A stretch of 64,000 bases of DNA from Takashimella koratensis (lineage: Eukaryota > Basidiomycota > Tremellomycetes > Trichosporonales > Tetragoniomycetaceae), in the NCBI GenBank assembly GCA_003116875.1, contig BCKT01000004.1:1200201-1264200 (forward strand). Reading direction: 5' to 3'. The position numbers and the translations under genes were made by a program. Below, in pieces: positions 1 through 64,000 of this stretch. The stretch's first letter is position 1, and the number at the start of each line of letters is the position of its first letter. The notes under the pieces were generated by a model that was not told the DNA's origin, ran no database searches, and was given only the letters and a program-made list of their open reading frames with translations.

Positions 1-41
1 ACTACTACTACATCATACGAGATCAGAACTGCTACTGCTAC

Positions 42-76
<35 letters not shown>

Positions 77-110
77 ACGGCGGCGGCGGCGGTGGTAGTG
101 GTGGTGGTAT
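1..110. repeat. GCT/GGC trinucleotide microsatellite
   Basis: About a dozen consecutive GCT units followed by GGC and GGT units. It lies just beyond the stop codon of the minus-strand hydrolase gene (stop at 147), so it would fall in that gene's 3' UTR or just downstream. It gives spurious open frames on the plus strand. Confidence 0.85.
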
Positions 111-146
111 TGGTAGGGTATACAAACCGAACATTCGTGCCCCGCA

Positions 147-3100
147 TTACGCCTCGTCATCCGACTGAACCGCCGAATCCGTCTCTCCCATTCCAAAAGT
201 CGCTTCCACCCTTCGTCTCCTCATCAACTCTGCTTCCGTCACATTCCCAACTTGTGGAGTTCCGAACCCTGCTGCGGCAAGTGCGGGGCTCGCAGCTCTC
301 GCACCAGCCACGGCCGCAGCGACGAGCGAGTTTGTCTGCCTGAGTGATGCTGGAGTGGGCGCGAGCCCTCCTGTTCCGCCATGTCCAGAACCCGAGACGC
401 CCGGCCCAACAGAGGCGGTACCGCTTGGACCCGCGCCGCTGGGTCCTTCATAACCCGGATGAGGGTGGGAGTGTTGGTGTCCGAAATGAGGGCGACCCGA
501 ACCTCGATGCGGCCACTCACGCGGTGTCCCTGCTCCCGCTGGAGCCGAGGCCGCACCGCCTCCTGCTGTCGAGGCACCACGAGACCCGGAGAAGAACGCA
601 AACGCTCCCGATCCTTTAGGCGGGGGCACTGGTGTCCCCAGCACCCTTGTACCGAGCGGCGGGGTACGCACGATCATTGCCTCCCCTGACGAACCGGTCT
701 CGTCAGCATCAAACTTTGGCGCCGAGGTCGACCGGTGCAACTCCAGGGTCTCCTTCGACGGCCGCCTCGGGACAGGGTTGAATCGCGACGGCGGCGGGGT
801 GCGGCGTTTCGTCTTGGGCGTGAACGTGAGGACACCTTCGGAGGAATCTTCGTCGTCGCCTGCTGCGTCGGGTGCGAGGGCGCCGCCGAGGTCGGCACCG
901 CCCAGGGGTTTCCCGCTCGGCGTCTGGGCGTACTCCCTACCCGGCCGGACGTGGGTCGACGTCGGCACTGGCGGACCCACTTCCGCGGTAGGGGAGAGCA
1001 TCACCGGGGCACCGGGCGAGAACGCCGCTCGTGCTGCCGCGTGAGCCGCTGCGATATCTTGGATATCTCGCTCGATGATTCGGGCTCTCTCAAACGACTC
1101 GTCGATCCAATCTGCCATCTCAAGGAGTACCGGTTGCACCTCACGCATGAGCGAAGTCATCTGCATGAACCCGTGTCCCCAACCCTCGATGATCCGCATC
1201 TGCACCCAATCGTCGTCCGTCTCCCGCAAGATATGATCGGGAAGGTGCTGCGGCTGCTGTTGTTGCTGCTGTTGTGGCGACGGCTGGGTTCCAGTCATAC
1301 GTAGGGACTCGCCATACTTTGCGCTCCGGTTGGTCGAGGACGTTGATTCGGCGTGGGCCCGACGAGATCGTTTCGCTTCTCGGATCTTGCCAGCGAGGAT
1401 CACCGTGTCGTCCACAAACGGATCTCGTTCCCCGCAGATAAGGTAGACGGGCGGGAAGTGGGCCAGGTTCTCGGGCGGGGAAAGGATTGGCGAAACGTAA
1501 TAATCCGTCTCAAAGTCGGGACATCGTCTAGGACCTATATAGAGAATAGCCATGGCGCGCATCTACCCAAATCAGCTATTGCAGTTTGATATCACTCACC
1601 ATAGTTGGCGAGATGATTCGATCTTGAAAGTAACCAACTCGACTCGTCATTGTCAACCTCGTCCCAATCGGTGCTTTCTTCTTCTTCACCACCATATCCT
1701 CCACCTCTTCCTCGTCCTCTGTCCTGCCTGCGACCTGACCCGCGCCCAACATCTTTGACTCGTCATTCTCCATCGGGAGAGGCGACGCCGTCTTGCTACT
1801 CATAAACGACAACTCCTTGTATTCAATCTTGGGCGTCTTGACTCTTTCACGTAGCGACTTGTCTGCTTCACGTCTGTTATCTGGTTCACGCTGACCGACC
1901 TGGACATCGTGTTCATCCTCTTCAGAGTCGGAGGGCTCAGAGACATTGTCGTCAGCTGCGGATTCGTCCTCGGTCGTTGTTCCCGGTGTGAGCCAAGTTG
2001 CGATCTTGGTCGACATGACGCGTGGTAATGATCGGGTCCAGCCGGACACTGATGGGCTTTGAGGTTGACTCTGGTAACCTGCTTGTTGTTGTTGAAGCGA
2101 TTTTTCTTCGGTCGGGGTCATGAGCAGCCCCGCGCCGACGCTTCGGCTTATCGTATCCGTCATATTTTTATGTGAGATTGATCCGGGGCGGATCGCCGAC
2201 CTCTTCCTCTTCTTCGCAACGTCATCGACAACGCTCAGTGGCGATTTGTGTCGCATATGGTCTTTTCCATGGACCATGCCGGGGATATGCATCTCCGACT
2301 GCTCGGTACGGAGTACCCGCAGGTTCGCTGGAGACATCCACGAGGTGTAGTTGAAATCGAGCGCAGGGTAGGCGAGGATGATGGCGACAGGTCGTGGGAT
2401 TCTAGTCTTCTTATATTCCAAGATCCGGTTCATAATCGTTGTGCAGATATTACCCCCCGCCGAGTCGCCAGTGAGGACGATCGCGAGTTCACCGCTCTCG
2501 ATACCGATGCAGCGACCTTTGGTCTCGACCAGTGTCCGGTACGCGTCAAACCCTTCTTCAATCGCCCACGGGTATGGGTCTGCCTTGTCAGCAAGGTCAG
2601 AAAAGTGTCCCTCACATTCTGGAGCTTTGCCGTAGTCGATGCCCAGTACGGGTTTGCCAGTCCGCTTTGCCCATGTTCTCAACCTCTCTTCGTGACAGTC
2701 GGGACCCATGGCGATGAACCCGCCTCCGGGGAAATCGACCACCAGCTCAGTCGCCTTGACGAGATCTGCCTCGCGCCCGGCAAAGAAGAGCATCGCTTTG
2801 ACTGGGGCGAGGTTTGCGCGTGACGAGTGGGTAGGCCGGGGGATGGTCAGATGGCGAATGATAGGTAAACTTGGTCGATGTAGCGCGGTAAACAATCGAA
2901 TCTGTTGATGTCAGAGACGAACGAGCTTGGGCAAGGTGTACTCACATATGGGTTATTGGTCTTCTCCCATGTCACTCTCAACATCTCGACAGTGCAGAGT
3001 GCTCGGAATCGTCGCAGCTGAACCTCGGAGTCAGGCTAAACCCGCCGTTGAGTTCAGAACAAAACTCACCACGTCGTCCCCTTCGTTTGCCCAAACAAGG

Positions 3101-3850
3101 TAATACCCGCTAAGCAAGACGCTGACAATATCTTTTAGCCACGTTGGGCGGATCGTCATTGCGGACGCGAAACCAGCGTCAAACGCGGTGTTGACGTAGG
3201 TAGCGCGGTAGTATGATCGAGAATACTGAGACGAGTCAGCTGGGCCGTGACTGGTGAGTTTAAGCAACTGCGATGAGACCAGACCTCACCATATTTGACA
3301 AAGGCTCGGGAGCTGGGAAGATGGTCAGATCTTTCGTACGCCTTGACACGCGCAGACGGAGCCAGCTCACCTCCAATTCCAAACAGGTCGTCCAAGTGCC
3401 GCACGGCATAGAGGATCGTCATGGTCCCAAGGATCAATTGGTACGGGCTGAAATGTTCTGCTCGACCGATAAGCGTCAGCGTCGTCTTTGACTTTATCAT
3501 CGATTCACTCTTCGCAGCAACCATTACTCACTAAGTCTCTGGTTGATACTCCAGATCAAACCCGCTCTCCTTCTTCTACCAACCAACGAAGACCACATCC
3601 TGCTCCCTGCCCATTTCCCACCTCCCTTGGTCCCCCATTTCCCGGCCGCGGCACCTAATACACCGGTAACCGCTGCTCCTGCTCCGGGCCCCAGAACCGA
3701 CGCGACCGTGCGCGCGGACGCCGACGAGGCAGACGAGGATCGGTAAGCCCCCTCGCCCCGGTACAGCCTCCATACCCAGAAGAAAAGAACGAGGAAGATT
3801 TGGGTCCGGCGCACGACGCGTGAAGGTCGACCCAAGATATGGTCGATCAT
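147..3850 (-). CDS. HSL-type alpha/beta hydrolase (lipase/esterase), multi-exon
   Basis: Carboxylester hydrolase of the hormone-sensitive-lipase type, probably acting on acylglycerols or steryl esters at ER or lipid-droplet membranes (family inference). The start at 3850 opens with MIDHILGRPSRVV and a hydrophobic stretch (FLVLFFWVWRLY) that could anchor it to membrane. At least six exons join by frame: about 3850-3536, two short exons near 3450-3285, 3230-3070, 3025-2945, 2895-1606 and 1588-147. Visible motifs are PGGGF (oxyanion region), nucleophile GDSAGG, the fungal signature MRAMAILYIGP, acid-bearing GERDPFVDD and the catalytic histidine in GWGHGF. A roughly 170-residue low-complexity, Ser/acidic insert and a long Pro/Ser/Gly-rich tail with a polyQ run make it much longer than typical esterases. 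The family's oxyanion HGG is PGG here. Sure of family; substrate unknown. Confidence 0.88.
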
Positions 3851-5505
3851 GCCGCGAGAACAATGCGTTTAAAGATCGCGAACAGAGGCCATATGTGAAG
3901 GGGAGAAGGAGTGGTGGTGGGGAGTGGAAATGTGGTTTGGAAGAGAGGAGTGGTGAGGTGATGAAGAAAAGAACACTGGGTGAAGAACAATGAATAGAGT
4001 AATAGAATGAATGAATGAATGGTTAAAGTTGGAACCTGGAGCGAGTGCTGGCTGAACTAGTGGTCGAGTTGCCGTCAAGTTCACCTTCCAGTGGCAAACA
4101 GTCCAGCCAGAAGAGCGTTGAGCGAGAGAGGTTGCGATGGTGGTGGTGATGCGCGACGAGTGATGCAAGATAACGGGTGTTGTAGGGCGCGAGGGGCGCG
4201 AGACGCAAGAGAAGTTCGAGGTGTTGGAGGTTACAGAAAACCGATACAACCAAAGTTTGAAACGCGGGGAGTGCGGGGTTGATTTGAACAGGGAGGGGCT
4301 TGGAGGGTCGGGGGTGAGGTATGAGGGACGAGTAAGAAAGAGAGACTTGGTGGAGGTGAAGATGTGTAGTGAATGCGAAAGAGAGACGAGATAGGACGGG
4401 GAGGATGTGAGGTGGAAAAAAATAACGACGAAATCCACGCGTGGAGACGTCAGCCGGGAGCCAGCCGGCGGGAACGCAGATCAGGCGCCTGGGTCGTGGA
4501 TCGCAGTTGGCGGCGGGCGGCGGGCACCGGGCAGCGGGCAGTCTAACTCTCTCGCGAGGAGGGTCGGAGCAGAGTGGGACGTGCGTGGGTATTTGGCCGC
4601 TTGGACTAACGGTGTGTTTTTTTTTATTCTCCCTCGTTTTGACGTTTGACGTTTTTGTGTTCGTATGACGACAGGAACGAGGAGAAAAGAGGGAAGCCAA
4701 GAGGTAGAAGGGAGCAAGGGAGAGAAGAGAGAAGAGAGTAGAGAGAAGAGAGAAGAGAGAAGAGAGAAGAGAGAAGAGAGAAGAGAGGAAAGGGGGAGAG
4801 GGGGATGGTTGCGTTGGTGGTTTGGCGCTTTGACCTTTGACGAGAAGGGCAGGTCAAGGCAGGTGTGGCCGGGTGGATGAGTGGGTGGATGGCAAAGGAC
4901 AATGGAATGGACTGGCTTCTCGTACCGGTCTCGAGTCTGCCGGTCCTTGACGGCCGTCGTGTCCTGCTGTGCTTGGTGTGGGCGAGCTTGGCTGCAGTAG
5001 GCTGGGTGCACGGTCTGGACTCTGGACTCTGGTGGTGACTAGTTGTCCCGGTTAAACACCGCCCGTTATCCATGCCTGCCTGGGGTGGAATGCCTCATGC
5101 GGAAAAAACAGCCTACCTCCGGCAACCATCGACCGTGGCGAACTTCCATCCATCCTCTGGAAGGTAGTCGTCGACTTAACCAACCAAACACCGCGCCCGC
5201 GTCGTAGAGCATGCCAACAATGCGAAGCCCATCTGATGAGCGACCCAACTTGAGGGGAAAGGGATACATAGCCATTCAAGGAGGTGGGGCGTAAAAGGGA
5301 AGGTGAGGATCAGGTCCGGAATCTATATCACAGGAAACAGGAAATTGCAGTCGAATCATTGCGCAACGTGAATACGGGAACGAGAACTGGGGTTTTCAGT
5401 ATCAAAAGGGATTCAAAGGGGAACAGGAGACTACGATCAAGAGTCTATATCATTCAGGCGTATGTCTGCGTAGGGTAGAGGAAGGACGCGTTCATATCGA
5501 CACGA
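3851..5505. other. Intergenic region upstream of the hydrolase, with a GAGAGAA tract
   Basis: No convincing gene. Open frames here are low-complexity (Ser/Leu or Arg/Glu repeats) and lack splice-linked partners. It contains the hydrolase 5' flank and the 3' flank of the perilipin-like gene. Confidence 0.6.
4722..4798. repeat. Polypurine (AGAGAAG)n microsatellite
   Basis: A nearly uninterrupted run of AGAGAAG units, all purine on the plus strand. On the minus strand it would be a TCTCTTC polypyrimidine tract about 0.9 kb upstream of the hydrolase start. Such tracts are common in fungal promoters; function not shown. Confidence 0.85.
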
Positions 5506-6696
5506 TTACTTGCTGACGGCGTCGTCGACCTGGGCGACGACACCCTCGGCCTCCTCCTGGGCCTTCTTCTGTTCAACGTTAGCTTTACTTGACCTGAATA
5601 CATCCTAGCTGACTCACCTTGGCACCGAGAACGTATTGGTAGATCTCGTCGACGACAGGCTTGACCTGGTCCTAGGTGGAGTCAGCTCCACTCCCTCCAC
5701 TCAAACTCAGAATCACTCACAAGGACGTAGGCACCGAGCTTGTTCGACTTCTCCTGGATGGAGGATTCTTTGGAAAGGACAATGTCCTTGACATCGGCAG
5801 TAACCTTCTGGACACCCTGTGGCTCTGTCAGCCTCGTGCAAACTAACCGACCCAAACAACTTCTCCACTCACGTCGATGAGAGTGCCGGGGAGGTGGGCA
5901 CCCTGGTCAGCGAGCGAACGGAGCTGCTCGAGCAGAGCATGCGAGTACTCTTGCGACGACTGGATGGTAGCAGCCGCGCGTGCACCGAGCGCCGAGTTGA
6001 TCTGCGCAGTCTTGTTGATCACGTCCTGAACGACAGGCTGGGCGTTCTGGAAGAGCGGGGCGAGGCGCTAAGGCGTGTCAGTCGGCTGCAAGGATGTGTT
6101 GTAGGGAATGGGTCGACTCACCGCGTCGTAGACAGCCTTGGCCTGCTTGACGCCGACGAGGTCCTCGGTGGGGGTCTTGAAGGGATCTGGGGCGCGTCAG
6201 CAGGATTGCAAGGCACGCCAGGAGGAAAGGGCAAGGACATACAGGGGAAGGTCGCCTCGGCGCGGTCGACGACGGCAACGGCGAGGCCATCAGCAGACTC
6301 GAGAATGGGTTTGGTCCTGGTGATGACAGGGGAGGCAATGTCGTAGGACTCTACGGCGGGTTAGCAACGTCATGCTGCGGCAATAAGAACTCACTCGTGG
6401 CGAGGCCGAGCGCGGTCTGGTAGAGGGACGCGGTGAGGTGGGTAGAGTTGATGAGGCTCCTGCAGGTGTGTCAGCAGGGGACGCCATACCAGCCAGCTGG
6501 GAAGGGAGACGTACTGGGCGTAGGCGACCGAGTCGTGGACGACGGGAACGCTGTCGAGGCGGTCGACGATCTTGAAGTCTGGCGAAAGTCAGCGCTGAAC
6601 TGATCTACGCGCTGAGGGGATTGAGGAATGCGGGGGGCCGATTGCGCAAAGGAGACACTTACGGAGGTCACCGTTGGGCTGGGCAGTAGCGGCCAT
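5506..6696 (-). CDS. Perilipin (PAT family)-like lipid-droplet protein
   Basis: Lipid-droplet coat protein of the perilipin family (fungal relatives: Pln1/Pet10, MPL1/CAP20, Ldp1), expected to coat triacylglycerol droplets and restrain lipolysis. The start at 6696 reads MAATAQPNGDL. About eight small exons follow on the minus strand, giving in order FKIVDRLDSVPVVHDSVAYAQ, SLINSTHLTASLYQTALGLA, an SPVITRTKPILESADGLAV segment, AEATFPYPFKTPTEDLVG, and an Ala-rich amphipathic region ending DDAVSK. The pattern of alternating small residues, TKPIL then FPYPFKTPTE, matches the N-terminal PAT domain and the 11-mer-like helices. The estimated product is about 260 aa. It lies beside a lipase-like gene on the same strand, which suggests related roles but not an operon. 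No membrane segment, as expected. Family is inferred from pattern only. Confidence 0.8.
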
Positions 6697-8923
6697 TGTG
6701 CTTGGATTGACGGAGGCTGAGTGTAACGCGGAAAGGGAAGATTAGGTGAGCACGGTTGGCTAGAGACGGGTGGCAAAGTTCTATGTGGAGAGGATGGAGG
6801 GATGAGAGGAGTGCAAAGTGGAGATACGAAAGGAAGTGTGGGGTGGCTGGGTGGTGGTGGTGGTAGTGACGAGTCGAGTGGAGCACGAGTGGGAAGTGGG
6901 AGGAGAGGTTGGTGGGAAGTGGGAAGGGCAGAGGGGAGGGGAGGGTGAGAGGGGGAGGGAGAGGGGCCCAGTGAGAGTCGGTGCGTCCCGCGGGGGGCCA
7001 AGCGGGTTCCTTGTGTCTTTTGGTTTCTATGGTCGAAGGAAGGTGGGATGGAGGTGGGTTGCGGAGACAGGTCGGAGAAAAGGCAAGGGAGGAGGGAGGA
7101 GGGAGGAGGGAGGAAGAGGAGGGAGAGAGAGAGAGAAGAGACGCGCACGGGGCGTGTGGAATGAATACCAGGTACTGCTAGTCGCGAGGTGGGGGAGGGA
7201 GGTGGGAGGTGGAAGGTGGAAGGTGGGTGTGAATGAGGTTGGAGGGGGATGAGTATAGAGAGCGATCGTGTCGACTTACGTTGAAGACGTCAGTGAGGAA
7301 TGCGGATGACCGGGTGGGCGTTGTACAGGTGATGGATGGCCAACGACGAAGTGTGGTATGCGGGGATGCAAGTGGTGGTTGGCGTTACGAGAGGGTGGTG
7401 AGTGAAGAGGAGGAAAGAGGAAAGATAACGCTGCGAGTGGGGTGGGGGTTGGTGGTGGTGTTGGTGGGTGGTGTTGAAAGTACAAGCAGCCAAGACGTGC
7501 GTCGACCGTGTGTGTCTGTTTGCCGTGTGTAGCTGTGTGCGTGGATGGGTGGTGGGTCGAGGTTGGAGAAGAGAGAAGAGTACGTTGTCTGCGCGTGGTA
7601 CTATACTGCAGCCGCAGAGATAAAGCAAATAGTCCCGATGGAAACAGAGTACGACGCTCTCTCCTGCTTGCCTTTACTCGTCACGAATCGAATCACGACA
7701 TGCAAGCCAACTGGCGTACTACCCTCTGCTCCTCATCGGCACCGTTCCTCGAACAAGCATGCCATCAATCTCCTTGCCTCGCGTCCGAGTCGTGCTTGTC
7801 TCCATCCACATCTCCATCCACATCCTCACACACTCACCATTCTCCATTGTCCACCACGACCCAGAGCCGCTAGTATGACGCGGATGGGCCATCCCCGACC
7901 CACGTTTCCCTGACTGGCCCTTCGTATCTCTCCTCTCCTCTCCCTCTCGTCCCCTGGCCCTTGCCCCTCCTTGCCTTTCCTGGAATGCAATGTCTCCGAT
8001 AAAATCATAATTACTGGCCTCCTCTCCTTCCTTGCCTCCTCTCACCTCGCCTCTTTGCTTTGCTTGATTACACTGCGCCCGTCATCCCTACCGCCGCTGT
8101 AGACAAAACCACTAAACAACCCCCATCCTGAGTGCCTCTCTACCATGATGGATTATTTCTTTCCCACGCCCTTGTTCTAGCTGCGTTTCTCACGATATCC
8201 GCGATCCGCACCGCACAGCCATCGCCAGCTTGCCCTGGCCCATGGCCCCTTGGCCCCTCCCTCCCTCCTTCCTTCTCTGGCTTGTTGGTCTTGCCTCTCC
8301 CCACCCGACTCCCCCACCTTTGCAGCTACCACCAGCTCCCGCAGTCGGTGCCATTCCCAGTCGGCGGTAGGATCTGGATGATGCCGATGACAACTGCCAA
8401 CGTGTACGTCGACGTTGACGTGCCTATGTCCTATATACTGCGATGACACACACTGCTGCATGACAAGAATACACACTTGCTCCTCTGTCGCAGTTACATT
8501 CTCCACGTAGCCAGGGGCGTGCACATGTATGGAACTCTGCCAACTATGTATCCTCTGGGATCAGCAACAACGTGCTCTCCTACCTGCCTGTCCTACTGTT
8601 GCCACCCACCGACCAGGCTGCCCCCGACTCCCCCGCTCACCCTGCAGGAAAACGTGACAGCGTCGTACACCCCACGGGGGCAAACTTTGATTCCCAATGG
8701 CAAAATGGCCCTGACAACCACGACAGCGACAGGGCTAGGGTAGGGTAGGGTAGGGTAGGGAACAACCCAGTCCATTGCACCATCCCTTGATGCATCCGCG
8801 TCTCCACCGTGGGAAGGTGAGAGGTGCAAAAAGTCTGAAATTTCGGACCGAACGTGGTCAACAACAGCGACAGCACTGGTCGATCACCTTGCCCATACCT
8901 CGATCGCACACATCTCCCTAGCC
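6697..8923. other. Long intergenic region between divergent genes
   Basis: A 2.2-kb divergent promoter region between the perilipin-like gene (-) and the 8924 gene (+). It holds purine-rich tracts (about 6890-7140, GGAGG-type units) and a pyrimidine-rich segment (7920-8050). Splice-like signals near 7275 on the minus strand could mark a 5' UTR intron of the perilipin-like gene. I see no protein-coding exon. Confidence 0.5.
8731..8760. repeat. Short (TAGGG)n run
   Basis: Five tandem GGGTA units. It is telomere-like in composition but short and internal, so read as a simple repeat. Confidence 0.8.
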
Positions 8924-10153
8924 ATGACGACGCTGTTCCGCCTCTCGGCTCCTGGGCCATCCCGTCTTGGCCTTTGCTCATTCTCCAGCTCGATCCCCTT
9001 CTCTGCTACTCGTCCAGCTGCTCGAGCTCTCCCCAAACGAGTCTCCAAACCCACCACCACATCTACCTCTTCCTCCCCTTCTCCCATATCACCCTCTTCC
9101 CCTTCCCCATCCACCTCACCCACCTCACCCACCTCACCCACCTCACCCTCCTCTCCGTCCTTACCCATACCGCTTCCCAACGCCCATGTCCGATCCAAGT
9201 CCAAGCTCCTCTCCGACTCTGAATGGCCATGGCGCCGCGTATCCACTTCTAACCCGGGCCTGATCATCGAAGAACGAGTCATCTATTCGCGCCCGACCAC
9301 GCTCAGACCGAGGATGTTCTGGGTCTCGGGTCTGGCCATCGTCGCGGCCTGTACGGCTTACATGTCGATCCCGACCCTGGAGACGATCAACGAGCGGTTG
9401 AGGAAAAACGGACATGAAGAGATGGAGGAGCTGTAAGTGGTTCTGTATCTGTGTGGGCCTGCTTCTCCCCTTCCCTTCTCTATCTGGTAATTTCTCCCCA
9501 TCTTCACTCGAGACGATAGCGACGTGAACATCAATAGCGTGATCTCTGACATGATCAGGTCATATTTCGGGGTCAAGAGCAGTAACATTCAACGTGCCAT
9601 CTCTGTCATAATGATAACCGGTGTTCCCATAGCCTTTGCCTACGGCTCGTACCTCCTCACCCGACAAATCTCGCGTCTCGTACAAGTCCGACGCAGGTCA
9701 GTGGACGCCCCAACTTCCGCGGCGACTCAGTCGGTGCTCGTCTCGAATAGGCTGCACGCGATGATGGCGGGTCCCATGGCGCCCCTGGGTAAGCCGAGGG
9801 AGGTACCCAGTCGCGCAGTGGAGGTGTTTAGGGATGTACAGGCTGGAGAAAAAGGAAGGGATTCGGATCGTAAGTCTCTCGAAGAATGGTGGAGATAAGG
9901 GTCAGGCTGGTTTCTGGATAAAAAGTCAAAGAGATGGGCATGTGCTGACATCCTCTTAGTCGTCATCGTCTCGGGCCTCCGAGTCAAAATCACCGACTCT
10001 TCCAATTCCCTCGTCCACAAATTACTCGACAGATCGGTGTACTACCTCAACTTCAAAGACGAGGCTATCCTCCACTTACCCGACGTCGAGGTCGTCTTAT
10101 CGGTCGATCGAATTCAGACGGCTTTCGGTCCAATCCAGCGCCACTCATCATGA
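8924..10153 (+). CDS. Two-TM protein, probable mitochondrial inner membrane
   Basis: Unrecognised protein with three exons (8924-9432, 9520-9869, 9960-10153) joined in frame, about 350 aa. The N-terminus is Ser/Arg-rich without acids for about 40 residues (MTTLFRLSAPGPSRLG...), typical of a mitochondrial presequence. A Pro/Ser/Thr run follows (TSPTSPTSPTSP from a 9-bp tandem repeat). Two hydrophobic segments, MFWVSGLAIVAACTAYM and AISVIMITGVPIAFAYGSYL, form a hairpin separated by about 50 residues. The soluble C-terminal part is beta-rich (VIVSGLRVKITDSS). The layout, with a short VIYSRP stretch before TM1, recalls the TMEM70/TMEM186/TMEM223 group of assembly factors, but this is weak. It ends 128 bp from the convergent KRE5 gene. 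Confidence 0.7.
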
Positions 10154-10281
10154 TTGAAACGAGGATGGAGTAAATCGGTCACTTGTCGGAAGTGGGTGGT
10201 TCTCTTTGCATATCTTGGGTAAATTGATACTTGACTCGGTTGGACATTGCATGCATTGCTTTTGGGTTCTCTTTGGACAGA

Positions 10282-13200
10282 CTACAGTTCGTCCGAGATT
10301 CTACCATTCTCCTCTTGACTCTCTTCCAACACGCCTTCCCCTTGCCCTTCCTCTACCTCTACCTGCCCAACCTCCTCCACTTCAACCGGGACCACTGGCC
10401 CACTAGCCAACTTGTCTACATCTGCTGCCAAACTTCTCCCTTCTTTCCCTCCCAAACTCGCTGCAAATCTCGCTACTTCCTTATCGTACCCATCCCACTC
10501 TTCAATCTGCCTAGCCCTAACCAACTTTGGTTCCTTTGTCAACGGGTTTTGACAGAGATCAATCGTTTTCGCACTTGCCAATGACTCGTCGCTACACCAG
10601 GTCTGACACCATAACCAGTCTTGATCAAGGGTGAAGATTGGGATTTGATCCTGCATCGAATTAGGCAGGTCTTGGTCCAGATTGGCCAAGGAGTTTGGGT
10701 CCGCAGAGAGAGCGTGGTAATTCCCTCTCAATCGATCACCAGCAGCGACTTGTCGAAACTTCTTGAGGTCCACGACGTAAAGCGCCGAGATGTGGTAAGG
10801 ACGTCCTCGGAGAGCGTCTTTCCAATAACCCGTCTTCCAGAATCGGAAACCTTCCATCTCCTCACGAGAGTTGCCCATCGGTGGGTAGCCATAGACGTGG
10901 CCTTTGAGGTCCACGTTGACGAGTTCTTTCATATCCACTCGAACGATCTGGTCTGCAGGGATTAGCATGGGGTTTGAGCAACGGCACGGAGATACTTACC
11001 GGCGTCCACGAAGATGACCTTGTCCAGGTCCATCGGGAACAGCACGTCGAGGAAGAGAATCTTGTAACTGTCGAACAGTCAGTGACTTTTCACACCACCT
11101 CATGAACAAGTACCCAACTCATTCCAGTTCCAAACCCAACTCACGCCCAGATAATCCGCTGCTTCTCGGTCTGCGCCCGGAGCCAACTCGGCCACTTGTA
11201 CGTAACCACCTCATATTCGAACCCATACGCCTTGGAGAAATGCGGCAAGAATTCCTAAACCCCAAGCTCATTAGCCTTTCCCATTTATTTCGCCGTCTTC
11301 CATCACTACAGCTCTCTGTCTCTCTTCCAATGCTACGACAACTCACAAGGAACGTAGGGGACAAGAAATTCTCAATAAACCAAAATTTGACCGTACTCTT
11401 GGTATGTTTCATAACACTTAGAATCATAATTGACGCGAATCGCTGGTACCACCTAATCAGCACTCTCCTGCCTCATGTGGGTATCTGTGTGTGTGGGTGA
11501 TGTGTGGCTATGCTTACCTCGTACAAAAGACCAGAAGCGACGGTGAAAATATTGATATCCGCGTGCCTTGATTTGGTTGGAACCACCTCTGGTGCCAACC
11601 CTACCATGGATTTCATCCTAGTCACCCATCAGCGTCCCATCACTTTGATCACCTTTGCTTACCTATTCAACACCGAATTGACTGATAACCCCGGTGGAGC
11701 TGGTGTATCCTCTTGCAACACGTCCGCCGATTCCATCCCTTCCTTCCTCTTTACACCAGGGTATATCGTCACTCCATTAAATGAATTCAACACGACAGTC
11801 GTCTCGGTCTCTCCACTCTTCGTGGCGACATCATTACTCCCCACGCTCTCGAGGTCGAAGACTTCTCGACCCCTACCTGGTCGGATCTCGAGGTTGTAAA
11901 CCCCAGGAGTCGCTTTGAACTGGAGGTATCCTAAATTCGCCATGACTTGGGTATCGGAAACCACCTTGTCCCCTGCTGTGAGCTGCAACTGAAGTCCGCG
12001 AGGTGGGGAGTTGGTGCTCTCCCTTGCGTGACCGTCAATCACGAGTTGTTTAAGCGTAAACGAGACGTGGATCGGGTCGTGCATGTTCCCAAGGAGGAGG
12101 TTGTCTAGGTCAAGGGGGGATTCCGTGGGGCTCACCACCCATGACGGTGGCGTGTCCATTGCCAGAGTAAAGATGGGTGTTGAAGGGAGGTCGTGGAATG
12201 TCACTGCGGGTGAAGCAATGTTGCTGCAATGTCAGCCAAAGATGATGGCGGTTTGCTCACCCGTCGACATCGAATGCAAGGGTCGAAGGCAAGGACGAGC
12301 GGTAGAATCGTTTCACCTTGAGCTGTAATGTGTCATTATTTGACGACATGGAGGGCGTCGTTCTCAGAGGGTGGCTTCTCGGACTCACCTCGGTGGCATC
12401 TGGAACAGGGTCGAGGTAGACGGTCACAAATACGTGTTCGAGAGACGATAGCATCTGTCATCAGCTTGCGCCTCCTGTCCAACCCACCTTGGCCAGTGCC
12501 GACCATTTCTGCGCTTGCTCGGACACCGGATCCACCACGACAGCGACATGCAGTAGCGCCGTCTCGGCATCTCCGATCGTAAACGACCTAATACCCTCAG
12601 CCTCACACTTTCAAGATACGTTATGGGTTTCACTCACATAGTCCCATCGTCAATCAGCTGGTACGCCCGGGTTCGGGCAGTCGGGAGCGGGACGAAGATA
12701 CCCTCGGCGCCTTCGGGTTTGTACACTGATGCCACAACCGAAGACGAGAATGCGATCAAGTGTGCAAGTGTCGGTCTAAACATGGTCAACAGGTTGCGCG
12801 GGCTATCGAAATCTGAGGCAAGGCTCATACTCACCGGTCAAACGCAGTAACGTCGTTAAACATGGCACTGAGCAAATCAATCACTGGCTTGACACGCGTA
12901 CGGAGCTCGTACAGCTCAAGTCCGTCAAAGTCGCTCGCTTGGAAGTTGAGAGTCGTAATAGGACCCACGAGCTGTTCAAATTAGTGTGCCTTCCAAGCAC
13001 TGGTGACCACCTACCCGTCCGTTGACCAGAAAACGCGGTTGAGTGTCGTCAATCCCTAGCTTCTGAGCGATGGCCTGGCCTTGTCTCCAGAACAACGAGG
13101 CGGCGGTGCGGTCCTCTCGAGTCATATCAAGGAGTTTGAAACAGGCTTTTCCAGTAGAACATTCTTCTTCCTCGTCCTTCAGGCCCTCAGTTTCCGGCTT

Positions 13201-16059
13201 GGCTGAATGGAGAGCTTTGATGAGGCCTTCCAATTTGCCCGGCTCCGTCAAAGAAAGAGATGATTTCGCCATGTATTGATGGATTAAAGTCGATATACGG
13301 GTGTGCCTGCTTTCGGACGAAGGCAAGTGGATAAAGCCCAAACGAGAGGCGCACTCTTCAGTCTAGGGATGGGGTCAGTCACGTCCCCACATTTGTGACG
13401 TACCTGGAGATGCTGCAACGCATCAAGCACGACCCGCGTCCCTTCCTCGCTGTCGAGATCTCCAATCACCCAAATCGTAAGCGGCGCACCCCTCTCCACA
13501 TTTCGGCTGTAAACAAAGTCCGAAGAGAAGAGTTTCGCCTGGTCCTCGGCAAACACATCGAACAGGTTGAAAGTCTGCAACCTGTTCCCGCCTGGAGAAG
13601 GGACGATGATGGTGTTTCTCGACGAGGTCGTGCTGGGTCGGTCGTAGAAGTAGGTCGAAAGCTCTTTGCCCTTTACAGGGTACCCCGAGGCAATCTAGTG
13701 TCAGGTATTGTTCAGGGTGGTGGACTTACAACTTCTTGAAGGTGGTTCAGCTGCGGCGCCAATTCGGTCTGCACGATTGACGTCCACAACTACAGAGTTA
13801 GCGAGGGTAATAGATAATCACTGACGTTGGTGTTGAACGCCGCGTGCTTGCCGTTGATGAACAAGTGGCCTGTTGACGAGTGTTCTGGGGTGGCAGCCAA
13901 TCGACGAAGATATGCCAAAGTCGAGTTCATCTTCTTTTCGTTTGACGAGGACGCGATAACTTCTTCGAAAGGGAGTGACTCGGTTCCCGACGCTGCTTGC
14001 AACCGGGCGTACGAAGCGGCCACCAACCTGAGGTCGATCGGGGCGTTAGATACGCCTGACATCACAGCCACCTGGATTGTCAGTGACTTCCTATCTAGAA
14101 CCTACTTCAGCGAAAAATGAACGAGTGCCTGCTCGGCCAAAGGTCTTGACCATATAAAAGAAGAGCCGGGCCATTTTGGCAGCTACTAATCAGCTCTGGC
14201 ATCGCAAGTGACTCACAGAGACTGTCTATGTCTGAGAACATGGGAACAATTCCAAATCGCAAAGGTACCCCACGCTTAATCATCATGCTGATCGGGTTTG
14301 CGATCGTCTCAAGGGACGAAGCGTATGACAGGTCAAGGACCAAAATGACGTTCCACGTGTTGAAGCGGACATTGTGCATTTGGCCAGGATATACTTGACG
14401 CAGGTACTTCTTGTCAGCACTGTAAATGTAGATTCACTTACACCTTGGAGCTGCGCCGGCCATTTTTGGTACCTGTTGTCAGTGGAGAGGGAGTCAGGTT
14501 ACCTACTTGCTGTCCTTTTCAATGTCGTTCCAGTACGTGATGATCTTTGCACGTTCGATCCGGTCACTCGCGTCAACGAGGCCCTCGAGCGCATCGCCCT
14601 CTGTCTGAGCCTGACCGATAACAGGGTCCGAGATGAGTTGGAACCCTTGCTTGGGCGTAAGTCCCAACGACGTAAGCGCCAACACGAGGTTACGTTCATC
14701 CCGAGCCTTCTTCAAGAGCCTAATTGTCAGCCCCAGTCCCACTGGTCCTTGCTCACGAGTATGCGTTCATATCCGTCTCTTGGAGCTGCTTGCCATTGAG
14801 GAACATGACAGGTCCCGCAGGTCCGCGTTCCTTCATTCGTTGGGCTTTACGGCGGATCTCGGGCTTCACCTCGACCTTGCGAGCCAAAGCCGCGGTGTAC
14901 TTGGGCAGGTCTTGAGACAAGTGGATGAGCGCTTCAAGTTGGTCCGGAGACTGCATCACGAGACTCGCAGCTCGAAGTGGGATGTCTGGGAGGGTCAGCT
15001 GAGTCGATGACAGAACCTACCTTTGAGCTCGGCTGGGGTGATCGGAGTCGAGAGCTGCTCCCATGGATCGGCACCGAGTATGCTCGCAAAGTAGTCTGCG
15101 CCCTCGCTATAATTTGCCTGCGGCGCTTGGAACGAAGTCTGCTTGCTGCCTCCTGTAACCGTGTCAGCATTGACTGTTGAAAGGACCCACCAGATGTAGC
15201 ACGGTCGTCGACGACAAGGTAGTCGGTCTTCTTCAGCGCCATCTCGACACCGTAACCAGCAAGGGGGGTAAACGAGACAGCTTCGTCTGTCCCGCGGCTG
15301 AGAGGTGCGCGGTAGCGTACAATGTACTGGAAGTTGGGGTACTGTGTCGCATGGAGGTGGAGGTAGTCGAGCAGTTCGGCGGATGACTGCGAGCCAGGGG
15401 TGAAATAGAACACCGCCTGGGAGGGCTCAGCATCGGCGGGCGACAAGTGGTCGAAAGGGAGGAGATCAGGTCGAGGCGCGCTGGCGGATTAGCATATCCC
15501 ATAGGGGGTGACTTACAGATGATGCACGCCTTCGTCTATACTGAGCTCAATATCTCGTCTAAGATCATCAACAGCACAAAACGCTTTCCCCCTCCAATCG
15601 ACCCAACTCTCGCAGCTCTCGACCCCACGCGCGACCTCATCCACGCTCGATGCGTAGTAATTGTAGTACGCCTCGATCTTGGGTGCTGCGACGTGAAGTG
15701 CGAGACCGAGATCAAAGGTTGCAGATGCGGAGGGGCCAGTGAGGATCGAGTGCGAGGAGAGGAGGTTGCGAGCGGTGGTGAGGATGGTTTCGGGGCTAGG
15801 AGAGGCGCCAAGGGCGGGTAGGTGCGCGGCAAGGAGGCGCAGGAGGGGGAAGTAAGACGATGGGAATTCGTCGTATGCTGTTTCGCTAGTTACAGGGATC
15901 AGAGCTTGGACATGGATGAAGTTAGGGGAGAGCTTACAGGATCTCAAGAGCGAGAGGGGGAGAGGGCCAGCTGGTCTCGAGTGTGATGGACAGCGGAGAC
16001 GTCGCTGCTCGCGCCGCCAAAGACGACACGAGCAGGGAGACTGCAGCCGACCAGCGCAT
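10282..16059 (-). CDS. KRE5: UDP-glucose:glycoprotein glucosyltransferase (UGGT/Kre5)
   Basis: ER folding sensor that re-glucosylates misfolded N-glycoproteins; in fungi Kre5 is also needed for beta-1,6-glucan. The start at 16059 gives a signal peptide ([18 protein letters not shown]). The gene has many (about 20) exons with short introns. Thioredoxin-like domains fill the middle: for example [17 protein letters not shown] with [12 protein letters not shown] near 14.3 kb, and several FVNGK/FINGK segments. The GT24 catalytic domain is at the C-terminus: [56 protein letters not shown] then the DAD metal motif rebuilt across an intron at about 11.0 kb, followed by [19 protein letters not shown] and [11 protein letters not shown]. 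The protein ends in SDEL, an HDEL-like ER retrieval signal. An acidic/Gln tail precedes it. Expected length about 1,500 aa. Start well supported by the signal peptide. Confidence 0.93.
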
Positions 16060-16603
16060 GGTTACGGGGGTGGGAGAGCGGGAGAGCGCTGCGGGTTAAG
16101 CTTGAGGCCGTTCGACGTTGGCTGTTGCTGGGTCGGAGTTGGATGGGCAAAGCGGACGTGGTGAAGTCAAGACGGACGTGGTGACTTTCACGTGGCAGGG
16201 AAGGAGCCCCACAGTTGGCCCAAATGTGGCGTGGCACTCAAGGCTCCTAACTGGTTCAGCATCCAACCAGTCAGGTGTGATAAAGGTCTCCTTTCAACAC
16301 ATCTGGGTCAAGATAAGACATGAGTCGAGCCGGACGGTAGATAGCCTGAGTTGTTGCCGCTTGCCAGCTTGGTGCGCTTCAGCATGTAGCCAGTCTTGTT
16401 TTGCATATATATATATATCCTTTCTCCGGTTTCACTGGCTAAAAGGTGCTCTGACTTGGGCTGGGCCGGGAGCTGCGAGGACTCCACCTCCGACCTCGGG
16501 AAACATTGAGTACAAAAAGACAGCACCAGAAAAGTTTTCTCGCCATCAGGAATTTCTTTCGACCCCTATCCAACATCAGTTCTTAGGCAAACTAAAGCAA
16601 GAT
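16060..16603. promoter_or_regulatory. Divergent intergenic region with TATA-like run
   Basis: Between the KRE5 start (-) and the first PTP-like gene (+). A (TA)n stretch at about 16404-16416 lies some 190 bp upstream of the PTP-like start and could serve as its TATA element. No other gene seen. Confidence 0.4.
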
Positions 16604-17842
16604 ATGGACAACGCAACAAAAGCAGTCAACGAGAGGTGGACGCTTTTAAACAATCGCCCCAAGGACCGCACACTGCAGCTCACAAACAGTATCACCGGTA
16701 TCAAAGCTGTCCAGAAGGTCTACAGCCGCGGGAACACAATCCTTCTAGACCCAAACGATTGGACAACTTGGTCCGTTGGCACCGAGGTAAGCTGATGACA
16801 AACAAAACTTGGTCTGACTCTCTATCAGGAGCCCGAAAAAGAGTTTGTAGCGGATTTCCTCCAGACGATTCTTGATCAGGCAGGCTACAAGAGCCTCCTC
16901 CATCGTAAAGTCATATCTCAGGAGGACCTGGACAAATGTCCACCTTGCCCGGTCGCCATCATCACGCGACTCAATGGAGAAACTCCTCAATATGACCAGA
17001 GTGATAATAGCGATGTTGACTTTCATTTCGATTACCCTCTTTACCTTCCGTACGTCCTCAATGCCCCAGGTGAACCTTTGCTGACATGGTCACAGCCAAA
17101 ATGGGCAAATGCAAGCTGTCTTTCCGGTCAAAGACAGCAACATGGAGTACGTAGTGGAACGCTCCCAGCCACTTGGAGAAGATGGGACAAGTGGCCGCTA
17201 CCTCTTTGGCGCAGAGGATACCTTTTACGAGAAGTTCAAACTATACAGCAGAAACGAGGGGGAAACCAAGCCGAGCTCGAAGATCATGGGTATCCACCAT
17301 CTAACTTTCAAAAGGTGGCAGGACTATACTGCCCCCAATGCTGCGACTAATATCGCTCTCCTAAAGCTCCAAGGCTTCAGGAAAGATTTAAGGCAGAGGT
17401 TGGGCGGCGCCGCCTGTACATCTATCCGTCACTGGTAAGCCCTGAGGACAAGAACACGGGGTGCTGACCAGTTAGTGACGCAGGCAAGGGCAGACTGGGG
17501 ACTGATTATGCACTCGAAATGATCACTGACCTTCATCCCGAAGTGACTTACCAGATTGCCAAGGACGAATCCCAAGCCACCGCCACGTTGGACAGAGTTC
17601 TTACTCAAGATGTGGTCGATGTAGCCAAGACCTCTCGAAACCTTGCATGGAGTTCAATTTACTCCAATGATAGCGGTATCACTGGCGAGCAAGCTGAAGA
17701 CCTCGCCTTTGTATCGACCGATATGGGAAGGCAACAGAGGTATGGATTTGTATATAAGCCAGTTCAGTATCTTTTCCTTAATAGCTATTCGCATTGGTGT
17801 GAGTCTGTGCGGCGCCTTGTTGAGGAGACTACCTCTCAGTGA
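16604..17842 (+). CDS. Divergent PTP-like protein, copy A of tandem array
   Basis: Four exons (16604-16786, 16829-17049, 17096-17434, 17476-17842) give about 369 aa. Splicing exon 3 to exon 4 rebuilds a cysteine codon (TG at 17433-17434 plus T at 17476) and yields HCDAGKGRLGTD, matching the PTP loop HCX5R. About 45 residues earlier lies HHLTFKRWQDYTAP, resembling the WPDxGVP loop. Near the C-terminus GRQQRYGFVYKPVQYLF resembles the PTP Q-loop block (RxQRxGMVQTxxQYxF), but the catalytic glutamine is absent. The general-acid aspartate may be retained (WQD). The N-terminal half has no clear KNRY block. Classical PTPs hydrolyse phosphotyrosine; activity here is uncertain. No signal peptide or TM. 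Copies B-E follow on the same strand. The family call rests on motif order, not overall similarity. Confidence 0.7.
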
Positions 17843-17999
17843 ACTGCTTTTTCAACTCAGGCGGAGAATCGGTCTGCCATCTGTGCACATCAGAGACATT
17901 CATCTTTACAGTATGCAAAGCACCGCGGCCCTGTCTCTGTCCCCTTCATCACCCTTGGGCGATTTCGTTATCTTTCTCCCTGAACCTGCCAAGCAAGAT

Positions 18000-18186
18000 G
18001 TTAGGTATGGCATCTGAGGACGCCTGAAGCGGTCCGAGCGCTCCCGAAGTACCTGGGATGCCGAGAGGGGACCGAGCGGGGTGGCGCAGGCCGAGGCCAC
18101 GGAGAACAATAAGGCCACTGGTAGCGGCAACGCAGCGCTGCGGCGCACGGGCCCACGAGCGGTTGCGGCCGCGGAGAACAACGGGG
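18000..18186 (+). repeat. Dispersed ~190-bp repeat, copy 1
   Basis: GC-rich segment about 160 bp downstream of PTP-like copy A. It shares blocks such as CGAAGTACCTGGGATGCC, AGAGGGGACCGAGCGG, GTGGCGCAG and GAGCGGTTGCGGC with the segments at 19285-19464 and 61150-61350 (both in opposite orientation). Borders were taken as the limits of visible similarity. No coding potential or terminal repeats identified. Nature unknown. Confidence 0.65.
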
Positions 18187-18366
18187 ATGCATGAACAACG
18201 CGCAAGCGGTCGAGGCCGATCTGGTGGAGTTAAATAGCAGCCTGTAGCGTCGAGAGATGAATCCCCAACCCGTTGAAACCTAACATTCCGTGAGTACGAG
18301 CGAATAGGACAAAAGTGCCAAGCTGATATACCAATCGAATCATTACTCATATCAGAGGGAAAACAG

Positions 18367-19173
18367 ATGTTCGTGCTGTATTCTCATGCAAAGGCCTTTC
18401 TGCCGGCTACCACCTCCCATTTGCAGACAAAAACAACCGAATACGTGGTTGAGCGGAAGGCGGAATGGACTGAGATTGAGGGTGAACTTCAGCCCTCGAA
18501 AGTCGATTTCGGAAGGTTTCTCTTCGGCGCGGAAGACGTCTTTTACGAAACTTTCCATCTGTACACTCAATTCGACGGAAAAATCACACCGTCTTCACGC
18601 ATCACCGAGCTCCACGTCCTCACTGATAACCGGGCCATTGACATGGAAGGGCTCACTGCAGAGGCAACAATCGCGAGGCTCAAGCTCCAATCATTCAGAC
18701 GAGAGCTCAGAAAAAGAAAAGGCGGCTGGATGTGCATCAAACAGACTCACTGGTAAGACGTATATGATACCAACCGCTGATTTGGTCACAGCGACGTAGG
18801 TTTTGGTCGAACGGGCACTGACTTCTTCATCGAGCGGACCGCCGAAGACTTCCCGGAAGTGGAATTGCTTATGGAAAGAGATGAAAACAAGCTCTTCTCT
18901 CTTTTCAAAGAGAGCATCGACGAAGACCAGACCGACATTGTCGTCACCGATCGCAAGGTGACACACAGTACGACCTGGAAAGACTTTGACGAAAAGCTTC
19001 CTCTCGAGATCCTTAACGATCGAGTCTTTGTGACCATTGACATGCTCAAGCAAGAACGATTCGGGTTGATCTGGAACTTGACACAATTCACGTACGCATA
19101 CAGCTTCACCCGCGGCTGTGAAGCTGTCAGAACGTATGTCGAGGAGTTAAATACAAAGAGACGAACAGATTGA
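18367..19173 (+). pseudogene. PTP-like copy B, 5'-truncated
   Basis: Equivalent to the last two exons of copies A, C, D and E (18367-18752 and 18792-19173). Matching starts at TTEYVVERK, aligned to NMEYVVERS of copy A. Nothing resembling exons 1-2 exists in the 180 bp between it and dispersed repeat copy 1. The joined exons give HCDVGFGRTGTDFF, a canonical-looking CX5RTG loop with the Cys codon split by the intron (18751-18752 plus 18792). The C-terminal block KQERFGLIWNLTQFTYAY corresponds to the Q-loop region. The ATG at 18367 would give a 256-aa protein, so it may still be expressed as a short form. Calling it a pseudogene is inference from the missing N-terminal half. Confidence 0.6.
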
Positions 19174-19284
19174 AGGCGGCGATACGTGCAGGCTCGATGT
19201 TAGGTTGGGGATCCATCTCTCGACATTACAGACAAGCTATTTGTATCTGTCTACTCGGTCGCAATCCCTAGCGCGTCATCCATG

Positions 19285-19464
19285 TATCCCCTTTTTCCCC
19301 GCGGCCGCAGCCGCTGGTGGCCCGAGCACCGCAGCGCCAGCTAGTGTCTCTGTTGTTCTTCGAACGGTCTCGGCCTGTGCCACCCGGTACGAACCGTTCT
19401 CGGCATACTAGGGACGCCGGGACCGCACCGACCGCTTCCGCACTCTTCCGCCGTCACACCTAAC
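19285..19464 (-). repeat. Dispersed ~190-bp repeat, copy 2 (inverted)
   Basis: On the minus strand this segment aligns along its length with 18000-18186, sharing GTTAGGT at the start, TATGCCGAGA, GGTGGCACAGGCCGAGACC and GCGGCTGCGGCCGCGG. It is more diverged than copies 1 and 3 are from each other. Copies 1 and 2 bracket the truncated PTP-like copy B in opposite orientation. Confidence 0.6.
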
Positions 19465-19899
19465 CGTCAAACAGTACGTCAACGACACCTCTGTGCATCA
19501 GGATGGGTGGCGGTCGCAGCAAGAGCTCAGCAGTGAGGTTTGTCTGCTTGATAATATGAAGGTGATATGAACTTGGGATTTCCCAGGACCTCAGAGCTCC
19601 TTTTGTCGTATCTAGGTTGGGTTCTTGTGTCATGGCTTGTAGTCGTTCGGCTCGATAGATGAGGTCCAAGCCGCCACACTCAGCCTTTTAACAAGAGCAG
19701 TGTGGCAGGTATGGGGCTTAGTAATACTGTAGGTCACTCCTTTTCCTACATGCTACCCCCTTTGATCGGGCTTGGAATGAGACACACAACATGCTGGCCG
19801 CACATGGAGGACTCATACCTCGTTTGCAGTGTTGTTTCCTCCCAATTTTCTCACCGTACACTCCGTCCTGTCTGACTCGAACAAGAACGTCATTCCAAC
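19465..19899. other. Intergenic, nothing recognised
   Basis: No coding exon or repeat recognised between dispersed repeat copy 2 and the PTP-like pseudogene copy C. Confidence 0.4.
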
Positions 19900-21128
19900 A
19901 TGGACTATCTTACCGAGGAGCTGTTCAAGAGGACGAAAGTTTTGTTCCAGCGCAACCAGTCACGAGAGTGGCCTTCGGAATTCAATCTCGCCAACATCAG
20001 CGGGGACCTTTGCCACAGTGGGCAAACCCTCCTCACAGACCCAAACGATGTGTCGGATTGGTGTATCGTGGTCGAGGTTGGTGAATTGTTGCACGAATGT
20101 AGACAACTTTCTGACCTGTTATCAGGAGCCGAAGCATTCCCTGGACATCTTACGTTTCCTGGGAGACATCCACGGGCACACCGGTCACAAAAGTCTGGTT
20201 CACCGCGGGGCCATTTCAGAAGATTACCTGAAGAGCGTTCCGCCGACCAATTTCGCCATCATCTCCGACTGAATGGCGCAGATGGGACATCCCTGTACCT
20301 GCCGTAAGCTTACGTAAAACTTTCACCAGAATCACTAACTTTTCTGTTTGTCCCGACAGGAGAAATGGGGAGTGGCAAGCTGTCTTTCAATTCAAGGACG
20401 GCAGCAAAGAATTTGTCGTCGAAAGACAAGAAAACAAGGAGGAAGGGGCCGACTCTGAAGAGAAGAACAAGGGCAATGGCAGATTTCTGTTCGGCGAGAA
20501 AGACACTTTTTACGAGACCTTCAAGCTGTACACCAGGCGTACTGGGGGGACGACCCCCCTTTCTCACACGATCGAAATGCACGTGCTGACGCTGAACACA
20601 TAGCCGGACGGACAAGGACTACCGCCTGAATCTGCAATACCTCTGTTGAAGAACCAAACATTCCGGAGGACGCTGTAGACCGAGCACGAGGGATGGCGGT
20701 GTGCGTTGGTGAAACATTGGTGAGTTGAAGTGCTCTTCGATCACTGAACTATGCAGAGTGCGAACTTGACCGGTCGAACCGCTGGGGAATGTGCCTTTGA
20801 GAGAGTCACCCAAGCTTTTCCCGAGCTTTTCACTTTGCTGGGGAAAGACGAGGCCAAGCTCTCCACGATCTTCAGTCGATATCTCGGTGGTAAAGAGGTT
20901 CTCATTAACATCCCGACTAAATGGACAATTCCTTATCATTCTTTCAGGCCGACCGACGATGCAATACCTGCTGCCTTTGAAGAAGACCACATCTTCAAGC
21001 TCGTCGACATGTTTCGACAACAGAGGCCGGGGCTCTTTGCGGAAGCAATCAACCTCGCTTCAATCTACATGTGTCTTCGATCCTGTGAAGCGGTCCAAGA
21101 GCATATCAGTCAGGAAGATTTGAGTTAA
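19900..21128 (+). pseudogene. PTP-like copy C, disrupted
   Basis: Same four-exon plan as copy A: MDYLTEELFKRTKVLF..., EPKHSLDILRFLGD..., NGEWQAVFQFKDGS..., then the loop exon. Three lesions are visible. A one-base loss in exon 2 near 20263-20270 throws the frame into TGA at 20270; relatives read through as RLNG here. In-frame TAG codons lie at 20601 and 20676 within exon 3, where copy B is open. The loop exon still reads CANLTGRTAG after joining TG (20718-20719) to T (20759). The C-terminal block FRQQRPGLFAEAINLAS lacks the Q-loop glutamine. The first intron donor is GTTGGT rather than GTAAG/GTGAG. Decayed gene, unless unusual splicing rescues it. Confidence 0.72.
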
Positions 21129-21802
21129 TTCAAAGAAAAAGGTAGTATGCGTTCCAAGTGGAGTGGTTTTGGAATCGATATGAAAGGATCAATGATCCCA
21201 AGTTACATCCGGTGAGTTGTTCCCTACCCAGGAGAGGTTTCTGGTTACCTGACTGATCACCATCTCTCCTTCGACAGCCAATCGGGGGCGAAGACGACTG
21301 AAGGCGACCGAGTGGACAGATGGGAGGTGCTGGAAGAATTCATGAGAGTTGACAGATACTTTGAACTCATGTACTGCACTGTATGTGGCATTGCACAGGA
21401 GAGAGGGTGAGGACTGTTTTGGACTGGACGGTGGAGTATCTCATCGGGATGGACTAGGACACCATGTGTGAGAGCAGTACAAGCCATCTCCTCCCAAGAG
21501 GGTGATCCCCACAACTCACCGTTTGCCCTCCCGCCAAATGTGACAGAGTAAAGGAGCACCCTGGCTTACGACTTGAAACCAAAACTCGAACTCCGATCCA
21601 CGCACTCTTCTTAGGTCTTCCTTTCGTCCTGCCCCGCATGTCTCATGAGCCGGGTATGTAGTCTCTCCGGGCAATACTGCCTTTCCGTCTCCTTTAGACC
21701 GACACATCCAACTCGTGTTGAACCCTTTCCAGACTTACTCGCAGTCTGCTTGGTATCCTTGTGATCTTCTTTGCCACTCTGCACACCGAGAATTTTGTAG
21801 TC
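21129..21802. other. Intergenic between PTP-like copies C and D
   Basis: Contains possible intron-like signals (GTGAGT near 21211, CGACAG near 21278) and short open frames without similarity to the array. It could include 3' UTR of copy C or promoter of copy D. Nothing definite. Confidence 0.4.
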
Positions 21803-22960
21803 ATGCCGTTCGACATTCAGCCCGAGTGGGACTTCCTGCGCGGGCTCCGAAGCATCCATAGGGACAACGTCTCTCACAACTTTGCGCCAGAAGAAGGGTA
21901 TTATTGGACCGCAAGTACCATCATTCTTCCTAATTCAGAGACTTGGTTCAGCGCGGGACCGGTACGTTGACTATTCGCTCCGAGAGATCACTCTGATACT
22001 GATTCTGAGGCGCTTTAGGAGGTCTGGTGTTCGGGTGAAGCCTACTCGTTTTTGATGGCTCATCTGGAGAGATTGGGGGAGCAAAACCACTCGCGCCTGA
22101 CCGGTCAAGACTATGTACCATCCAAATCCCCGCCACCCTTCATTGTGACCCGATTGAACGGCAACGAGGACTTTTGGTCAAATCATCTACCGTGAGCTGT
22201 TCTTCTGCCGCTGGGAACAAAATGACTAACTCGACGCAGCGAAGAAGGTCGCAGATATGAACGCTTTGCGTCTAAAGATTGTGAAGACTTTGTCTCTGTG
22301 ACTAGGCTCAAAGAAGAAAAGCGAGAGTACGGGATGTACTCGATGTATCAAATCGACCACGAGATCACCGGACGGAGTCGGGTCATGCATCACTTCGACT
22401 ACCCGAGTTTCCCTGACGACGGCATCTTGGATACAGAGGACACGATGATGTACTTTAAATTGTCGTGGGATGCACGACAACTTAGAGCAAGCTTGGGAGG
22501 GACCAAATGCGGGTCCACAATGCACTGGTACGTCCCCAGTAAGAGCCGAGCTGAGCAGGAAAGCCGGATGGCTTCGGGTAGGACCGGGGTGATGTCGGTT
22601 GTCGAAGTCTTCCTCGACAGATACCCCGAGGTCTTTGAAATGGTCAACCATGAAGTACACGGACCGATACTGACAGGGTTCATCCGCGACAGCTTGAACT
22701 CAGAGCCATATACCGTAGTGCCCACGCACTGGAGTGTGGACTACGTGCCTCAGGGCGAAAACGATCAGCCCATTCCGGAAGAGTTTGGTGACAACATCCC
22801 GCTCAAAGTTCTTGCATCTTTGCGCCAACAGAGGTGGAGTCTTGTGAGGGGGAAGAAGCAGTACGCGTACACGAAGAAGCTCTTGAGTGGACTGGAGAAG
22901 GCTAGGTCCTACTGGCTTTCCCTAAGCCAAGAGTTGGACACTCCGTCAACTGCTGCTTAG
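21803..22960 (+). CDS. Divergent PTP-like protein, copy D
   Basis: Four exons (21803-21961, 22019-22191, 22240-22527, 22564-22960), about 338 aa. This copy is the clearest link to tyrosine phosphatases: EYGMYSMYQIDHE, then GRSRVMHHFDYPSFPDDGI (compare RxVxHFHFTxWPDxGV), then MHCRMASGRTGVMSVVEVFL (compare HCSAGxGRTG), then LRQQRWSLVRGKKQYAYTKK (compare LRxQRxGMVQTxxQYxF). General-acid Asp, nucleophile Cys and P-loop Arg are all present; the Q-loop Gln is Arg. An earlier stretch, FIVTRLNGNEDFW, resembles the IATQGP...DFW block. The Cys codon is split by the intron (TG at 22526-22527, C at 22564). The acceptor used must be AAAG at 22560-22563, because the nearer CAG leads to a stop. Of the array, the best candidate for residual activity. 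Confidence 0.75.
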
Positions 22961-23338
22961 TGCTTGAGACTTGCTGGGTCCTATCTAAGTTGTCTTTTGG
23001 GATAGAATGAACTATGTTTTCGCACAACCAGCAAGACAAGAGAACAGAGAGGGGTCAACTAGACCTGACCGCCGCAAAGCGGGACGGAGTAAAGGAGCAA
23101 GTTGCTCACATGGCGACGTCCAGACTCGGGCTCCCAAACCCTCTTTTATGTTTCCTCCTTTTTGACACTGTGAATGTCGAAAGACGCGGAGTTCAGTCTG
23201 GCTGCCAAGGTTTGCTTGCCTCAGGACTGGAGCAGACGCCGCACAAATTGTAGATATATCATTTTCCCCTCTTTTTCTGCACTTTGCATTTCATTTCTTT
23301 CCATAATCCCTATTCTACCTTATTTGGAGCTTTCCGTC
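22961..23338. other. Intergenic between PTP-like copies D and E
   Basis: A 378-bp spacer holding presumed 3' flank of D and promoter of E; pyrimidine-rich before the E start. Nothing else seen. Confidence 0.4.
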
Positions 23339-24538
23339 ATGGAGGTTGACCTGAGGTCAGAATGGAAGGTGTTGTGCGAACGCCAAGCATTCCACAAAGA
23401 ACAAGAAGAACATGACTTCAAACGGGTCCATGAACTGGCGTTCTGGGAAAACGCAAGTACCATCCTTCATCCTACTTCCAGGATTTATTCCAACGCTGGG
23501 CCAGTAAGTCACCCGTGCAGTCTTTGAAGACTAGTGTTCCCGCCGCTAACTGCTGCCTGGTATCCGTTAGGAGGATTGCCAGGATTTCGGGGCGTACTCG
23601 TTCCTCATGTCCCACCTTTTACAGCATGGCGAGTTGGACCATGCCAGAGTGACAGGGCAAAAATACATTTCGTCCGACAACCCGCCACCCTTCATTGTGA
23701 TGAGGTTGAACGGCTTCGAAGATTCCGTGTCAAACCATGTACCGTGAGCGATTTGTTGCTCAAGGAAGGACCTTACTGATGGAAGCAGCCAGGATGGTAG
23801 CACGCAAGAACGCTTTGCCTCGTCAGAAGACAGAAAAGACTTTGTCTCCGTGACCCAGCTGAAAACGGCGGCTCGAGATTACGGGAGCTACTCGGTCTAT
23901 CAGATCGACCATGAATCCACAGGCCGGAGCAGGATCATGCATCAGTTCGATTTCTCTCATTTCCGCAACAATGCCGTCTTGGATTCAAAGGGGACGATGT
24001 TGTACCTGAAGATGTCTCAGGAGCAACGAGCTTTGAGAGAAAGCTTGGGAGGAACCTTGTGCCCACTGACGATACAATGGTAGGTTGTTGCACTTCAGCT
24101 CGCTAATCGTGCAGCCGCGGTGGTACGGGCAGAACGGGGGTCTCCGAAGTCGTCGAGGCTTTCCTCGACATGTACCCTGAGATCCTTGAAACGATCGGCG
24201 ACAAGATTCACGGTCCCATCCTCAGTGACATCGTCAAGAAAGTATTGACCTCTCCGGCGACTCATGTGCGTCCGGCGCACTGGAGTCTGGCCTACATTCC
24301 TCGGAGTGCCAAAGACCTCCCTATACCCGAGGAATACAAGAACAATGTACCTTTTATTATGTTGGAGGACTATCGGCAGCAACGGTGGTCGCTGGTGAGC
24401 ACGATCAGGCAATACGAGTACACCGTCAAGATGTTGGGAGTGATGGACAGCGTGAGGACGTACTGGCTGTCTCGAAGCCACCAAGCGTGTCTTCCTTCGA
24501 CGGACCCGACGAAGTCGAGCGAACCGAGAGAGGGCTGA
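23339..24538 (+). CDS. Divergent PTP-like protein, copy E
   Basis: Closest sister of copy D: exons 23339-23503, 23571-23743, 23789-24079 and 24115-24538, about 350 aa. Exon 2 is 173 nt in both D and E, and exon 3 differs by 3 nt. Joined exons 3 and 4 give QCRGGTGRTGVSEVVEAFL: Cys and Arg of the CX5R loop are kept, but the preceding His is Gln. The WPD-equivalent is SHFRNNAVLD, so the general-acid Asp is apparently lost (Asn). The C-terminal block YRQQRWSLVSTIRQYEYT keeps the scaffold of the Q-loop but not its glutamine. Predicted low activity or pseudophosphatase (inference). Alternative: a non-enzymatic phosphotyrosine binder. Ends about 280 bp from the convergent Num1-like gene. Confidence 0.72.
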
Positions 24539-24820
24539 GACGGGCTGCCGGTGTTCCATAGTCAGGGGAGGATACTTGCCAATACGTTGTGAATAGGAAG
24601 AGTTGGAGAGATCGAAGAGCCCTGCATGTACAGTATGTGCCTATGACGTAGAATGACCAAGCGAGACCAAAGAAGAAACAAACAAGAGCGAAAAGATTAA
24701 AAGAAACAAAGCTTTACCAAGACCGCCCAATCACCATCTCAAGAAATGTCTCTACACAAAGTCATTTACTGTATATGAACACAGAAATCACAAAAACCAC
24801 ACCGTCCTCCTCATTCTCTC

Positions 24821-27800
24821 TCACGCCGCAGTCTGAGGGGTCGAGAGGACGCTGCTGTGAACGCTGGCGTTATCTCCCCCACGCCTGAACACCGATCCCG
24901 GCTGTTTGAACCCCGACGAAGCGCCGCTGGCCCTGCGAGACCTCATGGACGGAGTGAATGGGGTCGTGGAGCGTGACTGCGACTGAGGAACGTCCCCATC
25001 GTGGTCGTGGTGGTGATGGTGGTGGTCACCGACGAGGTGTTTACCGTCGCAGCAGGCTAAAAGCATTTTAGTCAGCTTTCGCCCTCACACATCTCAGTCG
25101 AGCACCTTGACTCACCTCGGACATTGTCCATGCCTTCAAAGTCATCAGGCTCGTCACCGTCGTCACGCATGACGACATCAAACTCCCCTTCGGCATCCGC
25201 GATCGGTGCGCCCTTGTACGTCCCCTTATACCTGTGCCCACCATGCAAGGTCGTCGGGACCTCGTGTCGTCGATAATACTCTGCTGCTGCGGTCCCTGCA
25301 CGCTTGTTCGTCCCGATCGTCGAGGGAGCACGACCGACCGTTCCTCCCATCGCGGATTTGCTGCGGATCGTGCCGTTATTGATCTGGCTGGCACGAGGCG
25401 TGGTGCCCAGGGACTGGCGGCTGGCGATCGATCGGAGGCTCATGGGAGATTTAGGAACGAAAGCGCCGTGTTCGTCCGGAACGACGGAGAGGCGGGAGCG
25501 GGAACCAAGGGTACGGATGTTGTCGGTGCTCGCAGCGGCGAGCTGGTCAGTGACAGGTCCCGTGGTCTGCTGCTGGAGCAGGAACTGAAGCGCCTTTGAG
25601 GAGTCAGCATGGGACGATATCAAATGTGAGGCAGGTACTCACCGACATCCATAGCTCGTGCCTCGCCTGAGTCGGCGCGGTGAATTGAATCTCCCGGCCA
25701 AGGGTGGTCACGATGATGCTCTTAGAGTAGAGGCCTGCAGGGGACGGGTTCGGGTCGTCGATCGCACGGACCGCTGAGATATACACTGTTCATTGTGTTA
25801 GTCTACTGCTTTACGATTGCCTTCCCAATGACTCCCACTTACCACTCTTAGCAGACGACTCGGAGGTCGACGAGCTTCCCGGGTCCTCAGACGACCAGTA
25901 CAGCGTCTTAGTGTACGGGTGTACCCAGAAGAATCGCTTGTGCCTCGTCTCGGAGATCCCCTTCCCAAAAGTCCTCCTTGTATACTTGTACAAGTACTCT
26001 CCGATCATGGTCTGCGTGATCGCCTGGATCGTGGGTGCGTCAGTGCCCGCACCACCGATGGAGGCCGCGTTGGGCCTACGCGCCGAGGCGGGACCAACGA
26101 CGCTTTCGAACGACGACATGGATGGGTTGCGCTCGAGGATGCTCGAGGCGGCCGAGGTGTACCCGCCGTTGATATGAGGCGCGGTCCGGCGACGGACGCT
26201 GTTGCCCTTGGCCCAGGTGGGGTCGGTGGTCGTTGGTGTCGACGGGTTGGTGCGGAAGCTGCTTGCGGAGGCCTGGCGAGTCGCGCTCGGAGGAGGCATG
26301 TTGGTGCCGTTGGTCGAAGCGCGGAGGGCCGCACCTGCCGCCGAGGGACCGACGACGCGCGAACGACGCTGGGTGCCGGTACTGAAGGATGGCGAGGTCG
26401 CGCGGTGGATGTACTCCTCTGGCGGCGGGGAAGTGGGGCGCGCAGGCGGGCCCGTCGACTGCTTCTTGACGTTGATCGTCGAAGGCGGCGGCATCGACGG
26501 TGGCGGAGGGAGGTTCATCGTTGGCGGCCTAGTCTTGTCCGGCTCCTCTGCAACAGAGGAGATACCCAGGCCCTCGATGTCGGACGCGTTCGAGACATCG
26601 CGAGAGCGAGGGAGACCAGTGATATCGTCGCGCTCTTTGCCGTTCGCGCCAAACGTGTCGGCAGAGGCACGGTGTAATGCCTTGGCGGCCGCACTGACGC
26701 TTTGCGCGGGAGGGGCCTTGAGGAAGTCATAGTTGGCTCCTGGGGTGACTCGGAAGAGGCCAACGTCGGGAGCAGGGACGGTGGGGCTGGTAGAGAGCGA
26801 GGCGAGGGGGTCGGTTTGAGTGCCGAGTTCGGTCTGCTCGCCACGAGCGACGGGAACCTCAACGATCTTCTCGACGATCTTCTCTACCTCGACAATCTTC
26901 TCAACCTCCACGATCTTCTCCACCTCAACAGGCACTTCGACAATCTTCTCGACAGTAACCTCTTTGATGATCTCCACTGGTACCTCTTTAACCACTTCCA
27001 CCGGCACCTCTTTGAACACCTCCACAATCTTCTCCACAACTTTGTCCACCTCGACCGGAACCTCGACGCGCTTCTCGACGATCTTCTCGACCTCGACAGG
27101 CACCTCGACGATTCGATCCACGGGGACCTCGACGCGTTTCTCGACAATCACCTCGACCGGCTTCTCGACAATCTTCTCGACTTCGACAATCTTGTCAACC
27201 GGAACCTCTTTGATGATTTCAACGGTTCGTTCAACAATCTTCTCGACAATCTTCTCGACTTCGACGATTCGATCGACCGGTTTCTCGACCTCGACAATCT
27301 TTTCGACAATCTTCTCGACATCGACGTTGACGGGGACCTCGACGATCTTCTCGACGATTTTTTCCACCTCGACGAGTTTAGGAACTTCCACAATCTTCTC
27401 TACAATCTTCTCCACAATCTTCTCAACCTCTACAATCTTCTCTACCTCCACAATCTTCTCTTCGATCTTGGGCACCTCGACGATGCGCTCCACGATCTTC
27501 TCGACTTCGACGATGCGGTCGACGGGTTTCTCGACAATGACGTCGACCGGCTTTTCGACAATCTTTTCAACCTCGATGATCTTCTCGACGACCTTTTCGA
27601 CAATAACCTCGACGGGCTTCTCGACGATGACCTCGACAGGTTTCTCGACAATGACTTCGACAGGTTTCTCGACGATCTTTTCGACTTCGACAATCTTCTC
27701 AACCTCCACAATCTTCTCGACAATTCTGTCGACGGGCACTTCGACAATCTTGTCGACCTGGACCTCGACGATTTTCTCGACGATGCGATCGACCGGAACC

Positions 27801-30414
27801 TCGACGATCTTTTCAACCGCAACTTCGACAATCTTCTCCCGCTCGACGATCCTGTCCACGGGAACTTCGATGGTCTTCTCGACAACCCTGTCGACAGGGA
27901 CCTCGACGATACGCTCGACGATCTTCTCCACTTCAACCTGGACAATCTTCTCAACGGGGACCTCCACAATCTTCTCGACAATGCGGTCGACAGGCACTTC
28001 GACGATGCGGTCAACCGGTACCTCGACAATCTTCTCGACGATCCTCTCCACAGGAACTTCAATGACACGTTCCCTGCTTGCCATGCGAGCGGCGCGGCGA
28101 GCCTCAGCCCACCCGCCTGCTGCCGCTGCTGCACCGAGACCAAGCGCTCCGGCGGCAATAGGTACGTTGAGTCGCTGGGTCGAGTTCTCCTCCTCGCCCT
28201 CGCTTTCGCCAGCGCTCGAGTCGCCAGCGGACGTGTGGTACTCGCGGCCAGTCGCGTACGCTTCCGTCTCAGTCTCGGTAGCGTCGCCGTCCGAGCCTGC
28301 GCGAGGCGGAGTCAGGGTGCCAACAGTCTCGCGCGCGTCGGTAAAGTCGCCATCGGTATCGGTAGTCATGTCGTCGCCACTGATGGAGCGAGAGAAGCCG
28401 TGCACCAGGCCGCTTGGCTGCGACGGCTGGTGGTGAGGGAGAGCCATAGAGTGCTTGGTAGGGGTCGACATGGAGGTAGTCGAGATGGACGGAGCCAGGG
28501 TCGAGGGACGAGCAGGCGTGGACAAGGCATCGTCGAGAGTCGGGACATTCGGCGCCTGCTTGATCGTCGCGCTGCTCTCGGATGTGGGAGTGACCTCGGG
28601 CTCGTCCGCTTCGAGATCGTCTCCGAGTGTCGGACCCATAGCCATGGCGAGCGACTCGGGCTCTCGTGGGGATACTGGGGAGTCGGGCTCAGTCGAAGGG
28701 TTGCGAGAGGTGCGAAGGAGGTCGGGTGTAGCGGATGAGTTGGAACCAAAGCTCCTGTCTCCCGAGGTGGAGGAAGAGATGCTGATTCCAGACGATGCAC
28801 GCGGGAAACCAAGCTTGCGGCCGATGGTCGCTGCCAGCCCGCCGCCACGTCCACCACGGCCTCGACGACCACGGACCGACCCCTTCCCACGACCCGATAT
28901 GGTCGCGTCGTCGAACTCGCTGTTGCCCTTTGCGCCAAACTCGTCCGCAGCCACCGGCGCCGCGATCGCAGCGGCCGCAAGCTTCTCAGCACGCTCACGC
29001 CCAAGCTCCTCCTTCAACCCTTCGATCTCCTGCCGAGCCTGCTCGAGGCTGGCGCGGAGCTCGTCGGCGTCGTTGACAAAGAGCTCACCCAGTGGAGACC
29101 GGATGTAGACCTTGTCTCCAGGTTTGGACGGGGTGGGTTCGGGAGAGTCAAAGTCGGACGAGTAAATCTGGGACGGGGAGAGGGCTTGGTCGTTGGCGTC
29201 AAAGCCCGGACCACGCTTGCGAGGGCTCAAATCTGCGCCCGAACCAAATACGTCGTCCTCCGGCACCTCGTCGTCGTCTTGTCGAACCGCAGGGCTTGCT
29301 GACCCGCCACGCGACGCTCGGCTCCTGATCGCGTGCGCACGGCGCTGTCGCTCCGCGTTGAGCTCGGTCATGAGGTCGCTCTTATCACGAGCGAGTCCCG
29401 CAGTCTGCTTGCGAGCTTGGGCCATTTCCGTCTCGTGCTTGGCCTTGAGGTCTTCAATCAGCTGCGCGTTCTTCTCCGCTTCGGTCTTCTGCGCCTCGCC
29501 CGTCTCGCGCGCTTGGGTAAGCGCCTTGTTGAGCCTCGTGTGCTCGGCCGTCGTCTTGGTCAACTGGTCCTGAGCGTCGGCGTGCGACGATCTGAGCTCC
29601 TGCAAGCTGACTTCGAGATTCCAATTGTCGTCCTTGTAGCGGTCTAGTTGTTAGTTTGGGTTTGACACGAGTACACACCGGCATTGGTCTCGGCTGCACG
29701 GACTGCGGCCATCAAGCTGTTCTTCTCCGACTCCCACGATTCCTTTTCTTCACCGAGTCGCTCCAGCGCTCGGTCCCGTTCGCTCAGAAGAGATTGCAGC
29801 CGACGAACTTCGACCAAGAGGTTCTGTCCGATCTCGGTTGCAAACTCCATATCAAGAGTGCGATGCTGGGCATTCCGCTGGCGTCGGGTGAGTGTGCTGG
29901 GCGCGGCCCCGTCGGCGTCGGCCTTGCTCGGTGTTGTGGGTGCTGCTGTGGGAACTTGGAGCATCTGGTTGATATATTAGTATTGAGTGGCGCAATGACT
30001 CACCTTTGTCGATCCAAGCTCGCGAATGATGGTTTGGTTCTCTCCTTCCCAAGTCTTCATTGCGTCCTCGAGCTCGAGCAGCTTTTGCTTCGACTCGTCG
30101 CTGACCTGCCCGTTGGGTTCGTTATCAGCAAACGCCCGAACGCGCTCCTCCAGCTCAGCCTGCTGTGTGAGGATCTGCTGGCCCATCGCTCCGATCATCT
30201 GCAGCTGGTTTGACTTGTGGTCGATCAAGGTCTGCAGGTGGGAACGGAGGGAAGCGCCGTCGAGGTCTGGAGTGATGAGCGCTGGCGACATGGCGGAGGC
30301 GTCGAGGTTGTTGAGGGAGTGGGAGGAGGGGGGAGCAGGGAGAGGGATGGAAAGGTCGGGTCGAGAGCGTTGACGCCGCATGGAAGGAGTAGGCGGCGAG
30401 AAGGGGTCGTCCAT
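24821..30414 (-). CDS. NUM1: Num1/ApsA/Mcp5-type cortical PH-domain protein
   Basis: Cortical anchor for dynein and mitochondria in fungi. The start at 30414 (MDDPFSPPTPSMRRQRS) opens exon 1 (to about 30003). Exons near 29963-29680 and 29645-25845, three smaller exons and a last exon (25060-24821) follow. Domains in order: N-terminal coiled coils (EELERVRAF, NLLVEVRRLQSLLSERDR, AEHTRLNKAL), a Ser/Pro-rich middle, about 420 residues of EKIVEVPV/DRIVEVPV/VEKIVEK repeats (about 28080-26830), a Pro/Ser-rich linker and a PH domain beginning MIGEYLYKYTRR with HKRFFWVHPYTKTLYWS, typical of the Num1 PH domain that binds PI(4,5)P2. A His-rich and basic tail closes it. Estimated length about 1,700 aa. 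The repeat explains the long antisense open frames on the plus strand, which are not genes. Confidence 0.9.
26830..28085 (-). repeat. Intragenic IVEVPV/IVEK coding repeat
   Basis: Degenerate tandem array inside the Num1-like gene, with 7-11 residue units built from K/R-I-V-E-V-P-V-D/E and V-E-K-I-V-E-K. On the plus strand it reads as CTCGACGATCTTCTCGAC-like units. Probably an extended, charged spacer. Confidence 0.9.
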
Positions 30415-31251
30415 GGTGATGATGGGAAGAGGCCCGCTGGCCGTGTAGGTTGGGGATGAAGGCCGAGCTGTGCAACGTTAGCAATGAGATGGAGACAAAA
30501 GCGCCTTGGTGTGTGTGAGGAAGAGGGGAAAAGGAGGATGGAGCTGTGTTGGAGACGAGTGTCGATCAACACGCCATGGCGTCTTCGAGGACGTGATGTG
30601 CTGATGCACGGACCGCAGTTAGGGACGTACCGTGGGGGAGTTGGTACAGCTGGAGGTCGTCAATTGGTTGGTCGTCTCGAGTCGTCGATGCTGTTGTTGA
30701 GGGTGTTGTTGACAAGAGAGGTGAGGGGTGGACAAGAGAGGTGTCGAGGGGATGGCGACTCTTGTTGATGTTGTCGTGATGGTAGACGTCGCAACGATCG
30801 ACGTTCTGGGCCTGCCCCCGGGTGTCCTTGTTTTTTTGGGTGACGGGGGGGACCGTTGTTTGTTTAGGATTCGCTAAAGTGGGGGGGACCGTTAGTATCT
30901 GTCCTGGTGTTATCTTACGTCAGCAACCTCCTATCAGTGCCAAGCGGCAGATGCGGGGTAAGAGAGGTTAAAGTGCGGGGTAGAGCACTGCCCGCTCCGT
31001 GCCAAGCCGAATTGACCGATTCATCGCTTCCCTATCAGATCTATCCTCCTCTCACATCTCTCTTCCTCTCTCTCTCTCTCACTCACACTCTCTCCTACCC
31101 ACCACTGGTCGTTGGCCACCCGCTCGCTCACCCGAATCACCACAGAGCGCACAGCTATCGCCGCCGCTCCATTGTTTCGCAGCCGTAAAAAACCGTCTCC
31201 GGCTCGAAAACTTACCCATCACTCGACTTATCGCCAAGCTCACACAACATC
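30415..31251. promoter_or_regulatory. Divergent promoter region NUM1/het-C
   Basis: Contains the 5' flanks of two divergent genes. A CT-rich tract at about 31054-31100 precedes the het-C start. The sequence GGGGGGACCGTT occurs twice (about 30845-30895). No gene seen. Confidence 0.5.
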
Positions 31252-34200
31252 ATGGCCTCCTCCCACCGGGTCGCCCTATTCTTCGCGCTTCTCCTCATCG
31301 CGCTATGCTTCATTCCCACTTGTGAGGGGTTTGGCGCTGGTAATATCCCCAGCTTTTCTTTCGTGGAAGACAAGGCCTTTAGACACGGTGACATTGAAGA
31401 TGTCCTCGCGACCATCTTCAAGACTGCCAGTGGCGGCTTTTTGGCTCGCGGGGCAAAGTTTTCATCTCTTGATGTCAAGCGAGTCTACTTTGGTGAGTCT
31501 AGCACTTCGAGGACGTGGACGACGTGGACAGAGCTCTCTTATGAGGCAATTGGATGGGAGGAGAGTGTTGGGCTGACGATGGCTCTTACTAGGGAACTGG
31601 CTTCGAGACTACAGCCAGGTGCGCAGTGTCACGCGACAGGGTCGTGTGAGGGGTACTGATACGACCAACAGGCCGTAGATGTCGGTGCGCTCAAGAAAAC
31701 CAATCTGCAGACGATTCTTAACGTGGTCATGGTCCTCGGTTTCCTCGGTTCGTTTTACCAACTCCACTGTTTAGCCCACGCCTGCGCTGACACCACCTAG
31801 CCCACGGATACGCGACAGCCGAGTTTGAGACGACCAAGGAACGCGTTGGGTGCTACCTCCCCACTGAACACATTGACAACCCCAAAGGCTACGCAGACGG
31901 CGAAGACGCGAGGCAGTACGATCCCCGTCTTCGAGGTCCGATCGACCCACGCGAGCTGGAATTTGATCCCCAGACAGGCATGAAGAACTACATTGCCAAT
32001 GGTGAGCTCGGTTTATGATACGCTTTGAAAGAGCTCGATATCGTCTTCAAGATCTATCTAACGTTATGACAGAAAACGGGACCTGGGACACGTCTAAAGC
32101 CCTTGTCAGGAGGACCATTATTCAGTGTATTGAAATTGGAAGGCTGTTTAAGCGCTCGGGTAACAAGAACGACCAGTACGAGGCTTTCCGCCTTCTCGGC
32201 CAGGCGCTCCACACTCTGTACGTCAGCTGTGGACCATGTGTAGTGTGGAGCTGACTGGGTACAGGGAGGACTTTACCGCCCACTCCAACTGGTGCGAGCT
32301 GTGTAAGTATCCATCTGAACCACACGACCATACTAACCTACCCAGCGCTCATCTCGTTCGGCTACCAAAACGTCTTCCCTCACGTTGGTCGTAACGTCCG
32401 TGTCCGTACACCTCAAGGGAAAGAAGTTTATCCTATTGTCACTGGTACCTTTGGTGGTGCGGACTTTATCCATTCGCTTATGGGCGAAGCGACCGACCAC
32501 CTTTCGCAGTCCTCCGTCTCCGACCTATCAAAGCAGATGACCAACGCGCGCTCCATATCCGAAGGTCAGTCAAGCTCGGCCAAGTCGCTCCGCACGCTCT
32601 TGTTCGATATCCCCGGGTTTGAGAGTGGAGAGTTGAATCGCGATATGGAGAATATCCAGGGGATGCGAGCGGGTCAACCGGGTGGGATGGATCCGAATAC
32701 TATGAGCCCGCAGGAGATGCACCGCGTCCTATGGCAGATCCTCAGTTTCCGCGACTCGGTCATGAAGGCTATTGAGGTGGGTTCAGCTGTCTCGATATTG
32801 GCAACGGAGCTAGCTTACCGGAAATGACTTGACAGCACACCATCGAGCGCATCCCGGGTTTGTCCTCTCTCGTTGAAAAAATCTCCAACTCGGTCTCCGT
32901 GTTCATCCTCACTACCCTGGAGCCCTTTGTCAAGCCTCTGATCGGTACTGCGACTTCCGCGCTCGGTCAGTCGTCTCAAGCAGTCATCGACTCGCACGAC
33001 CAGTACGAGGTGTGGAACGACTGGAATGCCTCAGACCCGACCCACTCCTTCCTGTCCAAGGTGAGTTGATGGACAATGGCATGGCGTGGCGGTGTTCGCT
33101 ACCGGAGGTCATCAGCTGATAGGTGTACTCAGGACCACTTCGCGCTCATTCTCAACGAGCCAGCGGGACTGGTCGCCAAGGTGATCACGCAGTACACGGT
33201 CGAACGCGTTGTCAAGGCCTGGGACGACCCTAACATCCCTCCTACGCAAGTGACCGAGGACGTTCTGCAGTGTCTCTTCCACCCGGACTTTTTCGACAAC
33301 CGCTGTGAGTCACTGCGACACTCTTATCTCCCTCGCTATCATTCTATTGTTGAAAGAGATATACTGACTCCGACCTAGCCCAGATCCAGAGGATGATGCT
33401 TGAGCGTATGAGGGCATGGTTTGACTCTACCGGCGGAAACAAGAACGAGATCATCAACCGTCTGTCAGCCGATAACGTACGCGCAGGGAAGAACCGCCGG
33501 ATTGGAGATACTTCCGAGAACACGGGTCATGTTCACAATTCGATGTTGCCGGAAGGTGGACTCCAGGCGGTTCTGGCGCAGCACAATGTGCACGTGGTGA
33601 GTTCTTATCTTGGACGGAAGAGAGAAAGTAATGAGCGACAAGGGCGATGGTGCTGATGCTTTCTGCCGCTACTTAGCCTGGCGCGGGGGTATTGAACGCT
33701 GGGCAGGACCTGCTCTCTGGGAAGATGGTACGTTGTCGTCCCTTCGCAACTTCCCACCAACCTCGGATCGTGTCACCGTGTCTCTCTGATGACGAACTGA
33801 CAACCTTTGTAGCCATGGCAACAGGGATTCGGACAAGGCGGTCAACACGCCTGGCGCGAAATGAACAACGACCCTTCTCAACCTCAACCTCCTCCTACCG
33901 GTTCTTCCGACCCAATGGCGCAGAACTACCCGCATTCCCCGGCCCCGGGACCTGCGCCCTCGCCTGGGTTCCAGTCATACGACGGAAGCGGGCAGGGGTA
34001 CGCACCTCCCCCAGGTCACGGTCAAGGCCGGTACGGTGGGCCTCCTCCTGAGGGACATTACGGTGGACCTCCTCCTCAGCAGTACGGAGCACCCCAGTAT
34101 GGCGGATACTCCCAGCAGACGGGGTACCAGCCCCCTCCCCCTCCGGAAGGGTACCAGCAGCAGGGGTACCCGCAACAGGGATACCAGCAGGGTCCGCCGC

Positions 34201-34301
34201 CGGGACAGTACGGGTACGGTACCCAGCCGCCGCAGGGACAGGGGCAGGGGCAGTATATGCCCCCGTACCCGCCCAACCAGTACGGCGGACAAGGGTACTA
34301 G
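31252..34301 (+). CDS. het-C: Het-C domain secreted/ER protein
   Basis: Homologue of Neurospora het-C, a glycine-rich protein whose alleles control heterokaryon incompatibility; the general cellular role is unclear. The start at 31252 gives a signal peptide (MASSHRVALFFALLLIALCFIP). About eleven exons join by frame: SFVEDKAFRHGDIEDVL, GNWLRDYSQAVDVGALKK, HGYATAEFETT, EDFTAHSNWCEL, ISFGYQNVFPHVG, TLLFDIPGF, then a helical region and a tail. These blocks are hallmark Het-C segments (GNWLRDYSQ, EDFxAHSNxxE). The C-terminal about 140 residues are Gly/Gln/Pro/Tyr-rich (GYQQQGYPQQGY), comparable to the glycine-rich tail of the family. Ends 342 bp before the convergent NIC1. Intron positions are approximate. 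Confidence 0.93.
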
Positions 34302-34642
34302 GCGACTTCATAGTGTTGATGAGTCACTCTCTTGGATCGGTCATGGTGGGACGAAAGGAAGGGTGTGAATGAGTCAAGGAATGAGAGGGAAGGGGATTGG
34401 AAGCACGAAACGACAACGAAATGAAGAACAGTAAGGGTACAGGCTGCAACATCGGTCAACAGATTGACACAAGTATCAGGATGGGGAGTATGCATGTGAC
34501 TATGTTGAATAAAAGGCAATAACTGCCCTTTGTCCGTGTTTCTGCCTTAGCCTTACGTATGTATGAGGCCTCGTATATGCTTACATACATCTACATGTCT
34601 GCCTCCGCATAATCACTTCGGTCAAGCCAACCTCGAACCCGC
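34302..34642. other. Convergent intergenic het-C/NIC1
   Basis: Only 3' flanks of two convergent genes are expected here. No terminator motif was assigned and no gene seen. Confidence 0.5.
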
Positions 34643-36867
34643 TTAATGACGCCTATACCGACTCCACCCCCACCTGCCTACATGGTACACTACCAACAAC
34701 ACCACAAAACTCCCGACTACCGCGGCCCCAATGTATCCTGACGCATCGTTGGCCTGTCCAAGGGAACACCATAGCAAGGAGGTAGGGGAGAGACACAATT
34801 TGTTAGTGAACGTAAGAAGAGAGAACGATATGATCCTGATTTCGACACGAAACCGAGAAAGAATACGTACCGCGCCCCAAGCTCGCCACCAATGCCCTGC
34901 GAGACCCCCTCCATCCGGATCGTTCGCTGCCTCTTGACATGGTACACAATTATCACCTATCAAACCCATAATCTCGATCAGAGAGATACTGCGTCAAAAA
35001 ATTAGCAACTCCACTCTTCACCTTATCGAGATACCGCGAGCGACGAGTATGGTTTATAATCTATGATCGGTACTGGGTACTCGGTACTCGGTGCTCACCT
35101 GAGAGCAACCAGGATAGACATCAACGTGAGCGAGATGGACAAGGTCGACATTGTTTGTGCTTTGTTGGCTAGAATCCTCTCAGCACGCTCTGTCCCTGGA
35201 CTCGTCCACTCGTCTTCGTTATTGGTAGCTCCGACTTCATGGTCCCTCGTCTCCCTGATTGCCGGTGTCTCCTGTGGTGCTCCTTGGTCGCCCTCAACTG
35301 TGTCGACCGGTTTCACCAGGTCAACATCGTCCTCTGCATCCGGAACAGCGTCAAGCCCCGGTACCGATGAAGGTGCCGGGACGACAGCATCCAGAGGCTC
35401 CTGGAGACGGAGATCAGGCCCCGCCTTGGCTTTCTCGAGGAGAAGGAAGCGGCCAGAGGATCGCAGATCTGGCTGCGCATAGGCGTAGACCATAAGGATC
35501 GAGTCGAGTGAATCCACCATTGTCATTCCTGTGGTGAACTGTGAGGTAGGGGTATGAGTAAGTGCCTGGAATTGCGATACCCCTATGTGCGGATGAAAGG
35601 CTTGTACTCACCAGAACCTGTTGAGTGTGTCAGCTTAAATGCAGTTTCATGAACAGAGAAGAGTCATACTCACTGGGAAAATGACGAGCTTGCCGTGATT
35701 GATACCTTGCCCGTCTGTGCCTCCCTGTGCGACTGCCGAGATAGCCAGGAGCGCAATAGACGACGCAGTGTCAAAGCCTGACCAAGCAATATCACCATCA
35801 GTACTGCACCTATCCCACCAAATCCTTCCCCTTCTACCCTCATTTTCTCCCCCGATATCATACCCGCAGCCTGTAATATCACTCACCGAACCCGAACAGC
35901 ACACCGACGGGGTACATCTTCCACGGCCTATCCACGGCTCTCAAGACCGGCGCGATGATCCTCACCAAACACCCTCCGCCCTGGATCGCCACTGATCCGT
36001 CTGCGGGACTCGTGATCATGCCACCGTTACGAGCGCGCCGGCGCTCGCGGATCGCTTGGAAGAGGAAGAAAGTGTTGAGGCAGGCAATGAGGAAGAGGAA
36101 AGAGGCGCTGATGGCGGTACCGACGATGCCGCCGACGGAACCGACAGCTACTCGAGTTAGTGGGATGGTTGAGATGGGTAGGGTACTCACCGTCGAGTTT
36201 GGAGTAAATGTCTACACTATGATCCGTCAGTTACGCTGATGCCATTCTCTGATGACTGATACTGGATATCCTTATCCGATCCCTCACCTGATCGCTATCG
36301 CAACATTCACAACCACAACGATGGTCGAATGTCCAAGCGAGAAGAACAGCCCTGGAAGACCGAGCAGTTGAGTAAGAGTATCCCATTTGCAATGTGGTTC
36401 AAGGAACAACGGCTCAACAAGGTGATCAGGGAAGGATAGAAACATACCACATGTGATTGGGAGCTGGCCATGGCTGACGAGCTGGCGAGTCGCGTTATCG
36501 ATAGCAGAGATGTGATCGGCGTCGAGTGCTGGTAGCCGAGCGAGAGAAAGAAGTTGAGATGAGAAACGGCTATTAACATCTAAATCACATGATACCGTTG
36601 GGAGTTGGCCAGACTCACCATGCCTCAGCCCAATCGTCTGCGACCATCACCCAAGCATTAGCAATCCATTCAACTACAGCTCCCGGATGTACTCACCCAA
36701 GCAAGGAGAGCGAGGGAGAGAAGTGCGTCTTGGCCTCTGAAGCAGATCCCAGCCGCTGTCCATGCGACGGCATTGGCCAGAAGTTCAGCGACCAGCAGGA
36801 CCGATGCTCTCCCGATTAGGGTGAGTCGCGGGAGTTGAGCTGGTCGAGACGGTCGAGTGAATGGCAT
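34643..36867 (-). CDS. NIC1: NiCoT-family nickel permease
   Basis: High-affinity Ni2+ (possibly Co2+) transporter of the NiCoT family, probably in the plasma membrane and supplying nickel to urease as Nic1 does in Cryptococcus (family knowledge). Start chosen at 36867 (MPFTRPSRPAQ) before the first TM (SVLLVAELLANAVAW); start uncertain. Signature RH-ALDADHISAIDNATR is assembled across an intron at about 36530 and carries the metal-binding H-X4-DH motif. Further conserved blocks are LFFSLGHSTIVVVVN, VGVLFGFGFDTASSIALL and GMTMVDSLDSILMVYAYA. A 6-nt exon (35612-35617) supplies V-L between IFP and FTTGMT. A roughly 105-residue acidic, cytosol-type insert follows before the last TMs. It ends GWSRYRRH. 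At least ten exons. Confidence 0.92.
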
Positions 36868-37222
36868 GGGTCGTGGGGGGCAAATCGGCAAGGAATACAA
36901 TCAAAAAGAGTTTAAGAAAGAGGAAGAGGATGAAGAGAAAGAAGAGTGACTCGCGCGTCGTCTTCACCAGCGGTCGAGGCAGGTGTTGCCTGGTCCAAGA
37001 CGAATGCGACGAGATCGGAGCGAGGCAGGTGATGGATAGGATACGAGACAAGAGACGTTGACTGGTGGAAATTTCAGGTTCGCGATAACCGATCCAAAGG
37101 ACCCTGATTTATCGCCTTGTGGCTGACTCCACTTGGAGTCTATATCTTGAGGAACCAGTCGTGCAGACGGGCGAGAAAGCCGATCTTCTTCTGCTGGTGC
37201 TTCCGCTGCCTTCTACGCTCGT
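36868..37222. other. Intergenic 5' of NIC1
   Basis: Presumed NIC1 promoter and 5' UTR. An upstream frame with many Phe/Leu residues (about 37050-36870, minus) looks like a pyrimidine-rich leader or intron rather than coding, though a short N-terminal exon cannot be excluded. Confidence 0.4.
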
Positions 37223-37462
37223 TTATACGTTTCCATGGTCGTCTATACGAAGGCCGTTTCGTGCAAACATGTCCATGAGACTCTGAATATACCCGGCATC
37301 TGCTTTTGCTTTGGCCAAGGTTTCCGCTTGCCCCTCGGGGTTGGCGAGATACGCCTCACGTTTGGCCAGCTGTTCCTGCTCGTAGGACGTGATGTAGTTG
37401 GAGCTCGAGATCGATGTGCCGAAGGTCGAGTGCTTGAAACTGTTGTCTGGCGGCGAGATCAT
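37223..37462 (-). CDS. Small hypothetical protein, 79 aa
   Basis: Unrecognised. From an ATG at 37462: MISPPDNSFKHSTFGTS... then a charged, Ala-rich helical part (EQEQLAKREAYLANPEG, AKAKADAGYIQSLMDMF) and a hydrophilic end (RIDDHGNV). Composition looks protein-like and helical, unlike the shadow frames around it. It lies head-to-head with the DHX35-like gene and about 350 bp from the NIC1 start. No signal peptide or TM. Could be a real micro-protein gene or the last exon of something longer. Confidence 0.4.
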   Translation of the reverse strand: MISPPDNSFKHSTFGTSISSSNYITSYEQEQLAKREAYLANPEGQAETLAKAKADAGYIQSLMDMFARNGLRIDDHGNV

Positions 37463-37665
37463 GATGTCTGTCTTTGATGTTATTGAGGAATCACAAGTTG
37501 CCTTTAGTGAAGGAGCATTTACTACAGTGCAGTCCCGCGATTGGGTTGTAGATTTGCTAACTGCCACACTCCTGAACTTTGAAATCCATCTTTCCGACTT
37601 GCTGTCTTGTCACTTGCCCTCATCAGCCCCTCGCAGAGCTCACTTAGCTTCCTGGCCTCGACGCG

Positions 37666-40602
<2,937 letters not shown>

Positions 40603-40958
40603 GGCCTTTCTTCCACTATATTTGCATATGTGCTCCTCCATTGCGTTCCTGCATATGCATAGAGTCCAGGGCTATTGTGGTGCTGACTTGCGGTGGATGG
40701 GTAAGACGAGCTTTGCTATTGAGCATGTTAAAATTGCTAAGAGAAAAAACCGCATTGGGCCGATATAAATGCCCAAAAAACTCAAAACGATGTCCAACTT
40801 GAGCACACCACTTCTTCTGCTCTTACTCCCATCTAGCCCTCGCCTCAACCTCGACCCGATTCCTCACCGCGGCTTGTAACCCTTGCCTACCCTTGATCTG
40901 GCTCTTGCCCCCTCGACGTGTTTTTGCCCCTACTCCGCTCGCCCTAACGCCTTCGCCC
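40603..40958. promoter_or_regulatory. Intergenic 5' of HIS6
   Basis: Contains the 3' flank of DHX35 and the promoter of HIS6 (same strand). No TGACTCA Gcn4-type element was seen. Nothing else recognised. Confidence 0.4.
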
Positions 40959-42351
40959 ATGTCTCCTACCCCACCGGTCCCGGCACAGCGGGACGAGCTT
41001 CTCGCCAGCTATACGCGGAAGAGCGAAGATTCGACAGACCGACCTCGTCGCTTGTCTCAATTCCGACCCTGTATCGACCTTCATGACGGACAAGTCAAAC
41101 AGATCGTCGGCGGTACTCTCGACCTCACCACTACCAGTGCTTCCTCCTCCTCGTCGTCAGCAGCACCAACACCCGCTGATGCTGGACTACGGACAAACTT
41201 TGTGGCCACACAACCGCCGGCACACTTTGCAAACTTGTATAAAACGAACGAGCTGCGAGGAGGACACGTTATTAAGCTTGGACCAAAGAACGATGATGCG
41301 GCGAGGGAAGCATTGGCTGCCTGGCCTGGGGGGTTGCAGTTGGGTGGGGGCGTGAATGTGGGGAATGCGCTAGAGTGGATCGAGGCCGGTGCAGAGAAGG
41401 TGAGTGGTGGTATAACTGCGATCCCGAAGGGGGGCGAGTCGGGTTGTATAGATGGTGATTGAGCTGGTTCTTGGAGAGGGAGAAGGCGTCAAGGCAACAT
41501 ATACAACAAAGGCTGATCCCCCTCGTCTAGGTTATCATCACTTCAGCGCTGTTCCCCGGAGCAAAGTTCTCAGAGGACGTGTTGCGTGAGATCTCCGCAA
41601 AAGTCGGCAAAGACCGTCTCGTCGTAGACATCAGGTACGTCCGGTCTCCTTTCCCTTATCCACCCCTTGCACATGTCTAGTATCTTGTCTTGCAAGGACC
41701 TCATACCTCCTTGGTCCCTCTGTTCTTGTCCCTTGACCACTGCTTACCACCACCACCATCAACCACTCCTAGTTGCCGAAAACGAGCCGAAGGCTGGATC
41801 GTAGCGATGAACGGCTGGAAAACGTTGACTGACATGTACGTCAACGCGGAATCGATCAAGCGGATCGAACAGTACTGCTCTGAGCTATTGATCCATGCCG
41901 CCGATGTCGAGGGGTTATGTCAGGGGATCGACGAGCAGCTTGTAGAGCGTGAGTTTGGTTTATCCTCCTGGATTGAATGCAGAAGTAGGAACGGAACGGA
42001 AAGACTGATTTGTGTATCGTTTCAGGCCTTGGAGAGTGGGTTAGTATTCCGTGCACGTACGCAGGTGGGGCTCGCGACTTGTCCGACCTCGCACTTGTCG
42101 ACTGGTTAAGTGGAGGGAAAGTTGATCTGACCTTTGGATCGTAAGTTACTTCTGCCCTCACCACAGGCTACTTCTTCTTCCTGTCTTGACTTCACCACCC
42201 TTGGCCAACTCTTCTCTCTCATAGCCAAGGCTAACTCGTTATATCTGTCAGCTCGCTCGATATCTTCGGTGGGAGCGGTGTTAAATTCGACGAACTCGTA
42301 GCGCTCGATAAACAGGCCAAGGAAGCTACTCAAGCCGCTGGGCTCGCTTAA
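40959..42351 (+). CDS. HIS6: ProFAR isomerase (HisA-type), histidine biosynthesis
   Basis: Catalyses the Amadori isomerisation of 5'-ProFAR to PRFAR, the fourth step of histidine synthesis; cytosolic TIM barrel. The start at 40959 reads [15 protein letters not shown]. Conserved parts: [18 protein letters not shown] with the catalytic Asp near the N-terminus, [77 protein letters not shown] (second catalytic Asp), [11 protein letters not shown] and [12 protein letters not shown]. Five or so exons with an extra Ser-rich insert ([16 protein letters not shown]) after the first strand. About 300 aa; eukaryotic HIS6 proteins are about 260 aa. Intact. Confidence 0.93.
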
Positions 42352-42647
42352 ATATTTTCAAGGGTACTCATCAACGTGCGGGACAATATTTGTCGTTGGC
42401 GAAAGCCAAGTGTGGCCTCGCGTACCCTCATCTCGTTTCATCTTAAATAGGACGTTGTCTCTCAGATTTCTGCTAGTGATAGGCTTGTTTGGGTCCGAGG
42501 TTCATGGGTCTCCCTTAGCGGTTTCGCTTTATCTTCATCTTGGGACTTTTAGATCTTGTGACTCGTTGACAGAGCTATGCATGTCTTTTGAACTTAGATA
42601 CTGCTATCCTTCTCTTCCTCACCACTTTGCAACCTGGCCAAGTCAAA
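42352..42647. other. Convergent intergenic HIS6/UTP17
   Basis: 3' flanks of two convergent genes; nothing else seen. Confidence 0.5.
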
Positions 42648-45600
42648 TTAATCAATATCGACCTTGGCCTTGCGTTTCTTCCCCTTTGATCCAGACCCTT
42701 TAGTCGCGCTCTCAACCCCGCTCTCATCTCCTCGCCCTCTCATGGACGCGGGCGTGGCAGGGGTCCCGATCGCCCCGGCCGTGCTAGGTTTCCTACTAGG
42801 CGTGGCAGAACCGTTAGATACGGCAAGGTTGGTAGCTGCGGTGGCGGCGAGACCAAGTCCGAGCCCGAGTCCGAGAGTACCGTTACCCATGCCGTTGCGT
42901 TTAAGCTTCGACTTGGCTTGCAAAGACTGCTCAGCGGCATCGGGGCGTTCTACAAGCTCTAGTCAGCGTACAGTCTTTAGTGTTTAAGAGGAGAAACTTA
43001 CTCGACAACAGGTCACGGAAGAAGACTTCGAGCTCGGCCACGTCCTTGTCCTTGACCACTCTGGCGTCGGCCGTCGCCGTACCCAGGCTCGAGGTGGGCA
43101 CCTCTGTCGCCTCATATACAATCTCCCCCTTGACAACTGTCTCCACTTTGACCTCCTCATCCTCTTTCCCCACTTCTTCCGCGGTCGCAGTAACCAGCAA
43201 CTCATCGATGAAGGCATCAAAGAGCATACTAACAGGCGGCAGGGTATGACTTGGACCATCGAACACTTCCACTGGTCTTCCCTTTGCTCGCGCCTGGATC
43301 GCAGAGACCGCAGCTGCTGTAGATGTTGCAGATTGCGCCTCGTCGGCGAGCTCGTCAAGGAACGCGTCTTTCCCAAACATTTCTTGCCAAATCGAGGTCG
43401 CGCGGGCCTGGGGAGCCTGTTGGGCCTTGACAGAGCGCGCGAGAGGGGCAGAGGCGGACTCGGTCTCGCCAAAACGCCAGATCTCACCAGACGGCGAGAC
43501 TCCCACAAGGTGGACAGAGGAAGAGAGCGGTAAAGGGACAATTGAAGTGAATGTGGTCGCGACGGATGCGGTGCGGAGGAGTTGGAGGGTTGGGGAGAAG
43601 ATGGAGAGAGTTGTTGAAGAGGAGGAAGAGTCTGCGGTGAGGAGGCCAGAAGGCAAAACGGCAAAGTGTCGCACAGCCTGTCCAGGAAGTTCTCCGACCA
43701 CTATGTACATTAGCAAAATTCAATCAACTTGGCAAGAACTTACGTTCACATGAGAGCAAGTCCCAAACGGCGATGCCTCGCTTCACACCCGCAGCGACGA
43801 CATGTCGGCCACCGACGCCGACAAAAGCCACTCGCCAGGCATCGATAGCAGCCCCACAGTCGAGAGCGCGGAGAAGCACGTTGCTCTCCGCGTCCCACAG
43901 GGTAACGACTGACCCGTGCGCGAGAGCGACGAGCGTCCCATCCGGTGCGAATGCAGCGCCGTGGACAGGAAGCGACCGGTACGAGAATGTCGATCGAGTC
44001 GTCCAGTACACTGCAGGCCGAAATCTTGTCAGCTTGTGTCTCTCATTTCGTCTTGAAACTGATGGGAAGAGATTGTGAGATCAGAGAAAAGAAGAAGGGT
44101 TTGTCCGCAAAACAATGTTGATAGGACTGTTGAGCTTGAAAAATTTGTTCATCATGAAAGAGGGATGGGAATGGGGTTGAGGTTGGAGAGACGCAGTGAG
44201 AAGATGGATTGGAGAATCAAACTTGCCTTCTGTTGACGCAATCTTCTTGTTCGATACTTTGCCTAAAACCGATAATCAGCTCGGTTCAGACTTTTCAGTC
44301 CGCTTCGCCACGATCTTCTCAGGATTGCAGAATACAAATCTTCACCGCCACGAGGACTAGGAAGAAGAAATAGTAATGTGTTGTATGTTTCTCATCACTG
44401 AAGATGGGGCGAATGGATGGGGTGGGTTGAAATGACGAGACTCACCATGCTCGCTCTTCTTGGCTTGGCGGGTGTGCCAGATCTTCGCGATGCCGTCGGC
44501 GCTCGTGGTAAGGAGGTGCGACGAAGAGAACACCAAGCTGGTGATCTCGACCGCACCGTGGGGACGGGGGAACTGAGTGTTGACGAGGTACCTAAGTCGA
44601 TTAGTCTGGGTATCCTTGACCAAAGTGCCACACTCACTTATCACCTGTCCACTTCCAGATCTTGAGCGTCTTGACCAGCCCTCCACCCTCGATCTCATCG
44701 CTCTTCCTTCCCTCAACTGTGGCCATCCATGCCGAATCTGGGGAGAAAGCAACATGCTCCACCGAGATTGGTTCGAGATGTTTCTCGTCTCGTCTGCTGA
44801 CGCGGTTGGAAGGGGCAACTTCGAGGTCGAAGAGGACGTTAGCGGCAAGTGGGTCGATGAACTGCAATGTCGACGGGTGGGATGAAGGGACGACAGTCGC
44901 CTGGCTGGAAGGGTGGATCGCAAGCGGGTACACTCGGTCCGAGGTGGGTCGCAGTGGGTCGAGGCGAACAGCTTGTCCTACTGAAGAGACGTTGCCCGTG
45001 GCTCCACCCACACGGACCATCGATCCGTCCGCAAAGCCCATCCAGTACTCGTCCTCGCTTGACCGAGCGCCGCGACGGATAGCCACCGAGAGGATTGGCC
45101 TTCCTCCTAGGCGCGGGATATACTCGCGCTTCCCCGAGGCAAGGTGCCACTGAACGAGCACGCTCTCCTCGCCGACTGATAACAACTGCGCGCCCGAAGG
45201 AGTGAATGCAATCGCAGCGACTGCGTGCGCATGCCAGTGTAACGAGGTCGTCGGCAACCGTTTCTCCGTATCCGCATGCTGATTCTGTAACAATGTCGCC
45301 TTGTCCGCATCGAGCTGTCGGAACGCGTCACCCAAACCATGCCATAACCGAATAATACCCCGCTCGTCACCTGTCGCGAACCATTCTTCGCCGTGGCCCA
45401 GTTTCCGCTCGGGCGCAAATGCGCCACAAGTAAACTCTTGGTCCGAGACAAATTTTACGCAGTAAGCCTGCCACTTGTCGTCGCTTGGCGGGCTGCTCCG
45501 TGGTGGGAGCCGGAACACATAGGCTTTTCGACCAGCGAGAACGACGATATATGTCGAGCGAGGGGAAACCATGATGGCGGCGGGTTTTGACCGAAGTTTG

Positions 45601-46472
45601 CCAACAAGATACAAGTAGGCGACGGGCTTGTCCGGTGTGGAGGATTGGGGCTGGCCCAAGAGCGGGACTCGCATTAGACGATGTTGCAAATGCGAGTCGT
45701 CGTCTTTCACCGATTTCCCGGGCTTGGGGTTGGTGACGGTTCCGAAGATCCACCATTTCGAACCGACTGCGGTGCAGCAAATGTGTGAAACGGACCCGTT
45801 GTCGACAAACCGGATGGTTCGGACAAGTCGGCCCTCTACCCAATCCCATACTTTCACCGAGCCGTCTTCGGAAGACGTGATGAGTTGAAGAGGGTTGGTG
45901 GGGTGGAGGATGAGTGCGGTGATTGGTCTGCGATGGCCAGAGGGGTGGGTAGAGGAGAGGGTAGAGAGGCGGGGGAAGGTAGCGTCCGTCGATGAGTGGA
46001 CAAACACGGAGGTGTTGGCAGCAGTGAAGTAGAACCTGATGGAGGTAAGTTCGTGCTCAGACCGTTATCAAAAGGATCGCTGGGCTCACCTTCCGTCGTT
46101 TGACCAGATCGGCGGGATACGTGACACCTCGCTTTGTGCCACGGGGATGCAGTCCCAGCTTGACGCGATCGCCTTCCCGTGTCGGTGTTTGGATCTCGAC
46201 TCTTTCTTCCGCGATCGCCTCTCGCTTCTGGGTACCGCAGAGGAAGAAGCAGCGTCGACAACCTGCTCGGCGGTGCTGGTAGACGCCTGTTGAATCTGAG
46301 GCAGCTTTGAAGGCTCGCCGTTTTTCAGAGGAGTGGATGGATGGGAGAAGGACGGGGGTAGCTTGGGTTTGGGAGAAGGGGCGGCTGGGGATCCAAGAAC
46401 ACCAGCATCGTCCCGCGCCCTGTCCTTGTCCTTGCGCCTGGCTCGCACCTTGGGCTGGTGGACTTCGGCCAT
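42648..46472 (-). CDS. UTP17: U3 snoRNP WD40 protein UTP17/NAN1 (WDR75)
   Basis: Component of the t-UTP/UTPA subcomplex of the small-subunit processome, acting in nucleolar pre-18S rRNA transcription and processing. The start at 46472 gives a basic Lys/Arg/Ser-rich leader (MAEVHQPKVRARRKDKDR). WD repeats follow: GHRRPITALILHPTNPLQLI then TSSEDGSVKVWDW, FATGDERGIIRLWHGLGD, LHWHAHAVAAIAFTPSGAQLL with GEESVLVQWHLASGKREYIPRL (a typical WDR75 block), ITSLVFSSSHLLTTSADGIA and GAAFAPDGTLVALAHGS. A small exon near 44230-44260 (VSNKKIASTEG) bridges to the second propeller. An acidic helical region and a Lys-rich tail (SGSKGKKRKAKVDID) end it. About 1,030 aa, slightly longer than relatives. It shares a divergent promoter with eIF3d. 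Confidence 0.88.
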
Positions 46473-46756
46473 GGCGAGCTGGGGGGCGGGGGGAGGGGAG
46501 AGGAGGGTGGGACGAAGAGGGAGAAGGGGGGGAGGTAAAGAGAACCTCGTCGTTCAAAATTTGTGTAAGGGTGGAGTCGGTGTTACGTAAAAGTGTTGTC
46601 TGCTGCTGCCATGCGTGCCGACATTTGCTTGTGAGCACACCCTACCAGGAGAGAACAATGAAGTTTCGCGAGGGAAAAAAATGAAATCACCACGGTCCAG
46701 AAAAAAAAGCCATCCTCATCGTCGACCACTTCCACAACGACCACACATCCAACACC
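46473..46756. promoter_or_regulatory. Divergent promoter UTP17/eIF3d
   Basis: 284 bp between divergent starts of a ribosome-biogenesis gene and a translation-initiation gene; co-regulation is plausible but not shown by any motif I recognise. Confidence 0.5.
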
Positions 46757-48583
46757 ATGGCTATCGAATTCAGCCTCCCGCCCATCCAGGGCAACCAAGA
46801 CGGGTCCTGGGGTCCCAGCACGAGCACTTTCCCCGCCCAGTTCAAAGAGTGAGTCATGAGTCATCGATTGGATTCCGTCTGGCTGGATCTTCCCAAAACC
46901 CCATACAATCCACTAACCCCTACTAGTATCCCCTACGCCCCCTTCTCCAAGTCTGACAAGATCACCCGCATCGCCGACTGGAACGAGGCCGCTGCCGAGG
47001 CTGCCGGTGCCTCTGGTCGAACCGGCCGCCAGGCGTACGCCGCTGGTGCGCGCCGCCCCGGTCGTGAGGCGTACGGAGCCTCTGAGGCCAACGCGTTCGG
47101 CTACGTTCACGACGAGGACGAGAAGAGCTTCTCGCTCGTTGACTCGGGCAGCAAGACGGCGACGCGCGGGCGAGGTGGTTCCGGTCTCCGTGGCAGAACC
47201 ACACGCGGTGCGACCCCGGCTCGTGGGACCGCGAGGGGCCGCGGGACGGCGTTCCCCACCCGCGGAGGGTTGTCGTCTCGCGGTGCGAGCAGCGGCGGAC
47301 GAGGTGGCGCTCGTGGCGGCTTTGGCGGGTACGACAAGCCTCAGCGTGTGCGCGACTCGTCGGTCACCGTCGGCGCCGACTGGCAGTTGCTGGAGGAGAT
47401 TGAGTTCTCGCGCCTCGGTAAGCTCAGCCTCGGCGTCGACGAACCCGAGACCCTCGAGTCTCACGGTACCCTCATGCCGTACGACAAGGCGTTTGACCGA
47501 ATCAACACCCGTAACGAGAAGCCGCTCGAGATTTTGGACCGCGTAAGGTACAACCTGACGACGAGCGACGACCCGGTGATTGCGCAGCTCGCGGAGAAGA
47601 AGGAGGGCCGCGTGTTCGCGACCGACGCGATCCTTGCTGTCCTCATGTGTGCCGGCCGATCGGTCAACTCTTGGGACATTGTCTTCGAGCGACGCGGCGA
47701 CCAGCTGTTCCTTGACAAGCGCGAAGGCGGTGCGTTTGACTTTGTCACTGTCAACGAGAACGCGATCGACCCGCCCGCCGACTCGGACGAGGCAGGCAAC
47801 ATCAACACTGCCGCCTCGCTCTCTCTCGAGGCGACCTACATCAACCAAAACTTCTCTACCCAGGTGATCAACGAGAAATCCAAGGCGTACACCCCGAACC
47901 CGAACCCCTTTTACTCGCCCGACGAAGAGACCGAGCCTCTCGCGTCGTGTCTCTACCGATACCGCAAGTTCGACTTGTCGATCGGCGAGGAGGACTCGCT
48001 CGACCTTGTCGTCCGAACCGAGGTCGACGCTTACGGCGCCAAGAAGGACCAGCTCATCACTGTCAAGGCACTCAACGAGTTTGACCCCCGGGCTGGTACC
48101 AAGACACTCGACTGGCGCAAGAACCTGGACACGCAGAAGGGTGCGATCGTTGCCAACGAGATGAAGAACAACAGCGCCAAGCTCGCTCGTTGGGCCGTCC
48201 AGGGTGTCCTCGCTGGTGCTGAGCAGATGAAGATGGGTTACATCACCCGTGCCAACCCCCGCGACGCACAGCGACACGTGATCGTCGGTGTCCAATCGTA
48301 CAAGCCGACCGACTTTGCCCGCCAGATGAACGTCTCGCTCAACAACGGTTGGGGTATCGTTCGTACCCTCGCCGACATTGTTCTCAAGCAGCCCGAGGGC
48401 AAGTACGTCCTCGTCAAGGACCCCAACAACGTGAGTTGCATAGTTTACAAAGATGGAAAAGTGCTGACAGCTATCTAGGCTCAAATCAAACTCTACTCCG
48501 TTCCAGAGACCGCGTTTGACACCCTCGAGGATGACGACGAGGAGATGGTGGCGATCGCCGAGGAGGACGGCGAGGAGCAGTAG
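46757..48583 (+). CDS. EIF3D: Translation initiation factor eIF3 subunit d
   Basis: Subunit d of eIF3 (Moe1 in fission yeast), which docks at the mRNA exit side of the 40S subunit and can bind 5' caps. Three exons: 46757-about 46850, about 46927-48429 and about 48479-48583. N-terminus MAIEFSLPPIQGNQDGSWGP, then IPYAPFSKSDKITRIADWN, an Arg/Gly-rich region (RGGSGLRGRTTRG... FPTRGG), WQLLEEIEFSRLGKL, and the cap-binding-like core with LMCAGRSVNSWDIVF, EATYINQNFSTQV, NPNPFYS, LDWRKNLDTQKGAIVANEMKNN (split here only for length), ANPRDAQRHVIVG and NNGWGIVRTLADI. The acidic tail EEDGEEQ is typical. About 560 aa, family-sized. GC-rich with strong codon bias, as expected for high expression. Confidence 0.95.
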
Positions 48584-48801
48584 ATCTAGTAATGACCTAT
48601 GCATGTGTTTGCTTTGGCTTGGATTGGATTTGGCCAGGCGAAAGGCATTGTTCATCGATACCGGACGGCAGCTGGCGAAGAGCGGTTGTAGTAGGTGTAT
48701 CGGTAAAGCTGGATTGTGCCTTGTGACGCCCAATGCGCATAAAAAGAAGGGCGGTGTAAGACCGCACAGAGGTTGACTGCAAGTTGAGGTGTCGTCCGTG
48801 C
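48584..48801. other. Convergent intergenic eIF3d/PIG-Y
   Basis: Short 3' flanks; nothing seen. Confidence 0.5.
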
Positions 48802-49187
48802 TCAGGCAAAGCGGAAATACTGCCATCCGACCCAGTTGGCGATCACGAACCACGCTGTCGTGGGCACAAGCAGCGGGATGAGGTACTTGTAATGTTCGTC
48901 CGTCACCAAGCCTTTCAGCAGGCCAGTTGTCACCTGTTTGCCCACACAGTATCAGGTGTGTTTCAGTAAACACCTTTCGTTGTGGAGTAAGAGATACGAG
49001 TTGGGTCAAGAGGTCACAAGAGAGGTAAGTGACTTACCGAGGGAGGGAGCAGGTACGACGCTCCGAGGAGTAGACTGCCCAGTGAGAGCGCGGCCATGGT
49101 GAACGCAAAGAGGCGTAACGAAGCGGGTGAAGCAGATGCCGTCTCGTGTGTTTCACCTCGGCTGCCCCTTGTCGCTTTGTTCGACAT
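48802..49187 (-). CDS. PIGY: PIG-Y/Eri1-like subunit of GPI-GlcNAc transferase
   Basis: Very small two-TM protein, about 93 aa, expected in the ER GPI-N-acetylglucosaminyltransferase complex, first step of GPI anchor synthesis. Exon 1 (49187 to about 49037) reads MSNKATRGSRGETHETASAS then the first TM, FAFTMAALSLGSLLLGASYL. After a short intron, exon 2 (about 48935-48802) reads VTTGLLKGLVTDEHYKYL then the second TM and FRFA. The second TM block, LIPLLVPTTAWFVIANWVGW, resembles the LPITIPVYVFF-W-W block of human PIG-Y, followed by a basic end. Assignment rests on this short similarity plus size and topology. Head-to-head with the 5-phosphatase gene. Confidence 0.62.
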
Positions 49188-50074
49188 CGCGGGTTTTGCT
49201 GGATATCCCGTTGTCGATCCCGGGGCAGTGGCTGTACGGAGGAGCGAGGAGCGGGAGCGAAGGAGACGACAACAGAATGGAGACCTGTTGATCTGGGATG
49301 AGGTTGAGACGGCTGGCTGCCTGCGGAATGAAGAGGTTGCTGTGGAGAACAAAGGTGAAATTGGAGAAGGATGTTGCGGTGAGAGGAGAGAAGTGGATGT
49401 ATGGGATGGATGGATGGACCGCTGAGACCCTTTGTTGACGACGACGTCGATCGAAAATAAAACCGGGTCACTTTCTCCGTTCACACACTCCACCACCCAC
49501 TCCCCATCTAATCCATCCCCAAGCTCGCATCGACACACGCCCGCGACCGGCTGCACGACTGCACGACCCTCACCGCTCCTCTTTGGTGTTCAACTTGTTG
49601 CTGTGTCCTGTGCTCTGTGGGCAGGCGAGGGCGTGGAGGCACAGGGGAGCAGTGCAGAAGGGGCGAGGTTGAGACAAGACCCGATAGACAGTCAGGCCAG
49701 GCCACGCTTTTCCAAATCCGAGGCTTGAGTAGGTCTTGACTTGTCGTGTCTCGCTTGGGTCATTTGCTTGCTGGTCCAACCCCAACCCCAACGCCAAGCA
49801 ACTCGTCTCTTGCCGACCACCGATCCATACGCAAGTGTCCGCCTCAACGACCACCGACCATCGACGCAAGGATCGGGCTATACCAAGCCTAAACCTATCT
49901 TTTGCCGTCGATACTCTACTCGACGTCTCTGCGGGACATCTTTGAATGGGCCTGGAATCAACTGAAGCAACCTCTTGTGTATCTGCTTCTCCCAACTGCC
50001 TCCCACCCCATCTCACCGCTCGCCGTATCGCTCTTGCAGCGTGCGGTTCCCCTACCCCTCCCTTCCAATCCACC
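49188..50074. promoter_or_regulatory. Divergent intergenic PIG-Y/5-phosphatase
   Basis: 887-bp divergent region. An upstream in-frame-looking ATG at 49946 opens a frame (MGLESTEATSC) that continues into the 5-phosphatase at 50075, so the longer start cannot be ruled out. No other gene. Confidence 0.45.
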
Positions 50075-53000
50075 ATGGCGCCGAGACACCATCACCATCA
50101 CCACCGAAACCGAGAGGACCAGGGTGAACCTACCTCGACCGTTGCGCCGACCGCCCCTGGCCCTGCCGCGGGGCAGACCAACGCCAAAGTCCTCGCGCGG
50201 TTACACGCGCTCTTCCATTCAGACGCGCCAGATGCCGCCGCGGGTGCAGAGGCATTGGCTAATGGATCAGGAGGAGACGACTTGTTTCGGTCGAGAACAG
50301 AGCCAGTGACGAGTATTCGTGCGCCCCTCCCACAGCGACAAGCAATCAAAGTCCTCGTCGTGACCTGGAACATGGGTGACGCGCTGGTACGTACATCTCT
50401 CTCGACACAGCTGCATAAGACTATCTTTTAAGACCTGAGTTAACCTCATTTCACAGCCCAAAGGAGACCTCGCAGTGCTCGTCGGCGACGTGGGGCCATA
50501 CCACTCCCCTCCTGGCGGCTCCACCTCGGGCATCCCCGACCTCCCGGTGGAACACAAGCACCCGTATCATATCGTGGTGTTTGCGGCACAAGAGTGCCCG
50601 ACGCCCAGCGGTGTCCCGCGCGGCCTGGGAGGCGTGATGAAGGGTGTTCAGTTGAAGAAAGATGAGAAGCGGGAGAAGGAGGAGAAGCGGGAAAAGGAAG
50701 AGAAGAGGGAAGAAAGCAGGAAAGAGAAAGAAAAGGAGAAGGAAAAGGGAGAGAGGGTTCTCGAGAAGGAGAAGAGCCTGGATAATAAGGAGAAAGGCAG
50801 CGAGAAACCATCCGACCCTGTCAAATCCGACTCTGCGCCTCCTGCACTATCTCGATCTGAAGAGACGCCCACGCCGACACAGACTCAGACACCGAAGAAG
50901 CCCGACTTGGTTCGAGAACTCAGCAGCCTAGGCATTCCGGGACTGCAGACGCCCGTAGCTGATGATGACGATGACTCGGGGACAGGGAGGTTGGTAGGGT
51001 CGCCGATGACCCCGCATACACCTGTACACCACCGAGCCAAGGGATGGAGCACGATGTTGGATGGTGAGTAGAGTGATATCTGGACAAGCTACTCTTACCT
51101 CATCCTTGGACATCTTTTCCTTCTCTCTCGAATGGACTAATCTCTGACCTGTCTTCACACAGAGTGGCTATGCGGTGCTCCGACTCGAGACCCGTCGACT
51201 ATGCCTGCCTCACCCTTTCTCAATTCTCCCGCCGACTCCCCGACCCCACCTCCTCACCCTCACCCTCATCCACATCCTTCCTCTGCTATCCCTGAGATGG
51301 CTCGATCCCTCTCTGCCCCTCCGTCTCAACCTATCAACATCCCTTCACCCTCTGGCTCTCGCACCCATCTCACGCCCTCCCCGGCCCCGCACGGGCCGAA
51401 CATGCCACAACATCGATCACCATTATCGCGATCTCAGTCGTCAGAGGAGATGAGCCCGCCCCGACACCAGCTGGAACTTGGACCGAGTAGTCACGAGCAG
51501 CCGGCTCAGCCACCACATCCGCCGCATCCGATCGAGAAGAGTAGTGTCGGGACCGACGGATTCCTCGCGCCCCCGTTAGCCGATGAGAACGCGGCAATGG
51601 GGCGCTCAGCATCCCTCGGCCACAAGAAGGAACCGGGGTATACCCAGGGCCACAGCCTAGAGCGGGTCGCGCAGGGTCATCCAGAAGAGGCGCAGGAGTC
51701 GTGGAGGAACAGCGGAGAGGCGGGCCCATATATCCATGTGGTCAAAGAAAGGTTGATGGGGATTTACCTCACAATTTATGTGTATAAAGGGTGCCAGCAC
51801 CTGATTCGAGGTGAGTTGAAAAGCAGAATGTAAAGTGGGAGGTGCTAATCTTCGATAGGTGTGGACAAGGACTTTGTGACGGCTGGCCTGGCAGGAGGTC
51901 GAGTTGGGAACAAAGGCGGCATGTGAGTATCAGCTGTCATCTCTGCGTACTAGCTTGAGCTGACCCATCTCAGCGGAGTCAGCCTGAACCTCGCAGGCCA
52001 CCGATTCCTCTTTGTCAACGCGCACCTCGCTGCTCACGCGGACCGTGTCGACGCCCGTCTCGAGAATATCTCCAAGATCAAATCCGAGCTCGACCTTGAC
52101 TGTTTCTTACCCAAAGATGACCCTCGCGCTTCCCTCCCCGACCTCACCGACCGCTTCGACACCACCTTCTGGTGCGGTGACCTCAACTTCCGAGTGGACA
52201 TCAGCCTCTTGCACGCTAAATGGCTTCTCGAGCAGAAGAAGTACAACGACGCGCTGATGTTTGATCAACTGAGGAAAGTGATGAATGGTGAAGACCCGAA
52301 AGGTAATCCGCTGCCAGGGTTCGAGGAGGCAGAGATCACGTTCATGCCGACGTTTAAATATGATGTGTGGAAGTCGGTGAAAGCGACGAATAGGGAGTTG
52401 AGGAGGTCGTTGAGGCGCCGCAAGACGATAGAAGGGAAACATGAGCGGCCGTCGCCTGAAACGCTGGGGTTGGGGGTGGGAGGAGGAGCGGGAGGGGGAG
52501 CAACGGTCCCGCTTCCTCAGGCGGCGAATGGGCTCTCTCATGTCCCCGAGCATCAGGACGAGGAGCACGAGGGTGGGGAGGACGGGGAAGGTGGTGTGAA
52601 TCCTGGCGGAGAAGGGGACGGAGGTGAGACGGACGAACCGAACGGGATCCCGCTCGACCGCAGGTCTATCGACTCGAGCGCATGGACGGCGCCGTCAGTC
52701 GCTACAGATGGCGAAGACGAGGACGAGATGCCATCCACCTACAGCCGCCGAGGGAGTATCGTCACCGGTCTCGGCACAAGCTTCGGTACCTCTCATACCG
52801 GGATCGACCTGAAAGAGAAAGGTCGACACCTGCTCGGTCTTCTCAAGATGGATGGAATCCTCTCTCCTTCTTCACCATCTGGCCGGACCCGGCGTCTCTC
52901 TCGCCACGCTTCGAAGAAGAGCTTGAACAGCGGATACCGCGGACCTCAGCACCCCGCGGGACCCGGGTCGTTTGGGTCTTCCGCCTACGGAGGGCAAGAT

Positions 53001-54778
53001 GCATGGGGGGATAGAGAGAGTAGGCGAGCGTCAATGTCCTCGTTTAGGTCGTTTAGGTCAAAAGAAGGCGGAGAGGCAAGAAGCGTGCCTGATACGGCGT
53101 CGAGTGATGAGAATGAGCGAGAGGGCCATGAGAGGGATCAACCGATTTCGACGTCGTTGGGGTCCGACAAGGTAGGGGGAGGTGCAGTCCCTCCACCACG
53201 TGCGGAGAGCGGTGGAGCAAATGCAGGGAGTGGCGAGAAAGATAGTGGAGGATTAGGACACGGACGCAGGCTCACCCTCCTCCGTCGGAACGTCTCAGGC
53301 CGAGGTGGCCGCTCCCCGAAACTTGACAACGATTCGCCAGCGTACGGAGGACTCGTACTGGACGACGAAGATTTCGACGATACAGTGGACAACCGTGTCG
53401 GCGTGTATGATACCTCAAAGAAACAGCGTATCCCAAGTTGGGTAAGTCGCTCGAGTCGCTTCGTCCATCTATGACCCAGAGCGTCTTGTTGTCCTTCCTT
53501 GCTGACCCCGACTCAGTGCGACCGCGTACTGTGGAAAACCCACGTGATTCCTGAGATCGAAGAAGAAGACGATATCCCGGTCGCTCTTGAACCGCGGGAG
53601 AACGCATTCTTGCGATTCTCGCATGCGCTCTCTAACCTCAGCGGGCACTGGCGGACACCCGCCCGGCGACCGACTGTACCTACCACCACATCCGCTCAGG
53701 CTCCACTCCCCGATCGGTCGAGGCTCGATCGCGCGCTGCCTCCTACTCCGCCACGCGAGGAGTTTGCCCCGCCGACGGTGCTCACTACTTCCCCTGTAGC
53801 TTCGCCGGGTCTCTTACCTGACGATCCGGTGGGGGCGAGCTGCGGGTCTGAGCCTGGGTTACTAGCAGCTGGAGCAAGCGGCAGTGGCGGTGGAGCCGTT
53901 TCGATCAGCCTACAAGACCGAGCTAGGGCACGAAGTAACTCTGATACGCCTACGGGGAATGGAAAGGGTCCCTTGCGACGGGCTAGTGGTCGAGGGATGA
54001 GATCGTCCCCTTCTTTCCCACCCGGAGCGGCCAATGGACCCGGTCGGTCGTCCGTCTCAGGCTCCGTCTCACCTACGTCCCTCGCGGCACTGGCGACTCC
54101 TCGTCGTCGGACCTCAGGCGGACAAGTTCCTTCCAACGGCGAAACGACAAGTGGAGCAAGTGTCAGTTTCTCTCCGTCGCCCAGGAAACGTAGATCTCTC
54201 GGCACTGGTACAGGTACTGGAGCGAGCACGAGCACGGGTTCATCAAACTCGACTACACCAATGCAACGTGTCAAGACAACAGGCGACCACGTCGATCTTA
54301 GCCGAACCAATGTTAGCAGTGGAGTGCCACTTGAGCACACGCGCACCCAGCCTATTGGGTCGGACGCGCGTGAAGCAGCCTCCGGATCAATGGCTGCTAC
54401 GAACGCCCCGTCATCATTTACAAAGTTCTTCCGAGAGTTGCCGGGGAGGTTGCACCCCCGCACATCGTTGTTCCATACCGATGAAGGAGGAGGGGATGGG
54501 GTCGACCTGCAGAATGGGGAAGGAGCAGGAGATGGGGCGGTAGAGGCGGCGGAGAAGAAGAGGAGGAGGTTGGTAGGTGAGGTAGAGGTTTTGCATTACG
54601 GTACGATCGACGATGCCGGGTGAGTCAAGTTTTAAGTTCCCAGTTTTGGATGTTATGTTCTGGGTTGTGTGCAAGGAAAGTGCAGAGCTGAATTTCGTTC
54701 GTCAATAACAGGATGAGGCAGCTCGAAGGAAGGAGTGATCATAGGCCCGCCATCTTCGCCGCGGCCGTATACGTTTGA
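50075..54778 (+). CDS. Inositol polyphosphate 5-phosphatase with large insertions
   Basis: Removes the 5-phosphate of PI(4,5)P2 or related inositides (IPPc/exonuclease-endonuclease-phosphatase fold). The start at 50075 gives MAPRHHHHHHRN. IPPc motifs in order over several exons: KVLVVTWNMGDAL, HIVVFAAQECPTPSG, HVVKERLMGIYLTIYVYKG, GGRVGNKGGIGV, FVNAHLAAHADR, TTFWCGDLNFRVD, ITFMPTFKYD, YDTSKKQRIPSWCDRVLWK, EVLHYGTIDDAG and, after the last intron (54622 to about 54712), MRQLEGRSDHRPAIFAAAVYV ending at 54778. All catalytic signatures are present. Three long low-complexity inserts (each about 300 residues) split the domain after QEC, after FKYD and after CDRVL. Estimated about 1,350 aa against about 350 for a bare domain. 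Includes a Lys/Glu run (about 50655-50800). Confidence 0.9.
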
Positions 54779-55351
54779 GTGCAGCCGAGAGGCAGTACAG
54801 CGCGCCGCAATATTGCTAGAAGTTTGTTCCCTTTCCACATTCTCAACGCCTCATGATTTCATACATATACCTAATCTCACGACCGGTCAGCGACCACGTA
54901 TAATCACTCCCGTCCTCAGACCGTTACACATGCATATTGCTTTATGACAGATCACCTTGTTGCTCCAGTCACTTTCGTTGTCTCTCAGTCCAGCCAGGCC
55001 CTAAGCGGATTCATGAGCTATCATTGTCAATGTCATTGTTAATCACATAAAAGCCTCATCAATTACTGTACATGATATGTGTATGGGTTAACTGGGTATG
55101 TGAAAATCCTGCCGTTGTACTAGACATGAATACGTATCAAGAGAATATAACAAAGTAAGTCTACACACACGGAGACGCTCATTATGATTATTGGTATGCT
55201 CGTTATGACTCCTCGGGAACATTGTCAACTGAATCGGAATGATGAGAGAGGAGGGGACAGGTTTCGGTAATGGTTTACACAGTTCTGTCTAACGGTTCGG
55301 TATCACGAGACATTTGACTCTACTACTCTCCAACCCTCGAGACACACTCGC
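54779..55351. other. Convergent intergenic region
   Basis: 573 bp of AT-richer sequence with 3' flanks of two convergent genes. No gene, repeat or RNA recognised. Confidence 0.5.
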
Positions 55352-56344
55352 CTAGTAGACATCTCTAAACCCCTCGGGTTCTTGTCCCGTCGCTCCGTAC
55401 GCCTCGCTAACGTCCGCCAACGGCTGGTCTGCCGGTACCGCTCGTTTCCCTTTCCCCTTGCCTGTGCTCTTGGGCGACGCCCCGGTTCGTTTCGACCTCG
55501 GCGTCGTCGTCACTGTCGTCATCGTTCTAGTTGATCCCGTAGCTCCGCTCGCATGTGTTGGCCCAACTCGTCCACCAGCGAGTGATCGCATCGACCCGCC
55601 AAAGACCGTTTCGTTCTCGTCTTCGTCCTGACCGGCGAGCAAAGCCGCTACCGCCCGCCCTTTCTTCAACGACAACGCGCCCCGTCCGTCTCCGACCATC
55701 TCGCCCGCTGGTGCGCCCGATCCCATACCGATTCGTGGGCTGGAGGTGACGGTCAGAGCTGAGAGCGCGGTGGCTGTCGAGTTGGACCGGGTCTTGGATC
55801 GCGTGCGGGACGCTGGGGAGTCTGAGGGGATTGGCGCGATCTCTCGCTCGGCGCCAGGAGGAGGTAGGTTTTCTTTGTCTTCCTTGATACCGGTCTCAAG
55901 CGCGCGTTTCGGCGTTCGCGGAGGGAGCTTGCCCTCGATGGCGGAAGGCGCAGCTTTGGCGGGTTTGGACGGAGAGGCGGCTTTGGTGCCGAGTGGGGGC
56001 TTGGGCTTGACAGGGTAGTTGGAGTCGCCGAGAGGTCGTTTGAGTCCCTCGGCGGTAGGTTTGAAGAGGTCCGGTGTGGTGTTGGCAGATGCGAGGCCTC
56101 GAGGCTGGACTGAAGAGAGAGCTTTTCGTGGCCCCGTGCCCTGCGCCGAGAGGGAGGTGGATGAAGACAGGCCAAGAGGCTTAGACTTGAGACCCGCGGA
56201 TTTCGAAGCGGAAGATGTGTGAGGCCGCTTGGTAGGTGACCGAACGGGGGCGTGGAGCGTGGAAGTGGAGGTAGAGGTAGTAGTTTGTTGAGGCGAGTCG
56301 CTGTAGATGGCGAAAATCGCGCCCTTTTTCTTTGTCACGGGCAT
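55352..56344 (-). CDS. Disordered Ser/Pro/Lys-rich protein with KEN box
   Basis: Unrecognised, intronless, 330 aa, nearly all low complexity. The start at 56344 gives MPVTKKKGAIFAIYSDSPQ. It contains RTPKRALE, then IKEDKENLPPPG with a KEN motif, a possible RxxL (RKALSSVQP), several S/T-P sites and basic clusters (SKTRSNS, GKGKGKRA). This is the composition of a cell-cycle-regulated nuclear protein targeted by APC/C, and the hydrophobic N-terminal IFAIYSD could be a binding motif. Function not assignable; securin-like or another cell-cycle regulator is only a guess. A long open frame without introns in an intron-rich genome is noteworthy. Divergent from the SDR gene. Confidence 0.7.
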   Translation of the reverse strand: MPVTKKKGAIFAIYSDSPQQTTTSTSTSTLHAPVRSPTKRPHTSSASKSAGLKSKPLGLSSSTSLSAQGTGPRKALSSVQPRGLASANTTPDLFKPTAEGLKRPLGDSNYPVKPKPPLGTKAASPSKPAKAAPSAIEGKLPPRTPKRALETGIKEDKENLPPPGAEREIAPIPSDSPASRTRSKTRSNSTATALSALTVTSSPRIGMGSGAPAGEMVGDGRGALSLKKGRAVAALLAGQDEDENETVFGGSMRSLAGGRVGPTHASGATGSTRTMTTVTTTPRSKRTGASPKSTGKGKGKRAVPADQPLADVSEAYGATGQEPEGFRDVY

Positions 56345-57059
56345 GTCGGCTCGAGTTGGGTGATGGGGAAGTAGAAAAGGGGTGTGGGAAATGCGTGGAG
56401 TAAGGGACAGAATGAGTAGGTGGATGCGGGTAGACGCCTATGAAAAGTTCCAAGTTGACAATGGGTGTGAGAGATGTGAGACAAGTCGGTCGTGGGCGGG
56501 AAAGACAAAGAGTCCAGGTTGAATGACAATACCGAGCGGGATGAGTGCGGGAGGGTGTGAGACGGAGTGGCTGCGGTGTCCACTGGGATACTTTTGTCGC
56601 GGAAAGAGGAGGGGAGGAGGAGAGTCACGTCGGCGCGGCGGCGGCGAGGGTGGTCGAGGAGTGAGGTTGGAAGTGAGGCTGGAGTAGGATAGGAATGGAC
56701 CGGAATGGAGACGAGGTCGAACGAGAGAAGAGAGACGAGATGGGAGTAGGATGCTGGCTGAGGTGGACGGAATCAAAATACGAAAATCAACACCGGAAAC
56801 AAAATCAGTGCAGAGACAGGGAAAAGCAGGCGCGTCGAGATGAGCGAACAAATGACGTGGGCTTGATACAGGCCAGTGATAAGCAGGGAGGAGCTCCCGT
56901 GACCTCCCTTTCCCCGAGTCGGGTGATCGGACCGAGCCGAGAGCCGTCGGCCAACATTTAGCAGTGTCCCGTCTATAACCGATCTGGGATCTCGCATCTT
57001 CACCTCTTCACTCCCCCTCATCACCCTCACCCCTACCTCATCGCCCAACCGTTCACACC
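56345..57059. promoter_or_regulatory. Divergent intergenic region 5' of SDR gene
   Basis: 715 bp between the KEN-box gene (-) and the SDR gene (+). Open frames here are Ser/Pro/Arg low complexity. A pyrimidine-rich stretch (about 56995-57050) immediately precedes the SDR start. No gene supported. Confidence 0.5.
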
Positions 57060-58034
57060 ATGCCCAAGGTCATCCTCATCACCGGTGCTTCTGGCGGTAT
57101 CGGCCGTTCCTGCGCCATCGCCCTCTCTCACGCCTTCCCTTCCCCGCTCGATACCAACCCGGAGCAGCTCGTCCTCGTCCTCTCGGGCAGAAGACAGGCC
57201 GAGCTCGAGGCGACCGCCGCAGAGTGCAAGCAGGGCACTACGGTCGAATGCGTCGTCGGCGACGTGAGCAAGGACGCAGACGTCGAGAGCATGTTCAACC
57301 TCGTCAAGGAGAAGTATGGCCGCTTGGACGTCTTGTTCAACGTGAGTAGAGAAGGGGATTAAGAAAGGTTGTCTGTGGGGTTTGAGAGTCTGGCGAAAGT
57401 AGCATAGAACTCCGGCTGAACTGGCCACAGAACGCCGGGGTTGATCTGCTCAACTCGACCCCACTCGAGAACGCCGACATGAGCAAGTTCAGACAAGTCC
57501 TCGAGGTCAACGTCATGGCCGCTGTCCTCGTGAGTTTCCTTCCCTCTTCCCCTGCTCTCCCACTGTTCATGCTCATACCCCCAGTGCACGGCCCAAGCGA
57601 TCAAGATCATGAAAGAGCAGACTCCCCAGGGCGGGCGTATCATCAACAACGGTTCTATCTCCGCGACCTCTCCTCGCCCCGACTCTGCGGCCTACACCGT
57701 CTCCAAGCACGCGATTCTCGGTCTCACCAGGTCCACCTCCCTCGATGGACGCAAGTACCACATCGCCGCGACTCAGCTGGACATTGGAAACGCACAGACG
57801 AGCATGGGTGGACACGCAGCGAAGGGGTGCCGACAGGCTGATGGAAGTATCAAGCCTGAGCCGATGATGGACGTCGCCAACGTTGCAAAGGCTGTGTGCT
57901 TCTTGAGTGGACTTGAGCAGGGTGCGGATGTCCTTCACATGGAGATTCTGTAAGTGTGACTAAGACAAACAGGAGGTCTAGTGCTGACCATCTCTGACAG
58001 CGCCTCCGGCATGCCCTTCGTCGGCCGTGGATAA
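57060..58034 (+). CDS. Short-chain dehydrogenase/reductase (classical SDR)
   Basis: NAD(P)-dependent oxidoreductase; substrate unknown. Four exons: 57060-57341, about 57432-57532, about 57586-57951 and about 58001-58034. Rossmann cofactor motif TGASGGIG at residues 8-15; downstream [16 protein letters not shown] (rebuilt over the first intron), the catalytic Ser in [11 protein letters not shown] and YTVSK (Tyr and Lys of YxxxK). The product ends [10 protein letters not shown] and is about 260 aa, the usual length. [10 protein letters not shown] after strand 2 is compatible with NADP(H) preference (Arg), inference. Cytosolic: no signal or TM. Confidence 0.92.
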
Positions 58035-58195
58035 ACTCATTGTACAGATGGCGGGATGCTATCGTTACTTGGACTTCTGACATTTGACCGAAAATCTCAA
58101 GTGCATTTTTCATCTCAGTATGAGTCTTCACGACGACGACATCATCTCAAGCCTCGGCTCTCTCATAGTCGTAAACTCTCTCTGTATGCCAAGCT

Positions 58196-59422
58196 TCACC
58201 CGCTTGTCTCTTCCTGTGATCCACCCTCGGCAGCGTTTGACGCCTCTGATCCTCTCAATGTGAATATGGTCGGATGTACCAGACTCTTGTGCACTGGTGG
58301 CGGCGCAAGCGGAGGCGCAGGCGGAGGCGCAGGCGGAGGCGCAGGCGGAGGGATCATGTGGTTCTCGGTGACTGTTGGGTATTCAGACACGGCAGCTCCC
58401 CACAGTTTCACCGCATCCACGCCATCCACGTCATCCGCTGCATCAGTGTACCGTAGGATGGAGGAGGAACTGTAATATCCCATCCGTCAGTCGTGCCCTG
58501 GGCGACCTACTCAACCTAAGATACTCACTCGATGACGACCACATCGGCTGTGGGGTGCTCGATGCTCGCGGCAAACGCTTTGACACTCTGCAGGGTTTTG
58601 AGCAGTCTCGACTCCTGTTCACTGGTAGTGGATCCTTCAGGAACGATGAAAGTAAAGTTGTAGACGTCCAGCTTGCGTTGAAACATGATCGGCAACCTCA
58701 ACCTGCCACGGTGTTCGACCGAGTGCCGTGAGATCGTCAGGTACGGCATGTCTGCTGGCAGCGCTGGGCTCTCGAACTCTCTGAATCTCGACACCTCAAT
58801 AGTGCTCCCAGGGAGGGGAGATGACTGATCCACAATAGCAGAAACAGTGCCCGACGCGAGATCGGCAATCGGCTGAAGGGCAGGAGACGGGTACTGACTC
58901 GAGCTGGCAGTTGCAGAGTCTGGTATGACTTGGGCGGTGGTTTGAGACGTAGGGAAAGGGTCCAGAACTGTCCGCCTCCACACAGAGCTGGCAAACGCGA
59001 ACTCGACGGTTGGTATGGTGTTCGCATTGTTGATGTGTACCAGGAAACACGTTTTCGCGTCTACTCTCCATGCAGGGAAGGTCTGTGTGGGGTCGCCTCC
59101 GTGGCATTTCGTGATCATATCGATCCAGAACTCGCATGAAGACGGAACTTCGGGATGGGTTTCGATTTCTTCATTTCTCGTTTCGTCCTGTTCGCAACCT
59201 TCTCCTTCCCGCCCTTCATCGGCGTCTTCTTCTTCTTCGTACCCATCGTTCCGCTCGCACTCCAGGAGAGCGGCCACCCAGGGGGGTTCGCGGTGGTGCT
59301 CGGCGTAGAAGTCTGGACGACCTCTTCAGGAACGAGGGGATGTATGGTGTAGGGGGAAAAAGTAGGGGCTGCAGGTGGAGGTCCATTTGAGCGGCGGCGC
59401 TGTCGCATGTTGAAGAGGCCAA
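58196..59422 (-). CDS. Unknown protein, paralogue of the 61461 gene
   Basis: Function unknown. The core exon reads from about 59320 down to 58526: acidic EEEEDADEGREGEG, then SSCEFWIDMITKCHGGD, FASSVWRRTVLDPF, LTISRHSVEH, LDVYNFTFIVPEG and LLKTLQSVKAFAASIEH ending VVVI. After a 67-nt intron the last exon gives DSSSILRYTDAADDVDG and a Pro-Ala run made by a 12-bp DNA repeat (about 58308-58355). Similarity to the 61461 gene: FWRRKV, SLMKTLGRIRSFCSSHP and DVTVV. The N-terminus is not settled: candidate ATGs at 59422, 59408 and 59277 lie in different frames, and a missing 5' exon is likely. The transposon begins only 55 bp upstream of 59422, so its promoter or first exon may have been displaced. 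Could be damaged. Confidence 0.5.
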
Positions 59423-59477
59423 GATTTATGGCTCGTTGCAGGATCGCGGTGGCTTGGGGAGGATGAGTGCTTCAGTA

Positions 59478-60819
59478 CAGTGGGGGGAAATAATAATTTG
59501 TGATAGTGGCAACGTTTTCATCTTGCATAGCTACCAAACTACAGACCTGTGGTGACCATTCTCCTCCACTTCGTGTTTGTTCTCTGCAAGCTCTTGTCAG
59601 TATGTGCTGTGGAGTCCTGCTTACCAAAAGCTCTCAATACTTGGTTGTTTTTCCTTTGTTCCTTCTCACTGCAGCTAACCTCTTCGGCATGCTTTTGATG
59701 GTGGCATCAATGACCTTTTGATCAATCTTGCGCCAGGCGGTCTGGGCTGCTTCAAACAGATCATCAACATTGGTGGGGCAATGGGGGAGATTGGCAAGCT
59801 TTGTCTTGAGCAATCCCCAACAGTTCTCTATTGGATTTAGGTCAGGGGAGTTGGGAGGATGTTCAAGGTACTTGAAACCCTGCTCCTTGGCAACCTTCTT
59901 GCTAAGCTTTGCTGTATGGATGCTAGCACCATCTTCCACAATGAAAGGTAGTCCATAGCCCTTCCAGCGTCGCTTCATGCCAATCCAGATGTCCCTAAGG
60001 ACCACCTTTGTGATCTGCTCCTGATAGATTGAACCTGTTACACCCTTTCGCTTGCCAGTGCTGTTTGAGGTGTCAAAGCGAATGAGATCTGATCTTCCAC
60101 CACGCCAAATGGCTGCCCAAACCATGACTCCCTGCCTGCTTGAACGAAATGCAGGCTTGAGGCACTGAGAAGCATAGGCCTCTCCCTCTTTACGGGTCAC
60201 CCAAGTGCTCACCTGATTGAATAAGGTTATCTGGGATTCATCCACAAAGATAACCCATCCCCAATCAAGGCCACCATAAAGAACACTGTAGTGACAACGC
60301 AGAGCGCGGTGCCAACAAGTTAGGAATGGTTTGAAGCATGTCTTGTAGCGTTTTACTCCAGCAGCCTTAAGGTAAGCCCAAAGTGTGCAAGGACAGATCT
60401 TCACACCTAGTTGTTCAAAGTGAGAGCAGAGCACTTTGAGCGGCAATGTTGGATTTGTCCTTGCATAGCGGATCAATTGACGCCTGGTTCGTTTGTTGTA
60501 CTTCTTAGGACGCCCGCAATGTGGTCGATCGCGCAGGGAGCCAAAGCGTTGCTGCTTCAGCTCCAGGTTATGAACAGTGTTGGGGTGACAGCCATGTTTC
60601 TTAGCAGCTGCCTTTTTGGTGATGTACTCAGCTGTACCAACAATCCTGCCGCGCTTTGAGGGTGAGAAATGCTGGCCAGGCATGGCAAGGGAAGAGTAAT
60701 GGAAAGAAGAGAGAGCAGAGATGCGCGGAAGCATGAGAAAAGTGGAGCTGAAGGTGTGCGACTCCTGGTTGTCATGTGCCAATGACGCCACTATCACAAA
60801 TTATTATTTCCCCCCACTG
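59478..60819 (-). mobile_element. Tc1/mariner DNA transposon, complete
   Basis: 1,342 bp bounded by perfect 33-bp terminal inverted repeats (59478-59510 and 60787-60819; both begin CAGTGGGGGGAAATAATAAT read inward). A TA dinucleotide sits immediately outside each end (59476-59477 and 60820-60821), the target duplication expected for this superfamily. It contains a single intact transposase gene on the minus strand. Identical ends and an open frame indicate recent insertion and possible mobility. Confidence 0.95.
59634..60734 (-). CDS. Tc1/mariner-type DDE transposase
   Basis: Cut-and-paste transposase, 366 aa from the ATG at 60734 or 349 aa from the ATG at 60683 (MPGQHFSPSKRGRI). N-terminal paired helix-turn-helix region: IVGTAEYITKKAAAKKHG and LRDRPHCGRPKKYNKRTRR, then the IS630/Tc1-type catalytic core. 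Catalytic triad: Asp in WVIFVDESQ, Asp in FIVEDGASIH, Glu in SPDLNPIENCW, with 34 residues between the second Asp and the Glu (DD34E). The ending KSMPKRLAAVRRNKGK is typical. No intron, stop or frameshift, unlike the intron-rich host genes. Basic C-terminus. Confidence 0.95.
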   Translation of the reverse strand: MLPRISALSSFHYSSLAMPGQHFSPSKRGRIVGTAEYITKKAAAKKHGCHPNTVHNLELKQQRFGSLRDRPHCGRPKKYNKRTRRQLIRYARTNPTLPLKVLCSHFEQLGVKICPCTLWAYLKAAGVKRYKTCFKPFLTCWHRALRCHYSVLYGGLDWGWVIFVDESQITLFNQVSTWVTRKEGEAYASQCLKPAFRSSRQGVMVWAAIWRGGRSDLIRFDTSNSTGKRKGVTGSIYQEQITKVVLRDIWIGMKRRWKGYGLPFIVEDGASIHTAKLSKKVAKEQGFKYLEHPPNSPDLNPIENCWGLLKTKLANLPHCPTNVDDLFEAAQTAWRKIDQKVIDATIKSMPKRLAAVRRNKGKTTKY

Positions 60820-60821
60820 TA

Positions 60822-61149
60822 GTTCCTTAGGAGAGAGAGAGAGTGGGAGAGTGAGGGGGGAGGGAGATCACTCTGTCCAGCCGGTCCTTGGCAGTGACAG
60901 CAACCTTGCGCCTTCGAAAAGTACCCATCCGGTCCTTTACTAGTCCAGGCTCCAAGGCGGCTGGGTACGTTTGTGGGGGAGAGGGCCGGCGGAAGCAGGG
61001 GAGGCATAAAAAGAGGGACGAAGTCCGGTCTGAGAGTGAAATCATCTGGTCAAGGGGTCGAGAGAGTATCAAAGGTAAGTAGGCCTTCTGAGGGAGACAC
61101 ACTATGTTAAGCCGACAAACGTCACTGTTGCACTATCCAGTTATTTCCT
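60822..61149. other. Intergenic between transposon and repeat
   Basis: GA-rich start (60830-60870), then no clear gene. A minus-strand frame MGTFRRRKVAVTAKDRLD (from about 60929) could be a displaced 5' exon of the 58196 gene but has no independent support. Confidence 0.3.
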
Positions 61150-61350
61150 TCGTTCTCCCCTGCCGCAACCGCTCGCCGCCCGATCTCCGAGCCCCGCAGA
61201 GCTAGCTAGAGTCTCTATGCCTCCTCTAGCGGTCTCCGCTTGCGCAACCAGTCTCAGACTGCGCCACTCCGCTCGGTCCCCTCTTGGCATCCCAGGTACT
61301 TCGTGACCGCTCGCACCTCTTCGGATGTCCTCAGACGCCATACCTGACAG
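61150..61350 (-). repeat. Dispersed ~190-bp repeat, copy 3
   Basis: Closest to copy 1 (18000-18186): on the minus strand both read GGTATGGC-TCTGAGGAC, then CGAAGTACCTGGGATGCC and AGAGGGGACCGAGCGG, and end GCGAGCGGTTGCGGC. It starts about 110 bp beyond the stop of the 61461 gene, on the same strand, as copy 1 follows PTP-like copy A. Confidence 0.65.
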
Positions 61351-61460
61351 ATTTGCCAAAAGCCTGTGTAGATCCCGCGAGAGCTCTCGAGGGTGTTCGG
61401 GTCGCCGAAACTTTTTCGAAATGTGTCGTCCCAAATGTCCTCCATGGAGTTGTGCTTGTC

Positions 61461-62458
61461 TTAGCTGGAAGAGTGCTTGACGTTGTTGGAAAAGTGCGTC
61501 TCGATCTGAGATAGGACGTCGTAGTAAGCCGAGAGATATTGTCCCGTGTCGCTAAGAAAATATCAGTCAGCATCGAGAACAGGGCAGTGCGTAAGGAAGA
61601 GTATTTACTCCACCACGGTGACATCGCACATGGGGTGAGATGAGCAGAAGGATCGGATGCGCCCGAGGGTTTTCATCAAAGATACCGTGCCATTCACCTC
61701 GAGATTGCTCATGCGCCCGTCTTTCCCGCCCTTGACCTGCACCGGGATCGTAATCTTGAACGCTTTGAGGGAAGGTTCCGGTGCCGGATACCATTTTTGG
61801 TCACGGGGATAGCGTCCGTCCCCTGTCTCACCCAGGTCGATGGTGTATTCGGACTTGGTCATGCCCTCTTCCCACGTCTCATCGCTGACGTGCTTGACCG
61901 TGACCATGGGAATGGAATGCGAACTGATTGTGTCCGGACTGAGATAGGGAAGCGGGAAATGTTGAGGGAAGTGGTAGTTGTTTCCATCCGACGGAAACAT
62001 CAGGCCTGTACTTTGCGCTCCGTTCGTCAAGTGAATGATGACGCAGCTGTCGTACGGTTGTAGCACGGGTCGGTCATTCGAAGAATCCCATGGGCTTGCA
62101 GGACGGGTCTGCTTCGAATTCGTCGGATTCGATGCGGCGAACATGGAGTAGTCGACCTTCCTCCTCCAGAAGCGGTAAAGAGGGATATGATCGATCAGAG
62201 GCTGAAACAGAAGAGATGGTCAGTCTACTTTGACAGCTACCAGACTATTCCCGGAGAATTCAGTCTTACCTCGATGTGAAGTAAGGCGCCATCGGGCTTC
62301 GGTATCGTTCGTTCGGTAAAGTTTGACTCCCAGTACAAGGCAGTGTCATTCATTGTTCGGCTGATTTGTGACCATCGGAGGTGATTGGGGAAGGACAGTT
62401 GACTGTATTCTTTCTCAAGCTCCTTGAAGCGGTCCAGGGAGGCGTCGAAGCTTGTCAT
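61461..62458 (-). CDS. Unknown protein, paralogue of the 58196 gene
   Basis: Function unknown. Three exons: 62458 to about 62270 (MTSFDASLDRFKELEKEYSQ ... GALLHIE), about 62202-61612 and about 61558-61461, giving about 295 aa. Visible parts: a short N-terminal helix, ALYWESNFTER, PLYRFWRRKVDYSMF, beta-rich stretches (SCVIIHLTNGAQS, IPMVTVKHVSDETWEEG), then SLMKTLGRIRSFCSSHPMCD, TVVDDTGQYLSAYYDVLSQI and a Ser-rich end. It shares the FWRRKV and LMKTL...VTVVD blocks with the 58196 gene across the intron, so they are diverged duplicates. No TM, signal peptide or recognised catalytic motif. Confidence 0.6.
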
Positions 62459-63019
62459 TGTTGCTGATAGCCGGAGGTAAAGAGGTCTTGGTGCAGGTTA
62501 CCGTAGATGAGAAGTATCTGAGAGTGTTGAGGATGAGAGAGAATAAGAAGAGGGCATGAGGAATGTCTGAGGGTGGTTTGATGCCGAAACGAGAGACAGG
62601 TTTGCATTTTCAGTCACCGCTGGCCTTCGCGAGCACGCCATACCGTCCTCGACCTGAGAGGCTGAGACGGATTCGGAGCTGAAATGATGAGATCAGCCAA
62701 GTCCACGGAAAGATTGGGGCAGGAGGGGAGGGGCGAGCCTCTCTGGTCTTGCTCGTTCCCTTCTTCCTCATTCTTTGCGCGGCCGACTCACCTGTACGAA
62801 TTCAACGTCAAAGGATTCTGCACAACCTGATGAAGCACTGCTCTGGAGTTTGCTGCCACGCTGCCACCTCGGTCGACTTGGTGGATGGAAAATGGGGGAC
62901 ACCGTTTAGCAATTAGTGAACATCCACTCACTCCGGCTTTTATACGCCGCGCATTGCCTTGCCGTCTCTCAACAACATCTAGGTCCAAGTAAAGGAGCAG
63001 GCAGAAGGATCGAGTAACC
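62459..63019. promoter_or_regulatory. Divergent intergenic 61461 gene/DSC2
   Basis: 561 bp between divergent starts. No coding exon or known element recognised. Confidence 0.45.
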
Positions 63020-64000
63020 ATGTCCGGTGAGTGCAAGGCGAGATGTCAAGAGGCGAGAGAAGAGGCCCGGGGTCCAGGATCACTTCATGCTCTATTTGTC
63101 GATTCGGAGTCGATGGCGTCCAGCTGCTGACGCACCGTCAGGCTTCCAAGATGCCGGCTTCACAAAAGGTATCGTCGGCGGTTCAATTCAGCTCTCGTTC
63201 CTCGTGCATAAGACCGATATCGAGCTGACACCTTTCCCAGGCGCCATGCTTATCCTCGGCATAAATACGCTCGCGGCATCTCTCCTCGACCTCAAACCGT
63301 ACCTCCATGTTCAGCTCGTCCCGCATATTACAAAATACCACCAGGTTCGTCCTCGCACACTTCCTTCGCAACTGCCTTCCCTCCATTACATGCTGGAAGC
63401 TGACATGAGGTTGTCTGGATCGGATCTAATAGTTTTGGCGCGTTGCTGGCCACCCGTTCGCGTTCGCCAACTCGACAGAGCTGCTGGTTGGCGAGCTGCT
63501 TCTCTACAACGTCGGTGTCGGGATTGAGAGGTAAGCTAATTGATTGAGCGCTGTAGTTCTCTGGCTGACATTCCATACAGGTCATTCGGATCGCGCAAGT
63601 TCGCAGTGAGTACTTCACTCCTCATATACACTACGGACCTTGATCACCATCTTGCTCTCCCAACAAGACCTCTACTGACCCCTCCCAGTCCTTCGCGCTC
63701 GTCTCCTCCGCCCTGTCCACGTTCCTCTCCTCGTGTACAATCATCCTGCTTCACCGATTCGGCCTCAATACGTTCCCAGCCGGCCCCTACGGCTTCATCT
63801 TCTCCCTCTTATGGCAGTACTACCGCACCGTCCCTGCGGTGTATAGCTTCAAAGTCCTTGGGATCGAGTTTTCCTCCAAGACCTTCAATTACATCCTGGC
63901 TTTACAGGTGAGTACCTATGAAATTTCTCCTTTACTGTGTCCTGACCAATCGCTACCAGCTCATCGTATCTAACCCACCGGGATCTATCCTCATCACCCT
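63020..64000 (+). CDS. DSC2: Dsc2/UBAC2-like rhomboid pseudoprotease, 3' partial
   Basis: Membrane subunit resembling Dsc2 of the Golgi/endosomal Dsc E3 ligase or UBAC2 of ERAD. Coding exon 1 is only 7 nt (63020-63026, ATG TCC G); exon 2 gives GFQDAGFTKG (about 63142-63168); then AMLILGINTLAASLLDLKPY, VPHITKYHQFWRVAGHPFAFA, NSTELLVGELLLYNVGVGIE, RSFGSRKFASFALVSSALST, PAGPYGFIFSLLWQYYRTVP and NYILALQLIVSNPPGSILI. The order and the VPHI...YWR, GPYG and PPGS blocks match the UBAC2/Dsc2 N-terminal rhomboid-like domain, which lacks the Ser-His dyad. The window ends inside the gene, so a C-terminal UBA domain cannot be checked. Exon ends are approximate. Confidence 0.85.

Follow-up and report, generated by a model that had tools for sequence, protein, structure and literature searches.

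The tandem array and its wider family

Five tandem copies (A to E), all descended from a protein tyrosine phosphatase (PTP), span positions 16604-24538 on contig C4 of Takashimella koratensis (Table 1); positions are those of the window, i.e. the whole stretch of 64,000 nucleotides that was analysed. Gene models and BLASTP between the copies bear out both this interval and the five homologous copies of the initial annotation, with identities of 50% for D-E (6e-122), 37% for A-B (4e-50), and 24% for A-D (6e-17). The description as five PTP-like genes holds for the PTP descent but not for five whole genes, since B lacks exons 1-2 and C is broken, which leaves A, D, and E as the intact copies within the window.

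Table 1. Features of the array on contig C4, in window positions.
Feature	Position	Strand	Exons	Description
Copy A	16604..17842	+	16604-16786, 16829-17049, 17096-17434, 17476-17842	intact, 4 exons, 369 aa; P-loop HCDAGKGRLG; WPD position WQD
Dispersed repeat, ~287 bp	17999..18285			to the left of B; terminal sequences TGTTAGG...CCTAACA; identity to other genomic copies up to 98%
Copy B	18367..19173	+	18367-18752, 18792-19173	5'-truncated, exons 3-4 only, frame open, 255 aa; P-loop HCDVGFGRTG; AID
Older, inverted copy of the ~287-bp repeat	19203..19464			to the right of B; arms of an inverted repeat; other genomic matches 69-85% identical
Copy C	19900..21128	+		broken; frame-breaking stops TGA 20270-20272, TAG 20601-20603, TAG 20676-20678; exon 4 still readable as CANLTGRTAG
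Copy D	21803..22960	+	21803-21961, 22019-22191, 22240-22527, 22564-22960	intact, 4 exons, 338 aa; P-loop HCRMASGRTG; FPD
Copy E	23339..24538	+	23339-23503, 23571-23743, 23789-24079, 24115-24538	intact, 4 exons, 350 aa; P-loop QCRGGTGRTG; WPD Asp lost (FRN)

Copy B, truncated beside a transposon-like repeat, is flanked by inverted repeats, and capture of B by a transposon, with these repeats as the ends of one element, was considered. This was rejected since genome searches resolve the repeats into a young and an old copy of one dispersed repeat. No target-site duplication was seen at the left-hand repeat; among seven other copies inspected, 5-base flanking duplications were read by eye in two (CCATG in L065 and GATCC in L066). 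These findings suggest a later rearrangement, through which the first exons of B may have been lost.

In genome searches, the array proved to have company: contigs C20 and C5 carry relatives, and C14 carries a founder-type gene. Across three loci (C4, C20, and C5), 11 family members were counted, a lower bound because the searches scored the best candidates only, and J, which they overlooked, was met only on scanning flanking DNA. On C20, genes F and J are intact with open four-exon frames, and remnants are also present. The founder-type gene is a canonical basidiomycete PTP, present once in this genome except for C14-like relatives on C3 (686.7-690.2 kb), where four of six scored stretches match the C14-type profile only, one matches it better, and one is tied; from these scores the C3 copies are treated as separate duplicates outside the array family. 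An additional weak match lies at C3:677304-677534. Further matches to PF00102 on C10, C1, and C2, read by eye, are presumably Cdc14-like, Yvh1-like, and ordinary PTP, respectively, and were left out of the family count.

Splice junctions and PTP ancestry

The initial annotation held that joining exons 3 and 4 rebuilds a CX5R motif in each copy. Every open GT-AG reading of this region was scored for A, B, D, E, F, and the C14 gene against a profile built from 23 outside orthologues and no array sequences, and the proposed TG|C/T junction ranked first in all six genes (of 9, 2, 41, 8, 12, and 3 readings, respectively), which upholds the claim for A, B, D, and E. For J, scored with an array profile, the junction was the best of four readings. 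Intron phases 0,2,2 are common to A, D, E, F, J, and the C14 gene, and intron 3 interrupts the catalytic Cys codon both in the array and in the canonical gene. Therefore, the signature motif vanishes from unspliced or mis-spliced models, an example of how such families escape notice.

The spliced models of A (22.5 bits), D (29.0), E (27.8), F (42.8), and the C14 gene (80.1) all exceed the curated Pfam cut-off of 20.9 bits for PF00102. Thus the PF00102 check on A, B, D, and E succeeded for A, D, and E but not for B (13.1 bits), and J had no match in Pfam. As an unspliced control, ten exon-level pieces of A, B, D, and E were searched; exons 3-4 of D with intron 3 retained reached 17.2 bits, below the cut-off, and no PF00102 match was found in the remaining nine. 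Since splice choice is able to create motifs, and since nearly all unspliced pieces lack a match, the CX5R motifs could be the product of convenient splice-site choice in unrelated orphan frames. This appears highly improbable: the junctions were enumerated against an outside profile, the canonical C14 gene has the same intron, and C14-type profile scores of 53.5 (F), 33.1 (A), 26.1 (D), 20.5 (B), and 14.7 bits (E) compare with top scores of 0.3 to 4.7 bits in shuffled sequences (200 per copy). Moreover, profile-profile comparison with the C14 orthologues (E 3.9e-15) extends across 238 columns, far beyond the P-loop. Against the PDB, the top match of the family profile was a sum of weak domains (best single-domain i-Evalue 0.044), and the fold predicted from an incomplete, intron-retaining reading appears compatible with a PTP.

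In the phylogenetic tree, for which the program warned of long branches (array_F and own_C2_PTP) and false joins, the array clade (100/98) is nested in a Tremellomycete C14-type clade (98/97). Sequence, splice-junction, intron-phase, and tree evidence together support PTP ancestry and fast divergence of the array, as the initial annotation had proposed. B, C, H, and two copies on C5 have breaks or truncations, making at least five damaged copies of 11; together with the C20 remnants and the very long branches, these would fit functionless duplicates, a relaxed gene family that is being lost. However, despite large divergence, the four exons of A, D, E, F, and J can still be joined at proper splice sites into an open frame in each gene, and dN/dS is about 0.28 for D-E (dN 0.41, dS 1.46), the one pair with unsaturated dS and the only one that the figure covers; simple decay is therefore considered unlikely. 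The third codon position is the most variable in all nine pairs compared.

A search of the protein database with alignment A1 gave none of 3854 candidates at E<=0.01, and one with F none of 1914 at E<=10, whereas the C14 gene retrieved 119 relatives at E<=0.001 among 3290 candidates. These results suggest a family restricted to its lineage; this is no more than suggested because neither the A1 nor the F search recovered the known C14-type relatives, so that diverged relatives of the array in other species would be missed too. No fungal PTP array was among the matches listed in a literature search.

Catalytic and recognition motifs

The CX5R P-loop is kept in 10 of the 11 copies (A, B, D, E, and F scored by script; C, G, H, and the two C5 copies by eye), the exception being J (DSSGDSI). 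The WPD Asp is kept in seven of the nine copies that are readable at that position, C and H being unreadable: A, B, D, F, G, and the two on C5, with G and the C5 copies read by eye. It is lost in E, where Asn replaces it, and in the intact copy J, which lacks the Cys, the Arg, and the Asp. A WPD equivalent had been assigned to A, D, and E; it stands in A and D, fails in E, and can be extended to B. The downstream RQQR...QY block, expected in all copies, matches exactly in A, D, and E; in B it reads KQER...QF, and in C RQQR is present without QY.

The recognition elements show another pattern. NRY of the pTyr-recognition loop (KNRY) is present in none of the five intact genes (A, D, E, F, and J), with some uncertainty in the N-terminal alignment, and B lacks that region. 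In the Q-loop, the second Gln is retained in all five aligned copies (A, B, D, E, and F), and the first is replaced in all five by Y, W, R, S, and L, respectively. Since NRY is absent, the array is not classed with classical, phosphotyrosine-specific PTPs. The P-loop of PTEN has a Lys at the position that matches the Lys in the P-loop of A; as a ground for putative phosphoinositide specificity of A, this resemblance is too weak for a claim.

Among the closest known systems is the C14-type PTP (PF00102; e.g. Saitozyma podzolica EHS25_003456 and Cryptotrichosporon argae Q5752_004774), with which the array shares CX5R, the WPD region, RxxR, the second Q-loop Gln, the clade in the tree and, in the C14 gene of this genome, the intron phases and the split Cys codon. 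In contrast to the array, C14-type genes keep NRY (invariant in 24 of 24 rows), WPDHG, and the Q-loop.

Proposed evolution and function

The evolution of the family can be described as follows. A canonical C14-type basidiomycete PTP was probably duplicated and then diverged fast into intracellular, Cys-based proteins of the phosphatase fold. Judging from their residues, A, D, and F, which retain the essential catalytic ones, would be competent for catalysis through the usual PTP mechanism, with attack by the Cys thiolate, the Arg holding the phosphate, and the WPD Asp as general acid. Their altered pocket probably no longer picks phosphotyrosine in the classical way and may therefore accept other or smaller phospho-substrates. 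More generally, since most copies keep the catalytic residues without the phosphotyrosine-recognition part, they may have new targets, the first candidates being phosphorylated activation loops of MAPK- or DYRK-type kinases. E, with the Asp lost, and J, with the Cys, the Arg, and the Asp lost but an open frame, would serve as pseudophosphatases, binding phospho-proteins or shielding them. As a whole, a birth-and-death cluster of competent phosphatases with altered specificity, two pseudophosphatases included, is the best explanation, favoured with moderate confidence.

Several points count against it, among them the weak PDB match, the lack of a Pfam match for J, the warnings of the tree program, and the unsaturated dS of one pair only. 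The array has also lost two elements that are normally important in PTP turnover, namely the pTyr loop and the first Gln of the Q-loop. Furthermore, PTPRU has the Cys but no activity, and a divergent pTyr loop accompanies its inactivity (PMC7320164). PTPRU resembles the array in its divergent loop and altered WPD acid; however, it is a receptor PTP of animals with a loop that is both divergent and disordered, whereas the array lacks NRY and keeps the Asp in A, B, and D. The losses of the pTyr loop and the first Q-loop Gln, with the missing Asp of E and the intact J that lacks Cys, Arg, and Asp, also fit a mainly pseudophosphatase family without turnover, which would bind to kinases in their phosphorylated state or protect sites against true phosphatases, in the manner of EGG-4/5 with MBK-2 in C. 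elegans. Such a family is possible but distinctly less probable, since the widespread retention of CX5R and the WPD Asp, even in broken copies, would be unexpected had catalysis long been dispensable. The pseudophosphatase reading of the initial annotation thus applies to E and J rather than to the family overall. EGG-3/EGG-4/EGG-5 lack key catalytic residues as J and partly E do (PMC5603424); however, these are animal proteins, and A, D, and F keep the catalytic residues.

Within the preferred birth-and-death reading, losses in the family are graded: first the recognition loop, next the general acid, and last the nucleophile. It is conceivable, though we rate it as improbable, that a housekeeping PTP became a fast-diversifying multi-locus family in which pTyr recognition was lost first and catalysis later in separate members, an enzyme-to-pseudoenzyme series for which parasites, mycoviruses, or competitors acting on fungal kinases may have supplied the driving conflict.

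Lineage-specific PTP expansions are known in nematodes; here, a putatively lineage-specific one is found in a basidiomycete yeast, in the same genome as its probable founder gene. The large PTP expansion described for bracoviruses is likewise lineage-specific and fast evolving, with tandem and dispersed duplicates; however, those PTPs, of which there are up to 42, are viral virulence genes of wasps (PMC3573978), whereas the array consists of chromosomal fungal genes with no link to a virus seen. Ptp1 and Ptp2 of Cryptococcus neoformans, of which Ptp2 is reported as a negative feedback regulator of Hog1 (PMC7445287), are also Tremellomycete PTPs, but the array is much more diverged. The array family offers a tractable case of a phosphatase changing its substrate or turning into a pseudophosphatase.

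The tandem array and its phosphatase homology

The initial annotation described five tandem copies related to protein tyrosine phosphatase (PTP), and this was borne out by five homologous stretches, A-E, lying head-to-tail on one strand (see the table). Gene models of the array copies contain GT-AG introns of 35-67 bases. Copy C has no single open frame; a TGA closes the frame, homology resumes in another frame, and two TAG codons follow downstream. A joint A, B, D, E profile was compared with the 1539 six-frame open stretches (>=25 aa) of the window; all 15 matches fell within 16106-24535. No further copies were found in 10 kb of flanking sequence at each end. Identity between copies is 50% for D-E, 37% for A-B, and 24% for A-D and A-E.

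The predicted exon 3-4 junction (TG/C or TG/T) splits the catalytic Cys codon. Each reading of the exon 3-4 region that left the frame open, with a GT-AG intron some 30-130 bases long, was scored against a profile built from 23 outside orthologues of the C14 gene, the canonical PTP of the same genome, taken as the founder type. Among the open readings enumerated, the predicted junction is the best-scoring one in six of six genes (A, B, D, E, F and the C14 gene). Joining exons 3 and 4 does rebuild CX5R in A-E, as had been claimed (5/5, C by eye). In P0015, from Kwoniella shandongensis, the public protein model reads VHW and then TGTF, skipping the P-loop at a TG/C intron; this gap is probably the same intron mis-annotated, giving a mis-spliced model.

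The comparison with PF00102 (cut-off 20.9 bits) supported PTP homology for the spliced models of A, D and E but not for B, which scored below the cut-off. Without splicing, D drops to 17.2 bits, and none of nine other unspliced pieces matched PF00102. Against the PDB, the A, B, D, E profile matched 121 sequences at E<=0.1, of which the best 60 were all PTPs; the top match was PTPRA (E 1.8e-07), although its single domains are weak (best i-Evalue 0.044). With the C14-type profile, shuffled controls (200 per sequence) reached at most 4.7 bits for A, B, D, E and F.

Features of the PTP-like family and its surroundings (P-loops by scripted reading unless marked e, by eye; junction bits, proposed/next)
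Feature	Location (strand)	Model	P-loop	WPD Asp	Junction bits	PF00102 bits	C14-type bits
Array A-E	16604-24538 (+)
A	(+)	369 aa, spliced	CDAGKGR	kept	32.8/21.7	22.5	33.1
B	(+)	exons 3-4 only, 255 aa	CDVGFGR	kept	20.4/15.1	13.1	20.5
C		broken	CANLTGR (e)
C, TGA	20270-20272
C, TAG	20601-20603; 20676-20678
D	(+)	338 aa, spliced	CRMASGR	kept	26.7/17.0	29.0	26.1
E	(+)	350 aa, spliced	CRGGTGR	lost	15.3/3.0	27.8	14.7
Repeats flanking B	17999-18285; 19203-19464
Frame beside array	25811-29425 (-)	1204 aa, Mcp5-type PH domain at C-terminal end
Transposase frame	59634-60734 (-)	Tc1/mariner-type (DDE_3, HTH_Tnp_Tc3_2)
G	C20:163.3-164.5 kb	model covers all but the 5' part	CQEGLGR (e)	kept (e)
F	C20:164.9-166.2 kb	intact, 375 aa	CEAGLGR	kept	53.1/42.2		53.5
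H	C20:167.2-168.6 kb	broken	CAAGELR (e)
Remnant	C20, near 170.3-170.6 kb	weak (E 0.042)
J	C20:172273-173492 (L035:2773-3992)	intact, four exons, 353 aa	DSSGDSI	lost
Two C5 copies	C5	both broken	CLAGEQR; CYGGTGR (e)	kept (e)
Two C3 relatives	C3:686701-690200 (L072)		HCTGGNGRTG; HCWAGVGRAG (e)
Weak third C3 place	C3:677304-677534
C14 gene	C14	340 aa			204.6/155.1	80.1

Origin and spread of the family

The C14 gene gave 119 protein matches at E<=0.001. The best came from Saitozyma podzolica (52%) and Cryptotrichosporon argae (51%), after which came Kwoniella, Vanrija, Cryptococcus and others; Agaricomycetes ranked lower. These matches mark the organism as a Tremellomycete, and in the tree its C14 gene clusters with Cryptotrichosporon and Vanrija, both Trichosporonales (95/81). 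Three introns in phases 0, 2 and 2 are common to the C14 gene, A, D, E, F and J. Profile-profile comparison of A, B, D and E with the C14 gene and 23 of its matches (24 rows) gave a probability of 98.5 (E 3.9e-15, 238 columns). In the tree (30 rows), a single clade (100/98) unites A, B, D, E and F and lies within a larger clade shared with Tremellomycete C14-type proteins (98/97); its exact place is unsure because the tree program warned of long branches.

Across the genome, whose 24 contigs total 25.1 Mb and in which the window lies at C4:1200201-1264200, the family numbers at least 11 copies, five of them on C4; this is a lower bound because genome searches missed J. Five copies (A, D, E, F and J) are intact and five (B, C, H and the C5 pair) truncated or broken, with G counted in neither group. 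C20 also has two remnant stretches, and two relatives on C3 look closer to the C14 gene than to the array. Copy B is flanked by two inverted copies of a dispersed repeat of about 290 bp with ends TGTTAGG/CCTAACA, for which at least 41 and at least 40 genome-wide matches were listed (left and right copy, respectively); the repeat looks like a non-autonomous DNA transposon.

Active-site residues and proposed working

CX5R is present in 10 of 11 copies, counting C, G, H and the C5 pair, whose motifs were read by eye across the corresponding intron. The WPD Asp, the general acid, is kept in seven of the nine copies read, C and H being unreadable there because of stops; of the WPD-loop equivalents previously proposed for A, D and E, those of A and D have this Asp and that of E does not. 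NRY occurs in all 24 rows of the C14-type alignment and was not found in any of the five intact genes. The Q-loop of A, B, D, E and F has lost its first Gln and kept the second. J, which has no Pfam match, has its active-site Cys, Arg and WPD Asp all replaced in an intact frame. The suggestion of pseudophosphatases therefore fits E and J, but not the family at large, given the CX5R and Asp counts.

For D versus E (Nei-Gojobori), dN is 0.41 and dS 1.46, which gives a dN/dS of about 0.28. The eight remaining pairs are little informative, as dS is >2 or infinite. Third codon positions are the most variable in nine of nine pairs.

Beyond these motif states, the working that we infer as most likely from the sequences is as follows. 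Catalysis was probably under selection through much of the family history, because Cys, Arg and mostly Asp are kept even in broken copies. The pTyr-recognition loop confers selectivity for phosphotyrosine over smaller residues (PMC7320164), and its absence from all five intact members suggests that the substrate changed early. Afterwards, E and J would have lost catalytic residues separately, and could hold phospho-sites without hydrolysis, which would resemble the sequestration of the kinase MBK-2 by EGG-4/5 (PMC5603424). Kinase activation loops may be the first candidate targets, since C. neoformans has 21 PTPs versus only three tyrosine-kinase-like proteins (PMC7445287). Among the matches listed, no fungal PTP array was found in the open-licence literature; the PTPs of bracoviruses (PMC3573978) and the EGG proteins (PMC5603424) are parallels already described.
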